Positions 1-64,000 of a stretch of DNA of 64,000 bases are shown here, piece by piece. The first letter of the stretch is position 1; each line of letters opens with the position of its first letter. This DNA is from Methylocella sp. (GTDB lineage Bacteria > Pseudomonadota > Alphaproteobacteria > Rhizobiales > Beijerinckiaceae), in contig JBBCGG010000001.1 of assembly GCA_037200525.1 (NCBI GenBank), forward strand, positions 3,278,501 through 3,342,500, read 5' to 3'. The notes under the pieces are model-generated. The model did no database searches, was not told the origin of the DNA, and worked only from the letters and a program-made list of their open reading frames with translations. Made by a program: the position numbers and the translations under genes.

Positions 1-12
1 CGCAAACCAGCC

Positions 13-1464
13 TCAAAACGACCCGAAAGCCGTTCCGAGGCCGATGACCGCGGCCAGGGCCAGAAGCGCGCCGACAATCGCAACCATCACAATGTCAAAA
101 TAGCTTTCGCGATGGGTTGAGCCGCAGACCGCGAGCAACGTCACCACGGCGCCATTGTGCGGCAGGCTGTCGAGCGTGCCGGCGCCAATCACCGCCACGC
201 GATGCATCAGCGCGGGATCGATGCCTTGCTCGGCGGCGAGCCGCATATATGTGTCCCCAAGCGCATCGAGCGCGATGGTCAAGCCGCCTGAGGCCGAGCC
301 CGTGAGCGAGGCCAGCACATTGGTTGCAACAGCCAGCGAGACCAACGGTCCGCCCTCGATCGAAAGCACCCAGTCGCGCACCATGGCGAAGGCCGGCAGC
401 GCGGCGACGACCGCGCCGAAACCAACGAGGCTAGCGACGCTGAGGGCGGGAAGGACGGAAGCGTTGGCGCCAGCATCCATCGTGGCGCGCAACGCCGGGA
501 GACGACGTAGGTTTATGGCGATCAAGACAATAATCGCTGCGGCGAGCGCGGTGACGACCGCCCATACGCCGCCGACAGTGGACAGCGAGGCGGCGCCCCA
601 CTTTTCTTCGGCGAGAAAAGAGACATCAAGACGCGGCAAAATAAATAGCGACATCGCGAGATTGACGCCTACCACAATGATTAACGGCAGCATCGCCAAG
701 GCGATCGGCGGCGACGTCTCGCTTTGATGGCCGTTGCGGATCTCGGCGGGGTCGAACTCGCGCGCTGTGGTTGCGCGTTCGCGGACGGTGAGGTCGTCCT
801 CCGCGGGGACGGCGGCCGCCGCATCTTCGCCATAGCCTTCGCCCCTATTGCGCGCGGCGGTTTCCGAGCGAGAGAGCCACCACATGCCGAACCCCAGCAT
901 AATGGCCGAGGCGATGACGCCAAGACCCGGCGCTGCGAAAGGCGTTGTGCCAAAAAACGGCATTGGAATTGCGTTTTGGATCGCCGGCGTTCCCGGCAGC
1001 GCCGACATTGTAAAGGTAGACGTGCCAAGCGCGATCGCCGCCGGCATTAGCCGTTTTGGAATCGACGCCGCGCGAAACAGCGCATGTCCCATCGGAGCCA
1101 GAACAAAGAAAGCGACGAAGAGGCTGACGCCGCCATAAGTGACCAGCGCTCCTGCAAGCACGACAGCAAGCACTGCCCGCCGCGGGCCAAGCCGGTCCGT
1201 CATGAAGTTGGCGATCGACGAAACCGAGCCGCTATCCTCCATCAGTTTGCCGAACAAAGCTCCAAGAAGGAATATTGGGAAAAATTGCATCACGAAGCGC
1301 GCGGCGCTGTCCATAAACGTTTGCGTCCAGTGAGCCAGCAGTGGCTCGCCTGCAAGCCCGGCGGCGAGCAAAGCTGCGGCAGGCGCGAGCAAAAGGATGC
1401 TCCAGCCCCGGAACGCCAGAAAAATAAGCAGCCCCAGGGCGACGAGAATGCCGAGAAGTCCCAT
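13..1464 (-). CDS. GntP-family permease (gluconate/organic acid:H+ symporter type)
   Basis: An inner-membrane secondary transporter of about 483 residues, the usual GntP length. Nearly the whole chain is hydrophobic helices with Gly/Ala/Pro-rich turns. The part around residues 110-170 (TYGGVSLFVAFFVLAPMG, then a stretch with TSTFTMSALPGTPAIQN) is typical of GntP transporters. I chose the ATG at 1464 because it gives MGLLGILVALG, the normal hydrophobic N-terminus. The reading frame stays open further upstream, but that part lies inside the patatin gene. Only 4 bases separate this start from the patatin stop, so the two are co-transcribed. Substrate is unknown; in this family it can be gluconate, a hydroxy acid or a hydroxybutyrate-like acid. 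The family call is firm, the substrate open. Confidence 0.85.
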   Translation of the reverse strand: MGLLGILVALGLLIFLAFRGWSILLLAPAAALLAAGLAGEPLLAHWTQTFMDSAARFVMQFFPIFLLGALFGKLMEDSGSVSSIANFMTDRLGPRRAVLAVVLAGALVTYGGVSLFVAFFVLAPMGHALFRAASIPKRLMPAAIALGTSTFTMSALPGTPAIQNAIPMPFFGTTPFAAPGLGVIASAIMLGFGMWWLSRSETAARNRGEGYGEDAAAAVPAEDDLTVRERATTAREFDPAEIRNGHQSETSPPIALAMLPLIIVVGVNLAMSLFILPRLDVSFLAEEKWGAASLSTVGGVWAVVTALAAAIIVLIAINLRRLPALRATMDAGANASVLPALSVASLVGFGAVVAALPAFAMVRDWVLSIEGGPLVSLAVATNVLASLTGSASGGLTIALDALGDTYMRLAAEQGIDPALMHRVAVIGAGTLDSLPHNGAVVTLLAVCGSTHRESYFDIVMVAIVGALLALAAVIGLGTAFGSF

Positions 1465-1468
1465 GACG

Positions 1469-2515
1469 TCAGACCTCTTGCAGCAAAACGTCAAGATCGA
1501 GAGAGGAGCGTTTCCCCAGATCTTCCGCGTGAGCTTCGAGGAAGACCTCGGCTGAACGCCGACCCTCATCGCGCAGCATCGATAAAAACTCCCATTCCGC
1601 GTTGAGCTTGGAGGACGCGCCGAGCCCAACCATCATATCGCTCGCGATGCGATGGATGCGCATGCCGGCCCATTGCGCGCCTTCGCTGTCGCCGAGATTG
1701 GCGACGTTCCGGAGCAAGGCGATCATGCGCAATTCTTTCAAGAGAACCGAATTGAAAGACACTTCATTCAGGCGATTGAGAATTTCAGACGCCGTGCGGG
1801 GCGAACCCTCGCGTTCGACCGGGTTGATCTGGACGAGAATGGTGTCTTGCGATTTGCATTCTCTCACCAGAGACGTGATGGTGGGATTGCCGGAGTAACC
1901 GCCATCCCAGTAAGGCTCGCCGTCGATCTCTATGGCTTGAAACATCGTCGGCAGGCAGGCTGAGGCCAGCAACACGTCGGGCGTAATCGCGCGATTCCTA
2001 AACACGTGACCGCGACCCGTATGAACATTTGTAGCGGTGATGAAAAGCTTGATCGGCGCTTGCGCCAATCGTTCGAAGTCAATCGACTCGGCGAGAATGG
2101 CGCGGAGGGGATTGGTTCCCTTTGGATTGAGGTCATAGGGCGAAAACAAACGCGACATCAAATCCATTGCGACATAGACGGGAGACGAATCGAGCGTCCA
2201 GCGGCCGAGAAGAATGTCGAGCGGTCCGCGCCGTAACGGACTGTAGCGAGCCGCATCGGAGACGCGACGCCAAAATTGCTCCAGAGCTGCGCGGGCAGCT
2301 TCCGGGCCGCCCTTCGCGTGGCCGTCTACCAGCACGGCTGCATTCATGGCCCCGGCTGATGTACCTGAAATGCCGTCGATCCCGAGCCAGGGCTCTTCAA
2401 GCAGCCGATCCAGCACGCCCCAGGTGAAAGCGCCATGAGCCCCTCCGCCTTGGAGAGCCAGATCGACAAGAATAGGCGCGCGCCTAACGGCGGTCTCGGA
2501 CGACTCTGTGGGCAT
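1469..2515 (-). CDS. Patatin-like phospholipase
   Basis: A cytosolic serine acyl hydrolase with a Ser-Asp dyad. The glycine-rich oxyanion loop GGGAHG is at residues 23-28, the nucleophile elbow GTSAG at 51-55 (Ser53), and the catalytic Asp204 in DGG at 204-206. At 348 residues it is a single-domain bacterial patatin with no signal peptide. It is the first gene of a two-gene unit with the GntP permease 4 bases downstream, so it may release an acid that the permease moves; that link is inference. Likely substrates are phospholipid acyl esters or, as in PHB-making bacteria, storage-granule lipids. No missing residues are apparent. Confidence 0.9.
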   Translation of the reverse strand: MPTESSETAVRRAPILVDLALQGGGAHGAFTWGVLDRLLEEPWLGIDGISGTSAGAMNAAVLVDGHAKGGPEAARAALEQFWRRVSDAARYSPLRRGPLDILLGRWTLDSSPVYVAMDLMSRLFSPYDLNPKGTNPLRAILAESIDFERLAQAPIKLFITATNVHTGRGHVFRNRAITPDVLLASACLPTMFQAIEIDGEPYWDGGYSGNPTITSLVRECKSQDTILVQINPVEREGSPRTASEILNRLNEVSFNSVLLKELRMIALLRNVANLGDSEGAQWAGMRIHRIASDMMVGLGASSKLNAEWEFLSMLRDEGRRSAEVFLEAHAEDLGKRSSLDLDVLLQEV

Positions 2516-2764
2516 GTAACCCCGTAGAAGTCATTGCTTGAGTAACAGCGCAACACGGCGCAGCTTATAGCATGGACGCCCGATGAGCAAACTCCCGACC
2601 CGCATCGCTGCGTGCTTGCGCGGACAAGTTGCGTCATTGTTAAGAGGGGGTTCATCGCTATACGCGCTGGGCGCCGGCCGGCCGCAGAGTGTGCTGGCGG
2701 CATAGGGGACGTCGAGTGCGCCGTTGGCGCTAGTTGGTCATGGCCGAGGCCAAACCGGTCGGGA

Positions 2765-3178
2765 TCAACGAAGCGATGCGTTGAAGCAGATTAAATCGAT
2801 CTCGACCAAAGCGCGTCGGCCGAGCGCCGCCACGCCGACTGTAGTGCGGCTCGGCAAAGGACGATCTTGCGGGAAATGGCGGACGTAAACGCTGTTGAAG
2901 GCGGCGAAATCCCGCTCGAACTCGCTCAGATAGATGCGCACGAACACCGCATCGGCCAGCGCATAGCCCGCGTGGCGCAAGATGCGATGGATGTTCTCGA
3001 AACACATCTCGCTCTGCGCTTCGATGCCTGACCGCAGGGGAACTGCGGGTGCGTCGGGATCGGTCGGCAATTGTCCAGTGACATGCAGCCATCCATCCGC
3101 CTGAACGGCGTGTGAATACAGCGATGACGGCGGCGGCGGGCTCGCGTCAGCGGCGATATGATGGATTTTGCCGGTCAA
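2765..3178 (-). CDS. RidA/YjgF-family reactive imine deaminase-like protein
   Basis: A 137-residue protein with the full RidA fold pattern: HVTGQLPTDPD near the N-terminus, then FVRIYLSEF, then PSRTTVGVAALGRRALVEID. The Arg that holds the substrate carboxylate in RidA (in PSRTTVG) and the first Glu of the IEIE-like motif (VEID) are both present, so imine hydrolysis is plausible. RidA proteins hydrolyse 2-imino acids made by PLP enzymes or flavin oxidases. The start overlaps the stop of the upstream FAD oxidoreductase gene by 4 bases (ATGA), making it the last gene of the seven-gene operon. That pairing suggests it clears an imine made by the flavoprotein, which is inference. Confidence 0.9.
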   Translation of the reverse strand: MTGKIHHIAADASPPPPSSLYSHAVQADGWLHVTGQLPTDPDAPAVPLRSGIEAQSEMCFENIHRILRHAGYALADAVFVRIYLSEFERDFAAFNSVYVRHFPQDRPLPSRTTVGVAALGRRALVEIDLICFNASLR

Positions 3179-4599
3179 GAATGGATCCCTTTGGTGGCGG
3201 TGATCTCGTCAAAAAGGCCGCCGGATAGCGCCTCAATATGTCGCGCGATGTCGGGCGCGCCGGTCATTTCCCCGAAGCTGCCGCGCGTCATTGGGCCGAA
3301 AGCAAGCAGGTTCGGCCAAGGCAGCCCAACTTGATCCAGCACGCGGCTTCTTTGGTCGACTGCGAGGCCGAGGTTGGCGTCGTCAAGCCGCGCGATCCCG
3401 GCAGCGAGCAAAGCGGCGACCAGCGGGTTGGCGCGGAGGTCTTTTTCGGGTCCCGTGCACAATACGACGGCGTCGAAAGCGCAGTCTTCCGTTCGATTTC
3501 CCGGCTGCCTGAGCGTCGCGACAAAGCGGCCATCCCGCCGCGCCAGATGCGTCAATCCCGCCTGTTTTACGACTAGGTCGCCTGCTTGTCGGTCGCGGAC
3601 CAGAACTGCGTTCACCTGCGGCGCGATCCGGAACCTGTGCACCTCCCAGAATGGCAACAGTCGTCGAAGCGCGCGAGCCTTTTCGTTCGGCGGCAAGGCG
3701 TTCCAAGCCAGCGGGAGCTTGGCGCGGAGCGCGTCGACGATCGGATGCCAGCCTTTAACGGGGCCTTCGCTGCGAATGCGTCGGCGCAAAAGACGAACGA
3801 GGCCTAGCGCTGTTTTGGGAGGGGGCTGCCCATCGAAAATATCGATCGCGTCGAGGAACAATCCATGCTGGCGCGGCAGCAGCTTACGCCGCGACGCCGC
3901 AGTGATCGGCCCTAAATGTCCCTTCTCCCTTAAGCTGACGACGACATCGGCCATGGTGAGGCCCGTACCAACGACTAAGACAGAATCCGACGGAGCAATC
4001 GCAGCCAGCGCGTCCCTCGCCCATGGGTCGGGCGCGAACTTTGGATCGCTCTTCACATCCGCTTCGATCAGAGCAGGGATGAGCGGCGCGGCATGGCCAA
4101 AGCAAAGCGCGACAAGGTCCGCTTCGATGCGGGCGCCGTCGCTCAGCGACGCTATCCAGCCTTGGCCCTGCCGGGCAATGGAGGTAGCGGCGGCGCGCAC
4201 GTGCCGGAAGCGCACCCGCTCACCCGCAGCCGCAAGCGTCTGCCGGAGCATGTCGCCGACAAAGGAGCCGTAAACGTGGCGCGGCGCATAGAAATTGCCT
4301 TGACCGTCGTCGCTGCCCGCATCAGGCAAGACTCCATGCTCGAAGAACCAGCGCGTCGCACCTGTCGGATCGTCCTGGAACAACCCCATCCGATCGCTTG
4401 GGACGTTGATGCGATGCGCCGGATCATCGGTCCCATAGGCAATCCCGCGGCCGAGTTCCGCCGCCGGTTCGACGACGACTATATCGAGCGGACGGTCGTT
4501 GGCGCGAATAGCATGGATGACCAGCGCCGCGCCGGTGAATCCGCCCCCGATCACGACAACGCGGAGCGGAGCGACAGAACTAAAAGCGCCATACGTCAT
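3175..4599 (-). CDS. FAD/NAD(P)-binding oxidoreductase (COG4529-like)
   Basis: A 474-residue flavoprotein. The N-terminal dinucleotide fold carries VVIGGGFTGAAL at about residues 14-25, and a second nucleotide fold carries LVVGTGLTMADV near the middle. The segment GRGIAYGTDDPAHRINVPSDRMGLF is typical of the NAD_binding_9/COG4529 group, which includes HcaD-like and HpnW-like proteins of mostly unknown substrate. The C-terminal VLCTGPEKDL and NLLAFGPMTRGSFGEMTGAPDI fit an FAD-binding closing region. It overlaps the upstream DUF1116 gene and the downstream RidA gene by 4 bases each, so translation is probably coupled. A role in oxidising the imported compound to an imine is inference from that position. 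Confidence 0.85.
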   Translation of the reverse strand: MTYGAFSSVAPLRVVVIGGGFTGAALVIHAIRANDRPLDIVVVEPAAELGRGIAYGTDDPAHRINVPSDRMGLFQDDPTGATRWFFEHGVLPDAGSDDGQGNFYAPRHVYGSFVGDMLRQTLAAAGERVRFRHVRAAATSIARQGQGWIASLSDGARIEADLVALCFGHAAPLIPALIEADVKSDPKFAPDPWARDALAAIAPSDSVLVVGTGLTMADVVVSLREKGHLGPITAASRRKLLPRQHGLFLDAIDIFDGQPPPKTALGLVRLLRRRIRSEGPVKGWHPIVDALRAKLPLAWNALPPNEKARALRRLLPFWEVHRFRIAPQVNAVLVRDRQAGDLVVKQAGLTHLARRDGRFVATLRQPGNRTEDCAFDAVVLCTGPEKDLRANPLVAALLAAGIARLDDANLGLAVDQRSRVLDQVGLPWPNLLAFGPMTRGSFGEMTGAPDIARHIEALSGGLFDEITATKGIHS

Positions 4600-5795
4600 A
4601 TCTTACCCTTCAGCGCAGCCAGCGCCGCCGAGAAGCAGGCCACAGGCGCCTCGGCGACGCCAAGCCCGATCCAGCCCGTCTCGCCGTCCTTGTGCGCAAT
4701 GCCAGTGTGAATCCGCATAGAGATGTTTGCCTCGACCACCCGCTCCGCATCAAGGCCCAACCCGACGCCGGCCTCGCCGCACAGCACGGGCGCGATCGTT
4801 GGATGACGCTCGACAAACAGACGCCGCATCGCCAGCCCGACCCCGATTGCTTCGTCCCACGGCCTTCCCATAGCGCCAGCCAGTTCGGGCGAGGCATGCG
4901 CTATAGCTCCGCCAAGACCATATGCCTCCATGATGGCGCTGTCGCCAAGGTCCGCTTGCGCGTCGCGAAGCGTGAAGGGCGCGAAGAACCCGCCCTGCGG
5001 CACAACGGCGGCCGCCGTGAACCAACGCCGGCCAGCGCCCGCAATGCGAACTCCGCAGGTGACGCCGTTCCGGGAGATCGCCGTCACGATCGTCGAATCG
5101 GCGATTCCGTCGGCGCGGTCGAGGGCAAGTTTCGCAGCCGCCATAGCATAGTTGAGAAAGTGCTGAGGATTGGCGAAGAGCCACGCCCTCTCGGGACTGT
5201 CCAGATCTCCCAGCGCGCGGATGAAACTCGCCATGCCGCCAATATTGCGTTGATGAACATCGTCTCCCAAAGCGACGCCATCGCGGACGAGCGGGAGGAT
5301 AGGCAAGCCGCCCGGCGGCAACGCGCGGCTTAGGGCTGGCCCAAGCTTTTGATCGAGCCAGCGCAGACCCTCGGCGACGCCTTCATTGTAGACTCCAAAA
5401 CGCAGCGCCTTGCGGCCGCCCTCGGCCAGAGTGGCGTAAGCGATCCCGTCCCCGGCGCGGTTTTCGATGCGCATCACAGTTTGACTCGGACGCACGACGC
5501 CCGCCATCGGGGATACGGTTCCAAGATCGTGGTTCGACCGCAACCGGATCGATCCGGCCCGGATCAGCGCGCGCGCTTCATCAATGGTTCCCGCCCAGCC
5601 TTCATGGATAACAGCGCCGGCGAGCGCGTTGAGCACGACTGGCGGAATCGCATCCGCGGCGTCGAAAGGCGCGCCCGCGTGGCCGAGTTCGCCCTGTCCG
5701 AGATTGAGCGCGTCGGCGGCGCGCTCGAAACCGACCAGAACCGGATCGGCCTCTGCGATGCGACGGAGGGCGAGCGCATTGGCGTCGGATGGCAT
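4596..5795 (-). CDS. DUF1116 (AllG/YlbE-like) protein
   Basis: This matches the DUF1116 family, represented in E. coli by YlbE/AllG, which is encoded beside fdrA and ylbF and linked to oxamate carbamoyl transfer in allantoin breakdown. Family hallmarks seen are HEGWAGTIDEARALI, a VSPMAGVV segment, the DDVHQRNIGG block and the TAISRNGVTCGVRI block. I place the start at 5795 because GAGG lies 5 bases before it; a frame-compatible ATG at 5813 has no Shine-Dalgarno and overlaps the ABC ATPase stop. Length is then 399 residues, somewhat shorter than YlbE-type proteins. No FdrA or AllH partner is in the window, so this is a solo DUF1116 gene inside an ABC/FAD/RidA operon. Its reaction is unknown. 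Confidence 0.8.
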   Translation of the reverse strand: MPSDANALALRRIAEADPVLVGFERAADALNLGQGELGHAGAPFDAADAIPPVVLNALAGAVIHEGWAGTIDEARALIRAGSIRLRSNHDLGTVSPMAGVVRPSQTVMRIENRAGDGIAYATLAEGGRKALRFGVYNEGVAEGLRWLDQKLGPALSRALPPGGLPILPLVRDGVALGDDVHQRNIGGMASFIRALGDLDSPERAWLFANPQHFLNYAMAAAKLALDRADGIADSTIVTAISRNGVTCGVRIAGAGRRWFTAAAVVPQGGFFAPFTLRDAQADLGDSAIMEAYGLGGAIAHASPELAGAMGRPWDEAIGVGLAMRRLFVERHPTIAPVLCGEAGVGLGLDAERVVEANISMRIHTGIAHKDGETGWIGLGVAEAPVACFSAALAALKGKI

Positions 5796-5802
5796 GAAGA
5801 CC

Positions 5803-6582
5803 TCAAGTTGCATAGCGGGTCAGGAAACGGCGGGCTCGTTCGGTTTTCGGCGCCGTGAAGAAAGCCTCCGGTTCCCCAGTCTCGATAATGCGCCCGCCAT
5901 CGAAAAATACGACTGTATCGGCGACTTCGCGCGCGAAAGCCATCTCATGGGTCACGACCAGCATTGTTAGGCCTTCGGCCGCGAGATCGCGCATGACGTT
6001 CAAAACTTCGCCGACCATTTCAGGGTCGAGAGCGCTCGTCGGTTCATCGAACAGCAGCACCTTCGGCCGCATGGCGAGCGCCCGGCTGATCGCAACCCGC
6101 TGTTTCTGACCGCCCGAGAGGGTATGAGGAAAGGCGTCGGCCTTATCGAGCAGTCCGACGCGATCGAGAAGGACTCGGCCCTCTGCGATGACCTCGCCGC
6201 GCGGGCGCTTAAGGACGTGGATCGGCGCTTCGATCACATTTCCAAGCACTGTCAGATGCGGCCACAAGGCGAAGTGTTGAAACACCATGCTGACGTGGGT
6301 TCGCGCCGCGGCCAGTTCTCGGGGCGACATGCGCTGCATCCTGCCATTGGCGTCCGGCTTGACGCCCATCAGCGCGCCGCCGAGCTGGATCGCGCCGGAG
6401 GTTGGCTCCTCGAGCCAATTAATGCAGCGTAAAAACGTGGATTTGCCCGAGCCGCTCGGCCCGACGATGCATACCGTCGAGCCCTTGGCGACATCGAGGG
6501 ATACGTCGCGAAGAACCTCGACGCCATCGAATTGCTTGCAAACCATGCGAGCCGAAATGGCGGCGGGGATCTCTTTAAGCAC
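5803..6582 (-). CDS. Amino-acid ABC transporter ATP-binding protein (GlnQ/HisP type)
   Basis: A 259-residue ATPase. Walker [10 protein letters not shown] is at residues 41-49, the Q-loop sits in [13 protein letters not shown], the signature is [15 protein letters not shown], Walker B is [12 protein letters not shown], and the H-loop is in VVTHEM. The [16 protein letters not shown] and DPEMVGEV segments are those of polar amino-acid importers. It overlaps the upstream permease gene by 8 bases. It energises the importer formed by the two permeases and the binding protein encoded just upstream. All catalytic motifs are intact. Confidence 0.95.
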
Positions 6583-7231
6583 GCCGCACCCGCGCCACGG
6601 CTCCCAAACGGCGCACGCCCGCCTCGATGATCAAGGATAACATCCAGTACAATCCCACGGCCACGATAAAGGGTGCGAATGGCGAAAAATTGTTCGCATT
6701 GACAAAATTGGCCGCGAACGTGATTTCGGGCACGGTGATGATCATCAACAGGGCGCTGTCCTTGATCATTACGATGATCTGATTACCCACCATCAGCGCG
6801 GATGTCACGGCGATCTGCGGGAATATAATGCGCCAGTATAGCGCACCGCGCGTAAAGCCATAGGCCCGCGCCGCCTCGATGCCGTCCCGAGGCAGCGCCA
6901 TCCAAGCCGCGCGGAAAATTTCGACGAGATATGCGCTGGTATAGACCACGAGGGTGAGCAGCCCGGCCCCCCATGCATCAAGCCGCAGCCCCAATCCGGG
7001 CAGACCATAATAGACGAGATAGGCCAGCAGCAGAAACGGCACGCAGCGCAGGAAATCAACCAAGGCTTGCGCGAGCCGGGACACCGGCTTGGCCGCCTCG
7101 ACGATAACGATCGCGCCGAGAGCGCCAAGCGGGATGCTGGCCAGGGTGGCGAAAGCGACCAACGATACGGTGTTGGCGATCCCCACGAAGAACACGTCGC
7201 GTTCTTGCCAGACGGCGGCGAACCCATTCAT
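6575..7231 (-). CDS. Amino-acid ABC transporter permease (HisM/GlnP type), second subunit
   Basis: A 218-residue inner-membrane permease with about five hydrophobic helices and the cytoplasmic EAA loop ([23 protein letters not shown]), which contacts the ATPase. [17 protein letters not shown] is the usual start of the HisMQ-type core. It overlaps the first permease gene by 4 bases and the ATPase gene by 8. It should form a heterodimer with the product of the gene at 7228-7881. Confidence 0.93.
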
Positions 7232-7881
7232 GCCGCGGCATATCCATAGCGCCGCGCGATGATCCGCTCGATGATGTGTTGGCCGTGCACGATGACGGCG
7301 ACCAGCAGCGTGTAGATGATGGTTGCGGCGAGAAAGGGCGGCAGGGGCTCATAGGTCGCGGCCCCGATGCGACTCGCCGCCCGAGTGATTTCAACTACCC
7401 CGATGACTGCGACCGCGGGCGTGCCTTTCAGCATCGCCGTCATCTCATTCGCCAGCGGCCCCACGCTACTGCGCCAGAGCTGCGGCAAGACGATGCGGCG
7501 AAACAACACTGGGCTTGTCATGCCGCAGGCCCTGCCCGCCTCTATCTGGTCGCGCGGAAAACTCAGCAGACCGGCGCGCCAGATTTCGCAGTTGAACGCC
7601 GCCGTATTGAGCGTCAGGGCGAGAATTGCTGCCGGTATCGGTTCAAGCTCCAATCCCACTCCGGGGAGAACGAAGAAGATGAACAAGGTGAATGTGACGA
7701 GCGGCGTCGAGCGCACGAGGCTGACGTAGACGGCGACGGCGATATTGGCGACCGGCACGCGCCCCCATCGGATCAGCGCCAGGGCAAGGCCGAGCGGAAG
7801 CCCGAGCGCGATGCCGCAAAATGACAAGGCCGCCGTCGTAACGGCGCCCGCCAACAAGGTTTGATAGGCCGCCCAACTCAT
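7228..7881 (-). CDS. Amino-acid ABC transporter permease (HisQ/GlnP type), first subunit
   Basis: A 217-residue inner-membrane permease. The EAA loop reads QIEAGRACGMTSPVLFRRIVLPQ, and VSLVRSTPLVTFTLFIFF is the classic RGTPL-like helix of polar amino-acid transporters. It follows the binding-protein gene by 57 bases and overlaps the next permease gene by 4 (ATGA). Together with its neighbours it forms a complete importer. Confidence 0.94.
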   Translation of the reverse strand: MSWAAYQTLLAGAVTTAALSFCGIALGLPLGLALALIRWGRVPVANIAVAVYVSLVRSTPLVTFTLFIFFVLPGVGLELEPIPAAILALTLNTAAFNCEIWRAGLLSFPRDQIEAGRACGMTSPVLFRRIVLPQLWRSSVGPLANEMTAMLKGTPAVAVIGVVEITRAASRIGAATYEPLPPFLAATIIYTLLVAVIVHGQHIIERIIARRYGYAAA

Positions 7882-7938
7882 TGAACTACGCGCCGGGCCT
7901 TGCGTCGATCCATCTCCAGCCGATGCGCCAGCGCATCA

Positions 7939-8784
7939 TCATTTGCTGGGAGTGTCCGGCATGGTTTCGAACGCTCGCCCGAACCATTTCGTCTGGAGCG
8001 CGTAAAGCTGGCCGTCTTTGCGCGTTTTTGCGAGAAAATCGTCGAGGTAATTCAGCAACGCGTCATTTCCCTTGGCGACCGCCCAAGCCGCGTAGGTTGG
8101 CGCCGTCACAGCTTGGCCGAGCTTGAAGCGCTTCGGCTGCTCCCTGGTGAGACTGACCAGATTGACGACGCCGTTGACGACATAGTCGAGCCGGCCTGCC
8201 GCGAGGTCCTGATACGCCTCGGGAAAGGACGCATATTGCACCACTTTGCCGAGCTTGCCGCCGGTTTTGGCCAGCATCTGCGTCAGTTCCGTCAAAGCCG
8301 AATATGACGCTCCGCCGGCCTGCACGCCTACCGTTTTGCCGGACAAATCGGCGACGCTGTTAATGCTCGCATCGTCGGCCCGCGTGACATAATAATGCGT
8401 CGCGTCCGCGATCGGCATGGTGAAGTCGAGATCCTTCAGTCGCTCGGGCGTGATCACGGCGGCCGTCAGAGCGACATCGTACTTGCCGGTGGAGACCCCC
8501 GCGAGCAGGCCTGTCCAGGGTATGATCTGTTGCCGAATCGTGAACGGCCCTTGCTTACGCAGTAACGCCAAAAGGTCATGGTCGAGACCCATCGGCTTGC
8601 CGTCTTCGACGAATTCAAATGGCTTGTAATTATCCTCTGTCGCCACAACCATCTCGTTGCGGGCTTTGATCTCATCGAGAGTCGCGGCGGACGCGGCAGG
8701 CCCGATCGTCGCGATCGCGCCTAGATATAGGGCAGCCAAAGACCGCAGACCGCGCCGTCGCGCCGCAATTTTAAATTCAATCAC
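7939..8784 (-). CDS. Periplasmic amino-acid-type substrate-binding protein
   Basis: A 281-residue family 3 solute-binding protein. The N-terminus has Arg residues followed by a hydrophobic run and AASA, a typical Sec signal with cleavage near residue 33. The mature part has TEDNYKPFEFVEDGKPMGLDHD, GKYDVALTAAVITPERLKDLDFTMP, and GKTVGVQAGGASY, all standard for polar amino-acid binding proteins. It is the first gene of the seven-gene operon, so its ligand is probably the compound processed by the DUF1116, FAD and RidA proteins. The ligand cannot be read from sequence. Confidence 0.93.
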   Translation of the reverse strand: MIEFKIAARRRGLRSLAALYLGAIATIGPAASAATLDEIKARNEMVVATEDNYKPFEFVEDGKPMGLDHDLLALLRKQGPFTIRQQIIPWTGLLAGVSTGKYDVALTAAVITPERLKDLDFTMPIADATHYYVTRADDASINSVADLSGKTVGVQAGGASYSALTELTQMLAKTGGKLGKVVQYASFPEAYQDLAAGRLDYVVNGVVNLVSLTREQPKRFKLGQAVTAPTYAAWAVAKGNDALLNYLDDFLAKTRKDGQLYALQTKWFGRAFETMPDTPSK

Positions 8785-9087
8785 CGGTATTTTCCCTTAA
8801 TTCTTTATGTTCGGTCGAAATCGACAGGCCAGCCGCGACCTTCGTCGCGAGGTCGGATTCCGTGAAGCAGATTTTAGGCCAAGAGAGCGATCGCGCTGAT
8901 GCCTATTTCACTGATCCTGTCACATGGCTTGCGCGACCCTACGCGCTCACTCCTGTCCAGGAAAATCTCCTCCATTCTCACGGCGCTCGACGCGATCTAG
9001 GAAGAGATCGCGCCGGCGCAGGGAAAGACGGGTCCTGCAACGCTGGCTCAACATCGCTTTGCGACTGATTGCAGGCGAGATGACGCT
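8785..9087. other. Intergenic region upstream of the ABC/DUF1116/FAD/RidA operon
   Basis: 303 bases lie between the end of the ABC-F gene and the start of the binding-protein gene. Both genes are on the minus strand. The promoter of the seven-gene operon should lie in the part nearest 8785-8830, which is AT-richer. I see no convincing hexamers or operator, and no open frame here looks like a gene. Confidence 0.5.
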
Positions 9088-10893
9088 CTACCCCTCGCGG
9101 CGTATTTCGAGCGCGAGCCAGTCTTCTTCCGCCACCGCCAGCTCGACTTCGGCCTTGGCGAAAGCCGCCGTCGCTTGTGCAAATTTTGCGGGGTCGCGCG
9201 CATAAAGATTGGCGTCGTCGAGCGAGGCTTTCAGCTTGGCCATTTGCTTGCGCAGGGCGTCCATGCGCGAGGGCAAATTATCAAGCGCGTGTTTCTCCTT
9301 GAAATTCAGCTTCGGCTTCGCAGCGGGCTTTTCGGCGCGAGTAGGGGGCAACGGCTTCGGCTTCCCGATCGCGCTCGGAGACCCAATCGGAGCCGTCCCG
9401 ACGCCCGCCCCGCGTTGCGCCACCATGTCGGAATAGCCGCCGGCATATTCGACCCAGTGGCCAGCGCCTTCGGCGAGAAGGACGGAGGTAGCAACTCGAT
9501 CGAGAAAATCGCGGTCGTGGCTCACAATCAACAAAGTGCCTTTGTAGTCGCCCAGCATCTCCTGCAGCAGGTCGAGGGTTTCGAGATCGAGATCATTCGT
9601 CGGTTCATCGAGCACGAGGAGATTAGAGGGCCGCGCTAAGGCCCGCGCGAGCATCAACCGTCCGCGTTCGCCGCCCGACAGGCGCCCGATTGGCGTGCGA
9701 GCCTGTTCGGGACCAAATAGAAAATCCTTCATGTAGCCCATGACGTGTTTGCGCTCGCCGTTGATCTCCACGAAATCGCTGCCGCCGCCGGTCAGCGCAT
9801 CTTTCAGGAGCGTCTTCGGATCAAGGCTCGCGCGGCCCTGATCCAGCGTCGCCATCTGGAGATTGGCGCCAAGCTGAACGGTTCCGGAGTCAGGGGCAAG
9901 CACGCCGGTCAGAATGCTGATCAACGTCGTCTTGCCGGCTCCGTTGGCGCCGATGACTCCCATGGCGTCGCCGCGGAGGAGACGGGTGGAAAACCCTTTG
10001 ACGATCGGTCGTTCGCCAAAAGATTTCGAAATCGCCTCCGCCTCGATGACGAGCTTACCGGAAACCTTGCCTTCGCTGGCGACGAGCCTCACTTCGCCCG
10101 TGGCGCCCTGGCGCTGCCGTCGCTCCGTACGCATCGTATTGAGGCCCGAGAGTCGTTTCTGATTGCGCTTGCGCCGCGCGGTGACGCCATAGCGCAGCCA
10201 ATGTTCCTCGGCGACGATTTTCCGGTCGAACTTATGCTGTTGCCGTTCTTCCTCTTCCAGTTCTTGGTCGCGCCAGGCTTCGAACTCGGAGAAGCCTCGT
10301 GCAAGGTTGCGGGTGCGGCCACGATCAAGCCAAACGGTGCTTCGCGACAAGTTCTGCAAGAACCGCCGGTCATGGCTGATGATGACGAGAGCGGAGCGCA
10401 GCCTCTTGAGTTCGGCTTCCAGCCATTCGATGGCGGGCAGATCGAGATGGTTGGTCGGTTCGTCGAGCAGCAGAACATCGGGCTCCGGCGCCATAACACG
10501 CGCCAGCGCCGCCCGGCGCGCTTCGCCGCCGGAAAGGTTCGCCGGATTTTCATCGCCGCTGAGGCCGAGTTCGTTCAAGAGGCTCCGCGCTCGATATGGA
10601 TCATCGTTTGGACCTAGCCCGGCTTCGACATAGGCGAAAGACGTCGCGAAGGCGGAGAGATCGGGCTCCTGCGGCAAATACCGCACGTTGGCGTCGGGGT
10701 GCATGAAGCGCGTTCCGCCATCGGATTCGAGAAGGCCCGCGGCGATCTTTAGGAGCGTCGATTTGCCGGAGCCGTTGCGGCCGACGAGACAGAGACGCTC
10801 CCCGGCAGAAACGGAGAGATCGGCGGCCTCGAGTAAAGGCCGTCCGCCGAGTGTGAGCGAGATATTCTGCAACAGCAGAAGAGGGGGCGCCAT
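9088..10893 (-). CDS. ABC-F family ATPase (Uup-like)
   Basis: A cytosolic tandem ABC protein of 601 residues with no membrane segments. Both cassettes are complete: GRNGSGKST, LSGGEARR and LLLDEPTNHLD in the first; GANGAGKTT, LSGGERGR and LVLDEPTNDLD in the second. The charged linker and the C-terminal region (about residues 520-600, Lys/Pro-rich then an Ala/Lys/Glu helix that suggests a coiled coil) are characteristic of Uup. ABC-F proteins act on ribosomes, and Uup has also been linked to precise excision and ribosome assembly. It stands alone; the gene to its left begins 303 bases away and the gene to its right is divergent. Confidence 0.93.
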   Translation of the reverse strand: MAPPLLLLQNISLTLGGRPLLEAADLSVSAGERLCLVGRNGSGKSTLLKIAAGLLESDGGTRFMHPDANVRYLPQEPDLSAFATSFAYVEAGLGPNDDPYRARSLLNELGLSGDENPANLSGGEARRAALARVMAPEPDVLLLDEPTNHLDLPAIEWLEAELKRLRSALVIISHDRRFLQNLSRSTVWLDRGRTRNLARGFSEFEAWRDQELEEEERQQHKFDRKIVAEEHWLRYGVTARRKRNQKRLSGLNTMRTERRQRQGATGEVRLVASEGKVSGKLVIEAEAISKSFGERPIVKGFSTRLLRGDAMGVIGANGAGKTTLISILTGVLAPDSGTVQLGANLQMATLDQGRASLDPKTLLKDALTGGGSDFVEINGERKHVMGYMKDFLFGPEQARTPIGRLSGGERGRLMLARALARPSNLLVLDEPTNDLDLETLDLLQEMLGDYKGTLLIVSHDRDFLDRVATSVLLAEGAGHWVEYAGGYSDMVAQRGAGVGTAPIGSPSAIGKPKPLPPTRAEKPAAKPKLNFKEKHALDNLPSRMDALRKQMAKLKASLDDANLYARDPAKFAQATAAFAKAEVELAVAEEDWLALEIRREG

Positions 10894-11170
10894 GAAGCCA
10901 AAAATCCTTGAAGATGAGACGCATTAGGTATGCGCGACGGTCTATAGCATTTTAGAGAAAAAAGAGACCCGGCTATCGTCTCCCGGCTGAGCCTTCCCGC
11001 TCTAAGCGCGCCGCGCCGGGTGCGACAAACCGACGCCATCGGTGATTCGCAGTAGAGCGTCGCCCAAGCATGCGGGCTTAAGCTGAGCAGCCAAAAAGGT
11101 TGCGCGGCGGGGGCTTTGAGACCATCTAGGTCGACAAACAGGGAACTAGGCGCCGACTGGAGGAACCAAA

Positions 11171-12904
11171 GTGAGCGTTGAGGGCCCATCCGTGGAGATC
11201 GCGCCGCCGGCCAAACGCGCGAGCTTTCCACCGATCGAGCGAACGCTGCGGATGACGACCGGACTCATCCTGTTCAGTTTCGCTGGGAGCCATTTCCTGA
11301 ACCACGCCTGCGGCATCCTCCGTCTGCCGGCGATGGAGGCGATCAGGCTCGTGCTGCTGTGGCCCTGGCGCACGCCGGTTGGCCAGATTTTACTCTATGG
11401 CTCTTTCCTCGTTCACGGAAGTCTCGGCTTTTACGCGATTTACCGTCGCCGGCACTTGCGCATTCCCCCGAACGAATTGTTCCAAATTCTCCTCGGCCTC
11501 TCGATCATACCGCTGGTCATCATTCATGTGACCAACGTTCGCCTCGGCCATATTCTATACGGCCTGCCGGTGACTTACCCCTGGCTGATCTATCGCTACT
11601 GGGTGTTATCGCCTTTCGTCGGCGTGCCGCGACAGTTCCTTCTGCTGTTTGTCGTGTGGATTCACGGTTGCATCGGATTGCGCAGTTCGTTGCGCTTCAG
11701 GCCGTGGTATCAAAAATGGGCCCCGGTTCTCGCCGCGCTCGCCGCTTTGGTTCCGATTCTCGCGGTGAGCGGCATCATTGACGCCGGCCGCGATTTCGAC
11801 GCCGGAGCCGCGCTGGATCCAGGCGTCATCGAGCAACTCCACAAAGTGCAAACCCCTGCGCAATCGGCCTTGCTCGCAAATATCGGCGAGGACCTTATTC
11901 TGATTTACCTCGGCCTCGTCGGCGCATTGTTCGCGCTGCTCGGCGCGCGGGAATGGCGCCAACATCGCTTTGGGACGATCACGGTCAAATATCCGAATGG
12001 ACAGCAAGCGGTCATCCCGCGCGGATTTTCGATTCTGGAAGCGAGCCGCTGGGCCGGCGTCACGCATATGTCGATGTGCGGCGGCCGCGGGCGGTGCTCG
12101 ACCTGTCGCGTGCTGATCACGGAAGGCCTTGAGCGCCTCCCCGCCCCTAATCTTGCAGAAACCAACACGCTCTCGGCGATTCGCGCCAATCCGGACGTTC
12201 GATTGGCCTGTCAGGTGCGGCCGCAAGACGACGTTGACGTTATGCCGCTCCTCGCCTTCGGACGCGTTGACGTCAAAGCATTGGCGACGAGCCTTCACTC
12301 GTCGACGGAACATGAGATCGCCGCGCTGTTTGTCGATCTTCGCGATTCAACCCGCCTTGCGGACGGGCGCCTGCCATATGACGCCTTCTACGTGATCGAT
12401 CGTTATATTGGCGCGGTGTGTCACGCCGTTGCAACCAATGGGGGACAGGTAACCAGCATCGCCGGCGACGGGGTCATGTGCTTCTTTGGAGCCGATTGCG
12501 ATCCTGCGACAGCGTCGCGACGGGTCGTGTTCGCGCTGCGGGACATGTGGGAGGCGTTGGCGGCGCTTAGCATTGAATTCGAGGAGATATTCGATTTTCC
12601 GCTTCGTTTCGGCGCCGGCTGCCATCTTGGCCTCGCCATCGTCGGCGAACTCGCGAGCCGTCATACGGCCCACTTCCTTGGCGAGGTCGGCAATATAGCA
12701 GCGCGACTCGAGGGCCTGACGAAGGAGCTCAAATGCACAATCCTTCTCTCGCGCGAGGTGGTTGAGCGCGCCGGCTTTTCGATGCCGGCCGTCGAAAGCC
12801 ATCGCGTCCGCATCAAGAATATCACTGCGGAAATCGAGATGATCGCGTTCCGGACGCCGCGCGATCTCGATGGTTTGATCTCTTCCCTCGACAGATCATC
12901 ATGA
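11171..12904 (+). CDS. Membrane cytochrome b-like / 2Fe-2S ferredoxin / class III adenylate cyclase fusion
   Basis: A 577-residue three-part protein. Residues about 25-260 hold several hydrophobic helices rich in His (SHFLNHACG, FLVHGSLGF, VIIHVTNVRLGHILYG, VWIHGCIG), resembling a succinate-dehydrogenase-type haem b anchor. Residues about 275-365 are a plant-type 2Fe-2S ferredoxin with Cys303, Cys309, Cys312 and Cys347. Residues about 381-570 are a class III cyclase (FVDLRDSTRL, SIAGDGVMCFFG). The GTG start has GGAGGA six bases upstream. The layout resembles rhizobial CyaC-type redox-regulated cyclases, so the likely role is making cAMP in response to quinone or redox state. The stop overlaps the start of the Crp/Fnr gene (ATGA). 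Confidence 0.9.
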   Translation: MSVEGPSVEIAPPAKRASFPPIERTLRMTTGLILFSFAGSHFLNHACGILRLPAMEAIRLVLLWPWRTPVGQILLYGSFLVHGSLGFYAIYRRRHLRIPPNELFQILLGLSIIPLVIIHVTNVRLGHILYGLPVTYPWLIYRYWVLSPFVGVPRQFLLLFVVWIHGCIGLRSSLRFRPWYQKWAPVLAALAALVPILAVSGIIDAGRDFDAGAALDPGVIEQLHKVQTPAQSALLANIGEDLILIYLGLVGALFALLGAREWRQHRFGTITVKYPNGQQAVIPRGFSILEASRWAGVTHMSMCGGRGRCSTCRVLITEGLERLPAPNLAETNTLSAIRANPDVRLACQVRPQDDVDVMPLLAFGRVDVKALATSLHSSTEHEIAALFVDLRDSTRLADGRLPYDAFYVIDRYIGAVCHAVATNGGQVTSIAGDGVMCFFGADCDPATASRRVVFALRDMWEALAALSIEFEEIFDFPLRFGAGCHLGLAIVGELASRHTAHFLGEVGNIAARLEGLTKELKCTILLSREVVERAGFSMPAVESHRVRIKNITAEIEMIAFRTPRDLDGLISSLDRSS

Positions 12905-13617
12905 TTGCGCCCAGACAATCGGAAACTTTGTCCCGCATCGAGCTGTTCAGCTCGCTGACGCCGGATGTGATTGCGCGACTTGACACGCGCTGCGTCTGGC
13001 GGCGTGCGCGCGCCAAAGAATGGATCATCGACTATCAGGACGAAAGCGTTGACGTTTTCTTCCTGATCAGCGGCGTGGCGCGTGTGATGATTCGCTCGAT
13101 CTCCGGTCGCGAAACCATCCTGCGCGACATCGACGCCGGCGCATTTTTCGGCGAACTGGCCGCGATTGATGGGCAAACCCGGTCTGCCAGCATCTTGGCT
13201 GTCACTGATGCGACGATCGCGAAAATGACCGCCCCGACCTTTCTGGAGGTCGTGACAACCCATCCCGACGTCAGTCTGCGGCTTCTTCGAATCGTAACCG
13301 GTCAGGTCCGCATGCTGGCCAATCGCGTCAATGAGTTCACGACGCTTGGCGTGCGCGAGCGTCTCTACACGGAATTGCTCCGGCTTTCGCGGCCGAACCG
13401 CGCAAACCCCAACCAGGCGATCGTTTCGCCGCCGCCGATCCACGCCGATCTTGCCGGCCGAATCAGCACGCGCCGCGAAACGGTGACAAAGGAATTAAGC
13501 GCGATGAAGCGCGAGGGCCTCGTCGAGAGCAGCCGGGGCGCTCTCGTGCTGCTCGACGTTCCGCGCCTCATGGGAATGATCGGCGAAGATAAAGACGCGC
13601 CCGATCTTCAGATATAA
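12901..13617 (+). CDS. Crp/Fnr-family transcriptional regulator
   Basis: A 238-residue regulator. The N-terminal cyclic-nucleotide-binding barrel (about residues 15-130) includes GAFFGELAAIDGQTRSASILAV, matching the phosphate-binding cassette with Gly-Glu and Arg-Ser-Ala. The C-terminal winged helix (about 150-225) has HADLAGRISTRRETVTKELSAMKREGLV, the recognition helix. There is no Fnr-type N-terminal cysteine cluster, so cAMP is the likeliest ligand. It overlaps the adenylate cyclase gene by 4 bases, a direct cyclase-receptor pairing. Target genes are unknown. Confidence 0.93.
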   Translation: MIAPRQSETLSRIELFSSLTPDVIARLDTRCVWRRARAKEWIIDYQDESVDVFFLISGVARVMIRSISGRETILRDIDAGAFFGELAAIDGQTRSASILAVTDATIAKMTAPTFLEVVTTHPDVSLRLLRIVTGQVRMLANRVNEFTTLGVRERLYTELLRLSRPNRANPNQAIVSPPPIHADLAGRISTRRETVTKELSAMKREGLVESSRGALVLLDVPRLMGMIGEDKDAPDLQI

Positions 13618-13652
13618 GGTTTTTGGTCCGCCTCAGGAGCGAGTCGCGCAAC

Positions 13653-14054
13653 TTAAAGCTTGAGCGCGTCCTTCAACTCCAGCAGCTGGTCCCGTTTTTC
13701 AGCGGCGAGGCACCGAGCTTCTTCCGTCGTTGCGTCGGCGACATCCTCTTCAGCATCCTTGAAGTCGGAAGCGAACTGCGCCGCATCAAATTCAGCCAGC
13801 GGAATTGCATGTTCGGCAAGAATGGTCAGGCCTCCCGGCGCCACATCGGCGAAACCGCCGCGCACCAGAAAGCGCAACTTTTGCGCCGCGGATTGTTCGA
13901 TATCGACAATGCCCGGCTTCAGCGTCGACATCAACGGCGAGTGACCTTTGAGGACGGTGAACTCGCCTTCGGTTCCGGGTACGACGACAGCTTCAACCTC
14001 GCCCGAAAATACCAATTTCTCGGGTGAGACGAGTTCAAAATGAAAAGCTGCCAT
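13653..14054 (-). CDS. atpC: F1 ATP synthase epsilon subunit
   Basis: A 133-residue epsilon subunit. The start at 14054 gives [18 protein letters not shown], the standard N-terminus; the longer open frame upstream has no family match. [24 protein letters not shown] and [24 protein letters not shown] are the conserved beta-sandwich parts, followed by a helical hairpin of Ala/Glu-rich sequence. It couples catalysis to rotor movement and can inhibit ATP hydrolysis. Unlike the other atp genes here, it is 238 bases away from its neighbour atpD. It is convergent with the Crp/Fnr gene, with 35 bases between the stops. Confidence 0.95.
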
Positions 14055-14255
14055 TGCGCATCCCCGAATCTGATTTCCATTTCCTGCCTGGCGGCCTTGC
14101 GAGCGCTTCGCGCCAGCCCACAAGACGGGAGGCAGGTCGCGCGCGAAATAACTGGCCGCGCGCAGACTTTTACCGAAGATGATCCTTCGAGCACGATCGC
14201 TTCAAGCCGAAGCGCCCATGCCGCTTACCAGGATCATGCCGTTGCCCGATTCTCC

Positions 14256-15768
<1,513 letters not shown>

Positions 15769-16647
15769 TCAAAGCGCCTCGGCGCCAGAGATGATCTCGA
15801 TCAATTCTTTGGTGATCATCGCCTGGCGCGAACGATTATATTGCATGGTCTGCTTTTTGATCATTTCGCCGGCGTTGCGCGACGCGCTGTCCATCGCGCC
15901 CATTCGCGCGCCCTGTTCGGAGGCGGCGTTCTCGAGCAGCGCCCGCAGCAGCTGGATCGATATATTGCGCGGCAGCAGCGTCGTCAGAATCTCTTCCTCG
16001 CCCGGCTCATAATCATAAATTGCCTGCGGGGCGGCGGTCCGCCGGTCACTCTGGATGCTCAGCGGGACCAATTGCTGCGCCGTCGGAATCTGGCTGATGA
16101 CGGTCTTGAAACGGGAGAAAAATAAGGTGCAGACGTCAAACTCGCCCGCCTCGAACAGCGCCACGATTTTGCGCCCGACCGGATCCGCATTGCCGAAACC
16201 GAGGGTCTTCACGCCGCGCAAATCGATCAATTCAATGATCTGCGGCTCGAACTGACGGCGAAGGACGTCATAGCCCTTTTTGCCTATGCAAATGATCTTG
16301 ACGTTTTTGCCCTGCCCCATCAGTGATAGGGCCGTATCGCGCGCGAGCCGCGCGATCGAGGCGTTGAAAGCTCCGCAAAGGCCGCGCTCGGCGGTGCAAA
16401 CAACGAGCAAATGAACATTGTCGCGTCCATTGCCGGCAAGCAACGCGGGGGCCGGCGACCCCGGGGCGATCGACGCGGCGAGAGACGCCAGCACGTTATC
16501 CATGCGCTCCGCGTAGGGCCGAGCGGCTTCGGCGGCGTTCTGAGCGCGCCGCAACTTCGCCGCCGCGACCATCTGCATGGCTTTGGTGATCTTCTGCGTC
16601 GCCTTGACGGAGGCGATCCGATTGCGGAGATCCTTCAACGAGGGCAT
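15769..16647 (-). CDS. atpG: F1 ATP synthase gamma subunit
   Basis: The central shaft subunit, 292 residues. [36 protein letters not shown] is reflected in its N-terminus (key residues Lys-Ile-Thr-Lys-Ala-Met at about 18-23), and the C-terminus has the matching coiled-coil half ([18 protein letters not shown], then [12 protein letters not shown]). GLCGAFN is also conserved. It lies between atpA and atpD with 40- and 27-base gaps. Confidence 0.97.
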
Positions 16648-16687
16648 GTTTTTTCCGCTTCGCTATGTCCCGACGGCGCTTGGCTGT

Positions 16688-18217
16688 TCAAGCAAAGTTC
16701 TTGGCGTAGGCGTCGACGATCGATTTCAGCTTTTTGGCTGAATCATCGGACAGATCCTTCGAGACGCGGAGCGTCTGCAACAGATCGGCGTGGTTCGTCC
16801 GGACCAAAGCCAGCAGGCCGTCTTCGAATGCCCGCACTCGGTTGAGCGGCAATGCGTCGAGATAGCCGTTGACGCCGGCGTAAATCACGACCACCTGCTC
16901 CTCGATCTTGAGAGGCGAGAACTGCGGCTGCTTCAAAAGCTCGGTCAGGCGAGAACCGCGCGCAAGTAGGCGCTGCGTCGTTGCATCGAGATCCGAACCG
17001 AACTGCGCGAAGGCCGCCATTTCGCGATATTGCGCGAGCTCGCCTTTGATCTTGCCCGCGACCTTCTTCATCGATTTCGTTTGCGCCGAAGAACCGACGC
17101 GCGACACCGAAAGACCAACGTTCACCGCAGGCCGGATGCCTTGATAGAACAAATCGGTCTCAAGGAAGATCTGACCGTCGGTGATCGAGATCACATTGGT
17201 CGGAATATAGGCCGAGACGTCGTTCGCTTGGGTCTCAATGATCGGAAGAGCCGTCAAAGAGCCGGCTCCATTGGCGTCGCGCAGCTTGGCGGCGCGCTCG
17301 AGAAGGCGCGAATGCAGAAAGAATACGTCGCCCGGATAGGCCTCGCGGCCCGGCGGCCGGCGGAGCAGCAGCGACATCTGCCGATAGGCCACCGCCTGCT
17401 TGGAGAGATCGTCGTAAACGATCAAGGCGTGCATTCCGTTGTCGCGGAAATATTCACCCATTGCGCAGCCGGCGAAAGGCGCAAGGAACTGCATCGGAGC
17501 GGGGTCAGAGGCGGTCGCGGCGACCACGATGGAATATTCCAGCGCGCCCTGCTCCTCCAGAACCTTCACGAACTGCGCGACGGTCGACCGCTTCTGGCCG
17601 ATCGCGACATAAACGCAATAGAGCTTGGCGCTTTCGTCGGTGCCCTGATTCAGGGACTTCTGATTGAGAATGGCGTCGAGGGCGACAGCCGTTTTGCCGG
17701 TCTGGCGATCGCCGATGATTAGCTCGCGCTGACCGCGGCCGATCGGGATCAGCGCGTCGATTGCCTTAAGGCCGGTCGACATCGGCTCATGCACGGATTT
17801 GCGTGGAATAATGCCAGGCGCCTTGACGTCGACCCGCGCGCGCCTCGTTGCGTTAATCGGGCCTTTGCCATCGATCGGATTGCCCAGCGCATCGACGACG
17901 CGGCCAAGCAATTCCTTGCCGACAGGGACGTCGACGATCGCGCCGGTGCGTTTGACCGTCTGGCCTTCGCCGATTTCGCGGTCGGAGCCGAAAATCACGA
18001 CGCCGACATTGTCGATTTCGAGATTCAACGCCATGCCGCGGATACCGTTTTCGAACTCGACCATTTCGCCGGCTTCGACGTTGTCGAGGCCATAAACGCG
18101 AGCGATGCCGTCGCCGACCGAGAGGACCTGGCCCACTTCGGTGACCGCAGCTTCATTGCCAAAGCTTGCAATCTCGTTCTTGAGAATTGCCGAAATTTCT
18201 GCGGCGCGGATGTCCAT
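16688..18217 (-). CDS. atpA: F1 ATP synthase alpha subunit
   Basis: The non-catalytic nucleotide-binding subunit, 509 residues. The P-loop GDRQTGKT is present, as are [14 protein letters not shown] and the visual-signature-like [18 protein letters not shown] start at 18217 ([13 protein letters not shown]), the family N-terminus; the frame continues open into atpH but that is a shadow. The start shares one base with the atpH stop (TGATG), so the two are translationally coupled. Confidence 0.98.
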
Positions 18218-18780
18218 CAGCCGACCTCTTTCATACGTGTGCGGATCGAATTGAGTTTTGTCTTGAGCGAGCCGTCGACCATGCGCGAGCCCAATTGAAC
18301 GATGAGGCCGCCGATGATCGCCGGATCGACCTTGATGTCGACTTCGACGCTCTTGCTGCCGCAAATATTGGCGAGGGCGTCTTTCAACGCCTCGACATGC
18401 TCGGACCGCAGCGGCTCGGCGACAGTGACCGCAGCGCGGCTGAGGCCGCGCGCATGGTCACGCAGAATATTGAAATCGTGGATCATATCGGACACGGCGA
18501 AGAGCCTGCGTTTGACCGCGACCAGCTTCAGAAACTTGGCCGTGATGCCGCCGATTCCGGCGCGGTCGAGAAGCGCCTCAAGCGCCTTCACCTGCTCTTC
18601 GGCGGAGAAGACCGGGCTCTTGACGAAGCGCCGCAAATCTTCGCTTTCCTCAAGGAGGCGGCTAAAAGTTGCAAGGCCCGCCGCTACCTCTTCAGTCGCG
18701 GAGGTTTCCCGCGCCAGCGCAAACAGCGCCTCCGCATAGCGGCCGGCCATTCCGGAAACGAGCGTCTCTTGTTTCGCCAA
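18217..18780 (-). CDS. atpH: F1 ATP synthase delta subunit
   Basis: The 187-residue peripheral-stalk subunit that links F1 to the b subunits. [15 protein letters not shown] and [21 protein letters not shown] near the middle are typical, as is the C-terminal [31 protein letters not shown]. It is the first gene of the atpHAGDC cluster. The F0 genes are not in the window, which is normal for alphaproteobacteria. The 278 bases upstream (18781-19058) should hold the operon promoter; I cannot name its hexamers. Confidence 0.96.
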
Positions 18781-19058
18781 CGCTATACCCCAAAATCCAC
18801 ATGCCCAACATCTGCGCGTCCCGAGTCCGTCGAATCTTGACGGTCATGCCCCAAACTCAAGACGGAGACTGAAGTTGAAAACGGGGAGCGACGCGAAGGA
18901 ACGCGGCCACGCCCTGAAGGCGGAGGTTTGCTAACATAGACATTTTTACGGCGCAACCCTGCGGCGCCGAATGCGAAGACGCCAGCGGCAAACCGACGCA
19001 AGCTCGGCTACAATTACGCTGGGCTTGGCCGACCGCGTCAGGACGAAGGCGGATCGCC

Positions 19059-20093
19059 TCAATGGGACGTTGGTTTCGCTCGGGCTGCAAGAGCGATTGT
19101 CCAGAGAGCGCGCAAAGCGGTAGCCTCGGCCAGTTTCGGCTCTCGGCGCGTCTTGCCGACGGCCTCGCCAAGAATCTCAATGGCGCGAGCGAGCCGGGCG
19201 GCGGTCCATGCGCGCAAATGCCGATCGAAAGCGTCCGACCGCCTAAAACCGAATGCCGGCCTCTCATGCGGCCCGTCATGCGCCCGCGCTCCGGCTTCGG
19301 TATTGAGGCGGCTGCGATGCAGAATCAAGGCATGGCGGAGCGCCGCGCCGAGCAGCGCGCTGGCGTCGCCCCCTTGCGTGAAGATGCGGCGGGCGCTGGA
19401 CTCGAGGGCGACGAAATCGCCGCCGAACGCGCTGTTGACTGCGTGATCGAGCATGAGGCTCGAGGCGTCGGAGACTATGGCTTCAACGTGATCGAGCCTG
19501 ATCTCGCCTGCTCCATGCGCATAAAGCACGAGCTTGGCCAGTTCGGAGCGAGTCGAAAGCCGGTCTTGCCCCAGTAGAGACACGAGCAACGACTTGGCCT
19601 CGTGCGAGATCGAAAGCTTCGCGGCGGCGGCCTCGGCATCAATCAGCTGCGCGATATGCTCGGGTGAGTCCGGATAGCATTCGAGCGCGGCGGCATTTTT
19701 CTCGCGCTCAAAGAGCTTGCGCAAGGCGGCGTCTTTCTTCAGCGCTCCGGCCTCGACGACGATGGTGCAGTCGCGCGGCGGAGCGGCGAGAACGGGCTCA
19801 AGGGCGGTAATGAAGGCTTTGCCTTGGGCGTCGATCCAGATCGCTCGCCTGCCGCCAAAAAGCGGAATCGTATTGGCCTCATCCGCGAGGCGGAGCGGAT
19901 CGGCGGCAAGATCGTCGCCGCCTATGCGCAGCAGTTGGAACGGGTCCTTTGGATCATCCACCGCGCGCGATATCAGCGTCTGCGCCCGCTCGGCGACAAG
20001 CCCGGAGTCCGGTCCAAAGACGAGATACATAAAAATATGCGCCGCGGGGCGGCCGATAAAACGGTCTGCCTCGGTAGTTTTGACTGCGACCAT
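19059..20093 (-). CDS. holA: DNA polymerase III delta subunit
   Basis: The clamp-loader delta subunit, about 344 residues. HIFMYLVFGPDSGLVAERAQTL is the diverged nucleotide-fold N-terminus, DPKDPFQLLRIGGDDL and LFGGRRAIWIDA follow, and LLGQDRLSTRSELAKLVLYAHG is the strongly conserved helix pair in this family. Two close ATGs are possible (20102 and 20093); I take 20093 (MVAVKTTEADRF) because relatives begin that way. It lies 32 bases after lptE, and leuS-lptE-holA is a common alphaproteobacterial order. Confidence 0.92.
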   Translation of the reverse strand: MVAVKTTEADRFIGRPAAHIFMYLVFGPDSGLVAERAQTLISRAVDDPKDPFQLLRIGGDDLAADPLRLADEANTIPLFGGRRAIWIDAQGKAFITALEPVLAAPPRDCTIVVEAGALKKDAALRKLFEREKNAAALECYPDSPEHIAQLIDAEAAAAKLSISHEAKSLLVSLLGQDRLSTRSELAKLVLYAHGAGEIRLDHVEAIVSDASSLMLDHAVNSAFGGDFVALESSARRIFTQGGDASALLGAALRHALILHRSRLNTEAGARAHDGPHERPAFGFRRSDAFDRHLRAWTAARLARAIEILGEAVGKTRREPKLAEATALRALWTIALAARAKPTSH

Positions 20094-20125
20094 TGAGCGC
20101 ATGTCCCGGAGTTGGCCGGCGCCGC

Positions 20126-20665
20126 TTATCCTCGGGCGGCGAAAAAAGCGGCGATATTGGTGCGAATCTGTTCAGCGAGCAGCCGCGAGTCGCGAATCTC
20201 GGCGTCGCGCGACGCGCGAATATTGGTGAAGCGCTGCGACGTGCGGTCATAGCTCGCGACGACCGTCGCCGATTCCCTGAAGATCGCATTTCCGCCTTGA
20301 GACGGCGTCAGCGCATAGTCGGCGGTCACGACGACTGTCGCCGAACTTGGATAGCCGGTCACCGTATCGAGCAGCGGCGTCTGCACGTTCTCCCGCAAAT
20401 TAACGATAAGCCTATATTTCGGCACAACTTTCGAGCCAGTGCCGTTCAAGGCGAAAATCAGCTCATTCTCGAGATAATGGCCGATGCGGTCGTGAATCGG
20501 ATCGATCGCGATCGCCTGCAACTCGTCACTGACATTGCCGCCGCCCGCCAGGGGCGCGTAGACCGGTTGGAAGCATCCAGACAGCGGGAGGCCGAGCAAC
20601 GCGGCCAGAACGACTGCAGAGCCGCCGAGAAGGCCTTGGCGACGGGTTGGGTTATGCGACGACAT
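20126..20665 (-). CDS. lptE: LPS assembly lipoprotein LptE
   Basis: A 179-residue outer-membrane lipoprotein that plugs and supports LptD during lipopolysaccharide export. The N-terminus has a Tat/Sec-like basic start, a hydrophobic run and the lipobox LSGC, placing the lipidated Cys at about residue 31. FQPVYAPL after the Cys and the [27 protein letters not shown] segment are typical for rhizobial LptE. Its start lies 14 bases inside the end of leuS, indicating coupling. Confidence 0.9.
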
Positions 20666-23282
20666 TCACGATCCTTTGCGGAACGATAATGATCTTCTTC
20701 ACCGGGCGCCCTTCGAGCGCGCGCTGGACCGTATCGAGCGCCAGCGCAGCCGCCTCGATCGTGGCGGCGTCCGCGGAGCGCTCGATCACGAGGTCGGCCC
20801 GCTTGCGGCCGTTGACCTGCACCGGCAATTCCATTGTGTCTTCGACGATGAGAGCTTTGTCGGCCACAGGCCACGGCGCGTCCGCGATCAGATCCTTGTG
20901 GCCGAGTCGCGCCCAGCATTCTTCCGCTAGATGCGGCATCATCGGCGCGAAAAGCGGAACGAGAATTTCGGCCGCCTCGCGGAAAGCGTAGCGAAGATCC
21001 GGCTCGACATTTTCGTTTTCGATCGCGCCCACCGCTGCGGATAATTTATTGGCGAGATCATGCACCTGCGCGATGGCGCGGTTGAAGCGCAGCCGCTCGA
21101 TGTCTTCCTCGACCTTGAGCAGACTGAAGTGGACCGCCTTCCGAATAGCGGCGGCGGCAGGCGAAAACGCGGTGGGGGCCGGCGCGTCGCGCTCAGCCGC
21201 AAGAGACATCAGCTCGCCGATCAGCCGCCACAAACGTTGAACGAATTTGCCGGCACCCTGAACGCCTTCCTCGGTCCAGATCACATCGCGTTCGGGCGGC
21301 GAATCCGAAAGCACGAACCATCGCGCGGTATCGGCTCCGTAGGTCGAAATGATCTCGTCGGGATCGACCGTATTGCGCTTCGATTTCGACATCTTCTCGA
21401 TTGCGCCGATCACGGCTTCCTCGCCGCTGTCGATGCGAATCGCTCGCCGGCCGTCCGCGCCAGCCACGAGCCGAACTTCCTCCGGAAACAGCCAGTCGCC
21501 CGATGTTGAGCGATAAGTCTCATGCACTACCATGCCTTGCGTGAAAAGGCCGGCGAAAGGCTCCTTCAAGGGACCGACATGGCCGGTCGTCTGCATCGCT
21601 CGCGTGAAAAACCGAGCGTAGAGCAGATGCAAGATCGCATGTTCGATGCCGCCGATATATTGGTCTACGGGCAGCCATTTCTCGACATCGCTCACAGTCG
21701 TCGGCGCGAGCTCGTTCCAGGGATCGGTGAATCGCGTAAAATACCAGGACGAATCGACGAAAGTGTCCATCGTATCCGTCTCCCGCCGCGCAGGACCGCC
21801 GCATTTGGGACAAGCCACGTGCTTCCAGGTCGGATGCCGATCGAGCGGATTGCCGGGTTCATCGAAAGTGACGTCCGCCGGCAGCGCGACTGGCAGATCA
21901 GCGGCCGGGACCGGCACGGCGCCGCACTCCGGGCAGTGAACGATCGGAATCGGACATCCCCAATAGCGCTGGCGCGAAATCCCCCAATCGCGCAGCCGAT
22001 AATTGATCTGGCGCTTGGCCTGCGGCCGATTGCCGATTGTTTGGGCTTCAAGAAGCCGCGCGACCTCCTCCTTCGCCGCCGCGATCGTCATGCCGTCGAG
22101 AAAGCGCGAATTGATGAGGAGACCATCGCCGTCATAGGCCGTGTCGGCGATGACGAAGCCTGCCGGATCGAGGCCGGGCGGGCACACCACCGGCGTATTG
22201 CCAAGGCCATAAGCGTTGGCGAAATCGAGATCGCGCTGGTCATGCGCGGGGCAGCCGAAGATCGCCCCCGTGCCATATTCCATCAACACGAAATTGGCGA
22301 CATAGACCGGCAACAGCCAATTCTCGTCAAACGGATGACGGACTTTCAAGCCGGTGTCGTAGCCTTTCTTTTCCGCGGTTTCGATAACGGCGACCGACGT
22401 GCCTCTTTGCTGGCATTCAATGATGAATGCGGCGAGCGCGGGGTCCGTCTTGGCGCAGGCCGCCGCCAAGGGATGGTCGGGCGCAATGGCCATAAACCGC
22501 GCGCCGAACAAAGTGTCCGGCCGCGTCGTATAGACTTCGAGTTCGCTCTCCCGGAGCTTTGGTGCGGGCTCAAGTTGGAACCGCACCAGCAAGCCTTCGG
22601 AGCGGCCGATCCAATTCGCCTGCATCAGGCGCACTTTGTCCGGCCAGCGCGTCAGGTCATCGAGGGAGTGCAGCAGATCCTCAGCGTAGTCGCTGATTTT
22701 CAGAAACCATTGGGTCAGTTCGCGCTGCTCGACGAGCGCGCCGGAGCGCCAGCCGCGTCCCTCGATCACCTGCTCATTGGCGAGCACGGTATGATCGACA
22801 GGGTCCCAGTTAACTTTCGACTGCTTGCGGTCGACGAGACCGGCGGCGAGAAAGTCGAGGAACATTTTCTGCTGATGTTTGTAATAGCTCGGATCGCAAG
22901 TGGCGATTTCGCGCGACCAATCGAGGGACAGGCCAATCGACTGCAGTTGGCGGCGCATGCTGGCGATATTGGCGTAAGTCCAAGCCGCGGGATGGCTATT
23001 GTTCTGCGCGGCCGCATTTTCAGCCGGCAGACCAAAGGCGTCCCAACCCATCGGATGCAAAACGTTGAACCCCCGCGCGCGCTTGAAACGCGCGATCACA
23101 TCGCCCATCGTGTAATTGCGGACATGGCCCATATGAATGCGCCCCGAGGGATAGGGGAACATCTCGAGCACGTAATATTTCGGACGCGGATCGGCGTTGG
23201 AGGTTTTAAACGTTGCGGATTCATCCCAAAGCTTGCGCCATTTGGGTTCCGCTTCGCGGGCGTTGTAGCGCTCGAAGTCCAT
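20652..23282 (-). CDS. leuS: Leucyl-tRNA synthetase
   Basis: A class I aminoacyl-tRNA synthetase of 876 residues, normal length. HMGH lies in [19 protein letters not shown] near residue 50, and KMSKS in [15 protein letters not shown] in the C-terminal half. The editing insertion ([12 protein letters not shown], then [16 protein letters not shown] with the editing Asp) and the zinc-type segment with CPECG and CPKCG pairs are intact. First gene of the leuS-lptE-holA unit; the upstream gene is divergent. Confidence 0.98.
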
Positions 23283-23441
23283 GATGTTCGATTATCGATT
23301 GCGTTGAGAAAAAGTTGTCAAGTTGCGGCTACACAGCATTATTTGGCCAACTCGGTCAATCGCCTTGCCTCGGCCCCTGCTCCCGTTTCCGCGCCCAAAC
23401 ATTAGATGCGCGCTCCGAGGCCTGAATGAAAGGCAAAAGCT

Positions 23442-24137
23442 TTGCACCAAAGTGTGAAAACATCGAAAACCACCCTCGATCGGCTGAACGAGGTGCGCGA
23501 ACATATCGCACGCGCCGCTCGCGACGCCGATCGCCGGCCGCAGGACGTCGCCCTTGTCTGCGTCTCGAAAACATTCGCCGCCCCCGACATCGAACCTGTG
23601 CTCGCGGCGGGACAACGGATTTTCGGCGAAAACCGGGTTCAGGAGGCGCTCGAAAAATGGCCGCCGCTGCGGCAAAGCTATCCAGACCTTGAACTGCACC
23701 TTATCGGCCCGCTGCAATCGAACAAGACGCAGGAAGCGGTGCGGTTTTTCGACGTCATCGAGACCGTCGATCGGGAAAAAATCGCAAAGGCGCTCGCGGA
23801 AGAGATTCAGAAGACCGGACGTCACCCGCGCCTTTATGTCCAAGTCAACACAGGAGCCGAATCGCAGAAAGCGGGCATCCTGCCGACTGCGGCCGACGCC
23901 TTCATCGCCAGTTGCCGCAAGCAGCACGGCCTTGAAATCACAGGCCTGATGTGCATCCCGCCAGTTGATGAACAAGCTTCGCCGCATTTCGCGCTGCTGA
24001 ACCAGATCGCCGCCCGCAACGGGATCAGCGTTCTATCCATGGGGATGAGCGCCGATTTCGAGCTGGCGATTCAATTGGGCGCGACCCATGTCCGCGTCGG
24101 CAGCGCGATTTTCGGCAAAAGAAGAACCCTTACTTGA
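23442..24137 (+). CDS. YggS/PLPBP-family pyridoxal-phosphate homeostasis protein
   Basis: A 231-residue single-barrel PLP-binding protein. The PLP lysine is Lys43 in VCVSKTF, FGENRVQEALEKW and LHLIGPLQSNK follow, and SMGMSADFELAIQLGATHVRVGSAIFG is the phosphate-binding end. It keeps free PLP and amino-acid pools balanced rather than catalysing a known reaction. The start is a TTG with AAGG eight bases upstream; an in-frame GTG at 23454 is the alternative. Its 3' end overlaps the convergent L,D-transpeptidase gene by 8 bases. Confidence 0.93.
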   Translation: MHQSVKTSKTTLDRLNEVREHIARAARDADRRPQDVALVCVSKTFAAPDIEPVLAAGQRIFGENRVQEALEKWPPLRQSYPDLELHLIGPLQSNKTQEAVRFFDVIETVDREKIAKALAEEIQKTGRHPRLYVQVNTGAESQKAGILPTAADAFIASCRKQHGLEITGLMCIPPVDEQASPHFALLNQIAARNGISVLSMGMSADFELAIQLGATHVRVGSAIFGKRRTLT

Positions 24138-24711
24138 TCGTCAGCACCGTTTTGCTGGAAAGACGCGGGAGCAGCCGGCGCAAATCTTCATAGCGCAGGG
24201 CAACGCAGCCCTCGGTCGGGGCAAAACCCGGCTGCGCGCAATGGATAAAAATCGCGCTTCCGCGATTTTGCCGGCGAGGAGAGATATTATAATTCAGCAC
24301 AAGGACGATGTCGTAAAGGTGATCGTTCCGCCACAAATTTTCATGTGATGGCCGGAAAGGCGCCACAATCAGCCGATTATACAGCCCGCTGTGGGGGTCA
24401 TCGCACCAGCCTTGCCCGCGGCGAATTGGCCGCATCGGCAGAAAAGCGGGTCGCCTTAACGGCCTTCCCGAACGGTAAAACCCTAAGAGGATACGCCAGC
24501 TTCCGGCCGGAGTCGCATGATCGCCTTCCCTCTTATCGCGCTTGATTCCGCCCCCGCCGAGGGCGCAGCGCAAAACGAGCGAACCGGCATGCAGCCTGCC
24601 AAGGTGAAGGTTTGGTCCCGCGACGCGCGTCGCCGTGAGGGACGTCAAGTAACGCCCAAGCTCTAGTCGAGGTTGTGGGGGGTTTTTAAGGTTCTTTGCA
24701 GGATATTTCAT
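24130..24711 (-). CDS. L,D-transpeptidase (YkuD domain) family protein
   Basis: A protein of up to 193 residues with the YkuD catalytic pattern: IFIHCAQPGFAPTEGCVAL, where His and the later Cys (in GCVAL) are the active residues. GREGDHATPAGSW-like sequence (KREGDHATPAGSWRI) and a Trp-Cys-Asp-Asp segment match the family branch often annotated as L,D-transpeptidase catalytic domain protein. No clear signal peptide is seen with the longest start, so the true start may be a GTG or TTG inside (TSLTATRVAGPNLHLG). It would act on peptidoglycan or a related crosslink. The convergent neighbour is the YggS gene. Confidence 0.8.
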   Translation of the reverse strand: MKYPAKNLKNPPQPRLELGRYLTSLTATRVAGPNLHLGRLHAGSLVLRCALGGGGIKRDKREGDHATPAGSWRILLGFYRSGRPLRRPAFLPMRPIRRGQGWCDDPHSGLYNRLIVAPFRPSHENLWRNDHLYDIVLVLNYNISPRRQNRGSAIFIHCAQPGFAPTEGCVALRYEDLRRLLPRLSSKTVLTIK

Positions 24712-24900
24712 AGAAGCCTATGCTTTTACTGCGCACTGAACAGCGCAAGGAAGTTTTAGCGCTCGCGAGCCGCAGGAAAGCAAATGAGGCGTTTGCGCGA
24801 AAGCTTGGTAGAGTGTGAAGACAATTTTCTCGAATCAAAATGCGCCGGTTGAATTTTCTAAGGTTGAGCGGGCCAAGACGATGCAAGATTTATCAAGGAC

Positions 24901-25593
24901 ATGTCCATGACCCAGGTTCTGAAGATCCTGATCGCCGACGATGACGCGGACCTCCGCGCCGCCTTGGCCGAACAGCTCGCGCTGCATGAAGAATTCGCGG
25001 CGGTGCACGCGGATTCTGCCGAGGGCGCGCTTAGCGCTTCGCGGCGGGAGACGCCTGACCTCGTGATCATGGACGTCGGCCTGCCCGACATGGACGGGCG
25101 CGAGGCGGTCAGGCTGATGCGCGAAGGCGGCTTCAAAAATCCGATCATCATGCTGACCGGCCATGACAGCGAATGGGACACGGTGCAAGGTCTCGACGCC
25201 GGGGCGAATGATTATGTAACCAAGCCATTCCGCTTCGCCGTCCTGTTGGCGCGCATGCGGGCGCATTTGCGTCAGCACGAAACCAACGAAGAGGCGCTGT
25301 TCCGCATTGGGCCTTATACGTTTCAGCCCGGCGCAAAACTTCTGATTGCCGAAAAAGGCGAAAAACTGCGCCTGACCGAGAAAGAAACCGCGATCCTGCG
25401 TTTCCTCTATCGAGCCGGTCAGGCCGTCGTCGTCAGGGAAGTGCTGCTGCGGGAAGTCTGGGGCTATAATTCGAACGTCACAACCCACACGCTCGAAACG
25501 CACATTTATCGGCTGCGGCAAAAGATCGAGCGCGATCCGGCCAAAGCGCAGTTGCTCATCACCGAAGCCGGCGGTTACAAGCTGATGCCTTGA
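24901..25593 (+). CDS. OmpR/PhoB-family response regulator
   Basis: A 230-residue two-domain regulator. The receiver has the acidic pair in IADDDADL, the phospho-acceptor Asp in VIMDVGLPDMDG, Thr in IIMLTGHDS and Lys in YVTKPFRF. The C-terminal winged helix has LTEKETAILRFLYRAGQ and TTHTLETHIYRLRQKIE. No histidine kinase gene is adjacent. The following gene, 33 bases on, encodes a lone cyclic-nucleotide-binding protein. Its kinase and targets are unknown. Confidence 0.93.
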   Translation: MSMTQVLKILIADDDADLRAALAEQLALHEEFAAVHADSAEGALSASRRETPDLVIMDVGLPDMDGREAVRLMREGGFKNPIIMLTGHDSEWDTVQGLDAGANDYVTKPFRFAVLLARMRAHLRQHETNEEALFRIGPYTFQPGAKLLIAEKGEKLRLTEKETAILRFLYRAGQAVVVREVLLREVWGYNSNVTTHTLETHIYRLRQKIERDPAKAQLLITEAGGYKLMP

Positions 25594-25626
25594 TCACGGC
25601 TTCCTTCAGGAGGAAGGAGCGTCGCC

Positions 25627-26109
25627 ATGGGGCTCGATGAGGATGTCGCCAAGCTTGCGCGCAACGCAACTTTCGCGGCGCTTGAACCGGATGCGCTGCG
25701 TCTTCTCGCTTTTTCGGCGGAAACCCGCATCTTACGCGCAGGCGACATTTTGTTCCGCCGCGATGAACCCTCAAACGGAGGATTTGTCGTGCTTTCGGGG
25801 TCAATTGCGCTCGATGTTTCGGACCGCGGAGCGCCGGCGGCGCGAATCCTGCGTCCCCCGGCGTTGATCGGCGAACTTGCCTTGCTGGCGCAAACCACTC
25901 GGCCAGCTACGGCGATTGCTCGCGAAGCTTCGAGCGTGTTGCGCATCTCGCGGCAGCTCTTTCGTCGCGTCCTGACCGAATTTCCAGCCAGCGCAGCGCA
26001 TCTGCGGCACTCGCTAGCGGAAAGGCTGACTCAATTCACCGGCGACCTCGACGCCGCATGGAACGGCGCGCCGGGGCCCGCGGAAAATCAGCTCCTTGAG
26101 CGCGAATGA
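25627..26109 (+). CDS. Stand-alone cyclic-nucleotide-binding domain protein
   Basis: A 160-residue cNMP-binding barrel without a DNA-binding helix. GGFVVLSGSIALDV and PPALIGELALLAQTTRPATAIA match the family, with Gly-Glu and Arg-Pro-Ala in the phosphate cassette. A helical tail ends the protein. The start has a strong AGGAGGAAGGAG ahead of it. It lies in one unit with the response regulator, so it may adjust phosphorelay output to cAMP or c-di-GMP-like ligands; this is inference. Confidence 0.85.
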   Translation: MGLDEDVAKLARNATFAALEPDALRLLAFSAETRILRAGDILFRRDEPSNGGFVVLSGSIALDVSDRGAPAARILRPPALIGELALLAQTTRPATAIAREASSVLRISRQLFRRVLTEFPASAAHLRHSLAERLTQFTGDLDAAWNGAPGPAENQLLERE

Positions 26110-26176
26110 ACTGAAGCCTCTCCTCGTCCGCCATTCGGGATGAGGATTGCTTCGCAAGCGCGCCCCGAAACCACGT

Positions 26177-26992
26177 TCAAAAGTCGAAATGGACCATCAC
26201 CGGCACGTGATCGGACGGACGGTCCCAGCCGCGGCTTTCAGTCAAGACTTGCATGCCGCCGAGGCGCGGCTTCAGGCTCTCGCTGACCCAGACGTGATCG
26301 AGACGGCGCCCCCTGTTGGATTCAGCCCAATCTCGCGCGCGATAGCTCCACCAAGTGTAAAGCTTTTCTTCCGCCGGCACATGATGGCGCATTGCGTCGA
26401 TCCAGGGGCCGGCCTGCAGCACAAGGCCAAGTTTCTCGACCTCGATCGGCGTGTGGCTGACCACCCGCAATAGCGCCTTGTGGCTCCAGACGTCGGTCTC
26501 GAGCGGCGCGATATTGAGATCGCCGACCATGATCGTGTGTTGGCCGTCGATCCGCTCAGCGTTCATCCAATCGACCATCTCGTCTAAAAACGCGAGCTTA
26601 TGGGCGAATTTCGGATTGATCAGCGGATCGGGCTCGTCACCGCCCGCCGGCACATAAAAATTATGCAGCTTGACCGGCCGCTCCCCCGAGCCGACGGGCG
26701 TCAATGTCACCGCGATATGGCGCGCGTCGCCCTTGTCGCAAAAAGCGCGGCGGTCAATTTGGGCGAAGGGCAATTTCGATGCGATCGCGACGCCGTGATA
26801 GCCTTTTTGCCCGTTGATGGCGACATGCGCGTAGCCGAGCTTATGAAATTCGGCGAGCGGAAACTCGCTGTCGCGGCATTTCGTCTCCTGCAAGCATAAG
26901 ACGTCTGGCGACTGCTCTTTGAGGAAACGCCCGACGAGATTGATGCGCAAGCGGACAGAGTTGATATTCCATGTGGCGATCGTCAGGCGCAT
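26177..26992 (-). CDS. xth: Exodeoxyribonuclease III
   Basis: A 271-residue AP endonuclease/3' exonuclease for base-excision repair. MRLTIATWNINSVRLRI at the start, CLQETKC with the metal-binding Glu, GDLNIAP with catalytic Asp-Asn, and PSDHVPVMV with the terminal Asp-His are all present. The start at 26992 gives the family N-terminus; a longer frame adds 15 unrelated residues. It is downstream of lolA, a common alphaproteobacterial order. Confidence 0.95.
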   Translation of the reverse strand: MRLTIATWNINSVRLRINLVGRFLKEQSPDVLCLQETKCRDSEFPLAEFHKLGYAHVAINGQKGYHGVAIASKLPFAQIDRRAFCDKGDARHIAVTLTPVGSGERPVKLHNFYVPAGGDEPDPLINPKFAHKLAFLDEMVDWMNAERIDGQHTIMVGDLNIAPLETDVWSHKALLRVVSHTPIEVEKLGLVLQAGPWIDAMRHHVPAEEKLYTWWSYRARDWAESNRGRRLDHVWVSESLKPRLGGMQVLTESRGWDRPSDHVPVMVHFDF

Positions 26993-27113
26993 TTCATACT
27001 CCGCCCGCGACTGACCACGCCGAAGATCACGCAGCAAGTGCGAAGCGCATACAGCCCACAGAAATATCGGATTATCGGGCTTGTCGGACAGCCAAGCGAA
27101 GCCGCTTAAGGAA

Positions 27114-27141
27114 AGGGCGCCCAGCTTGCGCCGGACGCCCT
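27114..27141 (-). terminator. Probable terminator of lolA
   Basis: On the minus strand, AGGGCGTCC and GGGCGCCCT form a 9-bp stem with one G-T wobble around a 10-base loop, followed by TTTCCTT. It lies 140 bases after the lolA stop and 122 bases before the xth start. Confidence 0.65.
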
Positions 27142-27281
27142 AGGAGCGAAACATTACCGGGAGGGGGACCGGCAAAAACTGAGTCGGACGAAACGGGGGG
27201 GAATACGCCCTGTCAGCTAATCGCTCGCATGTCTACAAAGCTAAGCACCCCTGAACCGGTTTCAAGCCGTAGAGCCGCGCC

Positions 27282-27974
27282 TCAATTATTTGTGTTCAGC
27301 ATTCTCTCTTGAGTAAGCTGGAATAAGCCGGGGTCAGGTTTCTTGGTCAGATCAATATTGAACAATGAGATCACAGTTTCGTAACCTTGCGGATCCGTAA
27401 CCTCCCATTGCTTTAACGTAAACTTTGCAGGATCGAATACGAGTTTGATCTCGGACGTGCCGCCAAACGTCGCCTTATCTTCCACCTGGATCGTCACCGC
27501 GTTAGGATCGCTTGTAACATCAACAATTTTGACGTCTTGATTGAGATCGACGTGATCCTTCAAAAGAAATTTCAGCGGCGTCTGGCTGATGAAATAAACG
27601 TCTTTGGTAGCGGTTTTGCGGTCATGCACCGCCACGGACAAGCCGTCGGCGACGATTTCCAGTGTCGCTGGTTGAGCGTATTCGAAGCGCAATTTGCCGG
27701 GCCGCTGAACGAAAATCTTGCCCTCAGAGCGCTTTCCATCCGGGCCGAGCTGCACGAAATCGCCAACCATGGTGGTCGCCGCATTGAAATATTCATTGGC
27801 CTTTTGAATGGCCACGAGAGGGTCCATCGGAACGAAAGGCTTCGGCGCGGGAACCGCGGGGACGGCGGCTGGCTTGGCCGGCTTTGGATTGGCCGGAGCG
27901 ATTTCGGCGCGAGGCGCGACCGCGCTGCAAAGAACAAGGATGAATGCGAAAATAAATGCTGTCGTGCGCGTCAT
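27282..27974 (-). CDS. lolA: LolA-like outer-membrane lipoprotein carrier protein
   Basis: A 230-residue periplasmic chaperone that ferries lipoproteins to the outer membrane. A Sec signal (residues 1-23, ending PRA) is followed by a Pro/Ala-rich linker. GKIFVQRPGKLRFEY, DGLSVAVHDRKTATKDVYFISQTPLKFLL and the C-terminal beta strands match the family. The Pro/Ala linker (about residues 25-48) is longer than in E. coli LolA. The gene lies between the MOSC gene and xth on the same strand; 28154 starts 179 bases upstream. Confidence 0.88.
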   Translation of the reverse strand: MTRTTAFIFAFILVLCSAVAPRAEIAPANPKPAKPAAVPAVPAPKPFVPMDPLVAIQKANEYFNAATTMVGDFVQLGPDGKRSEGKIFVQRPGKLRFEYAQPATLEIVADGLSVAVHDRKTATKDVYFISQTPLKFLLKDHVDLNQDVKIVDVTSDPNAVTIQVEDKATFGGTSEIKLVFDPAKFTLKQWEVTDPQGYETVISLFNIDLTKKPDPGLFQLTQERMLNTNN

Positions 27975-28153
27975 AAAATTCGCCTCGCAGATCGTGAATG
28001 TTCACGGCTAGGAACTTGATATGGCGTTAATACGACATTGGCCACGCCAAAATTTTGCGCGCGCTTCTTTTCGACCCTTATAGACGACGTAAAATCAATC
28101 GCTTAGTCCACGCTTTCGACACTTTCTTCACCGCGAGCGGGCGCTTTGTAGGC

Positions 28154-28768
28154 TCACGCTCCTTCAAGACGGCCGCTCCAGCTTTCAACTGACCGGCTGC
28201 TCACGCGCCGCGCGGCAAGTTTCCGCCACTCCGCCGCCAGCTCCGGCAGTTCGGTCAAGGCGGCAAGTTCGTCATAGGCTTTGGTTCTATGGTACAGAAG
28301 ATCGTTGATTCGCGACAGCGGCCATTCTGGATAAAGTCTATCGATAATCTCGAATCGATCGCCTTGGACGATGGCTCCTTCCTTTAGCACGCGGTAATAC
28401 CAGCCAGTACGCCCTTGCGAAACCTGCAAAATCACCTCGCCGACGCGCATTGAATCGCCGATGCAGACATCCGCCTCGGTCAGCCCGAGCATTGAGATGT
28501 TTTCGCCGAACCCTGGAGCCCGCGCGAGCGGCTCGGCAAGCTCAGGCGTCTCGGCGATCCAGGCGGCGAAGTGGTCGCGTGGATAATGATGCAGCGCCAT
28601 ATCGCGGCCGCCATGATGCTCGGGGTCGGCCTGAACATCCCCTTGAAGCCCTGTTGGCGTGATGCGCCACGGACCCGCGATGGGGCCCTTGAAAATGGAG
28701 CTCATTTTTCCATGCGGCCCGAGCGCGCGGGGCTCACCTGCAAACATAGCCTCGATCATCGGCGCCAT
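28154..28768 (-). CDS. MOSC-domain protein (YiiM-like) lacking the canonical cysteine segment
   Basis: A 204-residue MOSC protein. LQGDVQADPEHHGGRDMALHHYPRDHF (residues 41-67), FGENISMLGLTEADVCIGD (87-105) and the C-terminal helical part match YiiM. YiiM proteins normally have SQPR.PC.KL, with the cysteine that handles sulphur or the molybdenum cofactor, followed about 20 residues later by a G..GW.Y.V strand. Here Q118 runs directly into GRTGWYYRVL, so about 24 residues including that Cys are absent. The frame is intact. YiiM relatives act in 6-N-hydroxylaminopurine or Moco chemistry; activity here is doubtful. The gene sits between ftsK and lolA. Confidence 0.85.
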   Translation of the reverse strand: MAPMIEAMFAGEPRALGPHGKMSSIFKGPIAGPWRITPTGLQGDVQADPEHHGGRDMALHHYPRDHFAAWIAETPELAEPLARAPGFGENISMLGLTEADVCIGDSMRVGEVILQVSQGRTGWYYRVLKEGAIVQGDRFEIIDRLYPEWPLSRINDLLYHRTKAYDELAALTELPELAAEWRKLAARRVSSRSVESWSGRLEGA

Positions 28769-28839
28769 TAAAATTCCCTTCTGGGTTCAACAGGGCGTAG
28801 ACCAAATGCAACTCTTGAGCCACGTAAGGCATGTTAAGT

Positions 28840-31467
28840 CTACCCTTCCACGGTCGGATCAAAAGCGCCTCGATCGACGCCCCCGCCGACGAGAATTGTG
28901 CGCTTGCCCGAATGGTTCGGCGCGCCGACGACGCCTTCTTTCTCCATCCGCTCCACCAGGGACGCCGCTTTATTGTAGCCGACCGACAGCCGACGTTGAA
29001 TATAGCTTGTCGAACATTTGCGGTCTCGGAGCACAATATTGACGGCGCGATCATAGAGATCGCCGGATTCCTCGGCGTCCATGCTGCCAGCCGCCGGAGC
29101 GTCGACATCGTCGCCGCCGCCCGCGTCATCGTCTGCGGTAATCGACTCGAGATATTCCGGCTGGCCCTGGCTTTTGAGATGGGCGACCACTTTTTCGACC
29201 TCGCCATCGGCAACGAAAGGCCCATGCACGCGCGAAATGCGCCCTCCTCCCGCCATGTAGAGCATGTCGCCTTGGCCAAGCAGTTGTTCAGCGCCCTGCT
29301 CGCCTAAAATGGTGCGACTGTCGATCTTCGAGGTGACCTGAAACGAAATGCGGGTCGGAAAATTCGCCTTGATCGTGCCGGTGATGACGTCGACCGACGG
29401 CCTTTGCGTCGCCATGATAAGGTGAATGCCGGCCGCTCTCGCCATCTGGGCGAGCCGCTGGATGGCGCCCTCGATGTCTTTGCCCGCGACCATCATAAGG
29501 TCGGCCATTTCGTCGACGATGACGACAATGAACGGCAGCGGCGACAGCTCCATCGGCTCGTGTTCATATATGGCTTCGCCGGTCTCGCGATCATAGCCGG
29601 TCTGCACCGTCCGCATCAGCGTCTCGCCCTTGGCGGCGGCCTCGGTGACGCGAACGTTGAATCCCTCGATGTTGCGAACGCCGAGCTTCGACATTTTCTT
29701 GTAGCGATCCTCCATTTCGCGGACCGCCCATTTCAACGCCACGACCGCCTTTTTCGGATCGGTGACGACCGGCGTCAGCAAATGCGGGATGCCGTCATAG
29801 ACCGACAATTCAAGCATTTTCGGATCGACCATGATCATGCGGCATTCTTCCGGCCGAAGCCGATAGAGGAGCGAAAGGATCATCGTGTTTATCGCGACTG
29901 ACTTGCCTGATCCTGTCGTGCCGGCGACGAGAAGATGCGGCATGCGGGCGAGATCGACGATGATCGGCTCGCCGCCGATGGTTTTTCCGAGCGCTATGGC
30001 AAGCCTGTGCTTGCTCTTCTCAAAATCCTCCGAACCCAGCAATTCACGCAAATAGACGGTCTCGCGGCGCTGATTCGGCAATTCGATGCCGATCGCGTTG
30101 CGGCCTTGCACAACGGCGACGCGAGCGGAAATCGCCGACATCGAGCGGGCGATGTCATCGGCCAGCCCAATCACCCGAGAGGATTTAATTCCGGGCGCCG
30201 GCTCTAGCTCATAGAGAGTAACGACCGGACCCGGACGCACGTTGATGATCTCGCCTTTGACGCCGAAATCCTCGAGCACTCCCTCGAGCAGTCGCGCATT
30301 TTGCGTAAGCGCGTCCTCCGAAACTTTAGTGGTCGTCAATTTCTTCGCCTCGGCCAACATTTGCAGCGGCGGCAGAACATAGGCCTCACGACTGAGACGA
30401 TCCCGCAACGAGAGATTTGCTTCTTTTTGGGCGCGCTGTCCCGGCTTCAGCGGCGTTGGGGGCGGCGCCACGATGCGGCGAGGCGCGGACGCCTCCGCGG
30501 CGCCTGCCTGGCTCGCCTCGTTTCTCTGGGCGGCGGCGCGAGTCGCCGGCGGCGCATAGGCCGCTGCGTCAAAGCCCGGCTCAACCAGCGCCGGCTCCGG
30601 CCATTGCAGCGGCTCTACATCGAAATCGAACGGCTGATCGAGATCGCTTTGGGGGTGCGAGTCGAAGCTTGGCGCATTGGGGTGCGATGCGCTTTGCCAG
30701 GGGGCCCGGCGCGGCTCCGGCGCGCGGGCGCGCCGCTGCGCGATTTGTCGGGCCAGGGCGGCCTTGAGGCTTAATCCCGCGTGAATCAGCGCGCCAAGGA
30801 AGATCAGCGCCAGACCTGGGGCTCCGGCGTCATCGTCTTCCGCTTTTGAACTGGCGCGTCGCGTTGGCGGCTCTTCCTCGTCGTCCTCATTGAACGCGTC
30901 TGGCTGATCGCGCAGGCCGATGCTGGCCGAAAGGGATAGGATCGAACCGGCCGCCAAAATGACGCCGATGAGCAGCATTCCGACTTTAAATCCGCCGAAA
31001 ATCTTGTTCGGCGCGACGAGAATCGCATCGCCAATGAGGCCGCCGAGCCCGGTAGGTAGAGGCCAGCGTGCGGTGATCGGCAGCAGCGAGCTCAATCCGG
31101 CCGCCAGGACGCCGCCGCAAACCCACAAGATAAGCCGCGTCTTGACTCGTTCGAGCCGTCGCGCGGTGAGCAGGCGCCAGCCCCAAAAACCGAGCGGGAC
31201 CAGGAATGCAATCGAGCCAAGGCCGAACATCTGCATGATGAGGTCGGCGGCGACGGCGCCTGTTGAGCCAAGGAGATTGCGCACCGGCCCGGCAGTCGCG
31301 TGATTGAAGCTTGGGTCCTCCACTGACCATGAAAGCAAAGCCAAAGCTATCGCGATAGTTGCAGCGATAAGGCAAAGGCCAATGAGTTCAGCGCCGCGTT
31401 TCGCAGCGAAGGCGCGCAGCGATTCGGGGATATGGTCGAGCATCTTCATGCTGGTCGTCGTTCGCAT
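28840..31467 (-). CDS. ftsK: DNA translocase FtsK
   Basis: A septum-located DNA pump of about 875 residues. The N-terminal third has four or so membrane helices ([22 protein letters not shown] and later runs), then a charged Pro/Ala linker, then a RecA-like motor with Walker A GTTGSGKS and Walker [15 protein letters not shown], and a C-terminal gamma winged helix ([25 protein letters not shown]) that reads KOPS sites. The start is uncertain: GTG at 31497 or ATG at 31467 or 31449. I chose 31467. Confidence 0.95.
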
Positions 31468-31787
31468 CCATCTCACCGCTGCCGTAACCGCCGCCACCTC
31501 CCCCGCCGCCCGCGCCGACGGGAAAGCGGCGCGAAGAACTCGGCCGCGAAAAGCAGCGAATGAACAGCAAATTAGCGGTCGGCGGTTAAATCTGTTTTAA
31601 CCAAAAGGGGGCTGCGCCAATTCTCATCTTTCGGCCCCGCCGTAAAGCCCGGTTTGCGCGGACCTTGACGCAGTGCGGCGGCTCAACTAAGAGCTTCGTC
31701 TTCCTGTACTGCATAGTGGAAGGAGCGCTCGGTTCCCCTTGGGTGGGATGGTCGAGCGCATTTCGTTTGGAACGAAGAGGAAGCAAG
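31468..31787. other. Divergent ftsK-rpmB intergenic region
   Basis: 320 bases between the divergent starts of ftsK and rpmB. It should hold promoters for both. A candidate rpmB promoter is listed separately; I see no clear ftsK promoter and no gene. Confidence 0.5.
31664..31692 (+). promoter_or_regulatory. Candidate rpmB promoter
   Basis: CTTGAC at 31664-31669 matches the alphaproteobacterial -35 box. After 17 bases CTAAGA (31687-31692) could be the -10, though it matches the consensus weakly. The rpmB ATG lies 95 bases beyond. Confidence 0.4.
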
Positions 31788-32087
31788 ATGTCCCGCCGCT
31801 GCGAATTTACCGGCAAAGCCGTACAAACTGGCCATAAGGTCAGCCATTCGAACCGCCGGACACAGACGCGGTTCTTGCCGAACCTCTGCAACGTTACGCT
31901 GATCTCGGACATTTTGCAGCGCAAGCTTCGCTTTCGCGTCGCCGCCGCCGCGCTCCGTTCGGTCGAACATCGCGGTGGCCTCGACGCGTTTCTGATCAAA
32001 GCCAAAGATGCAGAGTTGTCGCCTGGCGCGCTCGTGATCAAGCGCGAGATCCTCAAGAAGCAGGCGGACGCTAGCGTCAGCGCCTGA
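31788..32087 (+). CDS. rpmB: 50S ribosomal protein L28
   Basis: A 99-residue large-subunit protein. It starts [21 protein letters not shown], with [12 protein letters not shown] following, as in alphaproteobacterial L28. The ATG at 31788 follows GAGGAAGCAAG, a good ribosome site; the frame upstream of it is not part of the gene. The C-terminal basic tail is the usual alphaproteobacterial length. It is monocistronic. Confidence 0.96.
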
Positions 32088-32281
32088 TTCTAGAACGCGC
32101 GCTTCGACATAAGATAGCGCGTTAGGACAACGCCTTATCTTCTTGAGAAGATGATCTTTTTTAGGATTAGCGGCTTCCCTTGAAGCTTGCGCGATTTTAA
32201 AATATCGCTGACCTTGCTGGTCCCCGCGCGAAACTCGTCGCGCGAGCTATCAAACCTGGAATGACTGTGCTCTAAAGGTTC

Positions 32282-32304
32282 GCTCCGTTTTCGAACGGAG
32301 CTTT
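32282..32304 (+). terminator. UUCG-capped hairpin downstream of rpmB
   Basis: GCTCCGTT and AACGGAGC form a perfect 8-bp stem closed by TTCG, followed by TTT. It is 195 bases after the rpmB stop and 58 bases before the small secreted protein gene, so it may end rpmB transcripts or act in the leader of the next gene. Confidence 0.6.
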
Positions 32305-32362
32305 GCCCTTCAGAGGATGCGCCAACTAAGCTTGGACGCCAACCGTCTCCAGGAGATCCGGC

Positions 32363-32566
32363 ATGAAGAAGGCACTCATAATTTCAGCAGCCGCTCTTAT
32401 CACAGTGGGCGCAACTATCGTCTCGATGACGGAGGCGAATGCGGTCGTTTGCGCTCGCGGCGTATATCGCGCCGGCTGCGTCGGCCCGCGCGGCGGAGTC
32501 GTCGCCCACCGCCCAATCCACCGGCCGTATCACCGCGGCGTCGTTGTTCGTCGCAGATATTATTGA
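32363..32566 (+). CDS. Small secreted cysteine/arginine-rich protein
   Basis: A 67-residue protein of unknown function. Residues 1-27 form a clear Sec signal (MKKALIISAAALITVG, cleavage after ANA). The mature 40 residues hold two Cys (in VCARGVYRAGCVGPRGG), which could form a disulphide, then a His/Arg/Tyr-rich tail. CAGGAGATCCGGC gives a good ribosome site. Small proteins of this pattern recur in rhizobial genomes without assigned function. Start and signal make it very likely real. Confidence 0.75.
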   Translation: MKKALIISAAALITVGATIVSMTEANAVVCARGVYRAGCVGPRGGVVAHRPIHRPYHRGVVVRRRYY

Positions 32567-32675
32567 GACCGCGAATTTAGAGCCCCGCCACCAAGGGGCG
32601 AAAGGCAAAGGACGAAGCCGCTCCGGAGCTGGTTAACGCTCCCCGAACTTTCTCGGCTGCTGCCCTCTCAAAAAC

Positions 32676-34601
32676 TCAGTGCAGCCGGCCCATCGCCCTT
32701 TGCGCTGAGCTTTTCTCGACATCCCGCCTCGGCTCCGCCGTTTCGCTGAACAATTCGGCAAGCTTTTCGGTCATCGCGCCGCCGAGTTCTTCCGCATCAA
32801 CGATAGTCACCGCGCGGCGATAATAGCGCGTCACGTCGTGCCCGATGCCGATCGCGATGAGCTCCACCGGCGAGCGCGACTCAATCTCTTCAATGATGTG
32901 GCGCAGATGCTTTTCAAGATAATTGCCGGGATTGACCGATAAGGTCGAATCATCCACCGGCGCGCCATCTGAAATCATCATAAGAATGCGCCGCTGCTCA
33001 GGCCGCCCCAGCAGACGCCGATGCGCCCAGTCTAGAGCTTCGCCGTCGATGTTCTCTTTCAGCAAACCCTCGCGCATCATTAGCCCGAGATGCTTGCGCG
33101 AGCGCCGCCACGGCGCGTCAGCCGATTTATAGATGATGTGGCGCAGGTCGTTGAGACGTCCAGGCGCCGCAGGCTTGTTCGCCTGGAGCCAAGCCTCGCG
33201 CGACTGGCCGCCTTTCCAGGCTCGTGTGGTGAAGCCCAAGATCTCGACCTTGACGCCGCAGCGCTCAAGGGTGCGCGCCAGAATGTCGGCGCAGGTAGCG
33301 GCGACGGTGATCGGACGACCGCGCATGGAGCCGGAATTATCGATGAGCAGCGACACCACCGTATCGCGGAAATCCGTATCCTTTTCGCGCTTGAAGGAAA
33401 GCGGCTGCTGCGGATCGATGATGACGCGCGGCAGACGCGCCGGGTCAAGCATCCCTTCCTCCAGATCGAATTCCCAGGACCGACTCTGTTGCGCCATCAA
33501 CCGGCGCTGCAAACGATTGGCGAGCCGCGCCACGATCGAGGACAGATTGTGCAATTGCTTATCGAGGTAAGAGCGCAGCCGCTCCAGTTCCTCCGCATCG
33601 CAAAGATCTTCGGCGGCGATGACTTCATCGTATTTCTTGGTGAAAGCCTTGTATTCGGATCCGCGTTGTTCCGCCCTGCTTGGGGTTGGCGGACGGCGCG
33701 GATCGGCAGCCTGTTCCGAGTCTGAAAAATCGGCATCATCCTCAAACTCGCCTGTCGGCGCGTCGGCGGAATCAAGGTCGCTGTCCTCCATCGCCTCGGC
33801 GGAGGCTTCGGATTTTTCGAGCTCCCGCGCGTCATCCGTTTGGTCTTCGGCGCCCTCCTCCGCCTGGTTTTCGGCGTCGCCGTCGTCTGAATCGTCGACG
33901 CTGTTTTCCTCATCAGGAGGACTGTCGAGGCTCCCCTCATCAATCATTTCGAGCGCGGTCAAAAGCTTATGGACGCTCTGCGCAAAAGCCCGTTGATCCT
34001 CGATCGCCGAGCCAAGCTTGTCGAGATCGGGGCCCGCCCGCTCCTCGATCCAGGGACGCCAGAGATCGACGACGCGCTGGGCGTTCTTGGGCGGCTTCAG
34101 CCCGGTCAGGCGCTCGCGCACGATCATCGCCAGCGCGTCCTCGAGCGGCGCATCCGCGCGGCTCGCGACATCGGCGTAATGGGCGCGCAAAAATCGATCG
34201 TCGAGCATGGCGTCTAGATTGGCGGCCACTCCCTGCATCCGGCGCGATCCGATCGCCTCCACGCGCGATTGCTCCACGGCGTCGAAAACCGCCCGCGCGG
34301 CCGGGATCTGTGGAGTCAGGCGACGGTGGATATCGCTGTTGTGGCAAGCGAGACGCAGCGCCATCGAATCGGCGTGGCCGCGCAAAATCGCCGCCTCCCG
34401 CGCGTCGATTTTCCGCGGCGGTTCAGGCAACCGCGCTTTGGCGCCTGCGGCGGTCTGGATGAGGCTCGGTCGCTCAGGCGCATAGACCACTTCGAGCCCC
34501 GGCGTTTTCGCCAGAGCGCGCATGCAGCCGGCGACAGCCCGCTTAAGCGGCTCCTGCGGACTCTCGTTTTTCGACGGCGGCTTCTGATTCGAGCTAGTCA
34601 A
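32676..34601 (-). CDS. cobT: Cobaltochelatase subunit CobT
   Basis: A 641-residue subunit of the aerobic cobalt chelatase, which inserts cobalt into hydrogenobyrinate diamide with CobN and CobS. The N-terminal part has [11 protein letters not shown]; the middle (about residues 220-310) is a very acidic Asp/Glu/Ser stretch typical of CobT; the C-terminal von Willebrand-like domain has [14 protein letters not shown], a MIDAS metal site (DxSxS), and [12 protein letters not shown]. The start is a TTG at 34601 with GGGAG upstream; no ATG fits. CobS ends 27 bases upstream of it. CobN is not in the window. Confidence 0.94.
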
Positions 34602-34627
34602 GGCGGCTCCCGTCGACCTCCTGCCTC

Positions 34628-35623
34628 TCAGGTCATCACGACATTGACGGCGCTTTCCGGCAGGTCTTTGCCGAAACAGCGCTGATAGAACTCGGCGACG
34701 AGCGTTCGCTCCAGTTCGTCGCATTTGTTGAGGAAGGTCAGTCGGAAGGCAAAGCCGACGTCGCTGAAAATTTCGGTATTTTCGGCCCAGGTAATCACCG
34801 TGCGCGGGCTCATGACCGTGGAAAGGTCGCCGGAGATGAAAGCGTTGCGGGTGAGATCGGCGACGCGAACCATCTTATTGATCTGGTCGCGGCCTTCCTT
34901 GGTCGCCTGAAAACGTTTGACCTTGGCCAGCACGATTTCGACTTCCTTGTCGTGGGGCAGATAATTCAAGGTGGCCACGATCGACCAGCGGTCCATCTGG
35001 CCCTGATTGATCTGCTGGGTGCCATGATAGAGGCCAGAGGTATCGCCAAGGCCAATGGTGTTCGTCGTCGAAAACAGACGGAACGCCGGATGCGGCCGGA
35101 TCACTCGGCTCTGATCGAGCAACGTCAGGCGGCCGGACACCTCGAGGACGCGCTGAATGACGAACATGACGTCCGGGCGGCCGGCGTCATATTCGTCGAA
35201 ACAAAGCGCGATATTGTTTTGCAGCGCCCAGGGGAGGATGCCGTCGCGGAATTCGGTGATTTGCTTGCCGTCCTTGAGGACGATGGCGTCTTTGCCGACA
35301 AGATCGACGCGCGAAACGTGACTGTCGAGGTTGATCCGCACGCAGGGCCAATTCAGGCGGGCGGCCACCTGCTCGATATGAGTCGACTTGCCGGTGCCGT
35401 GATAGCCGGTGACCATGACGCGACGGTTTTTGGCGAAGCCGGCCAGAATGGCGAGCGTCGTGTCGCGATCGAACAGATAATCGGGATCGAGGTCTGGAAC
35501 ATGCGGATCGCCGGTGGAATAGGCTGGCGCCTCCATGTCGCTGTCGATGCCGAAGACTTGGCGCACCGAGATCTTCATGTCGGGCAAGCCTGGGGTGACA
35601 GCCACTTCGCCGATTATTTGCAT
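34628..35623 (-). CDS. cobS: Cobaltochelatase subunit CobS (AAA+ ATPase)
   Basis: A 331-residue AAA+ ATPase. Walker A is GYHGTGKST, Walker B is [16 protein letters not shown], and [33 protein letters not shown] includes sensor 1 and arginine finger regions. [21 protein letters not shown] is the normal N-terminal segment; the first 15 residues (from 35623) may or may not be translated. Forms the ring partner of CobT. Confidence 0.96.
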
Positions 35624-35738
35624 TCATCCTCCGTGCCGCTTGGCTCGGTTATAAGAGTTTTGGAGCCGATCTGGCCCCGTCTCTAAGAAAGCTTCTTTGA
35701 GGCGAGCCTACCCGAAGGCGCGCTCGCCAAGACCAACC

Positions 35739-36347
35739 TCAGGCGGCCTTAACCGACTTCAAATAGCTATAAGCGCGAATAATCTCCCGCAATTTATCTT
35801 CATTCGAACGGTCACCGCTATTGGCGTCGGGGTGAAGGCGCTTCACCAGATCCTTGTAACGGGATTTGATCGCGACCGCATCCGCAGTTTCGTCAAGACC
35901 CAGTTGATCCAGTGCGCGCAGGGCCGCAAGTCCATAGCGAGGTTTTGCCGGCTCGGCGCAGGAAGCGCGCCTGGCCCTCGGGTTGGCCATGCCGAGCGTG
36001 TCGCCGGGGTGCGACGGATCGTCGCCGTCCTCGCGAAAATTCTTGTCCGTGCGATTTGTCCCCATCGACCATGTCGGGCGATGTCCGACCAAGGCGTCGC
36101 GTTGATATAACGCCACATCTTCGGCGCTCATGCCGTTGAAATAATTGTAAGTCGCGTTGTATTCGCGGACATGCTCGAGACAGAAGGAGAAATATTGCCC
36201 CTCCCGTAGTCGGCCCATTGGCGCGCGATGCAGGCCGAGCTCAGTGCAGCCAGGGTGATCGCACCGCGGCTGTCGTTCCGGCTGCGGACCCTGCTTGGGT
36301 TCGCGCTTCACCCTGATGCGATCGAAGATGCGAGAGTTCAAATTCAT
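35739..36347 (-). CDS. J-domain (DnaJ-like) protein
   Basis: A 202-residue protein with a C-terminal J domain (about residues 140-198) including the HPD motif in VKRLHPDANSGDRS. The N-terminal half has CDHPGCTELGLHRAP and FCLEHVREYN, a Cys/His pattern that could bind zinc. This domain order is the one usually found upstream of cobS in rhizobial genomes. It probably recruits DnaK to particular clients; none can be named. Confidence 0.9.
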   Translation of the reverse strand: MNLNSRIFDRIRVKREPKQGPQPERQPRCDHPGCTELGLHRAPMGRLREGQYFSFCLEHVREYNATYNYFNGMSAEDVALYQRDALVGHRPTWSMGTNRTDKNFREDGDDPSHPGDTLGMANPRARRASCAEPAKPRYGLAALRALDQLGLDETADAVAIKSRYKDLVKRLHPDANSGDRSNEDKLREIIRAYSYLKSVKAA

Positions 36348-36470
36348 GACCTAGGCATTATCAATGTCTTTGAGGTGGCCGCAAGCGCATCCGTACGCTA
36401 AAATGACAATTGAGTTTAAGCGTGGCGATAAACCGCTGGATTTCTTGGAAAGACAGCGCGGGAGGACCAG

Positions 36471-36797
36471 ATGAGCGGGCAACGCGGAGCGGCGGCGGGC
36501 GCCAACCAAACGGCTGTCGCGGACGTGATTAGGGCAAAATTTCAGGCGGCCTTCGCTCCAATCTCTCTCGAGATCATTGACGAATCGCAGAAGCACGCCA
36601 GCCATGCTCACGTGGTGACGCGCCAAGGCGCGACGGGCCGCGTCGGCGAAACTCATTTCAAGGTCAAAGTGGTTTCTGAAGCCTTCAAAGGCAAGAGCCG
36701 GGTCGACCGGCACCGCGCGATCAACGCACTTTTGGCCACGGAATTCGAGGCGGGAGTCCACGCGCTTTCGATCGACGCCAAGGCGCCTGGCGAATAG
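36471..36797 (+). CDS. BolA-family protein
   Basis: A 108-residue BolA protein. KFQAAFAPISLEIIDESQKHASHA is the conserved helix-loop, with the His that binds 2Fe-2S with a monothiol glutaredoxin, and VGETHFKVKVVSEAFKGKSRVDRHRAINALL completes the class-II KH-like fold. The gene is divergent from the J-domain gene. It likely handles Fe-S transfer or iron sensing. Confidence 0.94.
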   Translation: MSGQRGAAAGANQTAVADVIRAKFQAAFAPISLEIIDESQKHASHAHVVTRQGATGRVGETHFKVKVVSEAFKGKSRVDRHRAINALLATEFEAGVHALSIDAKAPGE

Positions 36798-36879
36798 TCA
36801 TTCGGCCGACAGCGAGGCGGCTCTAGAGAGCGATGCGCGTCGCAAGACCAACGGCGCGCCCGAAAATCCCGCCGCCGCT

Positions 36880-37476
36880 TCACTCATCATTATTTGCGTG
36901 GCGAATGTTGGCGGCATGCGATCGCAAAACGCCCTTTGCGTTCCTCTCGTATATGCGAGGCGCGCGATGATGGAAGACCGGCCGTTCTCCGTCATCGCCC
37001 GGTTTGTCGCGCTGCTGAACGGCAGTCGGCTGCTCACCCGAGCCCACTGCGTAGTTCAGGGCGAAGGAGGCTAAATGGTGATCCAGCGAAAGCACAAGTT
37101 GCCGGGTCTCGATATGCTCGACTTTCCAGCCAAGCACGTCGTCGCCGACGCCGATGCTCACGACTTTGGTTTGTCCCTCAAGACGGACAAGAGCGACTCC
37201 TTTGTCTCCGTCGCCATAAAGGATCGTCCCGTAGAGCGATAAGCGCGGCGGTTCGACGTCTTCCGATCGGGTCGGTTCCGCTTTAGCCGGCTCCGGCTCA
37301 TCGGCGGCTTCATTTTGAGACGGGTTTGGCGCATCGGCTGTCTCTTCTTGAGCCTTGACCGGAGCGATGCAGAAAACGTCGGCGGCGATCAAAACGGCAA
37401 TTGTGAGGGTCAGGGCCCGCCCAACGTAGGCCAAGGTGATTTTCGCTATCAAGACGCTCTCCAGATGTCGCTGCAC
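36880..37476 (-). CDS. Membrane-anchored periplasmic protein with a GspC/PilP-like domain
   Basis: A 198-residue protein of unknown function. One hydrophobic helix lies near residues 20-43, followed by an acidic Pro/Glu-rich linker (about 44-75) and a beta domain (about 78-135) with LYGTILYGDGDKGVALVRLEGQTKVVSIGVGDDVLGWKVEHI. That domain resembles the homology region of GspC/PilP, inner-membrane proteins of type II secretion and type IV pili. No secretion genes are nearby. The tail (about 150-198) is basic and looks non-conserved. Confidence 0.7.
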   Translation of the reverse strand: MQRHLESVLIAKITLAYVGRALTLTIAVLIAADVFCIAPVKAQEETADAPNPSQNEAADEPEPAKAEPTRSEDVEPPRLSLYGTILYGDGDKGVALVRLEGQTKVVSIGVGDDVLGWKVEHIETRQLVLSLDHHLASFALNYAVGSGEQPTAVQQRDKPGDDGERPVFHHRAPRIYERNAKGVLRSHAANIRHANNDE

Positions 37477-37581
37477 CGGCTTAAGCTAGGCATGGCTTTT
37501 CTTGATTTTAAGGTCTCTTGATCGATCCAGGCTGTCCTTGGTCAACGAGCGATCTTTGGATCATTGTTATAATGAATAAAA

Positions 37582-37615
37582 GGCGCCGCTCAAACGTTTC
37601 GGTTTGGCCGGCGCC
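37582..37615 (-). terminator. Terminator hairpin, copy 1 of a duplicated pair
   Basis: On the minus strand GGCGCCG and CGGCGCC form the base of a stem with a GAAA loop, followed by TTTTATTC. It is about 79% similar to the hairpin at 38508-38541. It terminates the transcript of the gene at 37826-38482 and the broken phosphoesterase copy. Confidence 0.75.
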
Positions 37616-37649
37616 ATCGCATTTCAGATCACATCGCGTATCGCCGCAG

Positions 37650-37825
37650 TTATCTAGGCGCGATCATGAGCGCCCTACTCGGTGAAGGCCGATTGTTCGG
37701 TGCAGCGTCAAAGTTGAACGCGTCGAACAAGTCGCCAATCGCCGGGCTGTTCGTCGGAACGTAAGGATTGCTCTTCGTGGCCGTCGGGTTGGGCAGATTG
37801 TCGCGGCTGCGGTCAGTCAGCGGCT
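37650..37825 (-). pseudogene. Broken copy of the phosphoesterase 3' end
   Basis: Read on the minus strand this encodes KPLTDRSRDNLPNPTATKSNP, VPTNSPAIGDLFDAFNFDAAPNNRP and a stop, nearly identical to the C-terminus of the phosphoesterase at 38614-40581. It starts at the stop codon of the secreted-protein gene and has no start codon of its own. The last residues differ (PSPSRALMIAPR instead of QPYSE). Confidence 0.9.
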
Positions 37826-38482
37826 TTAACGAATTGGTTCAACCCAGACATCGCTTTTCTTGACGATTTCGATGAGGCGTTGCGGATCGAATTTCTGATA
37901 ACTCGCTGGAATCTCAAACAAGGCCTCTGGCTGCGGGCCTTCTGCTATGTTCTTCAGCTCAAAGGTCGCGCCGCCTTCGATTTGGCTCTTGAGCAGGATT
38001 TTAAGGTCTTGATCGATCCAGCCGGTGATTCGCTTATTCAGCGGAGACACGGCGGAATAGGCGGTGGTCTTGCGCCCATCGATGGTCTCTTCGCCAATCC
38101 GATCGCAGCGCCATTGGCCGCCCTGCCCCGCGGCTTCCGCGCTCGCCGACATCGCCTGCCACGTCCGGCAGGGATCGTCAGGATCGACCGGAACCAGGAT
38201 TTGCGTGAGGAAGTTTGTTTGCCTCGCTTCCATAAATATCGATTTCGCCGGCCGCACGAAAAGGGAGGCGTTGGTCGTAGCGTCGACAACGAAAAAGCCA
38301 TTCGCAAGATCGGGTGTTTCGATGTGCGCTTTGCCATCGGAAACATAGAGCTTTCCCGCCGGGCCAGCCGGGTCGCCATTGGCGTTCAAGCTGACGATGT
38401 CGGCTGAAAATTGAGCCGCATCGGCGCAGGTGATGAAAGAGGCGAGCGATGCGAAAATGCTGAGCGCCGCGAGTCGGGCCAT
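37826..38482 (-). CDS. Secreted protein of unknown function, DUF4412-like
   Basis: A 218-residue protein with a Sec signal (residues 1-22, ending ADA) and a mature part of beta strands. YVSDGKAHIETPDLANGFFVVDATTNASLFVRPAKSIFMEAR and IDGRKTTAYSAVSPLNKRITGWIDQDLKILLKSQIEGGATFEL resemble LolA/DUF4412-type periplasmic lipid-handling proteins. It lies between two copies of the phosphoesterase 3' region, on the same strand as the intact phosphoesterase, 132 bases after its stop. Function unknown. Confidence 0.8.
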   Translation of the reverse strand: MARLAALSIFASLASFITCADAAQFSADIVSLNANGDPAGPAGKLYVSDGKAHIETPDLANGFFVVDATTNASLFVRPAKSIFMEARQTNFLTQILVPVDPDDPCRTWQAMSASAEAAGQGGQWRCDRIGEETIDGRKTTAYSAVSPLNKRITGWIDQDLKILLKSQIEGGATFELKNIAEGPQPEALFEIPASYQKFDPQRLIEIVKKSDVWVEPIR

Positions 38483-38507
38483 AGTCCTATCCTTTGTTGG
38501 AACGAAC

Positions 38508-38541
38508 GGCGCCGCTCAAACCTTTCGGCTTGATCGGCGCC
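38508..38541 (-). terminator. Terminator hairpin, copy 2 of a duplicated pair
   Basis: On the minus strand GGCGCCGATCAAGCC and GGTTTGAGCGGCGCC pair over 15 positions with one A-G mismatch and one wobble around a GAAA tetraloop. It lies 73 bases after the phosphoesterase stop. No U-run follows, so it may stabilise the transcript end rather than terminate it by itself. Confidence 0.65.
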
Positions 38542-38613
38542 ATCGTCATTATCATCGTGATCAAGCCGCGCTTAACTGACGCCGAAGCGGGTTACGCGCG
38601 ATCCTGACTATCT

Positions 38614-40581
38614 TCACTCGCTGTAGGGCTGATTGTTCGGAGCAGCGTCGAAGTTGAACGCGTCGAACAGATCGCCAAGCGCCGGCGGGTTGGTCGGAAC
38701 GTAAGGATTGTTCTTGGTAGAGGTCGGGTTGGGCAGATTGTCGCGGCTGCGATCAGTCAGCGGCTGGAGCTTCCAGTTGCGCTCAATGAACTTCAGGATC
38801 GAGACGTGGTCCGTATAGGTGTGGTTGACCATGCCGCCCGTCGAATAGGCCGAGAGGATCAGCAGCGGAATGCGCGGGCCGTCGCCGAAGAAGTCGATCG
38901 GCTGAATGTAGCCCGAGTCATAGTAGCCACCGGCCTCGTCCCAAGTGATGAACACGGCGGTCGTGGCCTTCAACTTCGGATTGGCGTCGAGAGCGTCGAG
39001 GATTTTCTGCACATAAGCTTCGTAAAGATCGATCTTGGAGCTGGACGGATGACCGTCAAGCAGACTGTCAGGCTTCGCGAACGATACCGACGGAAGCGTA
39101 TTGTTGTTGATGTCGGCGATGAGATCAACAGTGTCCTTCATGTGCGCGGTCCTGACAGCCGGATTGGCCATGATCGAGGTCGCATACATTTCGAAACTGC
39201 AGATCAAGCAAATGGTCTCGCCAAGGGCATGGGCCGGATCGTTGACAGCCGCTGCACCCAGATTAGGGCTCGTCGGATTGGCAGCGACAGCCTCGTTGGA
39301 GAGGATGACGGCGTCATTAAAGGCTCCCGAAAAATACGCCCAGGAGATTTTGCTGTCGTTCAGCGCGTCGCCGATCGTCCTGACGGGCGAAGGCGGAAGG
39401 TTGCCGGCCCCGGCGAGCGCGCCATTCGGCAGGAAGCCCGGGTTGGTATTATTCAGCATGTAATAGTGGCCTTCCTTACAATTCGGCTCAGCGGCGTAAG
39501 GAAGAGAATTCAGGTAGTTGACGATCGGCTTGACGCCAGGTTGGGTCGTGTCCGAGCAATTGCTGAAGTTGTTGTCAGCAGTATATTGGTTAACCGTTCC
39601 CTTGACTGGGTTCGGATTGGCGATCTGCGAGGCCGGGGGCGTAATGGCGTTGCCATTGCCATCGGTCCAGAAGACGGCGTCGCCCGTGCCGAGCATGATA
39701 TGGTTGACGGCGGTTCCACCGAGGACCGATTGATGGAAATTATCGCTCAAGGTGAAACGGTCAGCGAGGGCCTTCAACGACGAAGCTTCTTCCTGCTCGG
39801 CGTTATAGAACCCCATTTCGTTGCCTTCGCTCTTGTTTGACGCCGAATAGGTCGCCATCACGAAGGGGAACAGGTCGTTGAGGCAGCCCGAAGGATTTTC
39901 CTTCGTCTTTTGCGAGAGCTTGCAATCCTGCTGCTGGAAAGCCTGATAGAAACGGTGTGTCATATCGCCGGTGTAATCATCATCGCTGATGTTAGCGCCG
40001 AGCAACTGGAACGGACCATTCAACGATCCGGCGCCCGGAATGCGCTTGTCGAGCACGCCCTGCGCCTCGCCGGTCGCGCCGGTCGTCAGCAGAGCGAGGT
40101 CTTGCTGTTCGATGTCCGCCTCAATGCTGGCGATGGTCGTGTTGGTGAACGGCGCTCCGGTCGTCGATTGAGCCGATGGCGCACCGTTGGTGTTGGGTTG
40201 CGGCATCAAATTGGACGAACCGTAAGCGGTTTTATCAGCCACTGGCGCGCCGATGTAGAAGGCCTTCTGCGGCGAAACCGAGAACTGCTGAGCCAAGGCG
40301 AAATTCGGGCCCGGCTTGCCGTTTGCCTTGACGATGCCCTTCGACAGAAGGTTCGAGATCGTTTGGCCTTTACCCTTCGGCTTGTAGACGCCGAAAGTAT
40401 GATCGAGACCGCGATTTTCGCCGATCAGCACGATGACGTGTTTGATCGGGCTCTTGGTGGCGACCGACGCCGCAGCGTCTTTTCCGGCCGCATAGCCAGT
40501 GGTGCTCGACGCGAACGTCGACAGCGCGCACAATGCAGCGGTAAACCGCAACATTCTGCGAGCATGAATGTTAGACTTCAT
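38614..40581 (-). CDS. Secreted phosphoesterase (phospholipase C / acid phosphatase family)
   Basis: A 655-residue protein of the PF04185 phosphoesterase family. The signal peptide ends GYAAG near residue 32. HVIVLIGENRGLDHTFG has the metal-binding Glu-Asn pair, and TAVFITWDEAGGYYDSGYIQPIDFFGDGPRIPLLILS holds further metal ligands. NFHQSVLGGTAVNHIMLGTGD is a typical middle segment. It should cleave phosphate esters in the periplasm or outside. Its 3' end and hairpin are partly duplicated downstream. Substrate not determined. Confidence 0.88.
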   Translation of the reverse strand: MKSNIHARRMLRFTAALCALSTFASSTTGYAAGKDAAASVATKSPIKHVIVLIGENRGLDHTFGVYKPKGKGQTISNLLSKGIVKANGKPGPNFALAQQFSVSPQKAFYIGAPVADKTAYGSSNLMPQPNTNGAPSAQSTTGAPFTNTTIASIEADIEQQDLALLTTGATGEAQGVLDKRIPGAGSLNGPFQLLGANISDDDYTGDMTHRFYQAFQQQDCKLSQKTKENPSGCLNDLFPFVMATYSASNKSEGNEMGFYNAEQEEASSLKALADRFTLSDNFHQSVLGGTAVNHIMLGTGDAVFWTDGNGNAITPPASQIANPNPVKGTVNQYTADNNFSNCSDTTQPGVKPIVNYLNSLPYAAEPNCKEGHYYMLNNTNPGFLPNGALAGAGNLPPSPVRTIGDALNDSKISWAYFSGAFNDAVILSNEAVAANPTSPNLGAAAVNDPAHALGETICLICSFEMYATSIMANPAVRTAHMKDTVDLIADINNNTLPSVSFAKPDSLLDGHPSSSKIDLYEAYVQKILDALDANPKLKATTAVFITWDEAGGYYDSGYIQPIDFFGDGPRIPLLILSAYSTGGMVNHTYTDHVSILKFIERNWKLQPLTDRSRDNLPNPTSTKNNPYVPTNPPALGDLFDAFNFDAAPNNQPYSE

Positions 40582-40951
40582 AATACCCCCAGGTTACTTA
40601 CCTTGATTTTAATTCAAGGCCAACTCAACTTAGGGGATATTCATGACGAGATTATTTCAAACGTAAGAATTACTTTAGAAAAAGAAAAATTCTGTTGAGG
40701 GACAATGGAGCTCTGATTGTCCACAGAAGACCAAGCTCCGAGGTCGGCGTAAGAACCGGTCACACACTGCACGAGAATCCTGGTCGGCTACATCGGACTG
40801 GCGAGACAAGCCAGCGATTTAACCGACGGTTGAATGTTGCTTCGACCTGATGGAGACGAACGGGCTCCCGCTGGTCAACGAAAATTCATAAAAGCCTCAC
40901 ATTATTGTGACTGTTTTGACCCCACGACGCGCTGCGCCGCGATAGGATAGA
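40582..40951. other. Intergenic region upstream of the phosphoesterase
   Basis: 370 bases between the phosphoesterase start and the stop of the di-haem peroxidase gene. The part nearest the phosphoesterase (about 40600-40700) is AT-rich and starts with the inverted repeat CCTTGA..TCAAGG at 40601-40619; a TCACA-TTAT-TGTGA palindrome lies at 40897-40910. Either could be an operator. I see no open frame that looks real. Confidence 0.5.
40601..40619. promoter_or_regulatory. Inverted repeat in the phosphoesterase 5' leader
   Basis: CCTTGA and TCAAGG flank 7 AT bases, 20 bases upstream of the phosphoesterase ATG. It could be an operator or a small RNA hairpin near the ribosome site. Confidence 0.4.
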
Positions 40952-42361
40952 TCATTGCAAGGCGCGCTTCGCAGTTTGGACGGTCTGCTGCAAAGCCCCG
41001 TAATGCGCATCATGGACCGCCGGATTAAACAACGACCACTGTTCGGCTCTTATCATCAACGTCGGAACGGCCGCCGAGATAAGGTAGCGATAATTTTTGT
41101 AATCGGCCGCAGCGTCGTCAAACCGGCCTTCGGCTGCGGCGACGTCGATGCGCCGCAAGGTCAGCACCAGTTCCTTGAGCGCGACGCGCGCAAGGCTGCG
41201 CTCTTGCCGGCCGCCGGAAACGCTCGTGTCCTTGCGCTCCGGAAATGCCTCGGTCATCTCACGCAGTTCGGCGCTGATGGTTTCCACGGCAAGCCCAATG
41301 ACCTCCCGATCATGGGCGGGAATCGCGGTGGCGAGGACAGTGCCGAAATCGGTCACTTCCTTGACGTTCGCGACGGCGCCCTCTCGTTCATATGGCTGAG
41401 CGCCATCGCCAATCGCGGTGAGATAAGCGACCAGATCCTGCCGATTCTGAGCCGAGAGTCCGAGATCAAAAAATCTATCGAAATGTCCCACCACCTGGTC
41501 GAGCGTGTCGAAGCGGCCGTCATGGAAGTATGGAGCGTTGAAGTCCGCGTTCATGAGCGTCGGCGTCTTGACCAAGCTGCCGGACCCAATGTCATGCTGC
41601 TGATGATCGACAAAGGCTCCTGTCGGCACATGGCATGCGGCGCAACTCAGGGTCGGATCGTGCGGAAAGGGTTTGGAAAACAGCATCTCGCCGCGGCGTT
41701 CAGCGTCATTGCTTCGCTGCGGCACAAGACGGCCTCCGGCGTCAAGGCTGGGGTTCGGCAGAAAGCGAATGTCATCGACATAGGCGACCAAGGCGTCGAG
41801 GATCACCGGCGACGGCTCCGGACCGGAGAACTCATTGACGATGACGTTGCGGATGAAGTCGCGCAGCGAGGCCATGCGGCCGTCGTGGCCATACGGAGCC
41901 AAATAGCGCGCGCCGCGCAAACTCGGCGTCCTAACAGGATCGAGAACGCCATTATCGGCCTTGGCGTTGAATAAAGCGCTGGTCGTGTCGAAGTTGCCAT
42001 GTCGCGTCGAGAGACCTGGAACATAAAGCTTCGGATTCGAAGCGCCATTGACGTGGCAAGTGTTGCAGCTGATCCCGGCGCGACGCGCCACTCCGCCAAG
42101 AATGGTCGGCGCGTTGAAGGCCAAATCTCCCAGATTGACGAGGTAGGATTTGCCGCCGCCGATTGACTCCGACTCGAAAACTTCGCGCGGCCGGTCGAGC
42201 GCGTCCTCATTCAGCTCGCTTCCAACCGGGAGCGCGGTCTGATCGCCATCCACCGGAAATGCTCGCCCAGTCGAAATCTCGAGCCCAAACAGAAGCAACA
42301 AGGAGACCGCCACCGCAGCTACCCGCGCGCGCCCGCTCGCAAAGGCGAATCTCGTCATCAT
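40952..42361 (-). CDS. Di-haem cytochrome c peroxidase / MauG-like protein
   Basis: A 469-residue periplasmic protein. The N-terminal hydrophobic run (about 14-34) is a signal. Two haem c sites are seen, CNTCH at 99-103 and CAACH at 240-244. RTPSLRGARYLAPYGHDGRMASL and KTPTLMNADFNAPYFHDGRFDTL are the matching segments of the two haem domains. An extra C-terminal part of about 120 residues is helical. The start overlaps the imelysin gene stop by 4 bases (ATGA). The likely role is peroxide reduction or oxidation of a partner, perhaps the imelysin or its metal. Confidence 0.92.
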   Translation of the reverse strand: MMTRFAFASGRARVAAVAVSLLLLFGLEISTGRAFPVDGDQTALPVGSELNEDALDRPREVFESESIGGGKSYLVNLGDLAFNAPTILGGVARRAGISCNTCHVNGASNPKLYVPGLSTRHGNFDTTSALFNAKADNGVLDPVRTPSLRGARYLAPYGHDGRMASLRDFIRNVIVNEFSGPEPSPVILDALVAYVDDIRFLPNPSLDAGGRLVPQRSNDAERRGEMLFSKPFPHDPTLSCAACHVPTGAFVDHQQHDIGSGSLVKTPTLMNADFNAPYFHDGRFDTLDQVVGHFDRFFDLGLSAQNRQDLVAYLTAIGDGAQPYEREGAVANVKEVTDFGTVLATAIPAHDREVIGLAVETISAELREMTEAFPERKDTSVSGGRQERSLARVALKELVLTLRRIDVAAAEGRFDDAAADYKNYRYLISAAVPTLMIRAEQWSLFNPAVHDAHYGALQQTVQTAKRALQ

Positions 42362-43200
42362 TGTGTGGGATCCTCTAGCACCGGTTTTCTCAGGCCTATC
42401 TTCGGCGCCGCGCCGCTGAGGGTGACGACGAACTCCTCGCTCGCTTTGCGAAGCTCGTCCGGATCAATGGCCTTAAGGCTCGGCCCTTCGAGCAGCGCAT
42501 TCAGCGAGTCGATTTCGGCCTGCGTCTTCGCTGCAAGAGTCGGATCGCTGGCGACGAGCGCCGCCGCAAATATGGTCTTATAGGCCTGTTCAATGCCGGC
42601 GACATTGTTACGCATGTCATCCAGCGACGTGCCGCTGAAGCGCGATTCGCCGCCGTCCGCTTTGCTCTGGCCGACTTCATAGGCGAGTCGCGCCACGCCA
42701 TTCAAGAGATCCTGCGCCGGCAAAGGCATCTTGCGAAGCTTCGCATCAAGCTCCGCGAGATCGGCGATCAAAGCATCGGTTTCCGTCATGACATCGGTCC
42801 GCTTCGCGCCGAACAGCTTTGCCTCGATTGCATGAAAGCCAGCGGTGGATTCCGGCCAAGTGTCGATTTTTTCGTCGAGCTCCGGCGCAAGACCGCTCGT
42901 AAACACTTCCGAGCGCTCCCAACCGCCCCGGGCTGATATCCAGGCCTTTTTCGCGCACTCGATGTCGCCGGCGACAATGCATTCGCGCAACTGCCGGGCG
43001 CCCGCAAAGGCCCGGTCGATATCCTCGATGAGATAATTCCGATAGCGCCCCACGGCCTCATCGAGCGCCGCCGCATAGGTTTGTCCGAGCCGGGCATCCA
43101 TCATAAACAAGCCGAGAAGGGCCAAGGTCCCGACCAAGCGCGAGCATCTAATGTTCACGGGCGCGCTGACGCAGGCTCTGTCGAGAGAACGACGAATCAT
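42358..43200 (-). CDS. Imelysin/EfeM-like (peptidase M75 family) protein
   Basis: A 280-residue periplasmic protein with a hydrophobic signal near residues 20-44. AVGRYRNYLIEDIDRAFAGARQL and the HxxE motif in GFHAIEAKLF (121-130) match the M75/imelysin family. Imelysins and EfeO/EfeM work in iron uptake or binding; peptidase activity is doubtful. There is no cupredoxin domain, unlike E. coli EfeO. It is directly coupled to a di-haem peroxidase gene, similar in idea to EfeO with the haem peroxidase EfeB. Confidence 0.88.
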   Translation of the reverse strand: MIRRSLDRACVSAPVNIRCSRLVGTLALLGLFMMDARLGQTYAAALDEAVGRYRNYLIEDIDRAFAGARQLRECIVAGDIECAKKAWISARGGWERSEVFTSGLAPELDEKIDTWPESTAGFHAIEAKLFGAKRTDVMTETDALIADLAELDAKLRKMPLPAQDLLNGVARLAYEVGQSKADGGESRFSGTSLDDMRNNVAGIEQAYKTIFAAALVASDPTLAAKTQAEIDSLNALLEGPSLKAIDPDELRKASEEFVVTLSGAAPKIGLRKPVLEDPTQ

Positions 43201-43599
43201 AGGGCGACTTCTTGCTGCATCTCAGGCTGTCTCCGCCGTTGAGGTCGAGTGAATTTCCGGCATAAAGAGAGCCAATTCGTCTGCCTGGCAACCGTTTAAA
43301 AGGCGCTGGCGCACTTTCAGGTTTCCATCGAAACCGAGCGCGGCAACGTCGAGCGATGAGCGCATCTACAGCTTTATCTTTACGTTTATGTGACGGCCGT
43401 AATCAGGCTCTGACGCAGTTTTGGAATTCTGGTTGTAGCCGCCGGACGTAGCGACGGCGATGCAACCCACCGAAGCGTCGACAGAATCGGCGTGACGGGC
43501 GTGGAGCGATAACGGCGACGATAGTTCGATGTGGACAGATAGAGATGCGTCGCGCGGGCGGACGAATCTTCGAACCGCCCACGCATGATTGGCAACAGA
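43201..43599. other. Intergenic region between imelysin and arylsulfatase genes
   Basis: 399 bases. The part next to 43201 should hold the imelysin-peroxidase promoter. I see no credible gene, hairpin or repeat. Confidence 0.5.
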
Positions 43600-45207
43600 T
43601 CAGTCGCCGCTCGGACTTGCCAGAGATCGCTGCATTTGCTCGACAATCTGGTCAACCGAGAAACTGGCGGCGCGTTGGCGCGGCGGAAACTCCTTGAAGG
43701 TGGCGAGGAATTTAGCGACCTCCGTCTGCGCCGCGAAGATCAAGTAAGGCTGCGAGAGGAACCAATCGTAATATGTATTCGACGTGATGTCCGCGCGCTC
43801 ATAGGGATCGGCTCGGAGGTCGAAAAGTTTTGGCACCCGCAACGTTGTGAACGGCTCGGCCCATACCCTCAACGTGCCGGGCGCACGCTGCTCCTCGAAG
43901 ACGATCTTCCAATTCTCGTAGCGCATCGCGACCAGATCGCTATCATCATTAAAATAGAAGAATTCATTGCGTGCGCTTTTCGGCTGCTGGCCGGTGAGAT
44001 AGGGAAGCTGGTTGTAGCCGTCGAGATGATTCTTGAAAGTCTGACCGTTTACGGTCCAGCCTTTCAGCAGCCGTTCCTTGACGTCGGTATCCCCGACAGC
44101 GGCGAGCAGCGTCGGAAACCAATCGAGACCCGAGACGATGCCATTGGCGACGGACGCCGGCTTGATGTGATCTGGCCATCGGATCATGCATGGCACACGG
44201 TAGGCGCCTTCCCAATTGGTGTTTTTCTCGCTGCGGAAAGGCGTCGTCGCGGCATCCGGCCACGAATTTGCGTGCGGACCGTTGTCGGTGGTGTAGATGA
44301 CGATGGTGTCATTGGAGATCCCGAGATCGTCCAGCGCCTTCAGCAGCTGACCGACATTCCCATCATGTTCGATCATGCCATCGGCGTATTCGGTGAGCGA
44401 GGTCAGCCCGGCCGGACTGCGGTGCTCTTCGCGGACGTGGGTTCGGAAGTGCATGCGGGTCGTATTCATCCAGACAAAGAACGGCTTTTGCGTCTTGGTC
44501 TGCCTTTGCATGAAATCGATCGCCGCGCCGGTCGTTTCGTCGTCGATGGTCTCCATTCGTTTCTTGGTCAAGGGACCGGTATCTTCGATCTTGCCGTCGG
44601 CGGTGGATCTGAGCACCCCGCGCGGTCCGAACTTCTTGCGGAACTCAGGGTCGGCCGGATAAGTCCTCTGCTCGGGTTCCTCCTCGGCGTTCAGATGGTA
44701 GAGATTGCCGAAAAACTCATCGAAGCCATGCGCGGTCGGCATATATTCATCGCGGTCGCCGAGATGGTTCTTGCCGAATTGGCCGGTGGCGTAGCCGAGC
44801 GGCTTCAGCGCTTGCGCGATGGTGATGTCTTCCTTTTGCAGCCCGACCGTTGCGCCCGGCACGCCGACTTTGCTGAGGCCGGTGCGCAGCGTCGCCTGGC
44901 CAGTGATGAAGGTTGACCGGCCCGCCGTGCAACTCTGCTCAGCATAATAATCTGTGAAGATCATGCCGCCTTTGGCGATGCTGTCGATGTTGGGCGTTCT
45001 GTAGCCCATCAGGCCGAATGTGTACGCGCTGATGTTCGATTGCCCGACGTCGTCGCCGAAGATCACTAGGATATTCGGCTTCTTGGCTGGCGCTGGCTGC
45101 TGTTGCGGCGCATTTGGCGTTGGCTGCTGAGCCAGCGCAGGAATTACGGCTCCTGCGAGGCCGATTCCGGCTATGACAATCAAAGCCAGTAGCTTTCTCA
45201 TTAGCAT
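43600..45207 (-). CDS. Arylsulfatase (S1 family)
   Basis: A 535-residue secreted sulfatase. The signal peptide ends ALAQ near residue 27 and a Pro/Gln-rich linker follows. PNILVIFGDDVGQSN holds the metal-binding Asp pair, and SCTAGRS gives the formylglycine site C-x-A-x-R at Cys93, which needs a formylglycine-generating enzyme. VIYTTDNGPHANSWPDAATTPFRSEK carries the second Asp-Asn metal pair. I take the ATG at 45207, preceded by GGAGGAGGG at 5 bases; the ATG at 45222 overlaps that Shine-Dalgarno. Substrate unknown. Confidence 0.93.
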   Translation of the reverse strand: MLMRKLLALIVIAGIGLAGAVIPALAQQPTPNAPQQQPAPAKKPNILVIFGDDVGQSNISAYTFGLMGYRTPNIDSIAKGGMIFTDYYAEQSCTAGRSTFITGQATLRTGLSKVGVPGATVGLQKEDITIAQALKPLGYATGQFGKNHLGDRDEYMPTAHGFDEFFGNLYHLNAEEEPEQRTYPADPEFRKKFGPRGVLRSTADGKIEDTGPLTKKRMETIDDETTGAAIDFMQRQTKTQKPFFVWMNTTRMHFRTHVREEHRSPAGLTSLTEYADGMIEHDGNVGQLLKALDDLGISNDTIVIYTTDNGPHANSWPDAATTPFRSEKNTNWEGAYRVPCMIRWPDHIKPASVANGIVSGLDWFPTLLAAVGDTDVKERLLKGWTVNGQTFKNHLDGYNQLPYLTGQQPKSARNEFFYFNDDSDLVAMRYENWKIVFEEQRAPGTLRVWAEPFTTLRVPKLFDLRADPYERADITSNTYYDWFLSQPYLIFAAQTEVAKFLATFKEFPPRQRAASFSVDQIVEQMQRSLASPSGD

Positions 45208-45599
45208 CGCGCCCTCCTCCATTTATTGGCCTGATCTATCGCCGGCGGTTGCTCCGCTTACGGTCGAGGCTCTCTAAATCGATTTGTTTTGCGTCGCTTC
45301 TTAAAGCCCTCTGCTGAATCAAGCGGAAGCAGGCCTAATACGGAATGACGTAGTTGAGAATGGCCTGCATTCGCAGCATGACTTGGCGAATGATGCGGCT
45401 CGCTTTGACATACTGGGTAAAGATCGCAGCTTCGCTGGTGCTGCTGGCAGGCGGCGAGCGAGATCGCGATCGCCAAGCGTCAGCCGCACCACGAATGATG
45501 CGCGCCCGCAGGGCTGCCATCGCACTGATGCGGCGGTTGTCCTGATGTTTAGGCCGATGCGAGAGTTCAATAATAGCTGAAAAGGATTGGATTCGCGCA
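45208..45599. other. Intergenic region upstream of the arylsulfatase
   Basis: About 390 bases. Short frames such as 45335-45520 (minus strand, 61 codons ending in VMLRMQAILNYVIPY) exist, but none has a family pattern or a good ribosome site. The region may contain gene debris. Confidence 0.4.
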
Positions 45600-45812
45600 A
45601 TGGGCAGAAAATTTGCCTATAAATTGCTAAGGCCGGAGCATTTGACAAATAAAGACTATATAGCTCGCGACATTTTCTCAGACATCGCGATCAGCCTGGC
45701 TGTCGCGGGTTCGAGCCGGGTTGAACTCCACGGGCGCTTGACGAAGCGGCTGACAAGATTGGGAGGAAATGAGCAATTAGTGGGGCAATTAGTGGGGATT
45801 GATTTTAGTTAG
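45600..45812 (+). CDS. Possible small protein next to the tRNA (uncertain)
   Basis: A 70-codon frame in AT-richer DNA 32 bases from the tRNA 3' end. No family is recognised. The ribosome site is weak (AAAGGATT, 12 bases away). Codons near the end include a 12-base tandem repeat that gives the peptide repeat QLVG. It could be a decayed fragment of an island gene or chance. Confidence 0.25.
   Translation: MGRKFAYKLLRPEHLTNKDYIARDIFSDIAISLAVAGSSRVELHGRLTKRLTRLGGNEQLVGQLVGIDFS
45773..45796. repeat. 12-base tandem repeat beside the tRNA
   Basis: GCAATTAGTGGG occurs twice in a row, 48 bases from the tRNA 3' end. It falls in-frame in the doubtful small frame. Confidence 0.6.
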
Positions 45813-45844
45813 TTTCAAGATATCAGTTAACTATTTGATTTTAT

Positions 45845-45920
45845 TGGTGGGCCGGGCAGGACTCGAACCTGCAACCAGACCGTTATGAGCGGCCGGCTCT
45901 AACCATTGAGCTACCGGCCC
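45845..45920 (-). tRNA. tRNA-Ile2 (anticodon CAU, lysidine type)
   Basis: A 76-base cloverleaf with GGGCCGG/CCGGCCC acceptor stem, D arm TAGCTCAATGGTTAGAG, anticodon loop CTCATAA (CAT at 45885-45887), T arm GCAGGTTCGAGTCCTGC and an encoded CCA. The GGTTAGAGC..GGC..CTCATAA.C..TTGGT pattern is that of tRNA-Ile2, whose CAU is modified by TilS to read AUA, rather than of elongator Met. A palindrome GGTCTC-AAT-GAGACC lies just upstream at 45925-45939. Confidence 0.9.
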
Positions 45921-46134
45921 CGGCGGTCTCAATGAGACCGTAGCTTGAGACCAATCTGGCCGGGGAAGCGGAATTACACCTTTTTCGCGCCGCGAAGCAA
46001 TGGCTTATGGAGGCCGGATCAAACAAAAGGGATAAGACTTTCCGCGCCTTTTATGACGTCCTCCCTCGTGTGGGCTCTTCTTTGAGCCTTGCCGGAAAAT
46101 TGCCGAACGCGTTCGGCCTCTGCTGGGAAAACTC

Positions 46135-48012
46135 ATGTTCCGTCGTTTCGAGCGCATTCTGAAGCCGACTTCCCCTCCCCCGGACGCGCCGCCGCCGCAG
46201 CGGCTCCTAGCTTTCTACTGGCATTACGCCAAGCAGGCGCGCGGCTACCTCGCTGCCCTGTTCGTGATCGGCTTTGCCGTCGCCATGCTGGATATCTCGG
46301 TTTCTTTCTTCATCGGCCGGGTGATGACCCTCGTCAGCCAAGGCGACGCGAAGGAAATTCTGCGCAACAATTGGCAGCAATTCGCCGGCATGGGCATCGT
46401 GCTCGTCCTGTTGCGCCCGCTCGCTTTTCTCGCGCAAAACTTGGTGAGCAATCAAATCCTGACGCCGGGCCTGACCAATCTTGTCCGCTGGCAGAGCCAT
46501 TGGCACGTCGTGCGGCAAAGCTGGAGTTTCTTCCAGAACGATTTCGCCGGACGCATCGCGGGGCGGATCATTCAAACCGGCGCTTCGCTGCGCGAATCAG
46601 TAATCGCGGTGACGAATTCGGTTTGGTATGTACTCGTGTTCGGGATCAGCGCGATCATCCTGCTGGGGGCCATCGATTTGAAAATGGCGATCCCGCCGGT
46701 CATCTGGTTCGCCTGTTTCATCACGCTTTTGCGAGTAATCGTGCCGCGCATGCGCGACCGCTCGCGCGCGAGTTCTGAAGCCCGCTCGGCGCTGACCGGC
46801 CGCATCGTCGACAGTTATAGCAATATTCTGACGGTGAAGCTTTTCGCCCGCGCCCGCGACGAGGATAATTTCGTGCGCGAGTCGCTCGACGAGCATACCG
46901 CCGCCTTTCACCATCAGCAAAGGCTCATGACCTTGTTCGGGCTGCTGCTGTCCTTGTTGAATGGCTCGCTCCTCGCGGGCTCTGGCGCGATCGCCATTCT
47001 GCTCTGGAGCAATGGCGTCGTTGCGGTCGGCATGGTGGCGATGGCCTTGCAACTCGCCTGGCAGCTCAATAGCCTTTCATGGTCCGTGGCGCAAAATGTG
47101 ACCGCGATTTTCGAGGCGGTCGGGACTGTGCAGGACGGCATGCGCTCGATTGCGGTTCCACAGCAGATGCCCGACGCGGAGAACGCCCGCGAATTGCAGA
47201 TCAGCAAAGGCGAGATCGCATTCGAGCGTGTGTCGTTCAGTTACGGATCAAACCGCCCGGTGTTGAACAATCTGAACCTCGTCATTCGCGGCGGCGAGCG
47301 GGTTGGTCTCGTCGGCCGCTCGGGATCCGGCAAATCGACGCTGGTCAATTTACTGCTGCATTTCTACGAGATCGGATCAGGCGCCATCTGCATCGATGGC
47401 CAGGACATCGCCGGCCTGACGCAGGAGAGTTTGCGCGCCCAAATCGCTATGGTGACGCAAGATACGTCATTGCTGCATCGCTCGATCCGCGACAACATCC
47501 GTTATGGCCGTCCCGGGGCCACCGAAAAAGAAATACGCGAGGCGGCGGCGGCGGCGCACGCGCTGGAGTTCATCGAGCGCCTCGAAGATAATTACGGACG
47601 GCGCGGCTTCGACTCTCTAGTCGGCGAACGCGGCGTCAAACTCTCAGGCGGCCAGCGCCAGCGCATCGCGATCGCGCGCGTAATTCTGAAAAACGCGCCA
47701 ATCCTGGTTCTTGACGAGGCGACCTCGGCGCTCGATTCCGAGAGCGAGGCCGCGATTCAGGAGCAGCTCAGCCAATTGATGGAAGGACGCACAGTCGTCG
47801 CCATCGCGCACAGGCTCTCAACCATCGCGCAAATGGACCGGTTGATCGTGCTGGAGCGCGGCGAAGTGATTGAGGAAGGGACTCACGCCGCTCTGCTTGC
47901 GGCGGGCGGCGCCTATTCGAGGTCATGGGACCGGCAATCAGGCGGGTTCGACATCGAGGTCCCGCCGCGGCAAATAACAGCGCACGCCAAACATGCCGCC
48001 ATGACGCCTTGA
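46135..48012 (+). CDS. ABC exporter, fused permease and ATPase
   Basis: A 625-residue half-transporter. The N-terminal part (about residues 25-330) has six helices (YLAALFVIGFAVAMLDISVSFFIG and later runs). The ATPase (about 365-605) has Walker A GRSGSGKST, signature LSGGQRQRIAIARV, and Walker B ILVLDEATSALD, with a D-loop and H-loop (IAHRLS). It should dimerise and export a lipid, peptide or drug; nothing nearby fixes the substrate. The start at 46135 gives MFRRFERIL. Confidence 0.93.
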   Translation: MFRRFERILKPTSPPPDAPPPQRLLAFYWHYAKQARGYLAALFVIGFAVAMLDISVSFFIGRVMTLVSQGDAKEILRNNWQQFAGMGIVLVLLRPLAFLAQNLVSNQILTPGLTNLVRWQSHWHVVRQSWSFFQNDFAGRIAGRIIQTGASLRESVIAVTNSVWYVLVFGISAIILLGAIDLKMAIPPVIWFACFITLLRVIVPRMRDRSRASSEARSALTGRIVDSYSNILTVKLFARARDEDNFVRESLDEHTAAFHHQQRLMTLFGLLLSLLNGSLLAGSGAIAILLWSNGVVAVGMVAMALQLAWQLNSLSWSVAQNVTAIFEAVGTVQDGMRSIAVPQQMPDAENARELQISKGEIAFERVSFSYGSNRPVLNNLNLVIRGGERVGLVGRSGSGKSTLVNLLLHFYEIGSGAICIDGQDIAGLTQESLRAQIAMVTQDTSLLHRSIRDNIRYGRPGATEKEIREAAAAAHALEFIERLEDNYGRRGFDSLVGERGVKLSGGQRQRIAIARVILKNAPILVLDEATSALDSESEAAIQEQLSQLMEGRTVVAIAHRLSTIAQMDRLIVLERGEVIEEGTHAALLAAGGAYSRSWDRQSGGFDIEVPPRQITAHAKHAAMTP

Positions 48013-48020
48013 AGAAACCT

Positions 48021-48629
48021 CTAGCGCGGCGCGCGTTTCGCCAGAATGCGCTGGAGTGTGCGACGATGCATGTTGAGGCGGCGCGCCGTTTCGGAGACGT
48101 TGCGGCCGCACAGCTCGTAGACCCTCTGGATATGCTCCCAGCGCACGCGGTCGGCCGACATCGGATTTTCCGGCAGTTCGGCCTTGTCATGCTGAGTGGC
48201 CAGCAAGGCATGATAGATTTCATCGGCGTCGGCAGGCTTGGCCAGATAATCGAAAGCGCCGAACTTCACCGCGGTGACCGCGGTGACGATGTTGCCATAA
48301 CCGGTCAGAATAATGCCGCGCGCGTCTGGCCGCTTCGCCTTCAATTCGACGATCACGTCAAGGCCATTGCCGTCGCCAAGCCGCATGTCGATCACCGCGA
48401 AGGCTGGCGCGTTCTGCGCGATCGCAGCGAGCCCCTCCGCCACCGACTCCGCGCTGGTCACGTTAAATCCGCGGGTCTCCATGCTTCGGGTCAGGCGCGT
48501 CAGAAAAGGCTTGTCGTCATCGACAATCAGAAGCGACCGGTCCGGACCGATCGCGCTGGGATCGCCGCCCGCGTCTTCGCTTGGGGTTTCGCTCCTAATG
48601 GCTTCTGGTTGTTCATTTTTCATCGTCAT
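48021..48629 (-). CDS. actR: ActR/RegA-type redox response regulator
   Basis: A 202-residue regulator. Receiver residues are LLIVDDDKPFL (acidic pair), FAVIDMRLGDGNG (phospho-Asp), ILTGYGNIVTAV (Thr) and YLAKPAD (Lys). The C-terminal Fis-type helix-turn-helix is WEHIQRVYELCGRNVSETARRLNMHRRTLQRIL, almost invariant in ActR/RegA/PrrA. The partner kinase ActS is encoded 238 bases upstream on the same strand. This pair controls respiration, carbon and nitrogen fixation genes in response to redox state. Confidence 0.95.
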   Translation of the reverse strand: MTMKNEQPEAIRSETPSEDAGGDPSAIGPDRSLLIVDDDKPFLTRLTRSMETRGFNVTSAESVAEGLAAIAQNAPAFAVIDMRLGDGNGLDVIVELKAKRPDARGIILTGYGNIVTAVTAVKFGAFDYLAKPADADEIYHALLATQHDKAELPENPMSADRVRWEHIQRVYELCGRNVSETARRLNMHRRTLQRILAKRAPR

Positions 48630-48787
48630 CTATCTCGCTTGGCGCAATCTTAGCGAATTCAGGACGATTCGCGCTGACAAAATACGCTAAAGCGACGAGC
48701 ACCTTAGCGCCATTCCAAAGGGATTTCCAACTTGCGCGAGAATTCATTCCCCGGAAAGAAAAAATCGCGCGCCAGCCTACATCTAGA

Positions 48788-48873
48788 GCATGATCGCTCT
48801 GATGGAGTTAATCATCTTTCTATCTAGGTCAGGTACATGAGCCTGAAAAGTCTTCGGGTTTTCCCGATCATGC
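48788..48873. repeat. Palindromic gene-end repeat carrying the actS stop codon
   Basis: Nine-base arms GCATGATCG (48788-48796) and CGATCATGC (48865-48873) flank 68 bases. The actS stop (TGA, minus strand, 48868-48870) lies inside the right arm, next to GAAAACCCGAAGACTTTTC. The element resembles the one at the end of atpD. Confidence 0.65.
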
Positions 48874-50211
48874 GCCAAAGCCCTCTGCTGTAGTGAGGGT
48901 CGCCGCCTTCGCGCCACGCTCGAAAGCGCTTCTGTGCCATGAGATCGTGACGATGGCCCCGCTTTTTGGAGCGGCGACGTTTTTCGTGGCAACGGTTGCG
49001 CCCGAGCGTTCGAGCAAAGTTTTAGCGATGAACAAACCGAGCCCCAGTCCCGCGCCTTCCTCGGACTTAGCGCGCCGATCGGTTTTGGTCGTAACATAAG
49101 GCGCGCCGATGCGGCCGATAATCTCGGGTGAAAATCCGGGGCCGTCATCCTCGATGATGACCGTAACCGCGGCCGCGTCCCAGCGGGCAATGATGCGAAC
49201 TTCGGAACCCGCGAAATCGATGGCGTTTTCGATGAGATTGCCGAGTCCATACAAAATGCCGGGGTTGCGGCGACATACGGGTTCGCGGCCCTCGCCTTTC
49301 TGGGCGATGGTGATGAAAACGCCGAAATCCCGCTGCGGACCAACGACTTCCTCGAGCACGAGGTTCAAAGTCATCTCGTCGAGGATATCGCCGGAATCGC
49401 TGCTGAGGGAGGTGAGCTTACCGAGAATATTGCGGCAGCGGGCGACTTCCTGGACCAGCAAGGCGAGGTCCTCCTCAAATGGCCCCGCAGGCTGCAACTG
49501 CTTTTCGAGGTCTCTGACGACGAGGGTGATGGTCGCGAGCGGCGTGCCTAGTTCATGCGCCGCCGCCGCGGCGAGACCATCCAATTGGGTCAAATGCTGT
49601 TCGCGAGCCAGCACAAGCTCGGTCGCGGCTAGGGCGTCGCCAAGCTTGCGCGCCTCTCCTGCGACGAGGGACGCATAGATTGCGATGAAGGTCGCGCTGA
49701 TGACGTGGGCGGCCCACAAGCCGGCGTCATAGATGAAAGGCAGTCGGAAGGTCTCGCCGGGGAACCAGGGCAGCGGATGATGCTTGATCGTCAAGATTGA
49801 TACGGCGGCGATCATGAGGAGCGTCAAAAACCCGGTAATCCAACCCGAGAGCGAGACGGCGGAAATCATGATCGGCGCAAGGAAAAGCATCGAAAACGGA
49901 TTTTCGATGCCGCCGGTCAGATAAAGCAATGCAGTCAGTTGGAGAATGTCATAGGCAAGGATTGCCGCAGCCGGCAGATCCTCCAGCCGATCGACGCGGC
50001 CAAAACGCATCCGCAAGCCGATGTTCAAGCCGGCTGAAACGGCGATGACGGAAAGGCAAAGGCCAACTGGAAGCGAAAATTGCAAGCCAAAATGGATTAC
50101 GCCAACCGCTACCGCCTGCCCGGAGAGGGCCAGCCAACGCAATTTGATGAGCGTGTCGACGTTCAGGCGTCGCGAATGACGGCCAAGGTCAATGTCTAAA
50201 AAATCAGCCAT
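48868..50211 (-). CDS. actS: ActS/RegB-type redox sensor histidine kinase
   Basis: A 447-residue membrane kinase. Six hydrophobic helices fill residues 20-180, with the quinone-binding motif GGIENPF at 100-106. The phospho-acceptor His219 lies in AAAAAHELGTPLATI. Cys259 in EVARCRNIL matches the redox-active cysteine of RegB. The ATPase boxes (GNLIENAIDFA, IIEDDGPGFSPE, GLGLGLFIAK) are complete. Its stop lies in a palindromic repeat. Confidence 0.95.
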   Translation of the reverse strand: MADFLDIDLGRHSRRLNVDTLIKLRWLALSGQAVAVGVIHFGLQFSLPVGLCLSVIAVSAGLNIGLRMRFGRVDRLEDLPAAAILAYDILQLTALLYLTGGIENPFSMLFLAPIMISAVSLSGWITGFLTLLMIAAVSILTIKHHPLPWFPGETFRLPFIYDAGLWAAHVISATFIAIYASLVAGEARKLGDALAATELVLAREQHLTQLDGLAAAAAHELGTPLATITLVVRDLEKQLQPAGPFEEDLALLVQEVARCRNILGKLTSLSSDSGDILDEMTLNLVLEEVVGPQRDFGVFITIAQKGEGREPVCRRNPGILYGLGNLIENAIDFAGSEVRIIARWDAAAVTVIIEDDGPGFSPEIIGRIGAPYVTTKTDRRAKSEEGAGLGLGLFIAKTLLERSGATVATKNVAAPKSGAIVTISWHRSAFERGAKAATLTTAEGFGA

Positions 50212-50628
50212 GGTTTCGTTTTACGCTCGCGCGCCGCTCGTGCAAGCGACGTCGTCATGCGCTGTTTCTTTCCGTCCCTTTTAAGAATGGCCCCGCGAAT
50301 GGCTCATTCAGGCCTTATGTCCGCCTCGCCATGGTGTCATTCCAAATGAGATCAGTTTGCCAATGAGCTCAATTTGGCTGCAGGCCCTGCTTTTCGCAGC
50401 GATATCTGCCGGGCGCAAGCGTAGGCGTAGCCCAAATGATTCCCGATGTTTTTTGGTCACAGAATAATCAAAAAAATGGGGACTTTTTCAACAATTGACG
50501 CATTTACACGCACACTCTGTTCACCAAATGTTATTCATATGCAAACGAGATAGATAGACAGCGTCTGATGTTTTGAAGGGTGTTGAACTTTCTCATTTGG
50601 GCCGGATTGCCGGGGAAAAGAGTTAAAA
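50212..50628. other. Divergent actS-phaZ intergenic region
   Basis: 417 bases between divergent starts. The half nearest phaZ (about 50440-50560) is AT-rich, with TTGACG at 50495-50500 and the palindrome TCAA-CAA-TTGA at 50488-50498. No clear -10 follows at the right distance. It may hold the phaZ promoter and an operator, but I cannot assign it. Confidence 0.5.
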
Positions 50629-51900
50629 ATGCCCCCGTTTACGTATGAACTACATGAGATTTCCCATTACGCCCTCGCGCCAGCCCGGGCCGTTTCCGAC
50701 CTTGCCCAACTATGGCTGCGGAGCCCGGCCAATCTGCTCTCTTACACGCACGTCGGCAAAAACATCATGGCCTCGGCCGAGCTTTTTGAGCGATTGACCA
50801 GGCGTTACGTTAAACCGGCCTTTGGATTGACCAGAACGACTATCGCCGGCAAGCCGACAGCCGTCGTCGAGCAGGTGATTTGGGAGCGGCCTTTTTGCAA
50901 GCTGCTCCACTTTAAGCGCGAATTCGCCTTCACTGATGCGCCGCAGCCAAAGCTCTTGATCACTGCGCCGATGTCCGGCCATTACGCAACGCTTTTGCGC
51001 GGCACAGTTGAAGCCTTCTTGCCCTTCTATGATGTCTATATCACCGATTGGGTCGACGCCCGGACGATGCCGCCGTCGGCCGGACGGTTCGATTTCGACG
51101 ATTACGTCGATTACCTGATCGCGATCTGCGGCCGTCTAAGCAAACAATGCGATGGCATCCCGCTGCACGCGCTCGGCGTCTGCCAGCCGGCCGTGCCGTT
51201 GATCGCCGCCGTCGCCCGGATGGAAGCGGAAGACAGCCCGCACGTTCCTGCTTCGATGACCTTAATGGGCGGTCCGATCGACACGAGGCGCAGCCCGACC
51301 AAAGTGAATTTGCTGGCGCAGGAGCGCGGCAGCTACTGGTTCAAGCGCAATTGCATCAGCACCGTGCCGCTTGGCTATCGTGGGGCGGGCCGCGAAGTTT
51401 ATCCCGGCTTTTTGCAGCTCGCCGGCTTTATGGCGATGAACTTTGACCGGCACGTCACCGCCCATCTTGATCTGTTCAACCAGCTTGTCGAAGGCGACGG
51501 CGATTCGGCGGAGAAACATCGCGAATTTTATGATGAGTATTTGTCGGTAATGGATCTGACGGCCGAGTTCTACCTGCAGACCGTCGATGAGGTTTTCGTC
51601 AAACATACGCTGCCGAAGGGCGAAATGACGCATCGCGGCGTCAAGGTCGACCTCGGCGCCATCCGCCGGGTCTCCTTATTGACGATCGAAGGCGAGAACG
51701 ACGATATTTCGGGGGCTGGCCAGACCTTGGCCGCCCATGATCTTTGCTACAATCTGCCCGCATCGATGAAGGCTGACTATCTACAGGAAAAGGTCGGTCA
51801 TTTTGGCGTATTCAACGGCTCGCGTTTCCGCAAACACATCGCGCCGCGCATTCGTGAGTTTCACTCCGCGCAAACCTTAAGTTCGGTGGATAGCATTTGA
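50629..51900 (+). CDS. phaZ: Intracellular polyhydroxybutyrate depolymerase
   Basis: A 423-residue cytosolic depolymerase that degrades storage-granule PHB. The nucleophile is Cys185 in LGVCQPAVP (lipase box with Cys instead of Ser), typical of the intracellular PhaZ family. AFLPFYDVYITDWVDARTMP, MTLMGGPIDTRRSPTKVN and QEKVGHFGVFNGSRFRKHI (with catalytic His) match it; the Asp is in TIEGENDDISG. It indicates a PHB-storing organism. Its neighbours actS and the YgjP gene are not known partners. Confidence 0.95.
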   Translation: MPPFTYELHEISHYALAPARAVSDLAQLWLRSPANLLSYTHVGKNIMASAELFERLTRRYVKPAFGLTRTTIAGKPTAVVEQVIWERPFCKLLHFKREFAFTDAPQPKLLITAPMSGHYATLLRGTVEAFLPFYDVYITDWVDARTMPPSAGRFDFDDYVDYLIAICGRLSKQCDGIPLHALGVCQPAVPLIAAVARMEAEDSPHVPASMTLMGGPIDTRRSPTKVNLLAQERGSYWFKRNCISTVPLGYRGAGREVYPGFLQLAGFMAMNFDRHVTAHLDLFNQLVEGDGDSAEKHREFYDEYLSVMDLTAEFYLQTVDEVFVKHTLPKGEMTHRGVKVDLGAIRRVSLLTIEGENDDISGAGQTLAAHDLCYNLPASMKADYLQEKVGHFGVFNGSRFRKHIAPRIREFHSAQTLSSVDSI

Positions 51901-51902
51901 AA

Positions 51903-51945
51903 AGGCCTGTGACTGAGACGTCGCGGGTGGCGACTCGCACAGCCT
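51903..51945. other. Hairpin between phaZ and the YgjP-like gene
   Basis: AGGCCTGTG and CACAGCCT pair (one bulged C) around an inner GTCGC-GGGTG-GCGAC stem. No U-run follows, so it may be an mRNA processing or stability element. Confidence 0.45.
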
Positions 51946-51962
51946 GCCGCTAATCTGCCCGG

Positions 51963-52751
51963 ATGTTGCGCCTGTTCCAAAGAGATGCGCCTCGCCCTTC
52001 GGAGGCCGCCTTTATCGAGGTCTCCCATGCGGGCGAGACCTACTGCATTCATTTGCGGCGCACCGCCGCGGCGCGCCGCTTCACATTAAGAGTCCGGACA
52101 GCAGCGCGCGATGTCGTCTTGACCATCCCGGCTAGAGGCAGCCTCAGCGAGGCAAAATCATTCGCCGCTCGGCATGCCGCCTGGATTGGCGCGAAACTGC
52201 GCCGAGTGCCTGAGGCTATGCGTTTCGAGCCCGGAGAAAGCGTGCCCCTTAGAGGCGTTCCGCATAGAATCGCGCATCGTCCTGGGCTCCGCGGCATTGT
52301 CTCGGTTGAAATGCCGCTGCGAGCTGAAGGAGCGGAGCCTTTGCTTTGGGTCAGCGGCGATCCCGCCTTTGCGCACCGGAGAGTGCAGGATTTTCTAATG
52401 CGAGAGGCAAAGCGCGACATTGAGGCCGCCGTCGCGCGCCATGCCGCCCGGCTCGGCGTCAAGATTCGCAAAATCACTCTGCGGGACACGACAAGCCGCT
52501 GGGGCTCGTGCTCAGCTTCAGGCGCGCTGAATTTTTCCTGGCGCCTCATCATGGCGCCGCATTTCGTGCTGGATTACCTCGCCGCGCATGAGGTTTCCCA
52601 TCTGGAGCATATGAACCATTCCGACGCTTTCTGGAGCGTCGTCGGGCGATTATCCCCTGATGTCGCGGACGCCGAGGCATGGCTCAAGGCGCATGGCTCA
52701 GGCTTGCTCCGCTTTGGCAGGGGCAAAATCGGCGCGTCTGCAGACGTATGA
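51963..52751 (+). CDS. YgjP-like zinc metallopeptidase (DUF45)
   Basis: A 262-residue protein with the metal site HEVSH at residues 209-213, in LAAHEVSHLEHMNHSDAFW, where the next His is the third ligand. RDTTSRWGSCSASGALNFSWRLIMAP is the hallmark of the YgjP/DUF45 family. The peptidase role is predicted and its substrate unknown. It starts 62 bases after phaZ, across a hairpin. Confidence 0.9.
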   Translation: MLRLFQRDAPRPSEAAFIEVSHAGETYCIHLRRTAAARRFTLRVRTAARDVVLTIPARGSLSEAKSFAARHAAWIGAKLRRVPEAMRFEPGESVPLRGVPHRIAHRPGLRGIVSVEMPLRAEGAEPLLWVSGDPAFAHRRVQDFLMREAKRDIEAAVARHAARLGVKIRKITLRDTTSRWGSCSASGALNFSWRLIMAPHFVLDYLAAHEVSHLEHMNHSDAFWSVVGRLSPDVADAEAWLKAHGSGLLRFGRGKIGASADV

Positions 52752-52819
52752 GACGCTTCGATTTAGAGCCCTCATGATATTAAGTCCGCAAACTTTTGGC
52801 TGGATCCTAAGATCGCGCT

Positions 52820-53320
52820 TTAGGCGTTGGCGACAGGCGGAGTTGCGGCAGTGGCTGCGACTTCGTCGAGGCGCTTGCGATACAGCGCGGCGAAATCGAT
52901 CGGATCTATGTAGAGCGGCGGGAAGCCGCCTCCGCGCACCGCATCAGCGATGATCTGACGCGCGAATGGAAATAGCAGACGCGGACATTCGATCATGACG
53001 ACCGGATGCATGTCATTTGGCGGAATATTGCGCATCCGGAAGAGACCCGCGTAGTCGAGCTCGAATTTGAACAAGACTTCGCTTTCCGACTGAGCCGAAC
53101 CCTCGAGTAAAATATTGACCTCGAAGTCGGCTTCGGCGACCTGACGCGCGTTAACATTCACCTGGATCGAAATATTGGGGGGATTTTGCTGCGGTCCGAG
53201 AGAACTCGGCGCGTTAGGATTCTCGAACGAGAAATCCTTGGTATATTGCACCATCGCATTAATCGCAGGGGCCGCGTCGAGGGCGGCAGCCCCGTTACCA
53301 TTACCGTTACCATTAGCCAT
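52820..53320 (-). CDS. secB: Protein-export chaperone SecB
   Basis: A 166-residue tetramer-forming chaperone that holds preproteins for Sec[49 protein letters not shown] and [38 protein letters not shown] are the standard SecB segments. I start at 53320 ([10 protein letters not shown]), where the N-terminus is a short Asn-Gly repeat; the frame upstream is not part of the gene. It is divergent from the ThiE-like gene. Confidence 0.96.
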
Positions 53321-53474
53321 CGTAAAATCTCCCGCGGCTGCCGGTAGCACGGAAGGCTTTCGGGGACAAGCTGACCAAAGCCTCGGCGCCACGCCGCCTC
53401 ATTGCAGCGGCAATTTTTTTGAGCCGCTCAAAGCATTTTCCCTTGCCGCGGAAAATCGTCTAACTAGGGGCCAC

Positions 53475-54137
53475 ATGAAGGCGCAACCAGAGTTTGTCCG
53501 CGCAATGTCCATCGATATGCCACGCCTGTTTCTGATCACGCCCCCCGTCTCCGATGTGGCGGCCTTTACGCCGATTCTCGACGCCGCGCTCGGCGCTTGC
53601 GAGATCGCTTGCGTCCTGTTGCGGACCGACGCGCGGGACGACGGCGACAGAAAAAAGATTATCCGGGCTCTGGCGCCTTTGGCGCAGCAGCGCGGCGTCG
53701 CCTTGCTCGTCTCTGATGGCCCTCAGCTGGCGATCCGCAGCGACGCCGATGGCTGCCATGTCGAGTCCACCGGAGAACCGCTGAAAGAAGCCTTGGACGC
53801 CTTGCGGCCTGGCCGCATTGTCGGCGTTGGAGGATTGACCACCCGCGACGCAGCCATGATTGCCGGCGAAGCCGGCGTCGATTATCTGATGTTCGGCGGC
53901 CCTCAGAGCGATGACCCGCACGACGCCGTGGTCGAGCGCGTCGCGTGGTGGGCGGAGATCTTCAACCTTCCCTGCGTTGGCTATGCGCATCAATTGGCTG
54001 GCGTCGGCGATCTGGTCGAGGCGGGCGCCGACTTTATTGCGCTTGGCGACGCTGTTTTCGAGGATCCGCGCGGCGCCCCCGCCGCGTTGGCGGATGTTGT
54101 CTCGCTGCTGGCGCTGAAACGTGAATCGGCGCTTTAG
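53475..54137 (+). CDS. Thiamine-phosphate synthase (ThiE)-like protein
   Basis: A 220-residue TIM-barrel protein. LFLITPPVSDVAAF, VALLVSDGPQLAIRSDADGCHVE, GRIVGVGGLTTRDAAMIAGEAGVDYLMFG and GADFIALGDAVFEDP follow the ThiE order, but the ThiE catalytic loop is weak, as in many alphaproteobacterial relatives. The ATG at 53475 follows AGGGG at 4 bases. No other thi genes are present. A role in thiamine synthesis is possible but not proved by context. Confidence 0.8.
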   Translation: MKAQPEFVRAMSIDMPRLFLITPPVSDVAAFTPILDAALGACEIACVLLRTDARDDGDRKKIIRALAPLAQQRGVALLVSDGPQLAIRSDADGCHVESTGEPLKEALDALRPGRIVGVGGLTTRDAAMIAGEAGVDYLMFGGPQSDDPHDAVVERVAWWAEIFNLPCVGYAHQLAGVGDLVEAGADFIALGDAVFEDPRGAPAALADVVSLLALKRESAL

Positions 54138-55095
54138 TCTGGCCTCGCCCCGCGCGTTCGGCGCGCTCTGCGCCGGCATCGCTTTTTTGCTCCACCCCGT
54201 TGGGGCTCTTCAAGCTCAACCGCAAGAGCCAGCGAAAGCGGCCGCTCCGACCGCCGACAACGCTCCAGACCTCGCTTTCGGAGCCTACCAGCGCGGGCTT
54301 TACGCCACAGCCTTAAGCGAGGCGATGAAGCGAATCGACGCCAATCCCAGCGATGGCCCAGCCATGACCCTCATGGGGGAGCTATATTCGCAGGGTCTTG
54401 ACGTGCGCCGCGATCCCACTGAGGCCGCGCGCTGGTATAAGTTGGCCAGCGATAACGGCGAGAGGCAGGCGACATTCGCCTTGGCGATGGCGAAACTGAA
54501 AGGCGATGGCGTGCCGGAGGATCGCGCCGGCGCAACCGCGCTTTTTGAAAAGGCCGCGGCGCAAGGTCATCCCGGAGCGCTCTATAACCTCGGCGTCCTG
54601 GCGATCGCAAATAATGGGATTGTTTCCAACTTCGCCAAGGCGGCGAAAGACTTCGAGCAAGCCGCCAATCTCGGCGATTCCGACGGCGCCTATGCTTTAG
54701 GGCTGCTCTATCGCAATGGCAGCGGCGTCGAGAAAAGCGATGAGCGCGCTGCGGAATGGATCGGCCTCGCGGCGAAGGAAAATAATGTGGCCGCCGAAGT
54801 CGAATACGCCATTATGCTCTTCAATGGAATTGGCGTCCCGAAGGATGAAACTGCGGCGGCCAAGCTCTTTCTCAAGGCTGCGGCGCGGGACAATCCCGTC
54901 GCCCAGAACCGCGTCGCGCGTCTCCTCGCTGCGGGACGCGGCCTGCCGCAAGACAAAGTCGAAGCGATGAAATGGCATCTCTTGGCGCGCACCGCCGGCA
55001 TCAAGGACCCCTGGCTCGACGGCGAGCTCAACAAGCTGTCGCCGAAAGAGAAGGCTGAGGTCCAGGCCGCTTTGCACAATTATGTTGGGAATTAA
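54121..55095 (+). CDS. Secreted Sel1-repeat protein
   Basis: A 324-residue protein with a signal (residues 1-33, ending ALQA) and about five Sel1-like repeats of 36 residues (for example EAARWYKLASDNGERQATFALAMAKLKGDGVPED). Such proteins are periplasmic adaptors. The start is a GTG at 54121, 17 bases inside the end of the ThiE-like gene, so it is translationally coupled. Partners unknown. Confidence 0.88.
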   Translation: MNRRFSLASPRAFGALCAGIAFLLHPVGALQAQPQEPAKAAAPTADNAPDLAFGAYQRGLYATALSEAMKRIDANPSDGPAMTLMGELYSQGLDVRRDPTEAARWYKLASDNGERQATFALAMAKLKGDGVPEDRAGATALFEKAAAQGHPGALYNLGVLAIANNGIVSNFAKAAKDFEQAANLGDSDGAYALGLLYRNGSGVEKSDERAAEWIGLAAKENNVAAEVEYAIMLFNGIGVPKDETAAAKLFLKAAARDNPVAQNRVARLLAAGRGLPQDKVEAMKWHLLARTAGIKDPWLDGELNKLSPKEKAEVQAALHNYVGN

Positions 55096-55100
55096 AAGAG

Positions 55101-55808
55101 CTATCTTTCGGCGGATAATCCACACTCCGCCAACGCCGCGCGCATGTGCTCCGGCTCCGGAGCCTCGACGCTGACCGGATCCTTGTTCTTATACAGCGGG
55201 ATTGTGATCGACCGCGCATGCAGCTGCAGTCCCATGGCGCCGCCACCGCCATAGATCGGATCGCCGAGGATCGGCCAGCCTTGCGCGGCGCAATGCACGC
55301 GCAATTGATGCGTGCGTCCGGTCAATGGGGTCAGCGCCAGAAATGCGTGGCCTGCCGCCCGCGCCATGACGCGCCACTTCGTTTGCGCAGGTTGTCCCGA
55401 AGGATCGATCTTCATCCACCAGCCGCGGGTCTCGTCGAGGCGCCCGAGCGGCAAATCGATCAAACCTTCGTCCTCCTCCGGCTGACCCTCGACGATCGCC
55501 CAGTAGATCTTGCTGATCTTGCCTTGTTTGAATAAAAGGCCGAGCTTTTCCAGCGCCTTGTGATGACGCCCAAGCACTAGGCAGCCGGAGGTGTCGCGAT
55601 CGAGCCGATGCGCCAATGCGGGGTTGCGCGGCAGGCCAAACCGCAGATGGTGGAAGGCGGCCTCCAAATTCTCGCCGCCCTTTGGCCCCCGGTGAACCGC
55701 GATTCCCGCCGGCTTGTCGACAACCAGCATCAGCCCATCGCGATAGAGCAACCGGGCGTTCAACTCGGCCTCGGTGATCGCAGTCTGAGCCGGTTCGAGC
55801 AGGCTCAC
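55101..55808 (-). CDS. RluA-family pseudouridine synthase
   Basis: A 235-residue RNA pseudouridine synthase. The catalytic motif HRLDRDTSG contains the active Asp, VDKPAGIAVHRGP is the usual first motif, and LTGRTHQLRVHCAAQGWPILGDPIYG the third. No S4 domain. I take the GTG at 55808, which overlaps the corA stop (GTGA) and is preceded by GGGG; the longer frame runs into corA. Target RNA not known. Confidence 0.92.
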   Translation of the reverse strand: MSLLEPAQTAITEAELNARLLYRDGLMLVVDKPAGIAVHRGPKGGENLEAAFHHLRFGLPRNPALAHRLDRDTSGCLVLGRHHKALEKLGLLFKQGKISKIYWAIVEGQPEEDEGLIDLPLGRLDETRGWWMKIDPSGQPAQTKWRVMARAAGHAFLALTPLTGRTHQLRVHCAAQGWPILGDPIYGGGGAMGLQLHARSITIPLYKNKDPVSVEAPEPEHMRAALAECGLSAER

Positions 55809-56791
55809 CACCAGCCCCGCCGTTTGAACCAGATGACCGGAATGATCGCGCTCAGGAAAATGAGAGCAAGCCCATAGGCATAGCCATAGTGCCATTCCAA
55901 TTCCGGCATGTTCTTGAAATTCATGCCGTACATGCTGGCGACGAGGGTCGGCGGAATGCCGATCACAGAGACGACGGTCAGAATCCTGAAAATATTATTC
56001 TGCTCAATGTTGGTCAGACCTAGGGTCGCGTCGAGCAGAAACTGAATTTTATCGGTTTGACGCGTTTCATATTCATTGAGGGAGCTGATGTCGCTGCCAA
56101 GGCTTTTGAGTTTTTTGCGCGCTTCGGGGGACAGATAGTCGACTGCCTCGCTCGTAACGAAAGGTAGCATCCGTCCCGTGCCGAGGATCACGTCGCTGAT
56201 TTTTGAAGCCAAGTCGCCGTTGCGGCCGATCAGGCTCAACACGCGGCGTAAATCCTTATTATCCTGGCGCGGGCCGCGCGGTCTCGCGCCGCCATTGACG
56301 TCAAATATCATCTGGGACAGGCGATCGAGATCGGCGTTAATTTTTTCCAGCTCGTCGGCGGCGTGATCGATAATGACTTCGAGCAAGCCGATAAAAGCGC
56401 CAGGACCGTCCGCGACTCGGTGATTTTCAACAACATCGGCGTAGTGGAGGTCCTCGCACGCTTTGATCGGCTTGTAGCGCACCGTCAAAACATAACTCTT
56501 GCACAAGATAAAACCTAAAGGCGACATCTCAGCCAATCCGCTTGGCGGGCGGTAGATCATCGGCATGCTCATGAACAGATGATCTTTATCGCGATATAGC
56601 CGGCTCGATGTCTCAATTTCAGACAGCCGCTCCAAACTCGGAAAGGCTATTCCCAATATGCGTTCCAGAAAGGCGATCTCTTGCTCGTCCGCCAGAAACG
56701 CGTCGATCCAGTTCACCTCGACGGGAAGCGCAGTTGCGTCAAGACCGACGGCGATGTCCCCTTTGGCGTTCGTCGAGTGAAAGCGGAGCAT
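55805..56791 (-). CDS. corA: CorA-family magnesium/cobalt transporter
   Basis: A 328-residue divalent cation channel. Two C-terminal helices end the protein, the first followed by the signature YGMNFKNMPE, then WHYGYAYGLALIFLSAIIPVIWFKRRGWW. A long cytoplasmic helical domain precedes them. The gene overlaps the pseudouridine synthase start by 4 bases. Magnesium is the most likely ion. Confidence 0.94.
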   Translation of the reverse strand: MLRFHSTNAKGDIAVGLDATALPVEVNWIDAFLADEQEIAFLERILGIAFPSLERLSEIETSSRLYRDKDHLFMSMPMIYRPPSGLAEMSPLGFILCKSYVLTVRYKPIKACEDLHYADVVENHRVADGPGAFIGLLEVIIDHAADELEKINADLDRLSQMIFDVNGGARPRGPRQDNKDLRRVLSLIGRNGDLASKISDVILGTGRMLPFVTSEAVDYLSPEARKKLKSLGSDISSLNEYETRQTDKIQFLLDATLGLTNIEQNNIFRILTVVSVIGIPPTLVASMYGMNFKNMPELEWHYGYAYGLALIFLSAIIPVIWFKRRGWW

Positions 56792-56947
56792 GGGACCTCG
56801 CGATGGACGGGGAGAGATTTTGATCTAGCCGGAGTCATACGAAAGGACGCGACACGCGCAGTCAGCCAAGTTGCCGCGCGGCGCATAATATCGACGGAGG
56901 CGCACGGTTAGGCAAGCAAAACGGCGACGATGCGACGCGGCGGCGGC

Positions 56948-58525
56948 TCAGAATGGATGATACTGAAACAGCCAGGTTTCGCTGAGAATTTTTTCGCCCG
57001 AGCGCAAAAACAGCCGTATCTCGACGGGATCCGGGCCGGGGCCGGCGGTCAGATCGAACTGAGCCCGCCAATGGCCCGGCTGATCGTCGGGGACTGCCTC
57101 GGTGAACACATAGGAGAATGTTCCGCGCGAGGCCCAGAGCACCGCCTCAGGCTTGACCCCGAAAGGTAGGCTCTCAAGAGGCGGACCGGAAAACTCGACC
57201 ATGAATTTGCGCACGCCCTTGGGGCGCGGCTGGCCCGGTTGACCGCCATTGCCCAATCGCGTGGCGACGCAGCGGGCAAGATCGGTCGGGAACGGCTCGT
57301 CGGCCTGCCAATGGAGACGATATGACAAATCGACCTCCGAGCCTGCGGTCGCTGGCTTTTCGGGAACCCACATCGCGACGACATTGTCGTGGATTTCGTC
57401 ATCGCTCGGAATTTCGATGAGTTGAACGGCGCCCTTGCCCCAATGGCCTTGCGGCTCGACCCAAAGGCTCGGCCGGCGGTCGTAATAGACGCCATCCAAA
57501 TAGTGATCGAAATTCCGGTCGCGCTGCAATAACCCGAAGCCGCGCGGGTTTTCGTCCGCAAAGGATGAGGCGATAATTCTCGGAGGATTGTTGAGCGGAC
57601 GCCACACCCGCTCCCCCGTCCCTGTCCACATGGCGAGACCATCGGAATCGTGGACCTCAGGGCGCCAATCGACGCCAGTTTCCTTTTTCGTCTCGGAAAA
57701 CCAATACATTGAAGTCAGCGGCGCAAGACCAAATCTTGCTACATCCGCTCGCAGAAAAAGCGACTGATCAATATCCATGGTGACGCCTTTGCCGCGCGTC
57801 AGCACAAAGCGGCATGCCCCGACGATGGACGGGCCTTCCAGCAATGCGAAGATCGTCAGTGAATTTTCGGCGCTGGCGCCATCAATGTAAAATTTGGTGA
57901 AGTCGGGAAACTCCTCCGGCTTGCCGGGGACGGCGACGTCGATCGCGACCGCGCGCGCCGAGAGCCCATATTGATGCAACGCGCCGATCGAGCGAAAATA
58001 GGCCGCGCCGAGGAATGCCACCCAATCATTCTTGCGCCAATCGAGAGCGCCGCCTTTCGGCTCCTGAATGCGCAGGCCGGCGAAACCCGCGCCTTGCGGC
58101 AGCTTTTTCGCGATCGAATCCGGCGGCATCGTAAAATAGCTTTGGTCGTAGATGATTTCCCGCGCGCTGGCGCCTTCAACCACGTTCATTTCGACGGCTT
58201 TTTGAAAGAACTTGCCGAGATGGAAGAAGCTGACGGGAAAACGCCCCGCCCCCTGCGCGAACAGCGCGTGATCCATGTCGTAGCTGATTTTGCCCCAGGC
58301 CTCGTAATCAATCTTGCCGACGATATCGGCGGCCGGCCGCGCAGGTCCGACATAGGGCTCGCGCGCCATGTGTTTGGCGGCAGCCTTGAGGCTCTCGAAG
58401 GAAAACGGCCGGGCCGGTCCGAGTCTTAGCCCTTCGACGGCCGACGCCTCGTTGAAATCGGCCCCTGTGAGCCCAATCGCCGCAGCCCCCATCAGCACCG
58501 ATCTCCGGTCAAAGGCTTTGGTCAT
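56948..58525 (-). CDS. opgG: Periplasmic glucan biosynthesis protein OpgG/MdoG
   Basis: A 525-residue periplasmic protein of osmoregulated glucan synthesis. The N-terminus has a Tat signal (DRRSVLMGAAAIGLTG). PFSFESLKAAAKHMAREPY, KISYDMDHALFAQGAGRFPVSFFHLGKFFQKAVEMNVV, AVAIDVAVPGKPEEFPDFTKFYID and WVEPQGHWGKGAVQLIEIPS match OpgG. The ATG at 58525 has AAGGA six bases upstream; the frame upstream is not the protein. The glucosyltransferase OpgH is not in the window; the next gene upstream is a small membrane protein. Confidence 0.94.
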   Translation of the reverse strand: MTKAFDRRSVLMGAAAIGLTGADFNEASAVEGLRLGPARPFSFESLKAAAKHMAREPYVGPARPAADIVGKIDYEAWGKISYDMDHALFAQGAGRFPVSFFHLGKFFQKAVEMNVVEGASAREIIYDQSYFTMPPDSIAKKLPQGAGFAGLRIQEPKGGALDWRKNDWVAFLGAAYFRSIGALHQYGLSARAVAIDVAVPGKPEEFPDFTKFYIDGASAENSLTIFALLEGPSIVGACRFVLTRGKGVTMDIDQSLFLRADVARFGLAPLTSMYWFSETKKETGVDWRPEVHDSDGLAMWTGTGERVWRPLNNPPRIIASSFADENPRGFGLLQRDRNFDHYLDGVYYDRRPSLWVEPQGHWGKGAVQLIEIPSDDEIHDNVVAMWVPEKPATAGSEVDLSYRLHWQADEPFPTDLARCVATRLGNGGQPGQPRPKGVRKFMVEFSGPPLESLPFGVKPEAVLWASRGTFSYVFTEAVPDDQPGHWRAQFDLTAGPGPDPVEIRLFLRSGEKILSETWLFQYHPF

Positions 58526-58595
58526 GCAATTTCCTTCGCGTCTATTTTTGCGCGTTTGGGGGTGCTTCTGGGGAGACGCGCCGCCGCGACGGGAG

Positions 58596-58889
58596 CTAGG
58601 TGCGGATTTGCTCGTGCTTGATGGCCGTGCGCATGAAATAATGAAGCAGCACGAAACCGCACAGGGTGAAGCCGACTTCAATGATGCGGCTGACGAGCGG
58701 ATCGAGCTGCAGGAGGCCGCCGAGCGCCCATCCGGCCGCCCAGGAGGCCCCGACCATTTCGGTGCCGACCAGAATGGCGACAGCGATGAGGGTCGAGAGA
58801 TGAAGCCAATTGATCGGCTTCCGCTGGGTCGAATCTTTTGGTTGAGCGAGGTCTTGAGCCAAGTCGCGGTTTCTCCGTTTCGGCACCAA
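58596..58889 (-). CDS. Small two-helix membrane protein
   Basis: A 97-residue protein with two hydrophobic segments (about residues 30-55 and 65-85; STLIAVAILVGTEMVGASWAAGWALGGLL and VSRIIEVGFTLCGFVLLHYFM). The N-terminus is basic and polar. No family with a known role is recognised. It lies 70 bases upstream of opgG on the same strand and is probably transcribed with it, so a part in glucan export or envelope upkeep is possible. Confidence 0.75.
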   Translation of the reverse strand: MVPKRRNRDLAQDLAQPKDSTQRKPINWLHLSTLIAVAILVGTEMVGASWAAGWALGGLLQLDPLVSRIIEVGFTLCGFVLLHYFMRTAIKHEQIRT

Positions 58890-59076
58890 ATTTCATACGC
58901 GAAAGCAATGGATATGCAGAGCCGATTGGCCACTATATCATAGACGGGCGCGGAGCAAGCGTCTGACCTGCGGCGAAGGCGATCGACAAAACGCCGGATC
59001 CGGACCCTCGCAGGCCATCCGCGCCGAACCGGGCAAGAACGAGCCGGGAACGTTCAGAATAAGCTGGGGACCGATA

Positions 59077-60831
59077 ATGAGCAACGAGGCCGCAACCTCA
59101 AGCCCTCCATGCGCCGCAGACCTGCCCTGGCTTTCCTTCTACCCTCCAGAAACGTCACTGCAGATCGAAGCGCCGCCCTACCGATTGCTCGGCGATATCG
59201 CGCCGGATCTCGCCAGCCGTCGCGGCGACGTCAAGGCTTTCACCACCGTCATGCCGAACGGGATGGCGGGGAGCTTAAGTTTCGCCGATGTTGACCGCCT
59301 GTCCGATGCCCTCGCCGCCTATCTCCGGGAATGCCTTCGCCTCAAGACCGGCGCTCGCGTGGCGATCCAGATGCCCAACGGCCTAGCCTATCCGGTCGCG
59401 GCTTTCGGCGTGTTCAAGGCAGGCTGCGTCCTGGTCAACGTAAATCCCCTCTATACCGCGGCTGAAATGACGCATCTGTTCGAGGACGCGGAGCCGTCTG
59501 CGATCATCGCCATCGATATGTTCGCCGAGAAGCTTGGCGCGGCGATGGAAAGAGCGCCGATCCCGCATGTTATTTTGACCCAAGCCGCGAGTCTCTTTCC
59601 TCTGCCGCATCGGCGCCTCATAGGCTTTGTGCAAAAACACGTCCGTAAGGAACTCCCACGTCCAACTTTCGCTTCGACATCGCTGGCGCGCGCGCTCGCC
59701 CAGGGCGCGGCGAAAATCAAATCGGGCGTCGACATCAAAGCCTACGCTAAGGGTTTAGAGTCTTCCTCGGTCGCCTGCCTGCAATATACCGGCGGCACCA
59801 CGGGCGTCATCAAGGCGGCGATGCTGACGCATCGCAATTTGATCATGAACGTCGCGCAGTTCTTGCGTTTTACGGGTTCGGAAATAGCGCAGACCGATCA
59901 TATACTGACCGCGCTGCCGCTCTATCATTGCTTCGCCTTTACAGTGAATTTCCTCGGCTTCTTCTTCCGCGGCGCGCATAATGTTCTCATTCCAAACCCG
60001 CGCCCGCTCACCAATATGCGCAAAGCCTTCGCCAAGCAGAGCATCACCTTCATTACGGGCGTCAACACCCTCTTTAATGGCCTGCTGAACGAAGCATGGT
60101 TCAGGGAGAATCCCCCGCATCAATTGCGCTTGTCCGTAGCCGGCGGCATGCCACTGCTCGAGACGGTCGCACAGCGATGGGCCGAGGTCACGAAAAGCCC
60201 TCTCGTCGAAGGTTATGGCCTCAGCGAGGCCTCGCCGGTGCTGACTTTCAATCCGACGCGCCACGTCAAATCTGGAACGATCGGCGTGCCGCTCCCCTGG
60301 ACCGAGATAAAATGCGTCGACGACGCGGGTCGCGAAGTTCCGATCGGCGAACCGGGAGAGCTGATCGCGCGCGGGCCACAGGTCATGGCGGGTTATTGGA
60401 AGCAAGCCGCCGACACTGAAGACGGGTTGCGCGGGGGGTGGCTTTATACTGGCGACATCGCAACGATGGATAGCGATGGTTATTTCACCATCGTCGACCG
60501 ACGCAAGGACATGATTCTCGTATCGGGATTCAATGTCTATCCAAACGAGGTCGAAGCGGCGCTGTCTAAGCTTTCCGGCGTCAAGGAATGTGCTGTGATC
60601 GGCGTTCCAGATCACGCTACCGGGGAGGCGGTGAAGGCCTACATTGTTTGCCAAGATAAAGCGCTTGCAGTTGAGGCCGTCCGCGCTTTCTGCAAGACCC
60701 GGCTCGCCGCCTATAAGGTGCCAAAATCCGTCGTCTTCCGCGACGATTTGCCGAAATCGAACGTCGGCAAGATTCTTCGCAAGGATTTGCGCCTGGAGAA
60801 TCGTCTGCAGCAAGGCTTGCGTCAATCATAG
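59077..60831 (+). CDS. Long-chain fatty acid-CoA ligase (FadD-like)
   Basis: A 584-residue ANL-family ligase that activates fatty acids with ATP and CoA. The P-loop is YTGGTTGVIKAAMLTH, GYGLSEASPVLT is the A4/A5 region, GWLYTGDIATMDSDGYFTIVDRRKDMILVSGFNVYPNEVEA is the A7-A8 hinge, and PKSNVGKILRKDLR carries the catalytic Lys. GGGGA lies six bases before the ATG. Monocistronic. Confidence 0.94.
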   Translation: MSNEAATSSPPCAADLPWLSFYPPETSLQIEAPPYRLLGDIAPDLASRRGDVKAFTTVMPNGMAGSLSFADVDRLSDALAAYLRECLRLKTGARVAIQMPNGLAYPVAAFGVFKAGCVLVNVNPLYTAAEMTHLFEDAEPSAIIAIDMFAEKLGAAMERAPIPHVILTQAASLFPLPHRRLIGFVQKHVRKELPRPTFASTSLARALAQGAAKIKSGVDIKAYAKGLESSSVACLQYTGGTTGVIKAAMLTHRNLIMNVAQFLRFTGSEIAQTDHILTALPLYHCFAFTVNFLGFFFRGAHNVLIPNPRPLTNMRKAFAKQSITFITGVNTLFNGLLNEAWFRENPPHQLRLSVAGGMPLLETVAQRWAEVTKSPLVEGYGLSEASPVLTFNPTRHVKSGTIGVPLPWTEIKCVDDAGREVPIGEPGELIARGPQVMAGYWKQAADTEDGLRGGWLYTGDIATMDSDGYFTIVDRRKDMILVSGFNVYPNEVEAALSKLSGVKECAVIGVPDHATGEAVKAYIVCQDKALAVEAVRAFCKTRLAAYKVPKSVVFRDDLPKSNVGKILRKDLRLENRLQQGLRQS

Positions 60832-61364
60832 CGATCACAAAAAATTGCTGCCTGCTTGGATTGTAGGCTTTTGAAGCTTTCACACGAATCTGAAAGATAG
60901 AACGGGCGAAATCCAGCGTCCGGCTGGGTCCCCCTTTGCGCCGGGGTCGACGTCCCAGTCAAATTTATCCGGGATTGGGCGACAGCCACCAAAGCGAAGA
61001 AATTAATAAAATTGCTAGGTGCTGAAATGTGGCAATTCTTGGGCAGGTTCGGCATCCTGTCAAATCACCAATTCCTGCCTGTGAAAGCTACAGCGTGATC
61101 GCGGCTTGCAGCTTTTCGCTCAGTTGGCGTTGAGGCGGCGCAACAGGCTCCCCACAAGTCGCAGACATTGCTTGGAATTCCCGCCCCCGTTTGAAGCTTG
61201 GCTCGGCGCGGCCTTCACCGTAGCGGCGAGCGAGACCGTCACATAATCTTCGTAATATCGACTGCTCATTGTCATAGATTGACATTACAAATCCGTAATG
61301 AAATGACCTAACTATACAAATCGCTGCATCTCGAATGAATCCGAAGACAGAAGCGGGGTGAACG
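60832..61364. other. Intergenic region between acyl-CoA ligase and esterase-like genes
   Basis: 533 bases. A 65-codon minus-strand frame at 61088-61285 (start MSIYDNEQSILRR) has no known family and no clear ribosome site; it may be a small gene or debris. No hairpin or repeat of note is seen elsewhere in the stretch. Confidence 0.4.
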
Positions 61365-63089
61365 GTGTCAAAGCTTTTAAAGCTGTGGCTATCAGTGCTC
61401 TCGCGCGTAGCTAAAGCAAAAACTTCCATAAAAATCGGCGTTGCGCTGGTGGCTGTCGCCGCAGCGGGAACGCTGATGGCGCCCATGCATGCCAAGGCAG
61501 CCAGCTCGCCGCGCGTCGAGACCAAAGAGGGCCCGGTCAAGGGCTTCCTCAACAACGGCGTCGCAGAGTTTCTCGGCATTCCCTACGCCGCGCCGCCTGT
61601 CGGGGATTTGCGCTGGCAGCCGCCCCAGAGCCACACGGCCTGGAACAATGTTCTGGAGGCGACGGCGTATGGTCTTAACTGCGCGCAGACCGCAACGAAC
61701 GGAATATTCGCGGGTCCGGCGAACAGCAACGAAGACTGCCTCTATCTGAACGTCTTCGCGCCGAGCCTCGATGCGTCCGCGAAGGAGAAACTTCCGGTCA
61801 TTGTATGGATCCACGGCGGCGGCAACATCATCGGAGAGAGCAACGATTACGACGCGAGCAAGCTGGCCGCCCAAGGCCGCACGGTTGTCGTCACCATCAA
61901 TTACCGCCTCGGGCTTCTTGGCTGGCTGGCCCACCCGGCTTTAGATGCCGAAGACCATTTCTTTGCTGATTACGGCCTGCTCGACCAGCAATTCGCGCTT
62001 CAATGGGTGAAGCGCAATATCGCCGAATTTGGCGGCGATGAGACCAACGTAACGCTTGGCGGCCAAGCTGCGGGTTCCATCGACACGGAAGCCAACGTCA
62101 TTTCGCCGCTCGCCGCTGGCCTGTTCCAACGAGCGATCTTCCAAAGCGTCGTTCTCGAGCCGACGCCATTGTCATTCGCCGAGACGCAGGGATCGGCCTT
62201 CGCGGTCGCTGCAGGGTGCGGCTCGGGAGCAACCGCTGCGGTCGCCAAATGTCTACGCAATCTGACGGTTCAGCAGATTATGGCGCTGCAGGGCTCGACC
62301 AAAGGAGTTAGCGGTCCAGACGCAACTCTGCTTATAGCGGACGGCCATATTTTGCCGAGCGCCGGATTTGCGACGGCCTTCAAGAACGGCCAGTTCAATC
62401 ATGTGCCCGTCATGAATGGGACCGTCCAAGACGAAGGCAATTTCTCCATCGCCGTCGCCGAATATTTCTCCAGCGCTCCCCACGCGCCGCCGACCGCAGC
62501 GGATTTCAAAAACTACGTCACAGCCACCTATAGCGGCAACGCCGGACCCGGCGGCTCCTTGCCAGCTTATCCGGCGGGAACCGTTGATAAGGTTCTGGCT
62601 CGCTATCCGCTTTATGCCTATCCGACGCCGCAATTGGCCCAGGACGCGGTCGAGACGGATGCTGATGCGTGCGCCAGTCGGAACATCAACAAATTGCTCG
62701 CCAGCCAAGTGCCGCTCTACGCTTATGAATTTGATGACCGGATGGCTCCGTTTTACTTCCCCAAAATGCCTGGGTTCTCCTCTCTCGCCTACCGCACAGG
62801 CGACATCCAGTATCTATTTCCGCTGTTCCACGGGGGACCGCTCGGCGTTCGGCACGAGCTCAACAAGCAACAGGAGCAGCTTTCCGACGAACTCGTATCA
62901 GCTTGGGCGAATTTTGCCCGGACTGGCAATCCGAACGGCGAAGGCAACGTTCCTTGGCCGCTCTATGAAAACAAGCCGGCGACGGCTGCCTACCTGTCGG
63001 AGAACACTCCGATTTTATCGGCGTTCACAGACGAGGAATTTTCGGCCGAGCATAAGTGCGATCTTTGGGATCGGGTGCTGACGTATTGA
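61365..63089 (+). CDS. Type B carboxylesterase-like protein, predicted inactive
   Basis: A 574-residue secreted alpha/beta hydrolase of the carboxylesterase type B family. A signal peptide ends near residue 46 (MHAKAA). FLGIPYAAPPVGDLRWQPP, SNEDCLYLNVFAP, PVIVWIHGGGN and VVVTINYRLGLLGWL are intact family blocks including the oxyanion HGGG. But the nucleophile elbow, normally GESAG, is GQAAG (Ala235), and the catalytic His before the DIQYLF segment is Arg477 (YRTGDIQYLF). Only the acid, Glu357 in GTVQDEG, remains. The fold is complete with no frameshift, so it is a pseudoenzyme or has another role. Start is a GTG at 61365. Confidence 0.88.
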   Translation: MSKLLKLWLSVLSRVAKAKTSIKIGVALVAVAAAGTLMAPMHAKAASSPRVETKEGPVKGFLNNGVAEFLGIPYAAPPVGDLRWQPPQSHTAWNNVLEATAYGLNCAQTATNGIFAGPANSNEDCLYLNVFAPSLDASAKEKLPVIVWIHGGGNIIGESNDYDASKLAAQGRTVVVTINYRLGLLGWLAHPALDAEDHFFADYGLLDQQFALQWVKRNIAEFGGDETNVTLGGQAAGSIDTEANVISPLAAGLFQRAIFQSVVLEPTPLSFAETQGSAFAVAAGCGSGATAAVAKCLRNLTVQQIMALQGSTKGVSGPDATLLIADGHILPSAGFATAFKNGQFNHVPVMNGTVQDEGNFSIAVAEYFSSAPHAPPTAADFKNYVTATYSGNAGPGGSLPAYPAGTVDKVLARYPLYAYPTPQLAQDAVETDADACASRNINKLLASQVPLYAYEFDDRMAPFYFPKMPGFSSLAYRTGDIQYLFPLFHGGPLGVRHELNKQQEQLSDELVSAWANFARTGNPNGEGNVPWPLYENKPATAAYLSENTPILSAFTDEEFSAEHKCDLWDRVLTY

Positions 63090-63148
63090 AACCAAGCGGC
63101 AGGCTCGAGCCCAGAGGCCTCGCCCTAATCGCGGGGCGATCCTAACGT

Positions 63149-64000
63149 CTAGGCGCCATATTTGCGGTTTGGCGGGGAAAATCCGCAGGAGGAGCCGTCA
63201 ACGACGCGCACCTCTTTCTCCCACGGCAAACGATATTCGCCGCGCACCATGTCCTGCATGAAAGTATATGGGCAATCCTGCGCGCCGCCCTTCACGGCGA
63301 CATAACCGCGATGTCCAAGCTGGTAGATGTTGTTTTCGACGCCCCAATGAACGCGCGCCTCTCGAACGAGATCGGGCCGCATTTCGCAGGTGATGATCTC
63401 GTCGGGGCGGTGACTGCCTTCGACCATCACTGTGCCGTCGAAGTCGCAGAACATGCCCTCGCCCATTGAGTCGAAGCTGCCGTCGGAACCGCACAGGCAG
63501 ACGCTCGCGGTCTGCGCAAGGTTCTGAAACGCATTCGATTGGTTGGTGATCTTCCAGGCAAGCCGGATCGGCGCGGTGTAGCCCGCCGTGCGGATGATGA
63601 CCTCGGCGCCCTTATATGCAGCCTCGCGCGCCATCTCGGGGAACATGCCGTCGTGACAAATGATCAGCGATAGTATGGCGCCCTTCGGTCCCGAGCATAC
63701 CGGCACCCCGATGTCGCCCGGCTCCCACGGCTCGACGGGCACCCACGGATGAAGCTTGCGATAATAGAGCTGGATATCGCCGTGATCGTCGATGATCAAA
63801 CCGCTGTTGAACGGATTGCCTCGCGGATTGCGCTCCATGATCGAGAAGCAGCCCCAGATATGATGCTCAACGCACGCAGCCTTGAAGGCCGCAACCTCGG
63901 GACCATCGAGCGTACACATGATCGCGTCATCAATGCTCATCGAAAGGCCGTGCAGCGCATATTCCGGGAATACGATGAGATCCATCGCCGGATTGTTGCG
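63149..64000 (-). CDS. Formamidase (nitrilase superfamily), 5' end outside the window
   Basis: The visible 284 or so residues match AmiF/FmdA formamidase, which turns formamide into formate and ammonia. The nitrilase triad is present: Glu in VFPEYALHG, Lys in YYRKLHPW and Cys in [11 protein letters not shown]. The frame is open to the window edge and continues as [14 protein letters not shown], so about 55 N-terminal residues lie beyond 64000. The ATG at 63976-ish is internal, not the start. [21 protein letters not shown] near the C-terminus separates it from general aliphatic amidases. It is convergent with the esterase-like gene. Confidence 0.92.

Follow-up and report, generated by a model that had tools for sequence, protein, structure and literature searches.

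An importer, AllG, flavoprotein and Rid operon in Methylocella with a constant AllG–Rid core and a probable role in nitrogen acquisition

Described systems and the operon compared with them

AllFGH (FdrA-YlbE-YlbF of Escherichia coli) is reported to interconvert oxalurate and oxamate plus carbamoyl phosphate, and AllG was identified in 2024 as belonging to the three subunits that oxamic transcarbamylase requires (PMC11326118). In the Rut uracil pathway, RutC is described as deaminating 3-aminoacrylate after RutB hydrolyzes ureidoacrylate (PMC8113886). Rid genes are reported to cluster with genes for FAD amine oxidases and carbamoyl phosphate, and Rid in Salmonella has been linked to carbamoyl phosphate (PMC4433059).

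The window, a 64,000-nucleotide stretch of Methylocella sp. DNA, has seven minus-strand genes (positions 8784 to 2765) packed as one operon, an arrangement put forward in an earlier note and confirmed by coordinates, Pfam, and the short gaps or overlaps. All seven score above the curated Pfam cut-off of their family. They encode a periplasmic solute-binding protein of SBP family 3 (7939–8784; PF00497, 4.9e-31; SBP_bac_3, 107.7 bits, cut-off 26.4), ABC importer permeases A (7228–7881; PF00528, 1.1e-18) and B (6575–7231; PF00528, 9.4e-17; BPD_transp_1, 61.8 and 68 bits for the two, cut-off 26.4), an importer ATPase (5803–6582; PF00005, 4.2e-33; ABC_tran, 115.3 bits, cut-off 25), a stand-alone AllG (DUF1116; 4596–5813; PF06545, 2.1e-58; 197.9 bits, cut-off 27), a NAD_binding_9/COG4529-like flavoprotein predicted to be a class B flavin monooxygenase (3175–4599; PF13454, 6.8e-36; 124 bits, cut-off 21.8), and a predicted Rid-family enamine/imine deaminase (2765–3178; PF01042, 6.5e-27; Ribonuc_L-PSP, 94.4 bits, cut-off 27.3).

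The genes for the binding protein and permease A are 57 bases apart. Overlaps are 4 bases between the permeases, between AllG and the flavoprotein, and between the flavoprotein and Rid, 8 bases between permease B and the ATPase, and 11 bases between the ATPase and AllG. With an AllG start at an internal ATG at 5795, the last would instead be a gap of 7 bases; this ATG is close to the onset of the alignment of AllG with relatives, though most aligned rows are cut at match ends. A scan of positions 2400–9150 for sigma-70 and intrinsic-terminator consensus only returned one promoter-like site, on the opposite strand, versus 1.7 expected, and two terminator-like sites versus 6.5 expected, neither at the ATPase/AllG junction. 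A transcript split at this junction, which the earlier note had named as evidence against its reading, is rejected because there is no room between the genes and no terminator-like site. Compared as a sign of recent import, G+C content of the operon is 58–66% per kilobase, much as elsewhere in the first 20 kb. A search for methane/ammonia monooxygenase had no matches in the genome, but none in any control genome either.

The likeness that we propose to the Rut pathway is in the kinds of steps, as flavin monooxygenation, carbamoyl removal, and deamination by Rid are the same three. However, the first two enzymes are of other families, with no RutA or RutB homologue among the seven genes by Pfam or NCBIfam, the operon Rid is 28% identical to RutC, and the operon has its own ABC importer. 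A literature search found no description of the set of importer, AllG, flavoprotein, and Rid, in line with what the earlier note had supposed. The seven-gene uptake-and-breakdown operon is real and conserved, and apparently undescribed.

AllG without FdrA and AllH, and its Rid neighbor

The operon AllG is homologous to that of E. coli AllFGH over its length, matching positions 1–215 of the 215-position Pfam profile, but its usual partners are missing. Across the genome, AllH (PF11392) had no match while the E. coli control was detected, and a query with E. coli FdrA returned only two partial 25–26% matches (residues 115–261 and 114–294), far from the operon. No carbamate kinase is among the neighbors scanned. 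The claim that AllG occurs without FdrA and AllH therefore holds genome-wide and, with neither partner encoded beside AllG, the operon does not encode an AllFGH-type oxamic transcarbamylase. A second AllG elsewhere in the genome is distant (35%), and NCBIfam assigns no family to the operon copy. The only PDB fold match of its structure model (pLDDT 88) at E ≤ 0.001 is 3clq (TM 0.91, 32% identity), an Enterococcus faecalis protein of unknown function with the same predicted fold and a record title that gives no function. We know of no activity for AllG without FdrA and AllH.

The window AllG is in a clade of 21, itself included, with an SH-aLRT of 99 in the larger tree. A reduced tree without nine rows (L002, L028, L029, L030, L032, L039, L040, L059, and L097; L numbers are loci) grouped it with 20 clade members at a support of 100/100. 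Column counts are also without L059, in which AllG is read in two overlapping frames. Core residues are common to the clade and to FdrA-type AllGs (E71, G183, D184, H187, R189, N249, W264, G290, D291, S292, G299, and G301), but a dozen positions are fixed differently between them (e.g., S101/G, P216/D, H218/F, C253/F, and H369/N), and some positions conserved in FdrA-type AllGs, among them the W at 52 and GP at 58–59, are not kept in the clade. The kept core together with the 12 switched positions fits related chemistry on another substrate. The retained residues need not be catalytic, since AllG may not be the catalytic subunit of AllFGH.

All 18 distinct long-flank relatives have a Rid gene within 5 kb of AllG, and none of the 23 other AllG loci does. 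The 18 are 20 loci minus the duplicates L063 (of L058) and L114 (of L056); L053 and L055 have short flanks and are outside the count. Across the whole clade, window included, Rid is near AllG in 20 of 21 loci, and the single miss, L055, is a 3.6-kb contig that ends 383 bases past the AllG match. Relatives with the pair come from alpha-, beta-, and gammaproteobacteria, have importers of two types, and show several arrangements of the genes. Eleven of the 23 other long-flank loci also have no FdrA nearby, and none of these 11 has Rid. L085 likewise shows no FdrA in its short flanks and is not labeled as FdrA-type in the column counts or the reduced tree. The 5.24 Mb genome has only four Rid-family matches, operon copy included, so a Rid gene beside AllG by chance is unlikely. 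Accidental adjacency of AllG to the other genes, set beforehand as the finding that would overturn the earlier reading, is rejected by these counts. AllG and Rid are the constant core of the operon, whereas the importer and flavoprotein vary.

In the Rid tree, the operon proteins make up one side of a branch with a support of 98/100. An alignment to RidA and RutC of E. coli shows that the window Rid has the arginine equivalent to RidA Arg105, the role of which is described in PMC4433059 and PMC8113886. This residue is invariant in all 18 operon Rids aligned, of 20 (L049 and L062 are the two outside the alignment). The protein misses the cut-off of NCBIfam TIGR00004 (88.2 vs. 106.25 bits). The relatives and the alignment thus support the suggestion of a conserved, pathway-like gene set that includes a Rid with its catalytic arginine.

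The AllG–Rid pair could be read in other ways. AllG may still make carbamoyl phosphate with another CoA-ligase-like or unknown partner, with RidA protecting carbamoyl-phosphate metabolism from outside the pathway, consistent with the Salmonella link (PMC4433059) and with the two weak FdrA matches. But clade loci have no FdrA or AllH as far as each contig reaches and, where mapped, no AllK/ArcC-type carbamate kinase, and the loss of the FdrA-type residues at 52 and 58–59 also argues against such a role, which we regard as very unlikely. The pair might instead serve detoxification or metabolite repair, removing a reactive N-carbamoyl or imine by-product, with linkage to the importer being secondary. 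Its constancy fits, as does L044, where by the queries used neither importer type adjoins AllG–Rid and weak TauB/TauC-like matches are on the other strand. Against this, 20 of the 21 clusters have a binding protein of one of the two importer types close to AllG, and we give repair little credence.

Importer and flavoprotein

The earlier note described a polar amino-acid-type importer. The family-3 importer is indeed complete, but an ordinary polar amino acid is doubtful as its ligand. In polar amino-acid binding proteins, an arginine binds the carboxylate and an aspartate binds the alpha-ammonium. The arginine is kept, but G, N, or T takes the place of the aspartate in all 11 sequences aligned, window included and L062 not among them; in one profile alignment, this site is displaced by one position, which would put Asn opposite. 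The protein therefore appears not to have the Arg and Asp pair, and its sequence suggests that the ligand is unlikely to be an ordinary amino acid.

The importer subunits, and the regulator in three relatives, score near the models of the Ehu/EhuR(EnuR) system, but every curated cut-off is missed. Best NCBIfam models are a cystine permease (155 bits, cut-off 300) followed by EhuD (125, cut-off 205) for permease A, EhuD (104, cut-off 205) for permease B, and TcyN (307, cut-off 406) with EhuA (299.4, cut-off 345.4) for the ATPase. EhuB scores 55.8 versus a cut-off of 190.9, and EhuC and EhuD are also below theirs. With EhuA–D cut-offs all missed, membership in the Ehu ectoine importer is rejected. 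In the three relatives closest in the tree (L041, L042, and L062), a divergent MocR regulator has EhuR as its best family (411.6–425.8 bits, cut-off 480). Immediately downstream of Rid, L042 also encodes an aldehyde dehydrogenase, and class III aminotransferases are near the L042 and L045 clusters. Ectoine bears a carboxylate but lacks a free alpha-amine. These features could fit Ehu-like import of a carboxylated cyclic amidine, with AllG opening the amidine or amide and the amino product being transaminated and oxidized. However, in addition to the missed cut-offs, nothing in the window matches MocR. In its place, seven relatives carry a gene of the TetR type and L044 one of the GntR/UTRA type, and the L045 aminotransferase is on the other strand. 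We consider this scheme unlikely.

Some relatives carry helper genes of a ureide or amidine type, which speaks for the Rut-like scheme proposed below. DUF1989 in L052 and L058 is nearest a urea amidolyase-associated model, below its cut-off, and L058 has a TRZ/ATZ-type amidohydrolase and an Asp/Glu/hydantoin racemase. Next to the Thiomicrorhabdus heinhorstiae cluster are Eut genes; in the sister cluster, L051, the downstream ORFs do not correspond to these in size or strand.

The flavoprotein is predicted to have, distantly, the fold of class B N-hydroxylases with FAD- and NADPH-binding domains. Its best fold match is FzmM (8cp2; E 3.5e-22, TM 0.69/0.56), followed by KtzI, PvdA, SsDesB, and SidA, and the best 16 Foldseek matches are all aspartate or ornithine N-hydroxylases or SsDesB, which we take to be an N-hydroxylase. 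In profile searches, the best solved match is also FzmM, an L-aspartate N-hydroxylase, then ornithine and other N-hydroxylases. The sequence has GGGFTG and GTGLTMAD stretches, presumably dinucleotide-binding motifs (FAD/NADPH). FzmM is the nearest solved relative, yet identity is 19% and lengths differ (∼600 vs. 474 residues), and the operon context looks catabolic rather than biosynthetic, unlike that of class B N-hydroxylases. In eight relatives, a FAD_binding_3 protein of the class A monooxygenase type occurs instead of or besides the window-type flavoprotein (called by Pfam for the L050 protein and by homology for the others). Neither family is seen in seven of 21 clusters (L043–L049), of which L043 carries a gene for a GMC oxidoreductase on the opposite strand.

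These findings bear on the proposal in the earlier note that the flavoprotein is an amine oxidase whose imine product is hydrolyzed by RidA, with AllG handling a carbamoyl or oxamate-like step. The reported clustering of Rid genes with FAD amine oxidases (PMC4433059) and a Pfam DAO match at flavoprotein residues 13–52, the start of the FAD-binding region, are in its favor. But NADPH-dependent N-hydroxylases come first in the fold search, so the model disfavors an amine oxidase, and Rid stays in the seven clusters in which both flavoprotein families are absent. This role is distinctly unlikely, and the first interpretation as a whole is only partly supported.

A possible route to nitrogen

The operon probably frees nitrogen from a compound through uptake and breakdown. 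We favor a Rut-like scheme, to which we assign a probability of about 0.38, in which a carboxylate-bearing nitrogen compound other than an ordinary alpha-amino acid is imported and dismantled as a nitrogen source. The substrate would most likely be a (possibly cyclic) ureide, an amidine, or an N-acyl or N-carbamoyl compound. Following import, the flavin monooxygenase would oxygenate a ring or nitrogen, and the stand-alone AllG would strip a carbamoyl or comparable amide group, as in the RutB step or AllFGH acting on oxalurate. The remaining enamine or imine would be hydrolyzed by the dedicated Rid to a keto compound and ammonia. Both the order of steps and catalysis by AllG alone are what we infer from the gene set. 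Carbamoyl removal followed by Rid deamination would account for the constancy of AllG and Rid amid varying importers and monooxygenases. To judge from the L043–L049 clusters, oxygenation either does not take place in every case or depends on a gene located elsewhere.

More tentatively, it is possible, if somewhat doubtful, that AllG alone is a self-sufficient decarbamoylating or amide-cleaving enzyme of a fold new to this reaction. With its dedicated Rid, it would be at the center of an oxidative pathway, as yet undescribed, that scavenges nitrogen from ureides or amidines and would have spread by horizontal transfer among proteobacteria, with chemolithoautotrophs such as Thiomicrorhabdus among them. 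A monophyletic AllG branch without the two partner subunits provides a natural route to asking what role AllG has alone. Because Rid accompanies this branch wherever the contig is long enough, the operon also offers a physiological setting for a Rid whose substrate is presumably made by an enzyme, and it points to a nitrogen-acquisition pathway in environmental bacteria that is open to experiment.

Operon and encoded proteins

The operon is read on the minus strand from 8784 to 2765, where ORFs and family profile matches recover all seven genes claimed in the earlier note: a family-3 solute-binding protein, two permeases, an ATPase, AllG (DUF1116), an NAD_binding_9 flavoprotein, and Rid, in that order. 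The tight packing and 57-base gap noted there also hold, but overlaps at the other junctions span 4–11 bases rather than 4–8. The AllG junction becomes a 7-base gap if the start is the internal ATG at 5795, approximately where the alignment of this AllG with its relatives begins. In a consensus scan of the operon region, neither promoter-like nor terminator-like sites were in excess. A gene for a patatin-like phospholipase (window 1469–2515) lies downstream on the same strand, 249 bases past ridA, and is outside the conserved set.

The predicted model of AllG (pLDDT 88, pTM 0.90) has one fold match at E ≤ 0.001, 3clq (TM 0.91), an Enterococcus protein of unknown function that is also the only strong sequence match. 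For the flavoprotein, the best solved relative by profile is 8cp2 (8.5e-11), an L-aspartate N-hydroxylase described as a class B monooxygenase (PMC10404684). The same structure ranks first against the flavoprotein model (pLDDT 82.9), followed by ornithine and other N-hydroxylases, with the first disulfide reductase in row 17. By alignment, the operon Rid has the arginine required for deamination.

AllG without its partners

No AllH was found in the genome (the Escherichia coli control was positive), and an E. coli FdrA query yielded just two partial matches of 25–26%, both away from the operon. The DUF1116 protein is therefore solo in the strict sense, as had been proposed. A second AllG, 35% identical and ∼1.1 Mb from the operon, is also solo (L061, G000:C1:4371000-4390000; AllG at 8767–10191). 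Its neighbors encode a MarR regulator, an amidase, an amidohydrolase, and a GMC oxidoreductase, with a Rieske oxygenase/reductase pair and an NMT1-type importer farther away. The MarR and amidohydrolase types recur within ∼7 kb of AllG in four of four relatives retrieved (L109–L112), and in L109 a family-3 importer directly follows AllG. Two in-frame TGA codons in the AllG frame of L112 (genome G296) and one in that of L113 (G340) indicate that these copies may be decaying. On a Shewanella plasmid (L108), AllH-FdrA-AllG-carbamate kinase adjoins a ring-opening amidohydrolase and a nucleobase symporter; oxalurate may thus not be the only compound that classical AllFGH sets serve.

A rare clade with a constant AllG–Rid core

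A single-protein search of genomes returned 20 loci, of which 19 (L041–L059) have 56–70% identity to the window AllG over the best segment; the other, L060, has 35% identity and FdrA is present. Further genome searches added L062 (71%); L063 and L081/L114 duplicate the L058 and L056 loci. The clade thus has 21 members, window included. By record title, its members are Methylobacterium, Jiella, Aureimonas, a Rhizobiaceae bacterium, a Rhodospirillales bin, Rhodovulum, a Rhodobacteraceae bin, two Zavarzinia, a Burkholderiales bin, Caballeronia, Pandoraea, four Pseudomonas, two Thiomicrorhabdus, and a Hydrogenophilales bin; L062 and the window's genome complete it. In four overlapping samples of 199 (family), 397 (order), 385 (class), and 398 (phylum) genomes, only the window's genome, G573, G473, and G743 have clade-level identity among the matches listed, and none of the nine other same-genus genomes sampled has an AllG at E 1e-20. 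The clade is rare and patchy, and its occurrence at 56–71% identity in three proteobacterial classes, assigned from the organism names, suggests that it spread horizontally. In the Hydrogenophilales bin (L059, 4976–6081), AllG occupies two overlapping frames, a frameshift or draft error.

In an 83-row tree, a branch with SH-aLRT 99 sets all 21 clade AllGs apart from the rest. A reduced tree omits L059 of the clade and eight other rows, six of them long-branched and two attached to one of these; in it, the remaining 20 clade AllGs are supported at 100/100. When 20 clade AllGs are compared with 45 of the FdrA type (Met = 1), E71, G183, D184, H187, R189, N249, W264, G290, D291, S292, G299, and G301 are among the residues kept in both, and 12 positions are fixed for different residues.

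The earlier note had considered that the DUF1116 gene might adjoin the others by accident. Among loci flanked by 4 kb or more on each side, a Rid match is within 5 kb of AllG in 18 of 18 distinct clade loci versus 0 of 23 other AllG loci, and FdrA is nearby in 0 of 18 versus 12 of 23; the other 11 of the 23 lack both. In the whole clade, 20 of 21 have Rid, and the exception, L055, has just 383 bases beyond the AllG match on its 3.6-kb contig. Other neighbors vary. A family-3 binding protein maps near AllG in 12 of 21 loci and an NMT1-type in nine, with both in L058 and, by the queries used, neither in L044. The NAD_binding_9 flavoprotein accompanies AllG in nine and an FAD_binding_3 protein in eight; 14 loci have at least one type and seven (L043–L049) have neither. 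Gene orders are importer-AllG-FAD-Rid (L041, L042, L062, window), importer-AllG-Rid (L043, L045–L049), AllG-Rid behind a GntR gene (L044), NMT1-FAD3-AllG-TauC-TauB-FAD-Rid (L053, L056, L057), NMT1-FAD3-AllG-TauC-TauB-Rid-ferredoxin reductase (L050, L051, L054, L059), and AllG-FAD-Rid with a family-3 importer divergent (L052) or downstream (L058). What stays constant is thus the pair of AllG and Rid. The operon type is real and conserved.

The 20 operon Rids are separated (98/100) from 11 others, some on long branches, that include E. coli RidA, RutC, and the other three of the window's genome. A second Rid type, absent from the window, occurs in or beside the AllG cluster in L041, L042, L052, L058, and L062. 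The second-type Rid of the window's genome, 1.7 Mb away, groups with those of L041, L042, L052, and L062 (98/93); its site (L121:7863-9607, G000:C1 ∼4.986 Mb) adjoins an FmdA/AmdA-type amidase gene.

Predicted ligand and pathway

In polar amino acid-binding proteins, an Arg binds the carboxylate of the ligand and an Asp its alpha-ammonium group. The operon's binding protein retains the Arg that is usual in the IT-ER stretch, and all 11 aligned binding proteins have G, N, or T in place of the Asp of glutamine-binding proteins (GRVDAAMHD in 4f3p), though one profile alignment has a gap at this site and would set Asn opposite Asp. With Arg kept and Asp replaced, the expected ligand bears a carboxylate and has no free alpha-ammonium group. 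L041, L042, and L062 have MocR regulators that are EhuR-like and score below the EhuR cut-off. For guessing the substrate, the best place is the superset cluster of Rhizobiaceae CPCC 101076 (L058:1-19000), with NMT1 and family-3 importers, a TRZ/ATZ-type amidohydrolase, two Rids, AllG, a flavoprotein, DUF1989, a 2-hydroxyacid dehydrogenase, and an Asp/Glu/hydantoin racemase.

In the Rut uracil pathway, RutA is flavin-dependent and RutB removes a carbamoyl group. RutA/F opens uracil to ureidoacrylate, RutB hydrolyzes it, and the Rid protein RutC deaminates 3-aminoacrylate (PMC8113886). For AllFGH, the reaction described links oxalurate reversibly to oxamate and carbamoyl phosphate (PMC11326118). 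If an N-carbamoyl-enamine lost its carbamoyl or acyl group, the product would be exactly the kind of substrate that Rid proteins use, which would explain the constant pair. We put forward a Rut-like logic for the operon, in which we infer both the substrate and the reaction of AllG. Thiomicrorhabdus are autotrophs, and their presence in the clade favors a role in nitrogen supply. In T. heinhorstiae, the region immediately downstream of the AllG–Rid cluster has a 782-aa frame (L050:16580-18925) with EutB and EutC domains, an apparent EutBC fusion, next to an EutA-like gene.

No description of this gene set was found among the papers listed in searches of largely open-access literature, and a search for YlbE together with RidA gave a single off-topic review. 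The DUF1116 literature, in the portions covered, treats the AllFGH set. The closest precedent found is a statement that FAD amine oxidase genes and carbamoyl phosphate genes occur in clusters with Rid genes (PMC4433059). As far as searched, this catabolic operon type is undescribed. The operon is ordinary in kind; what is unusual is that AllG is used without its partners.
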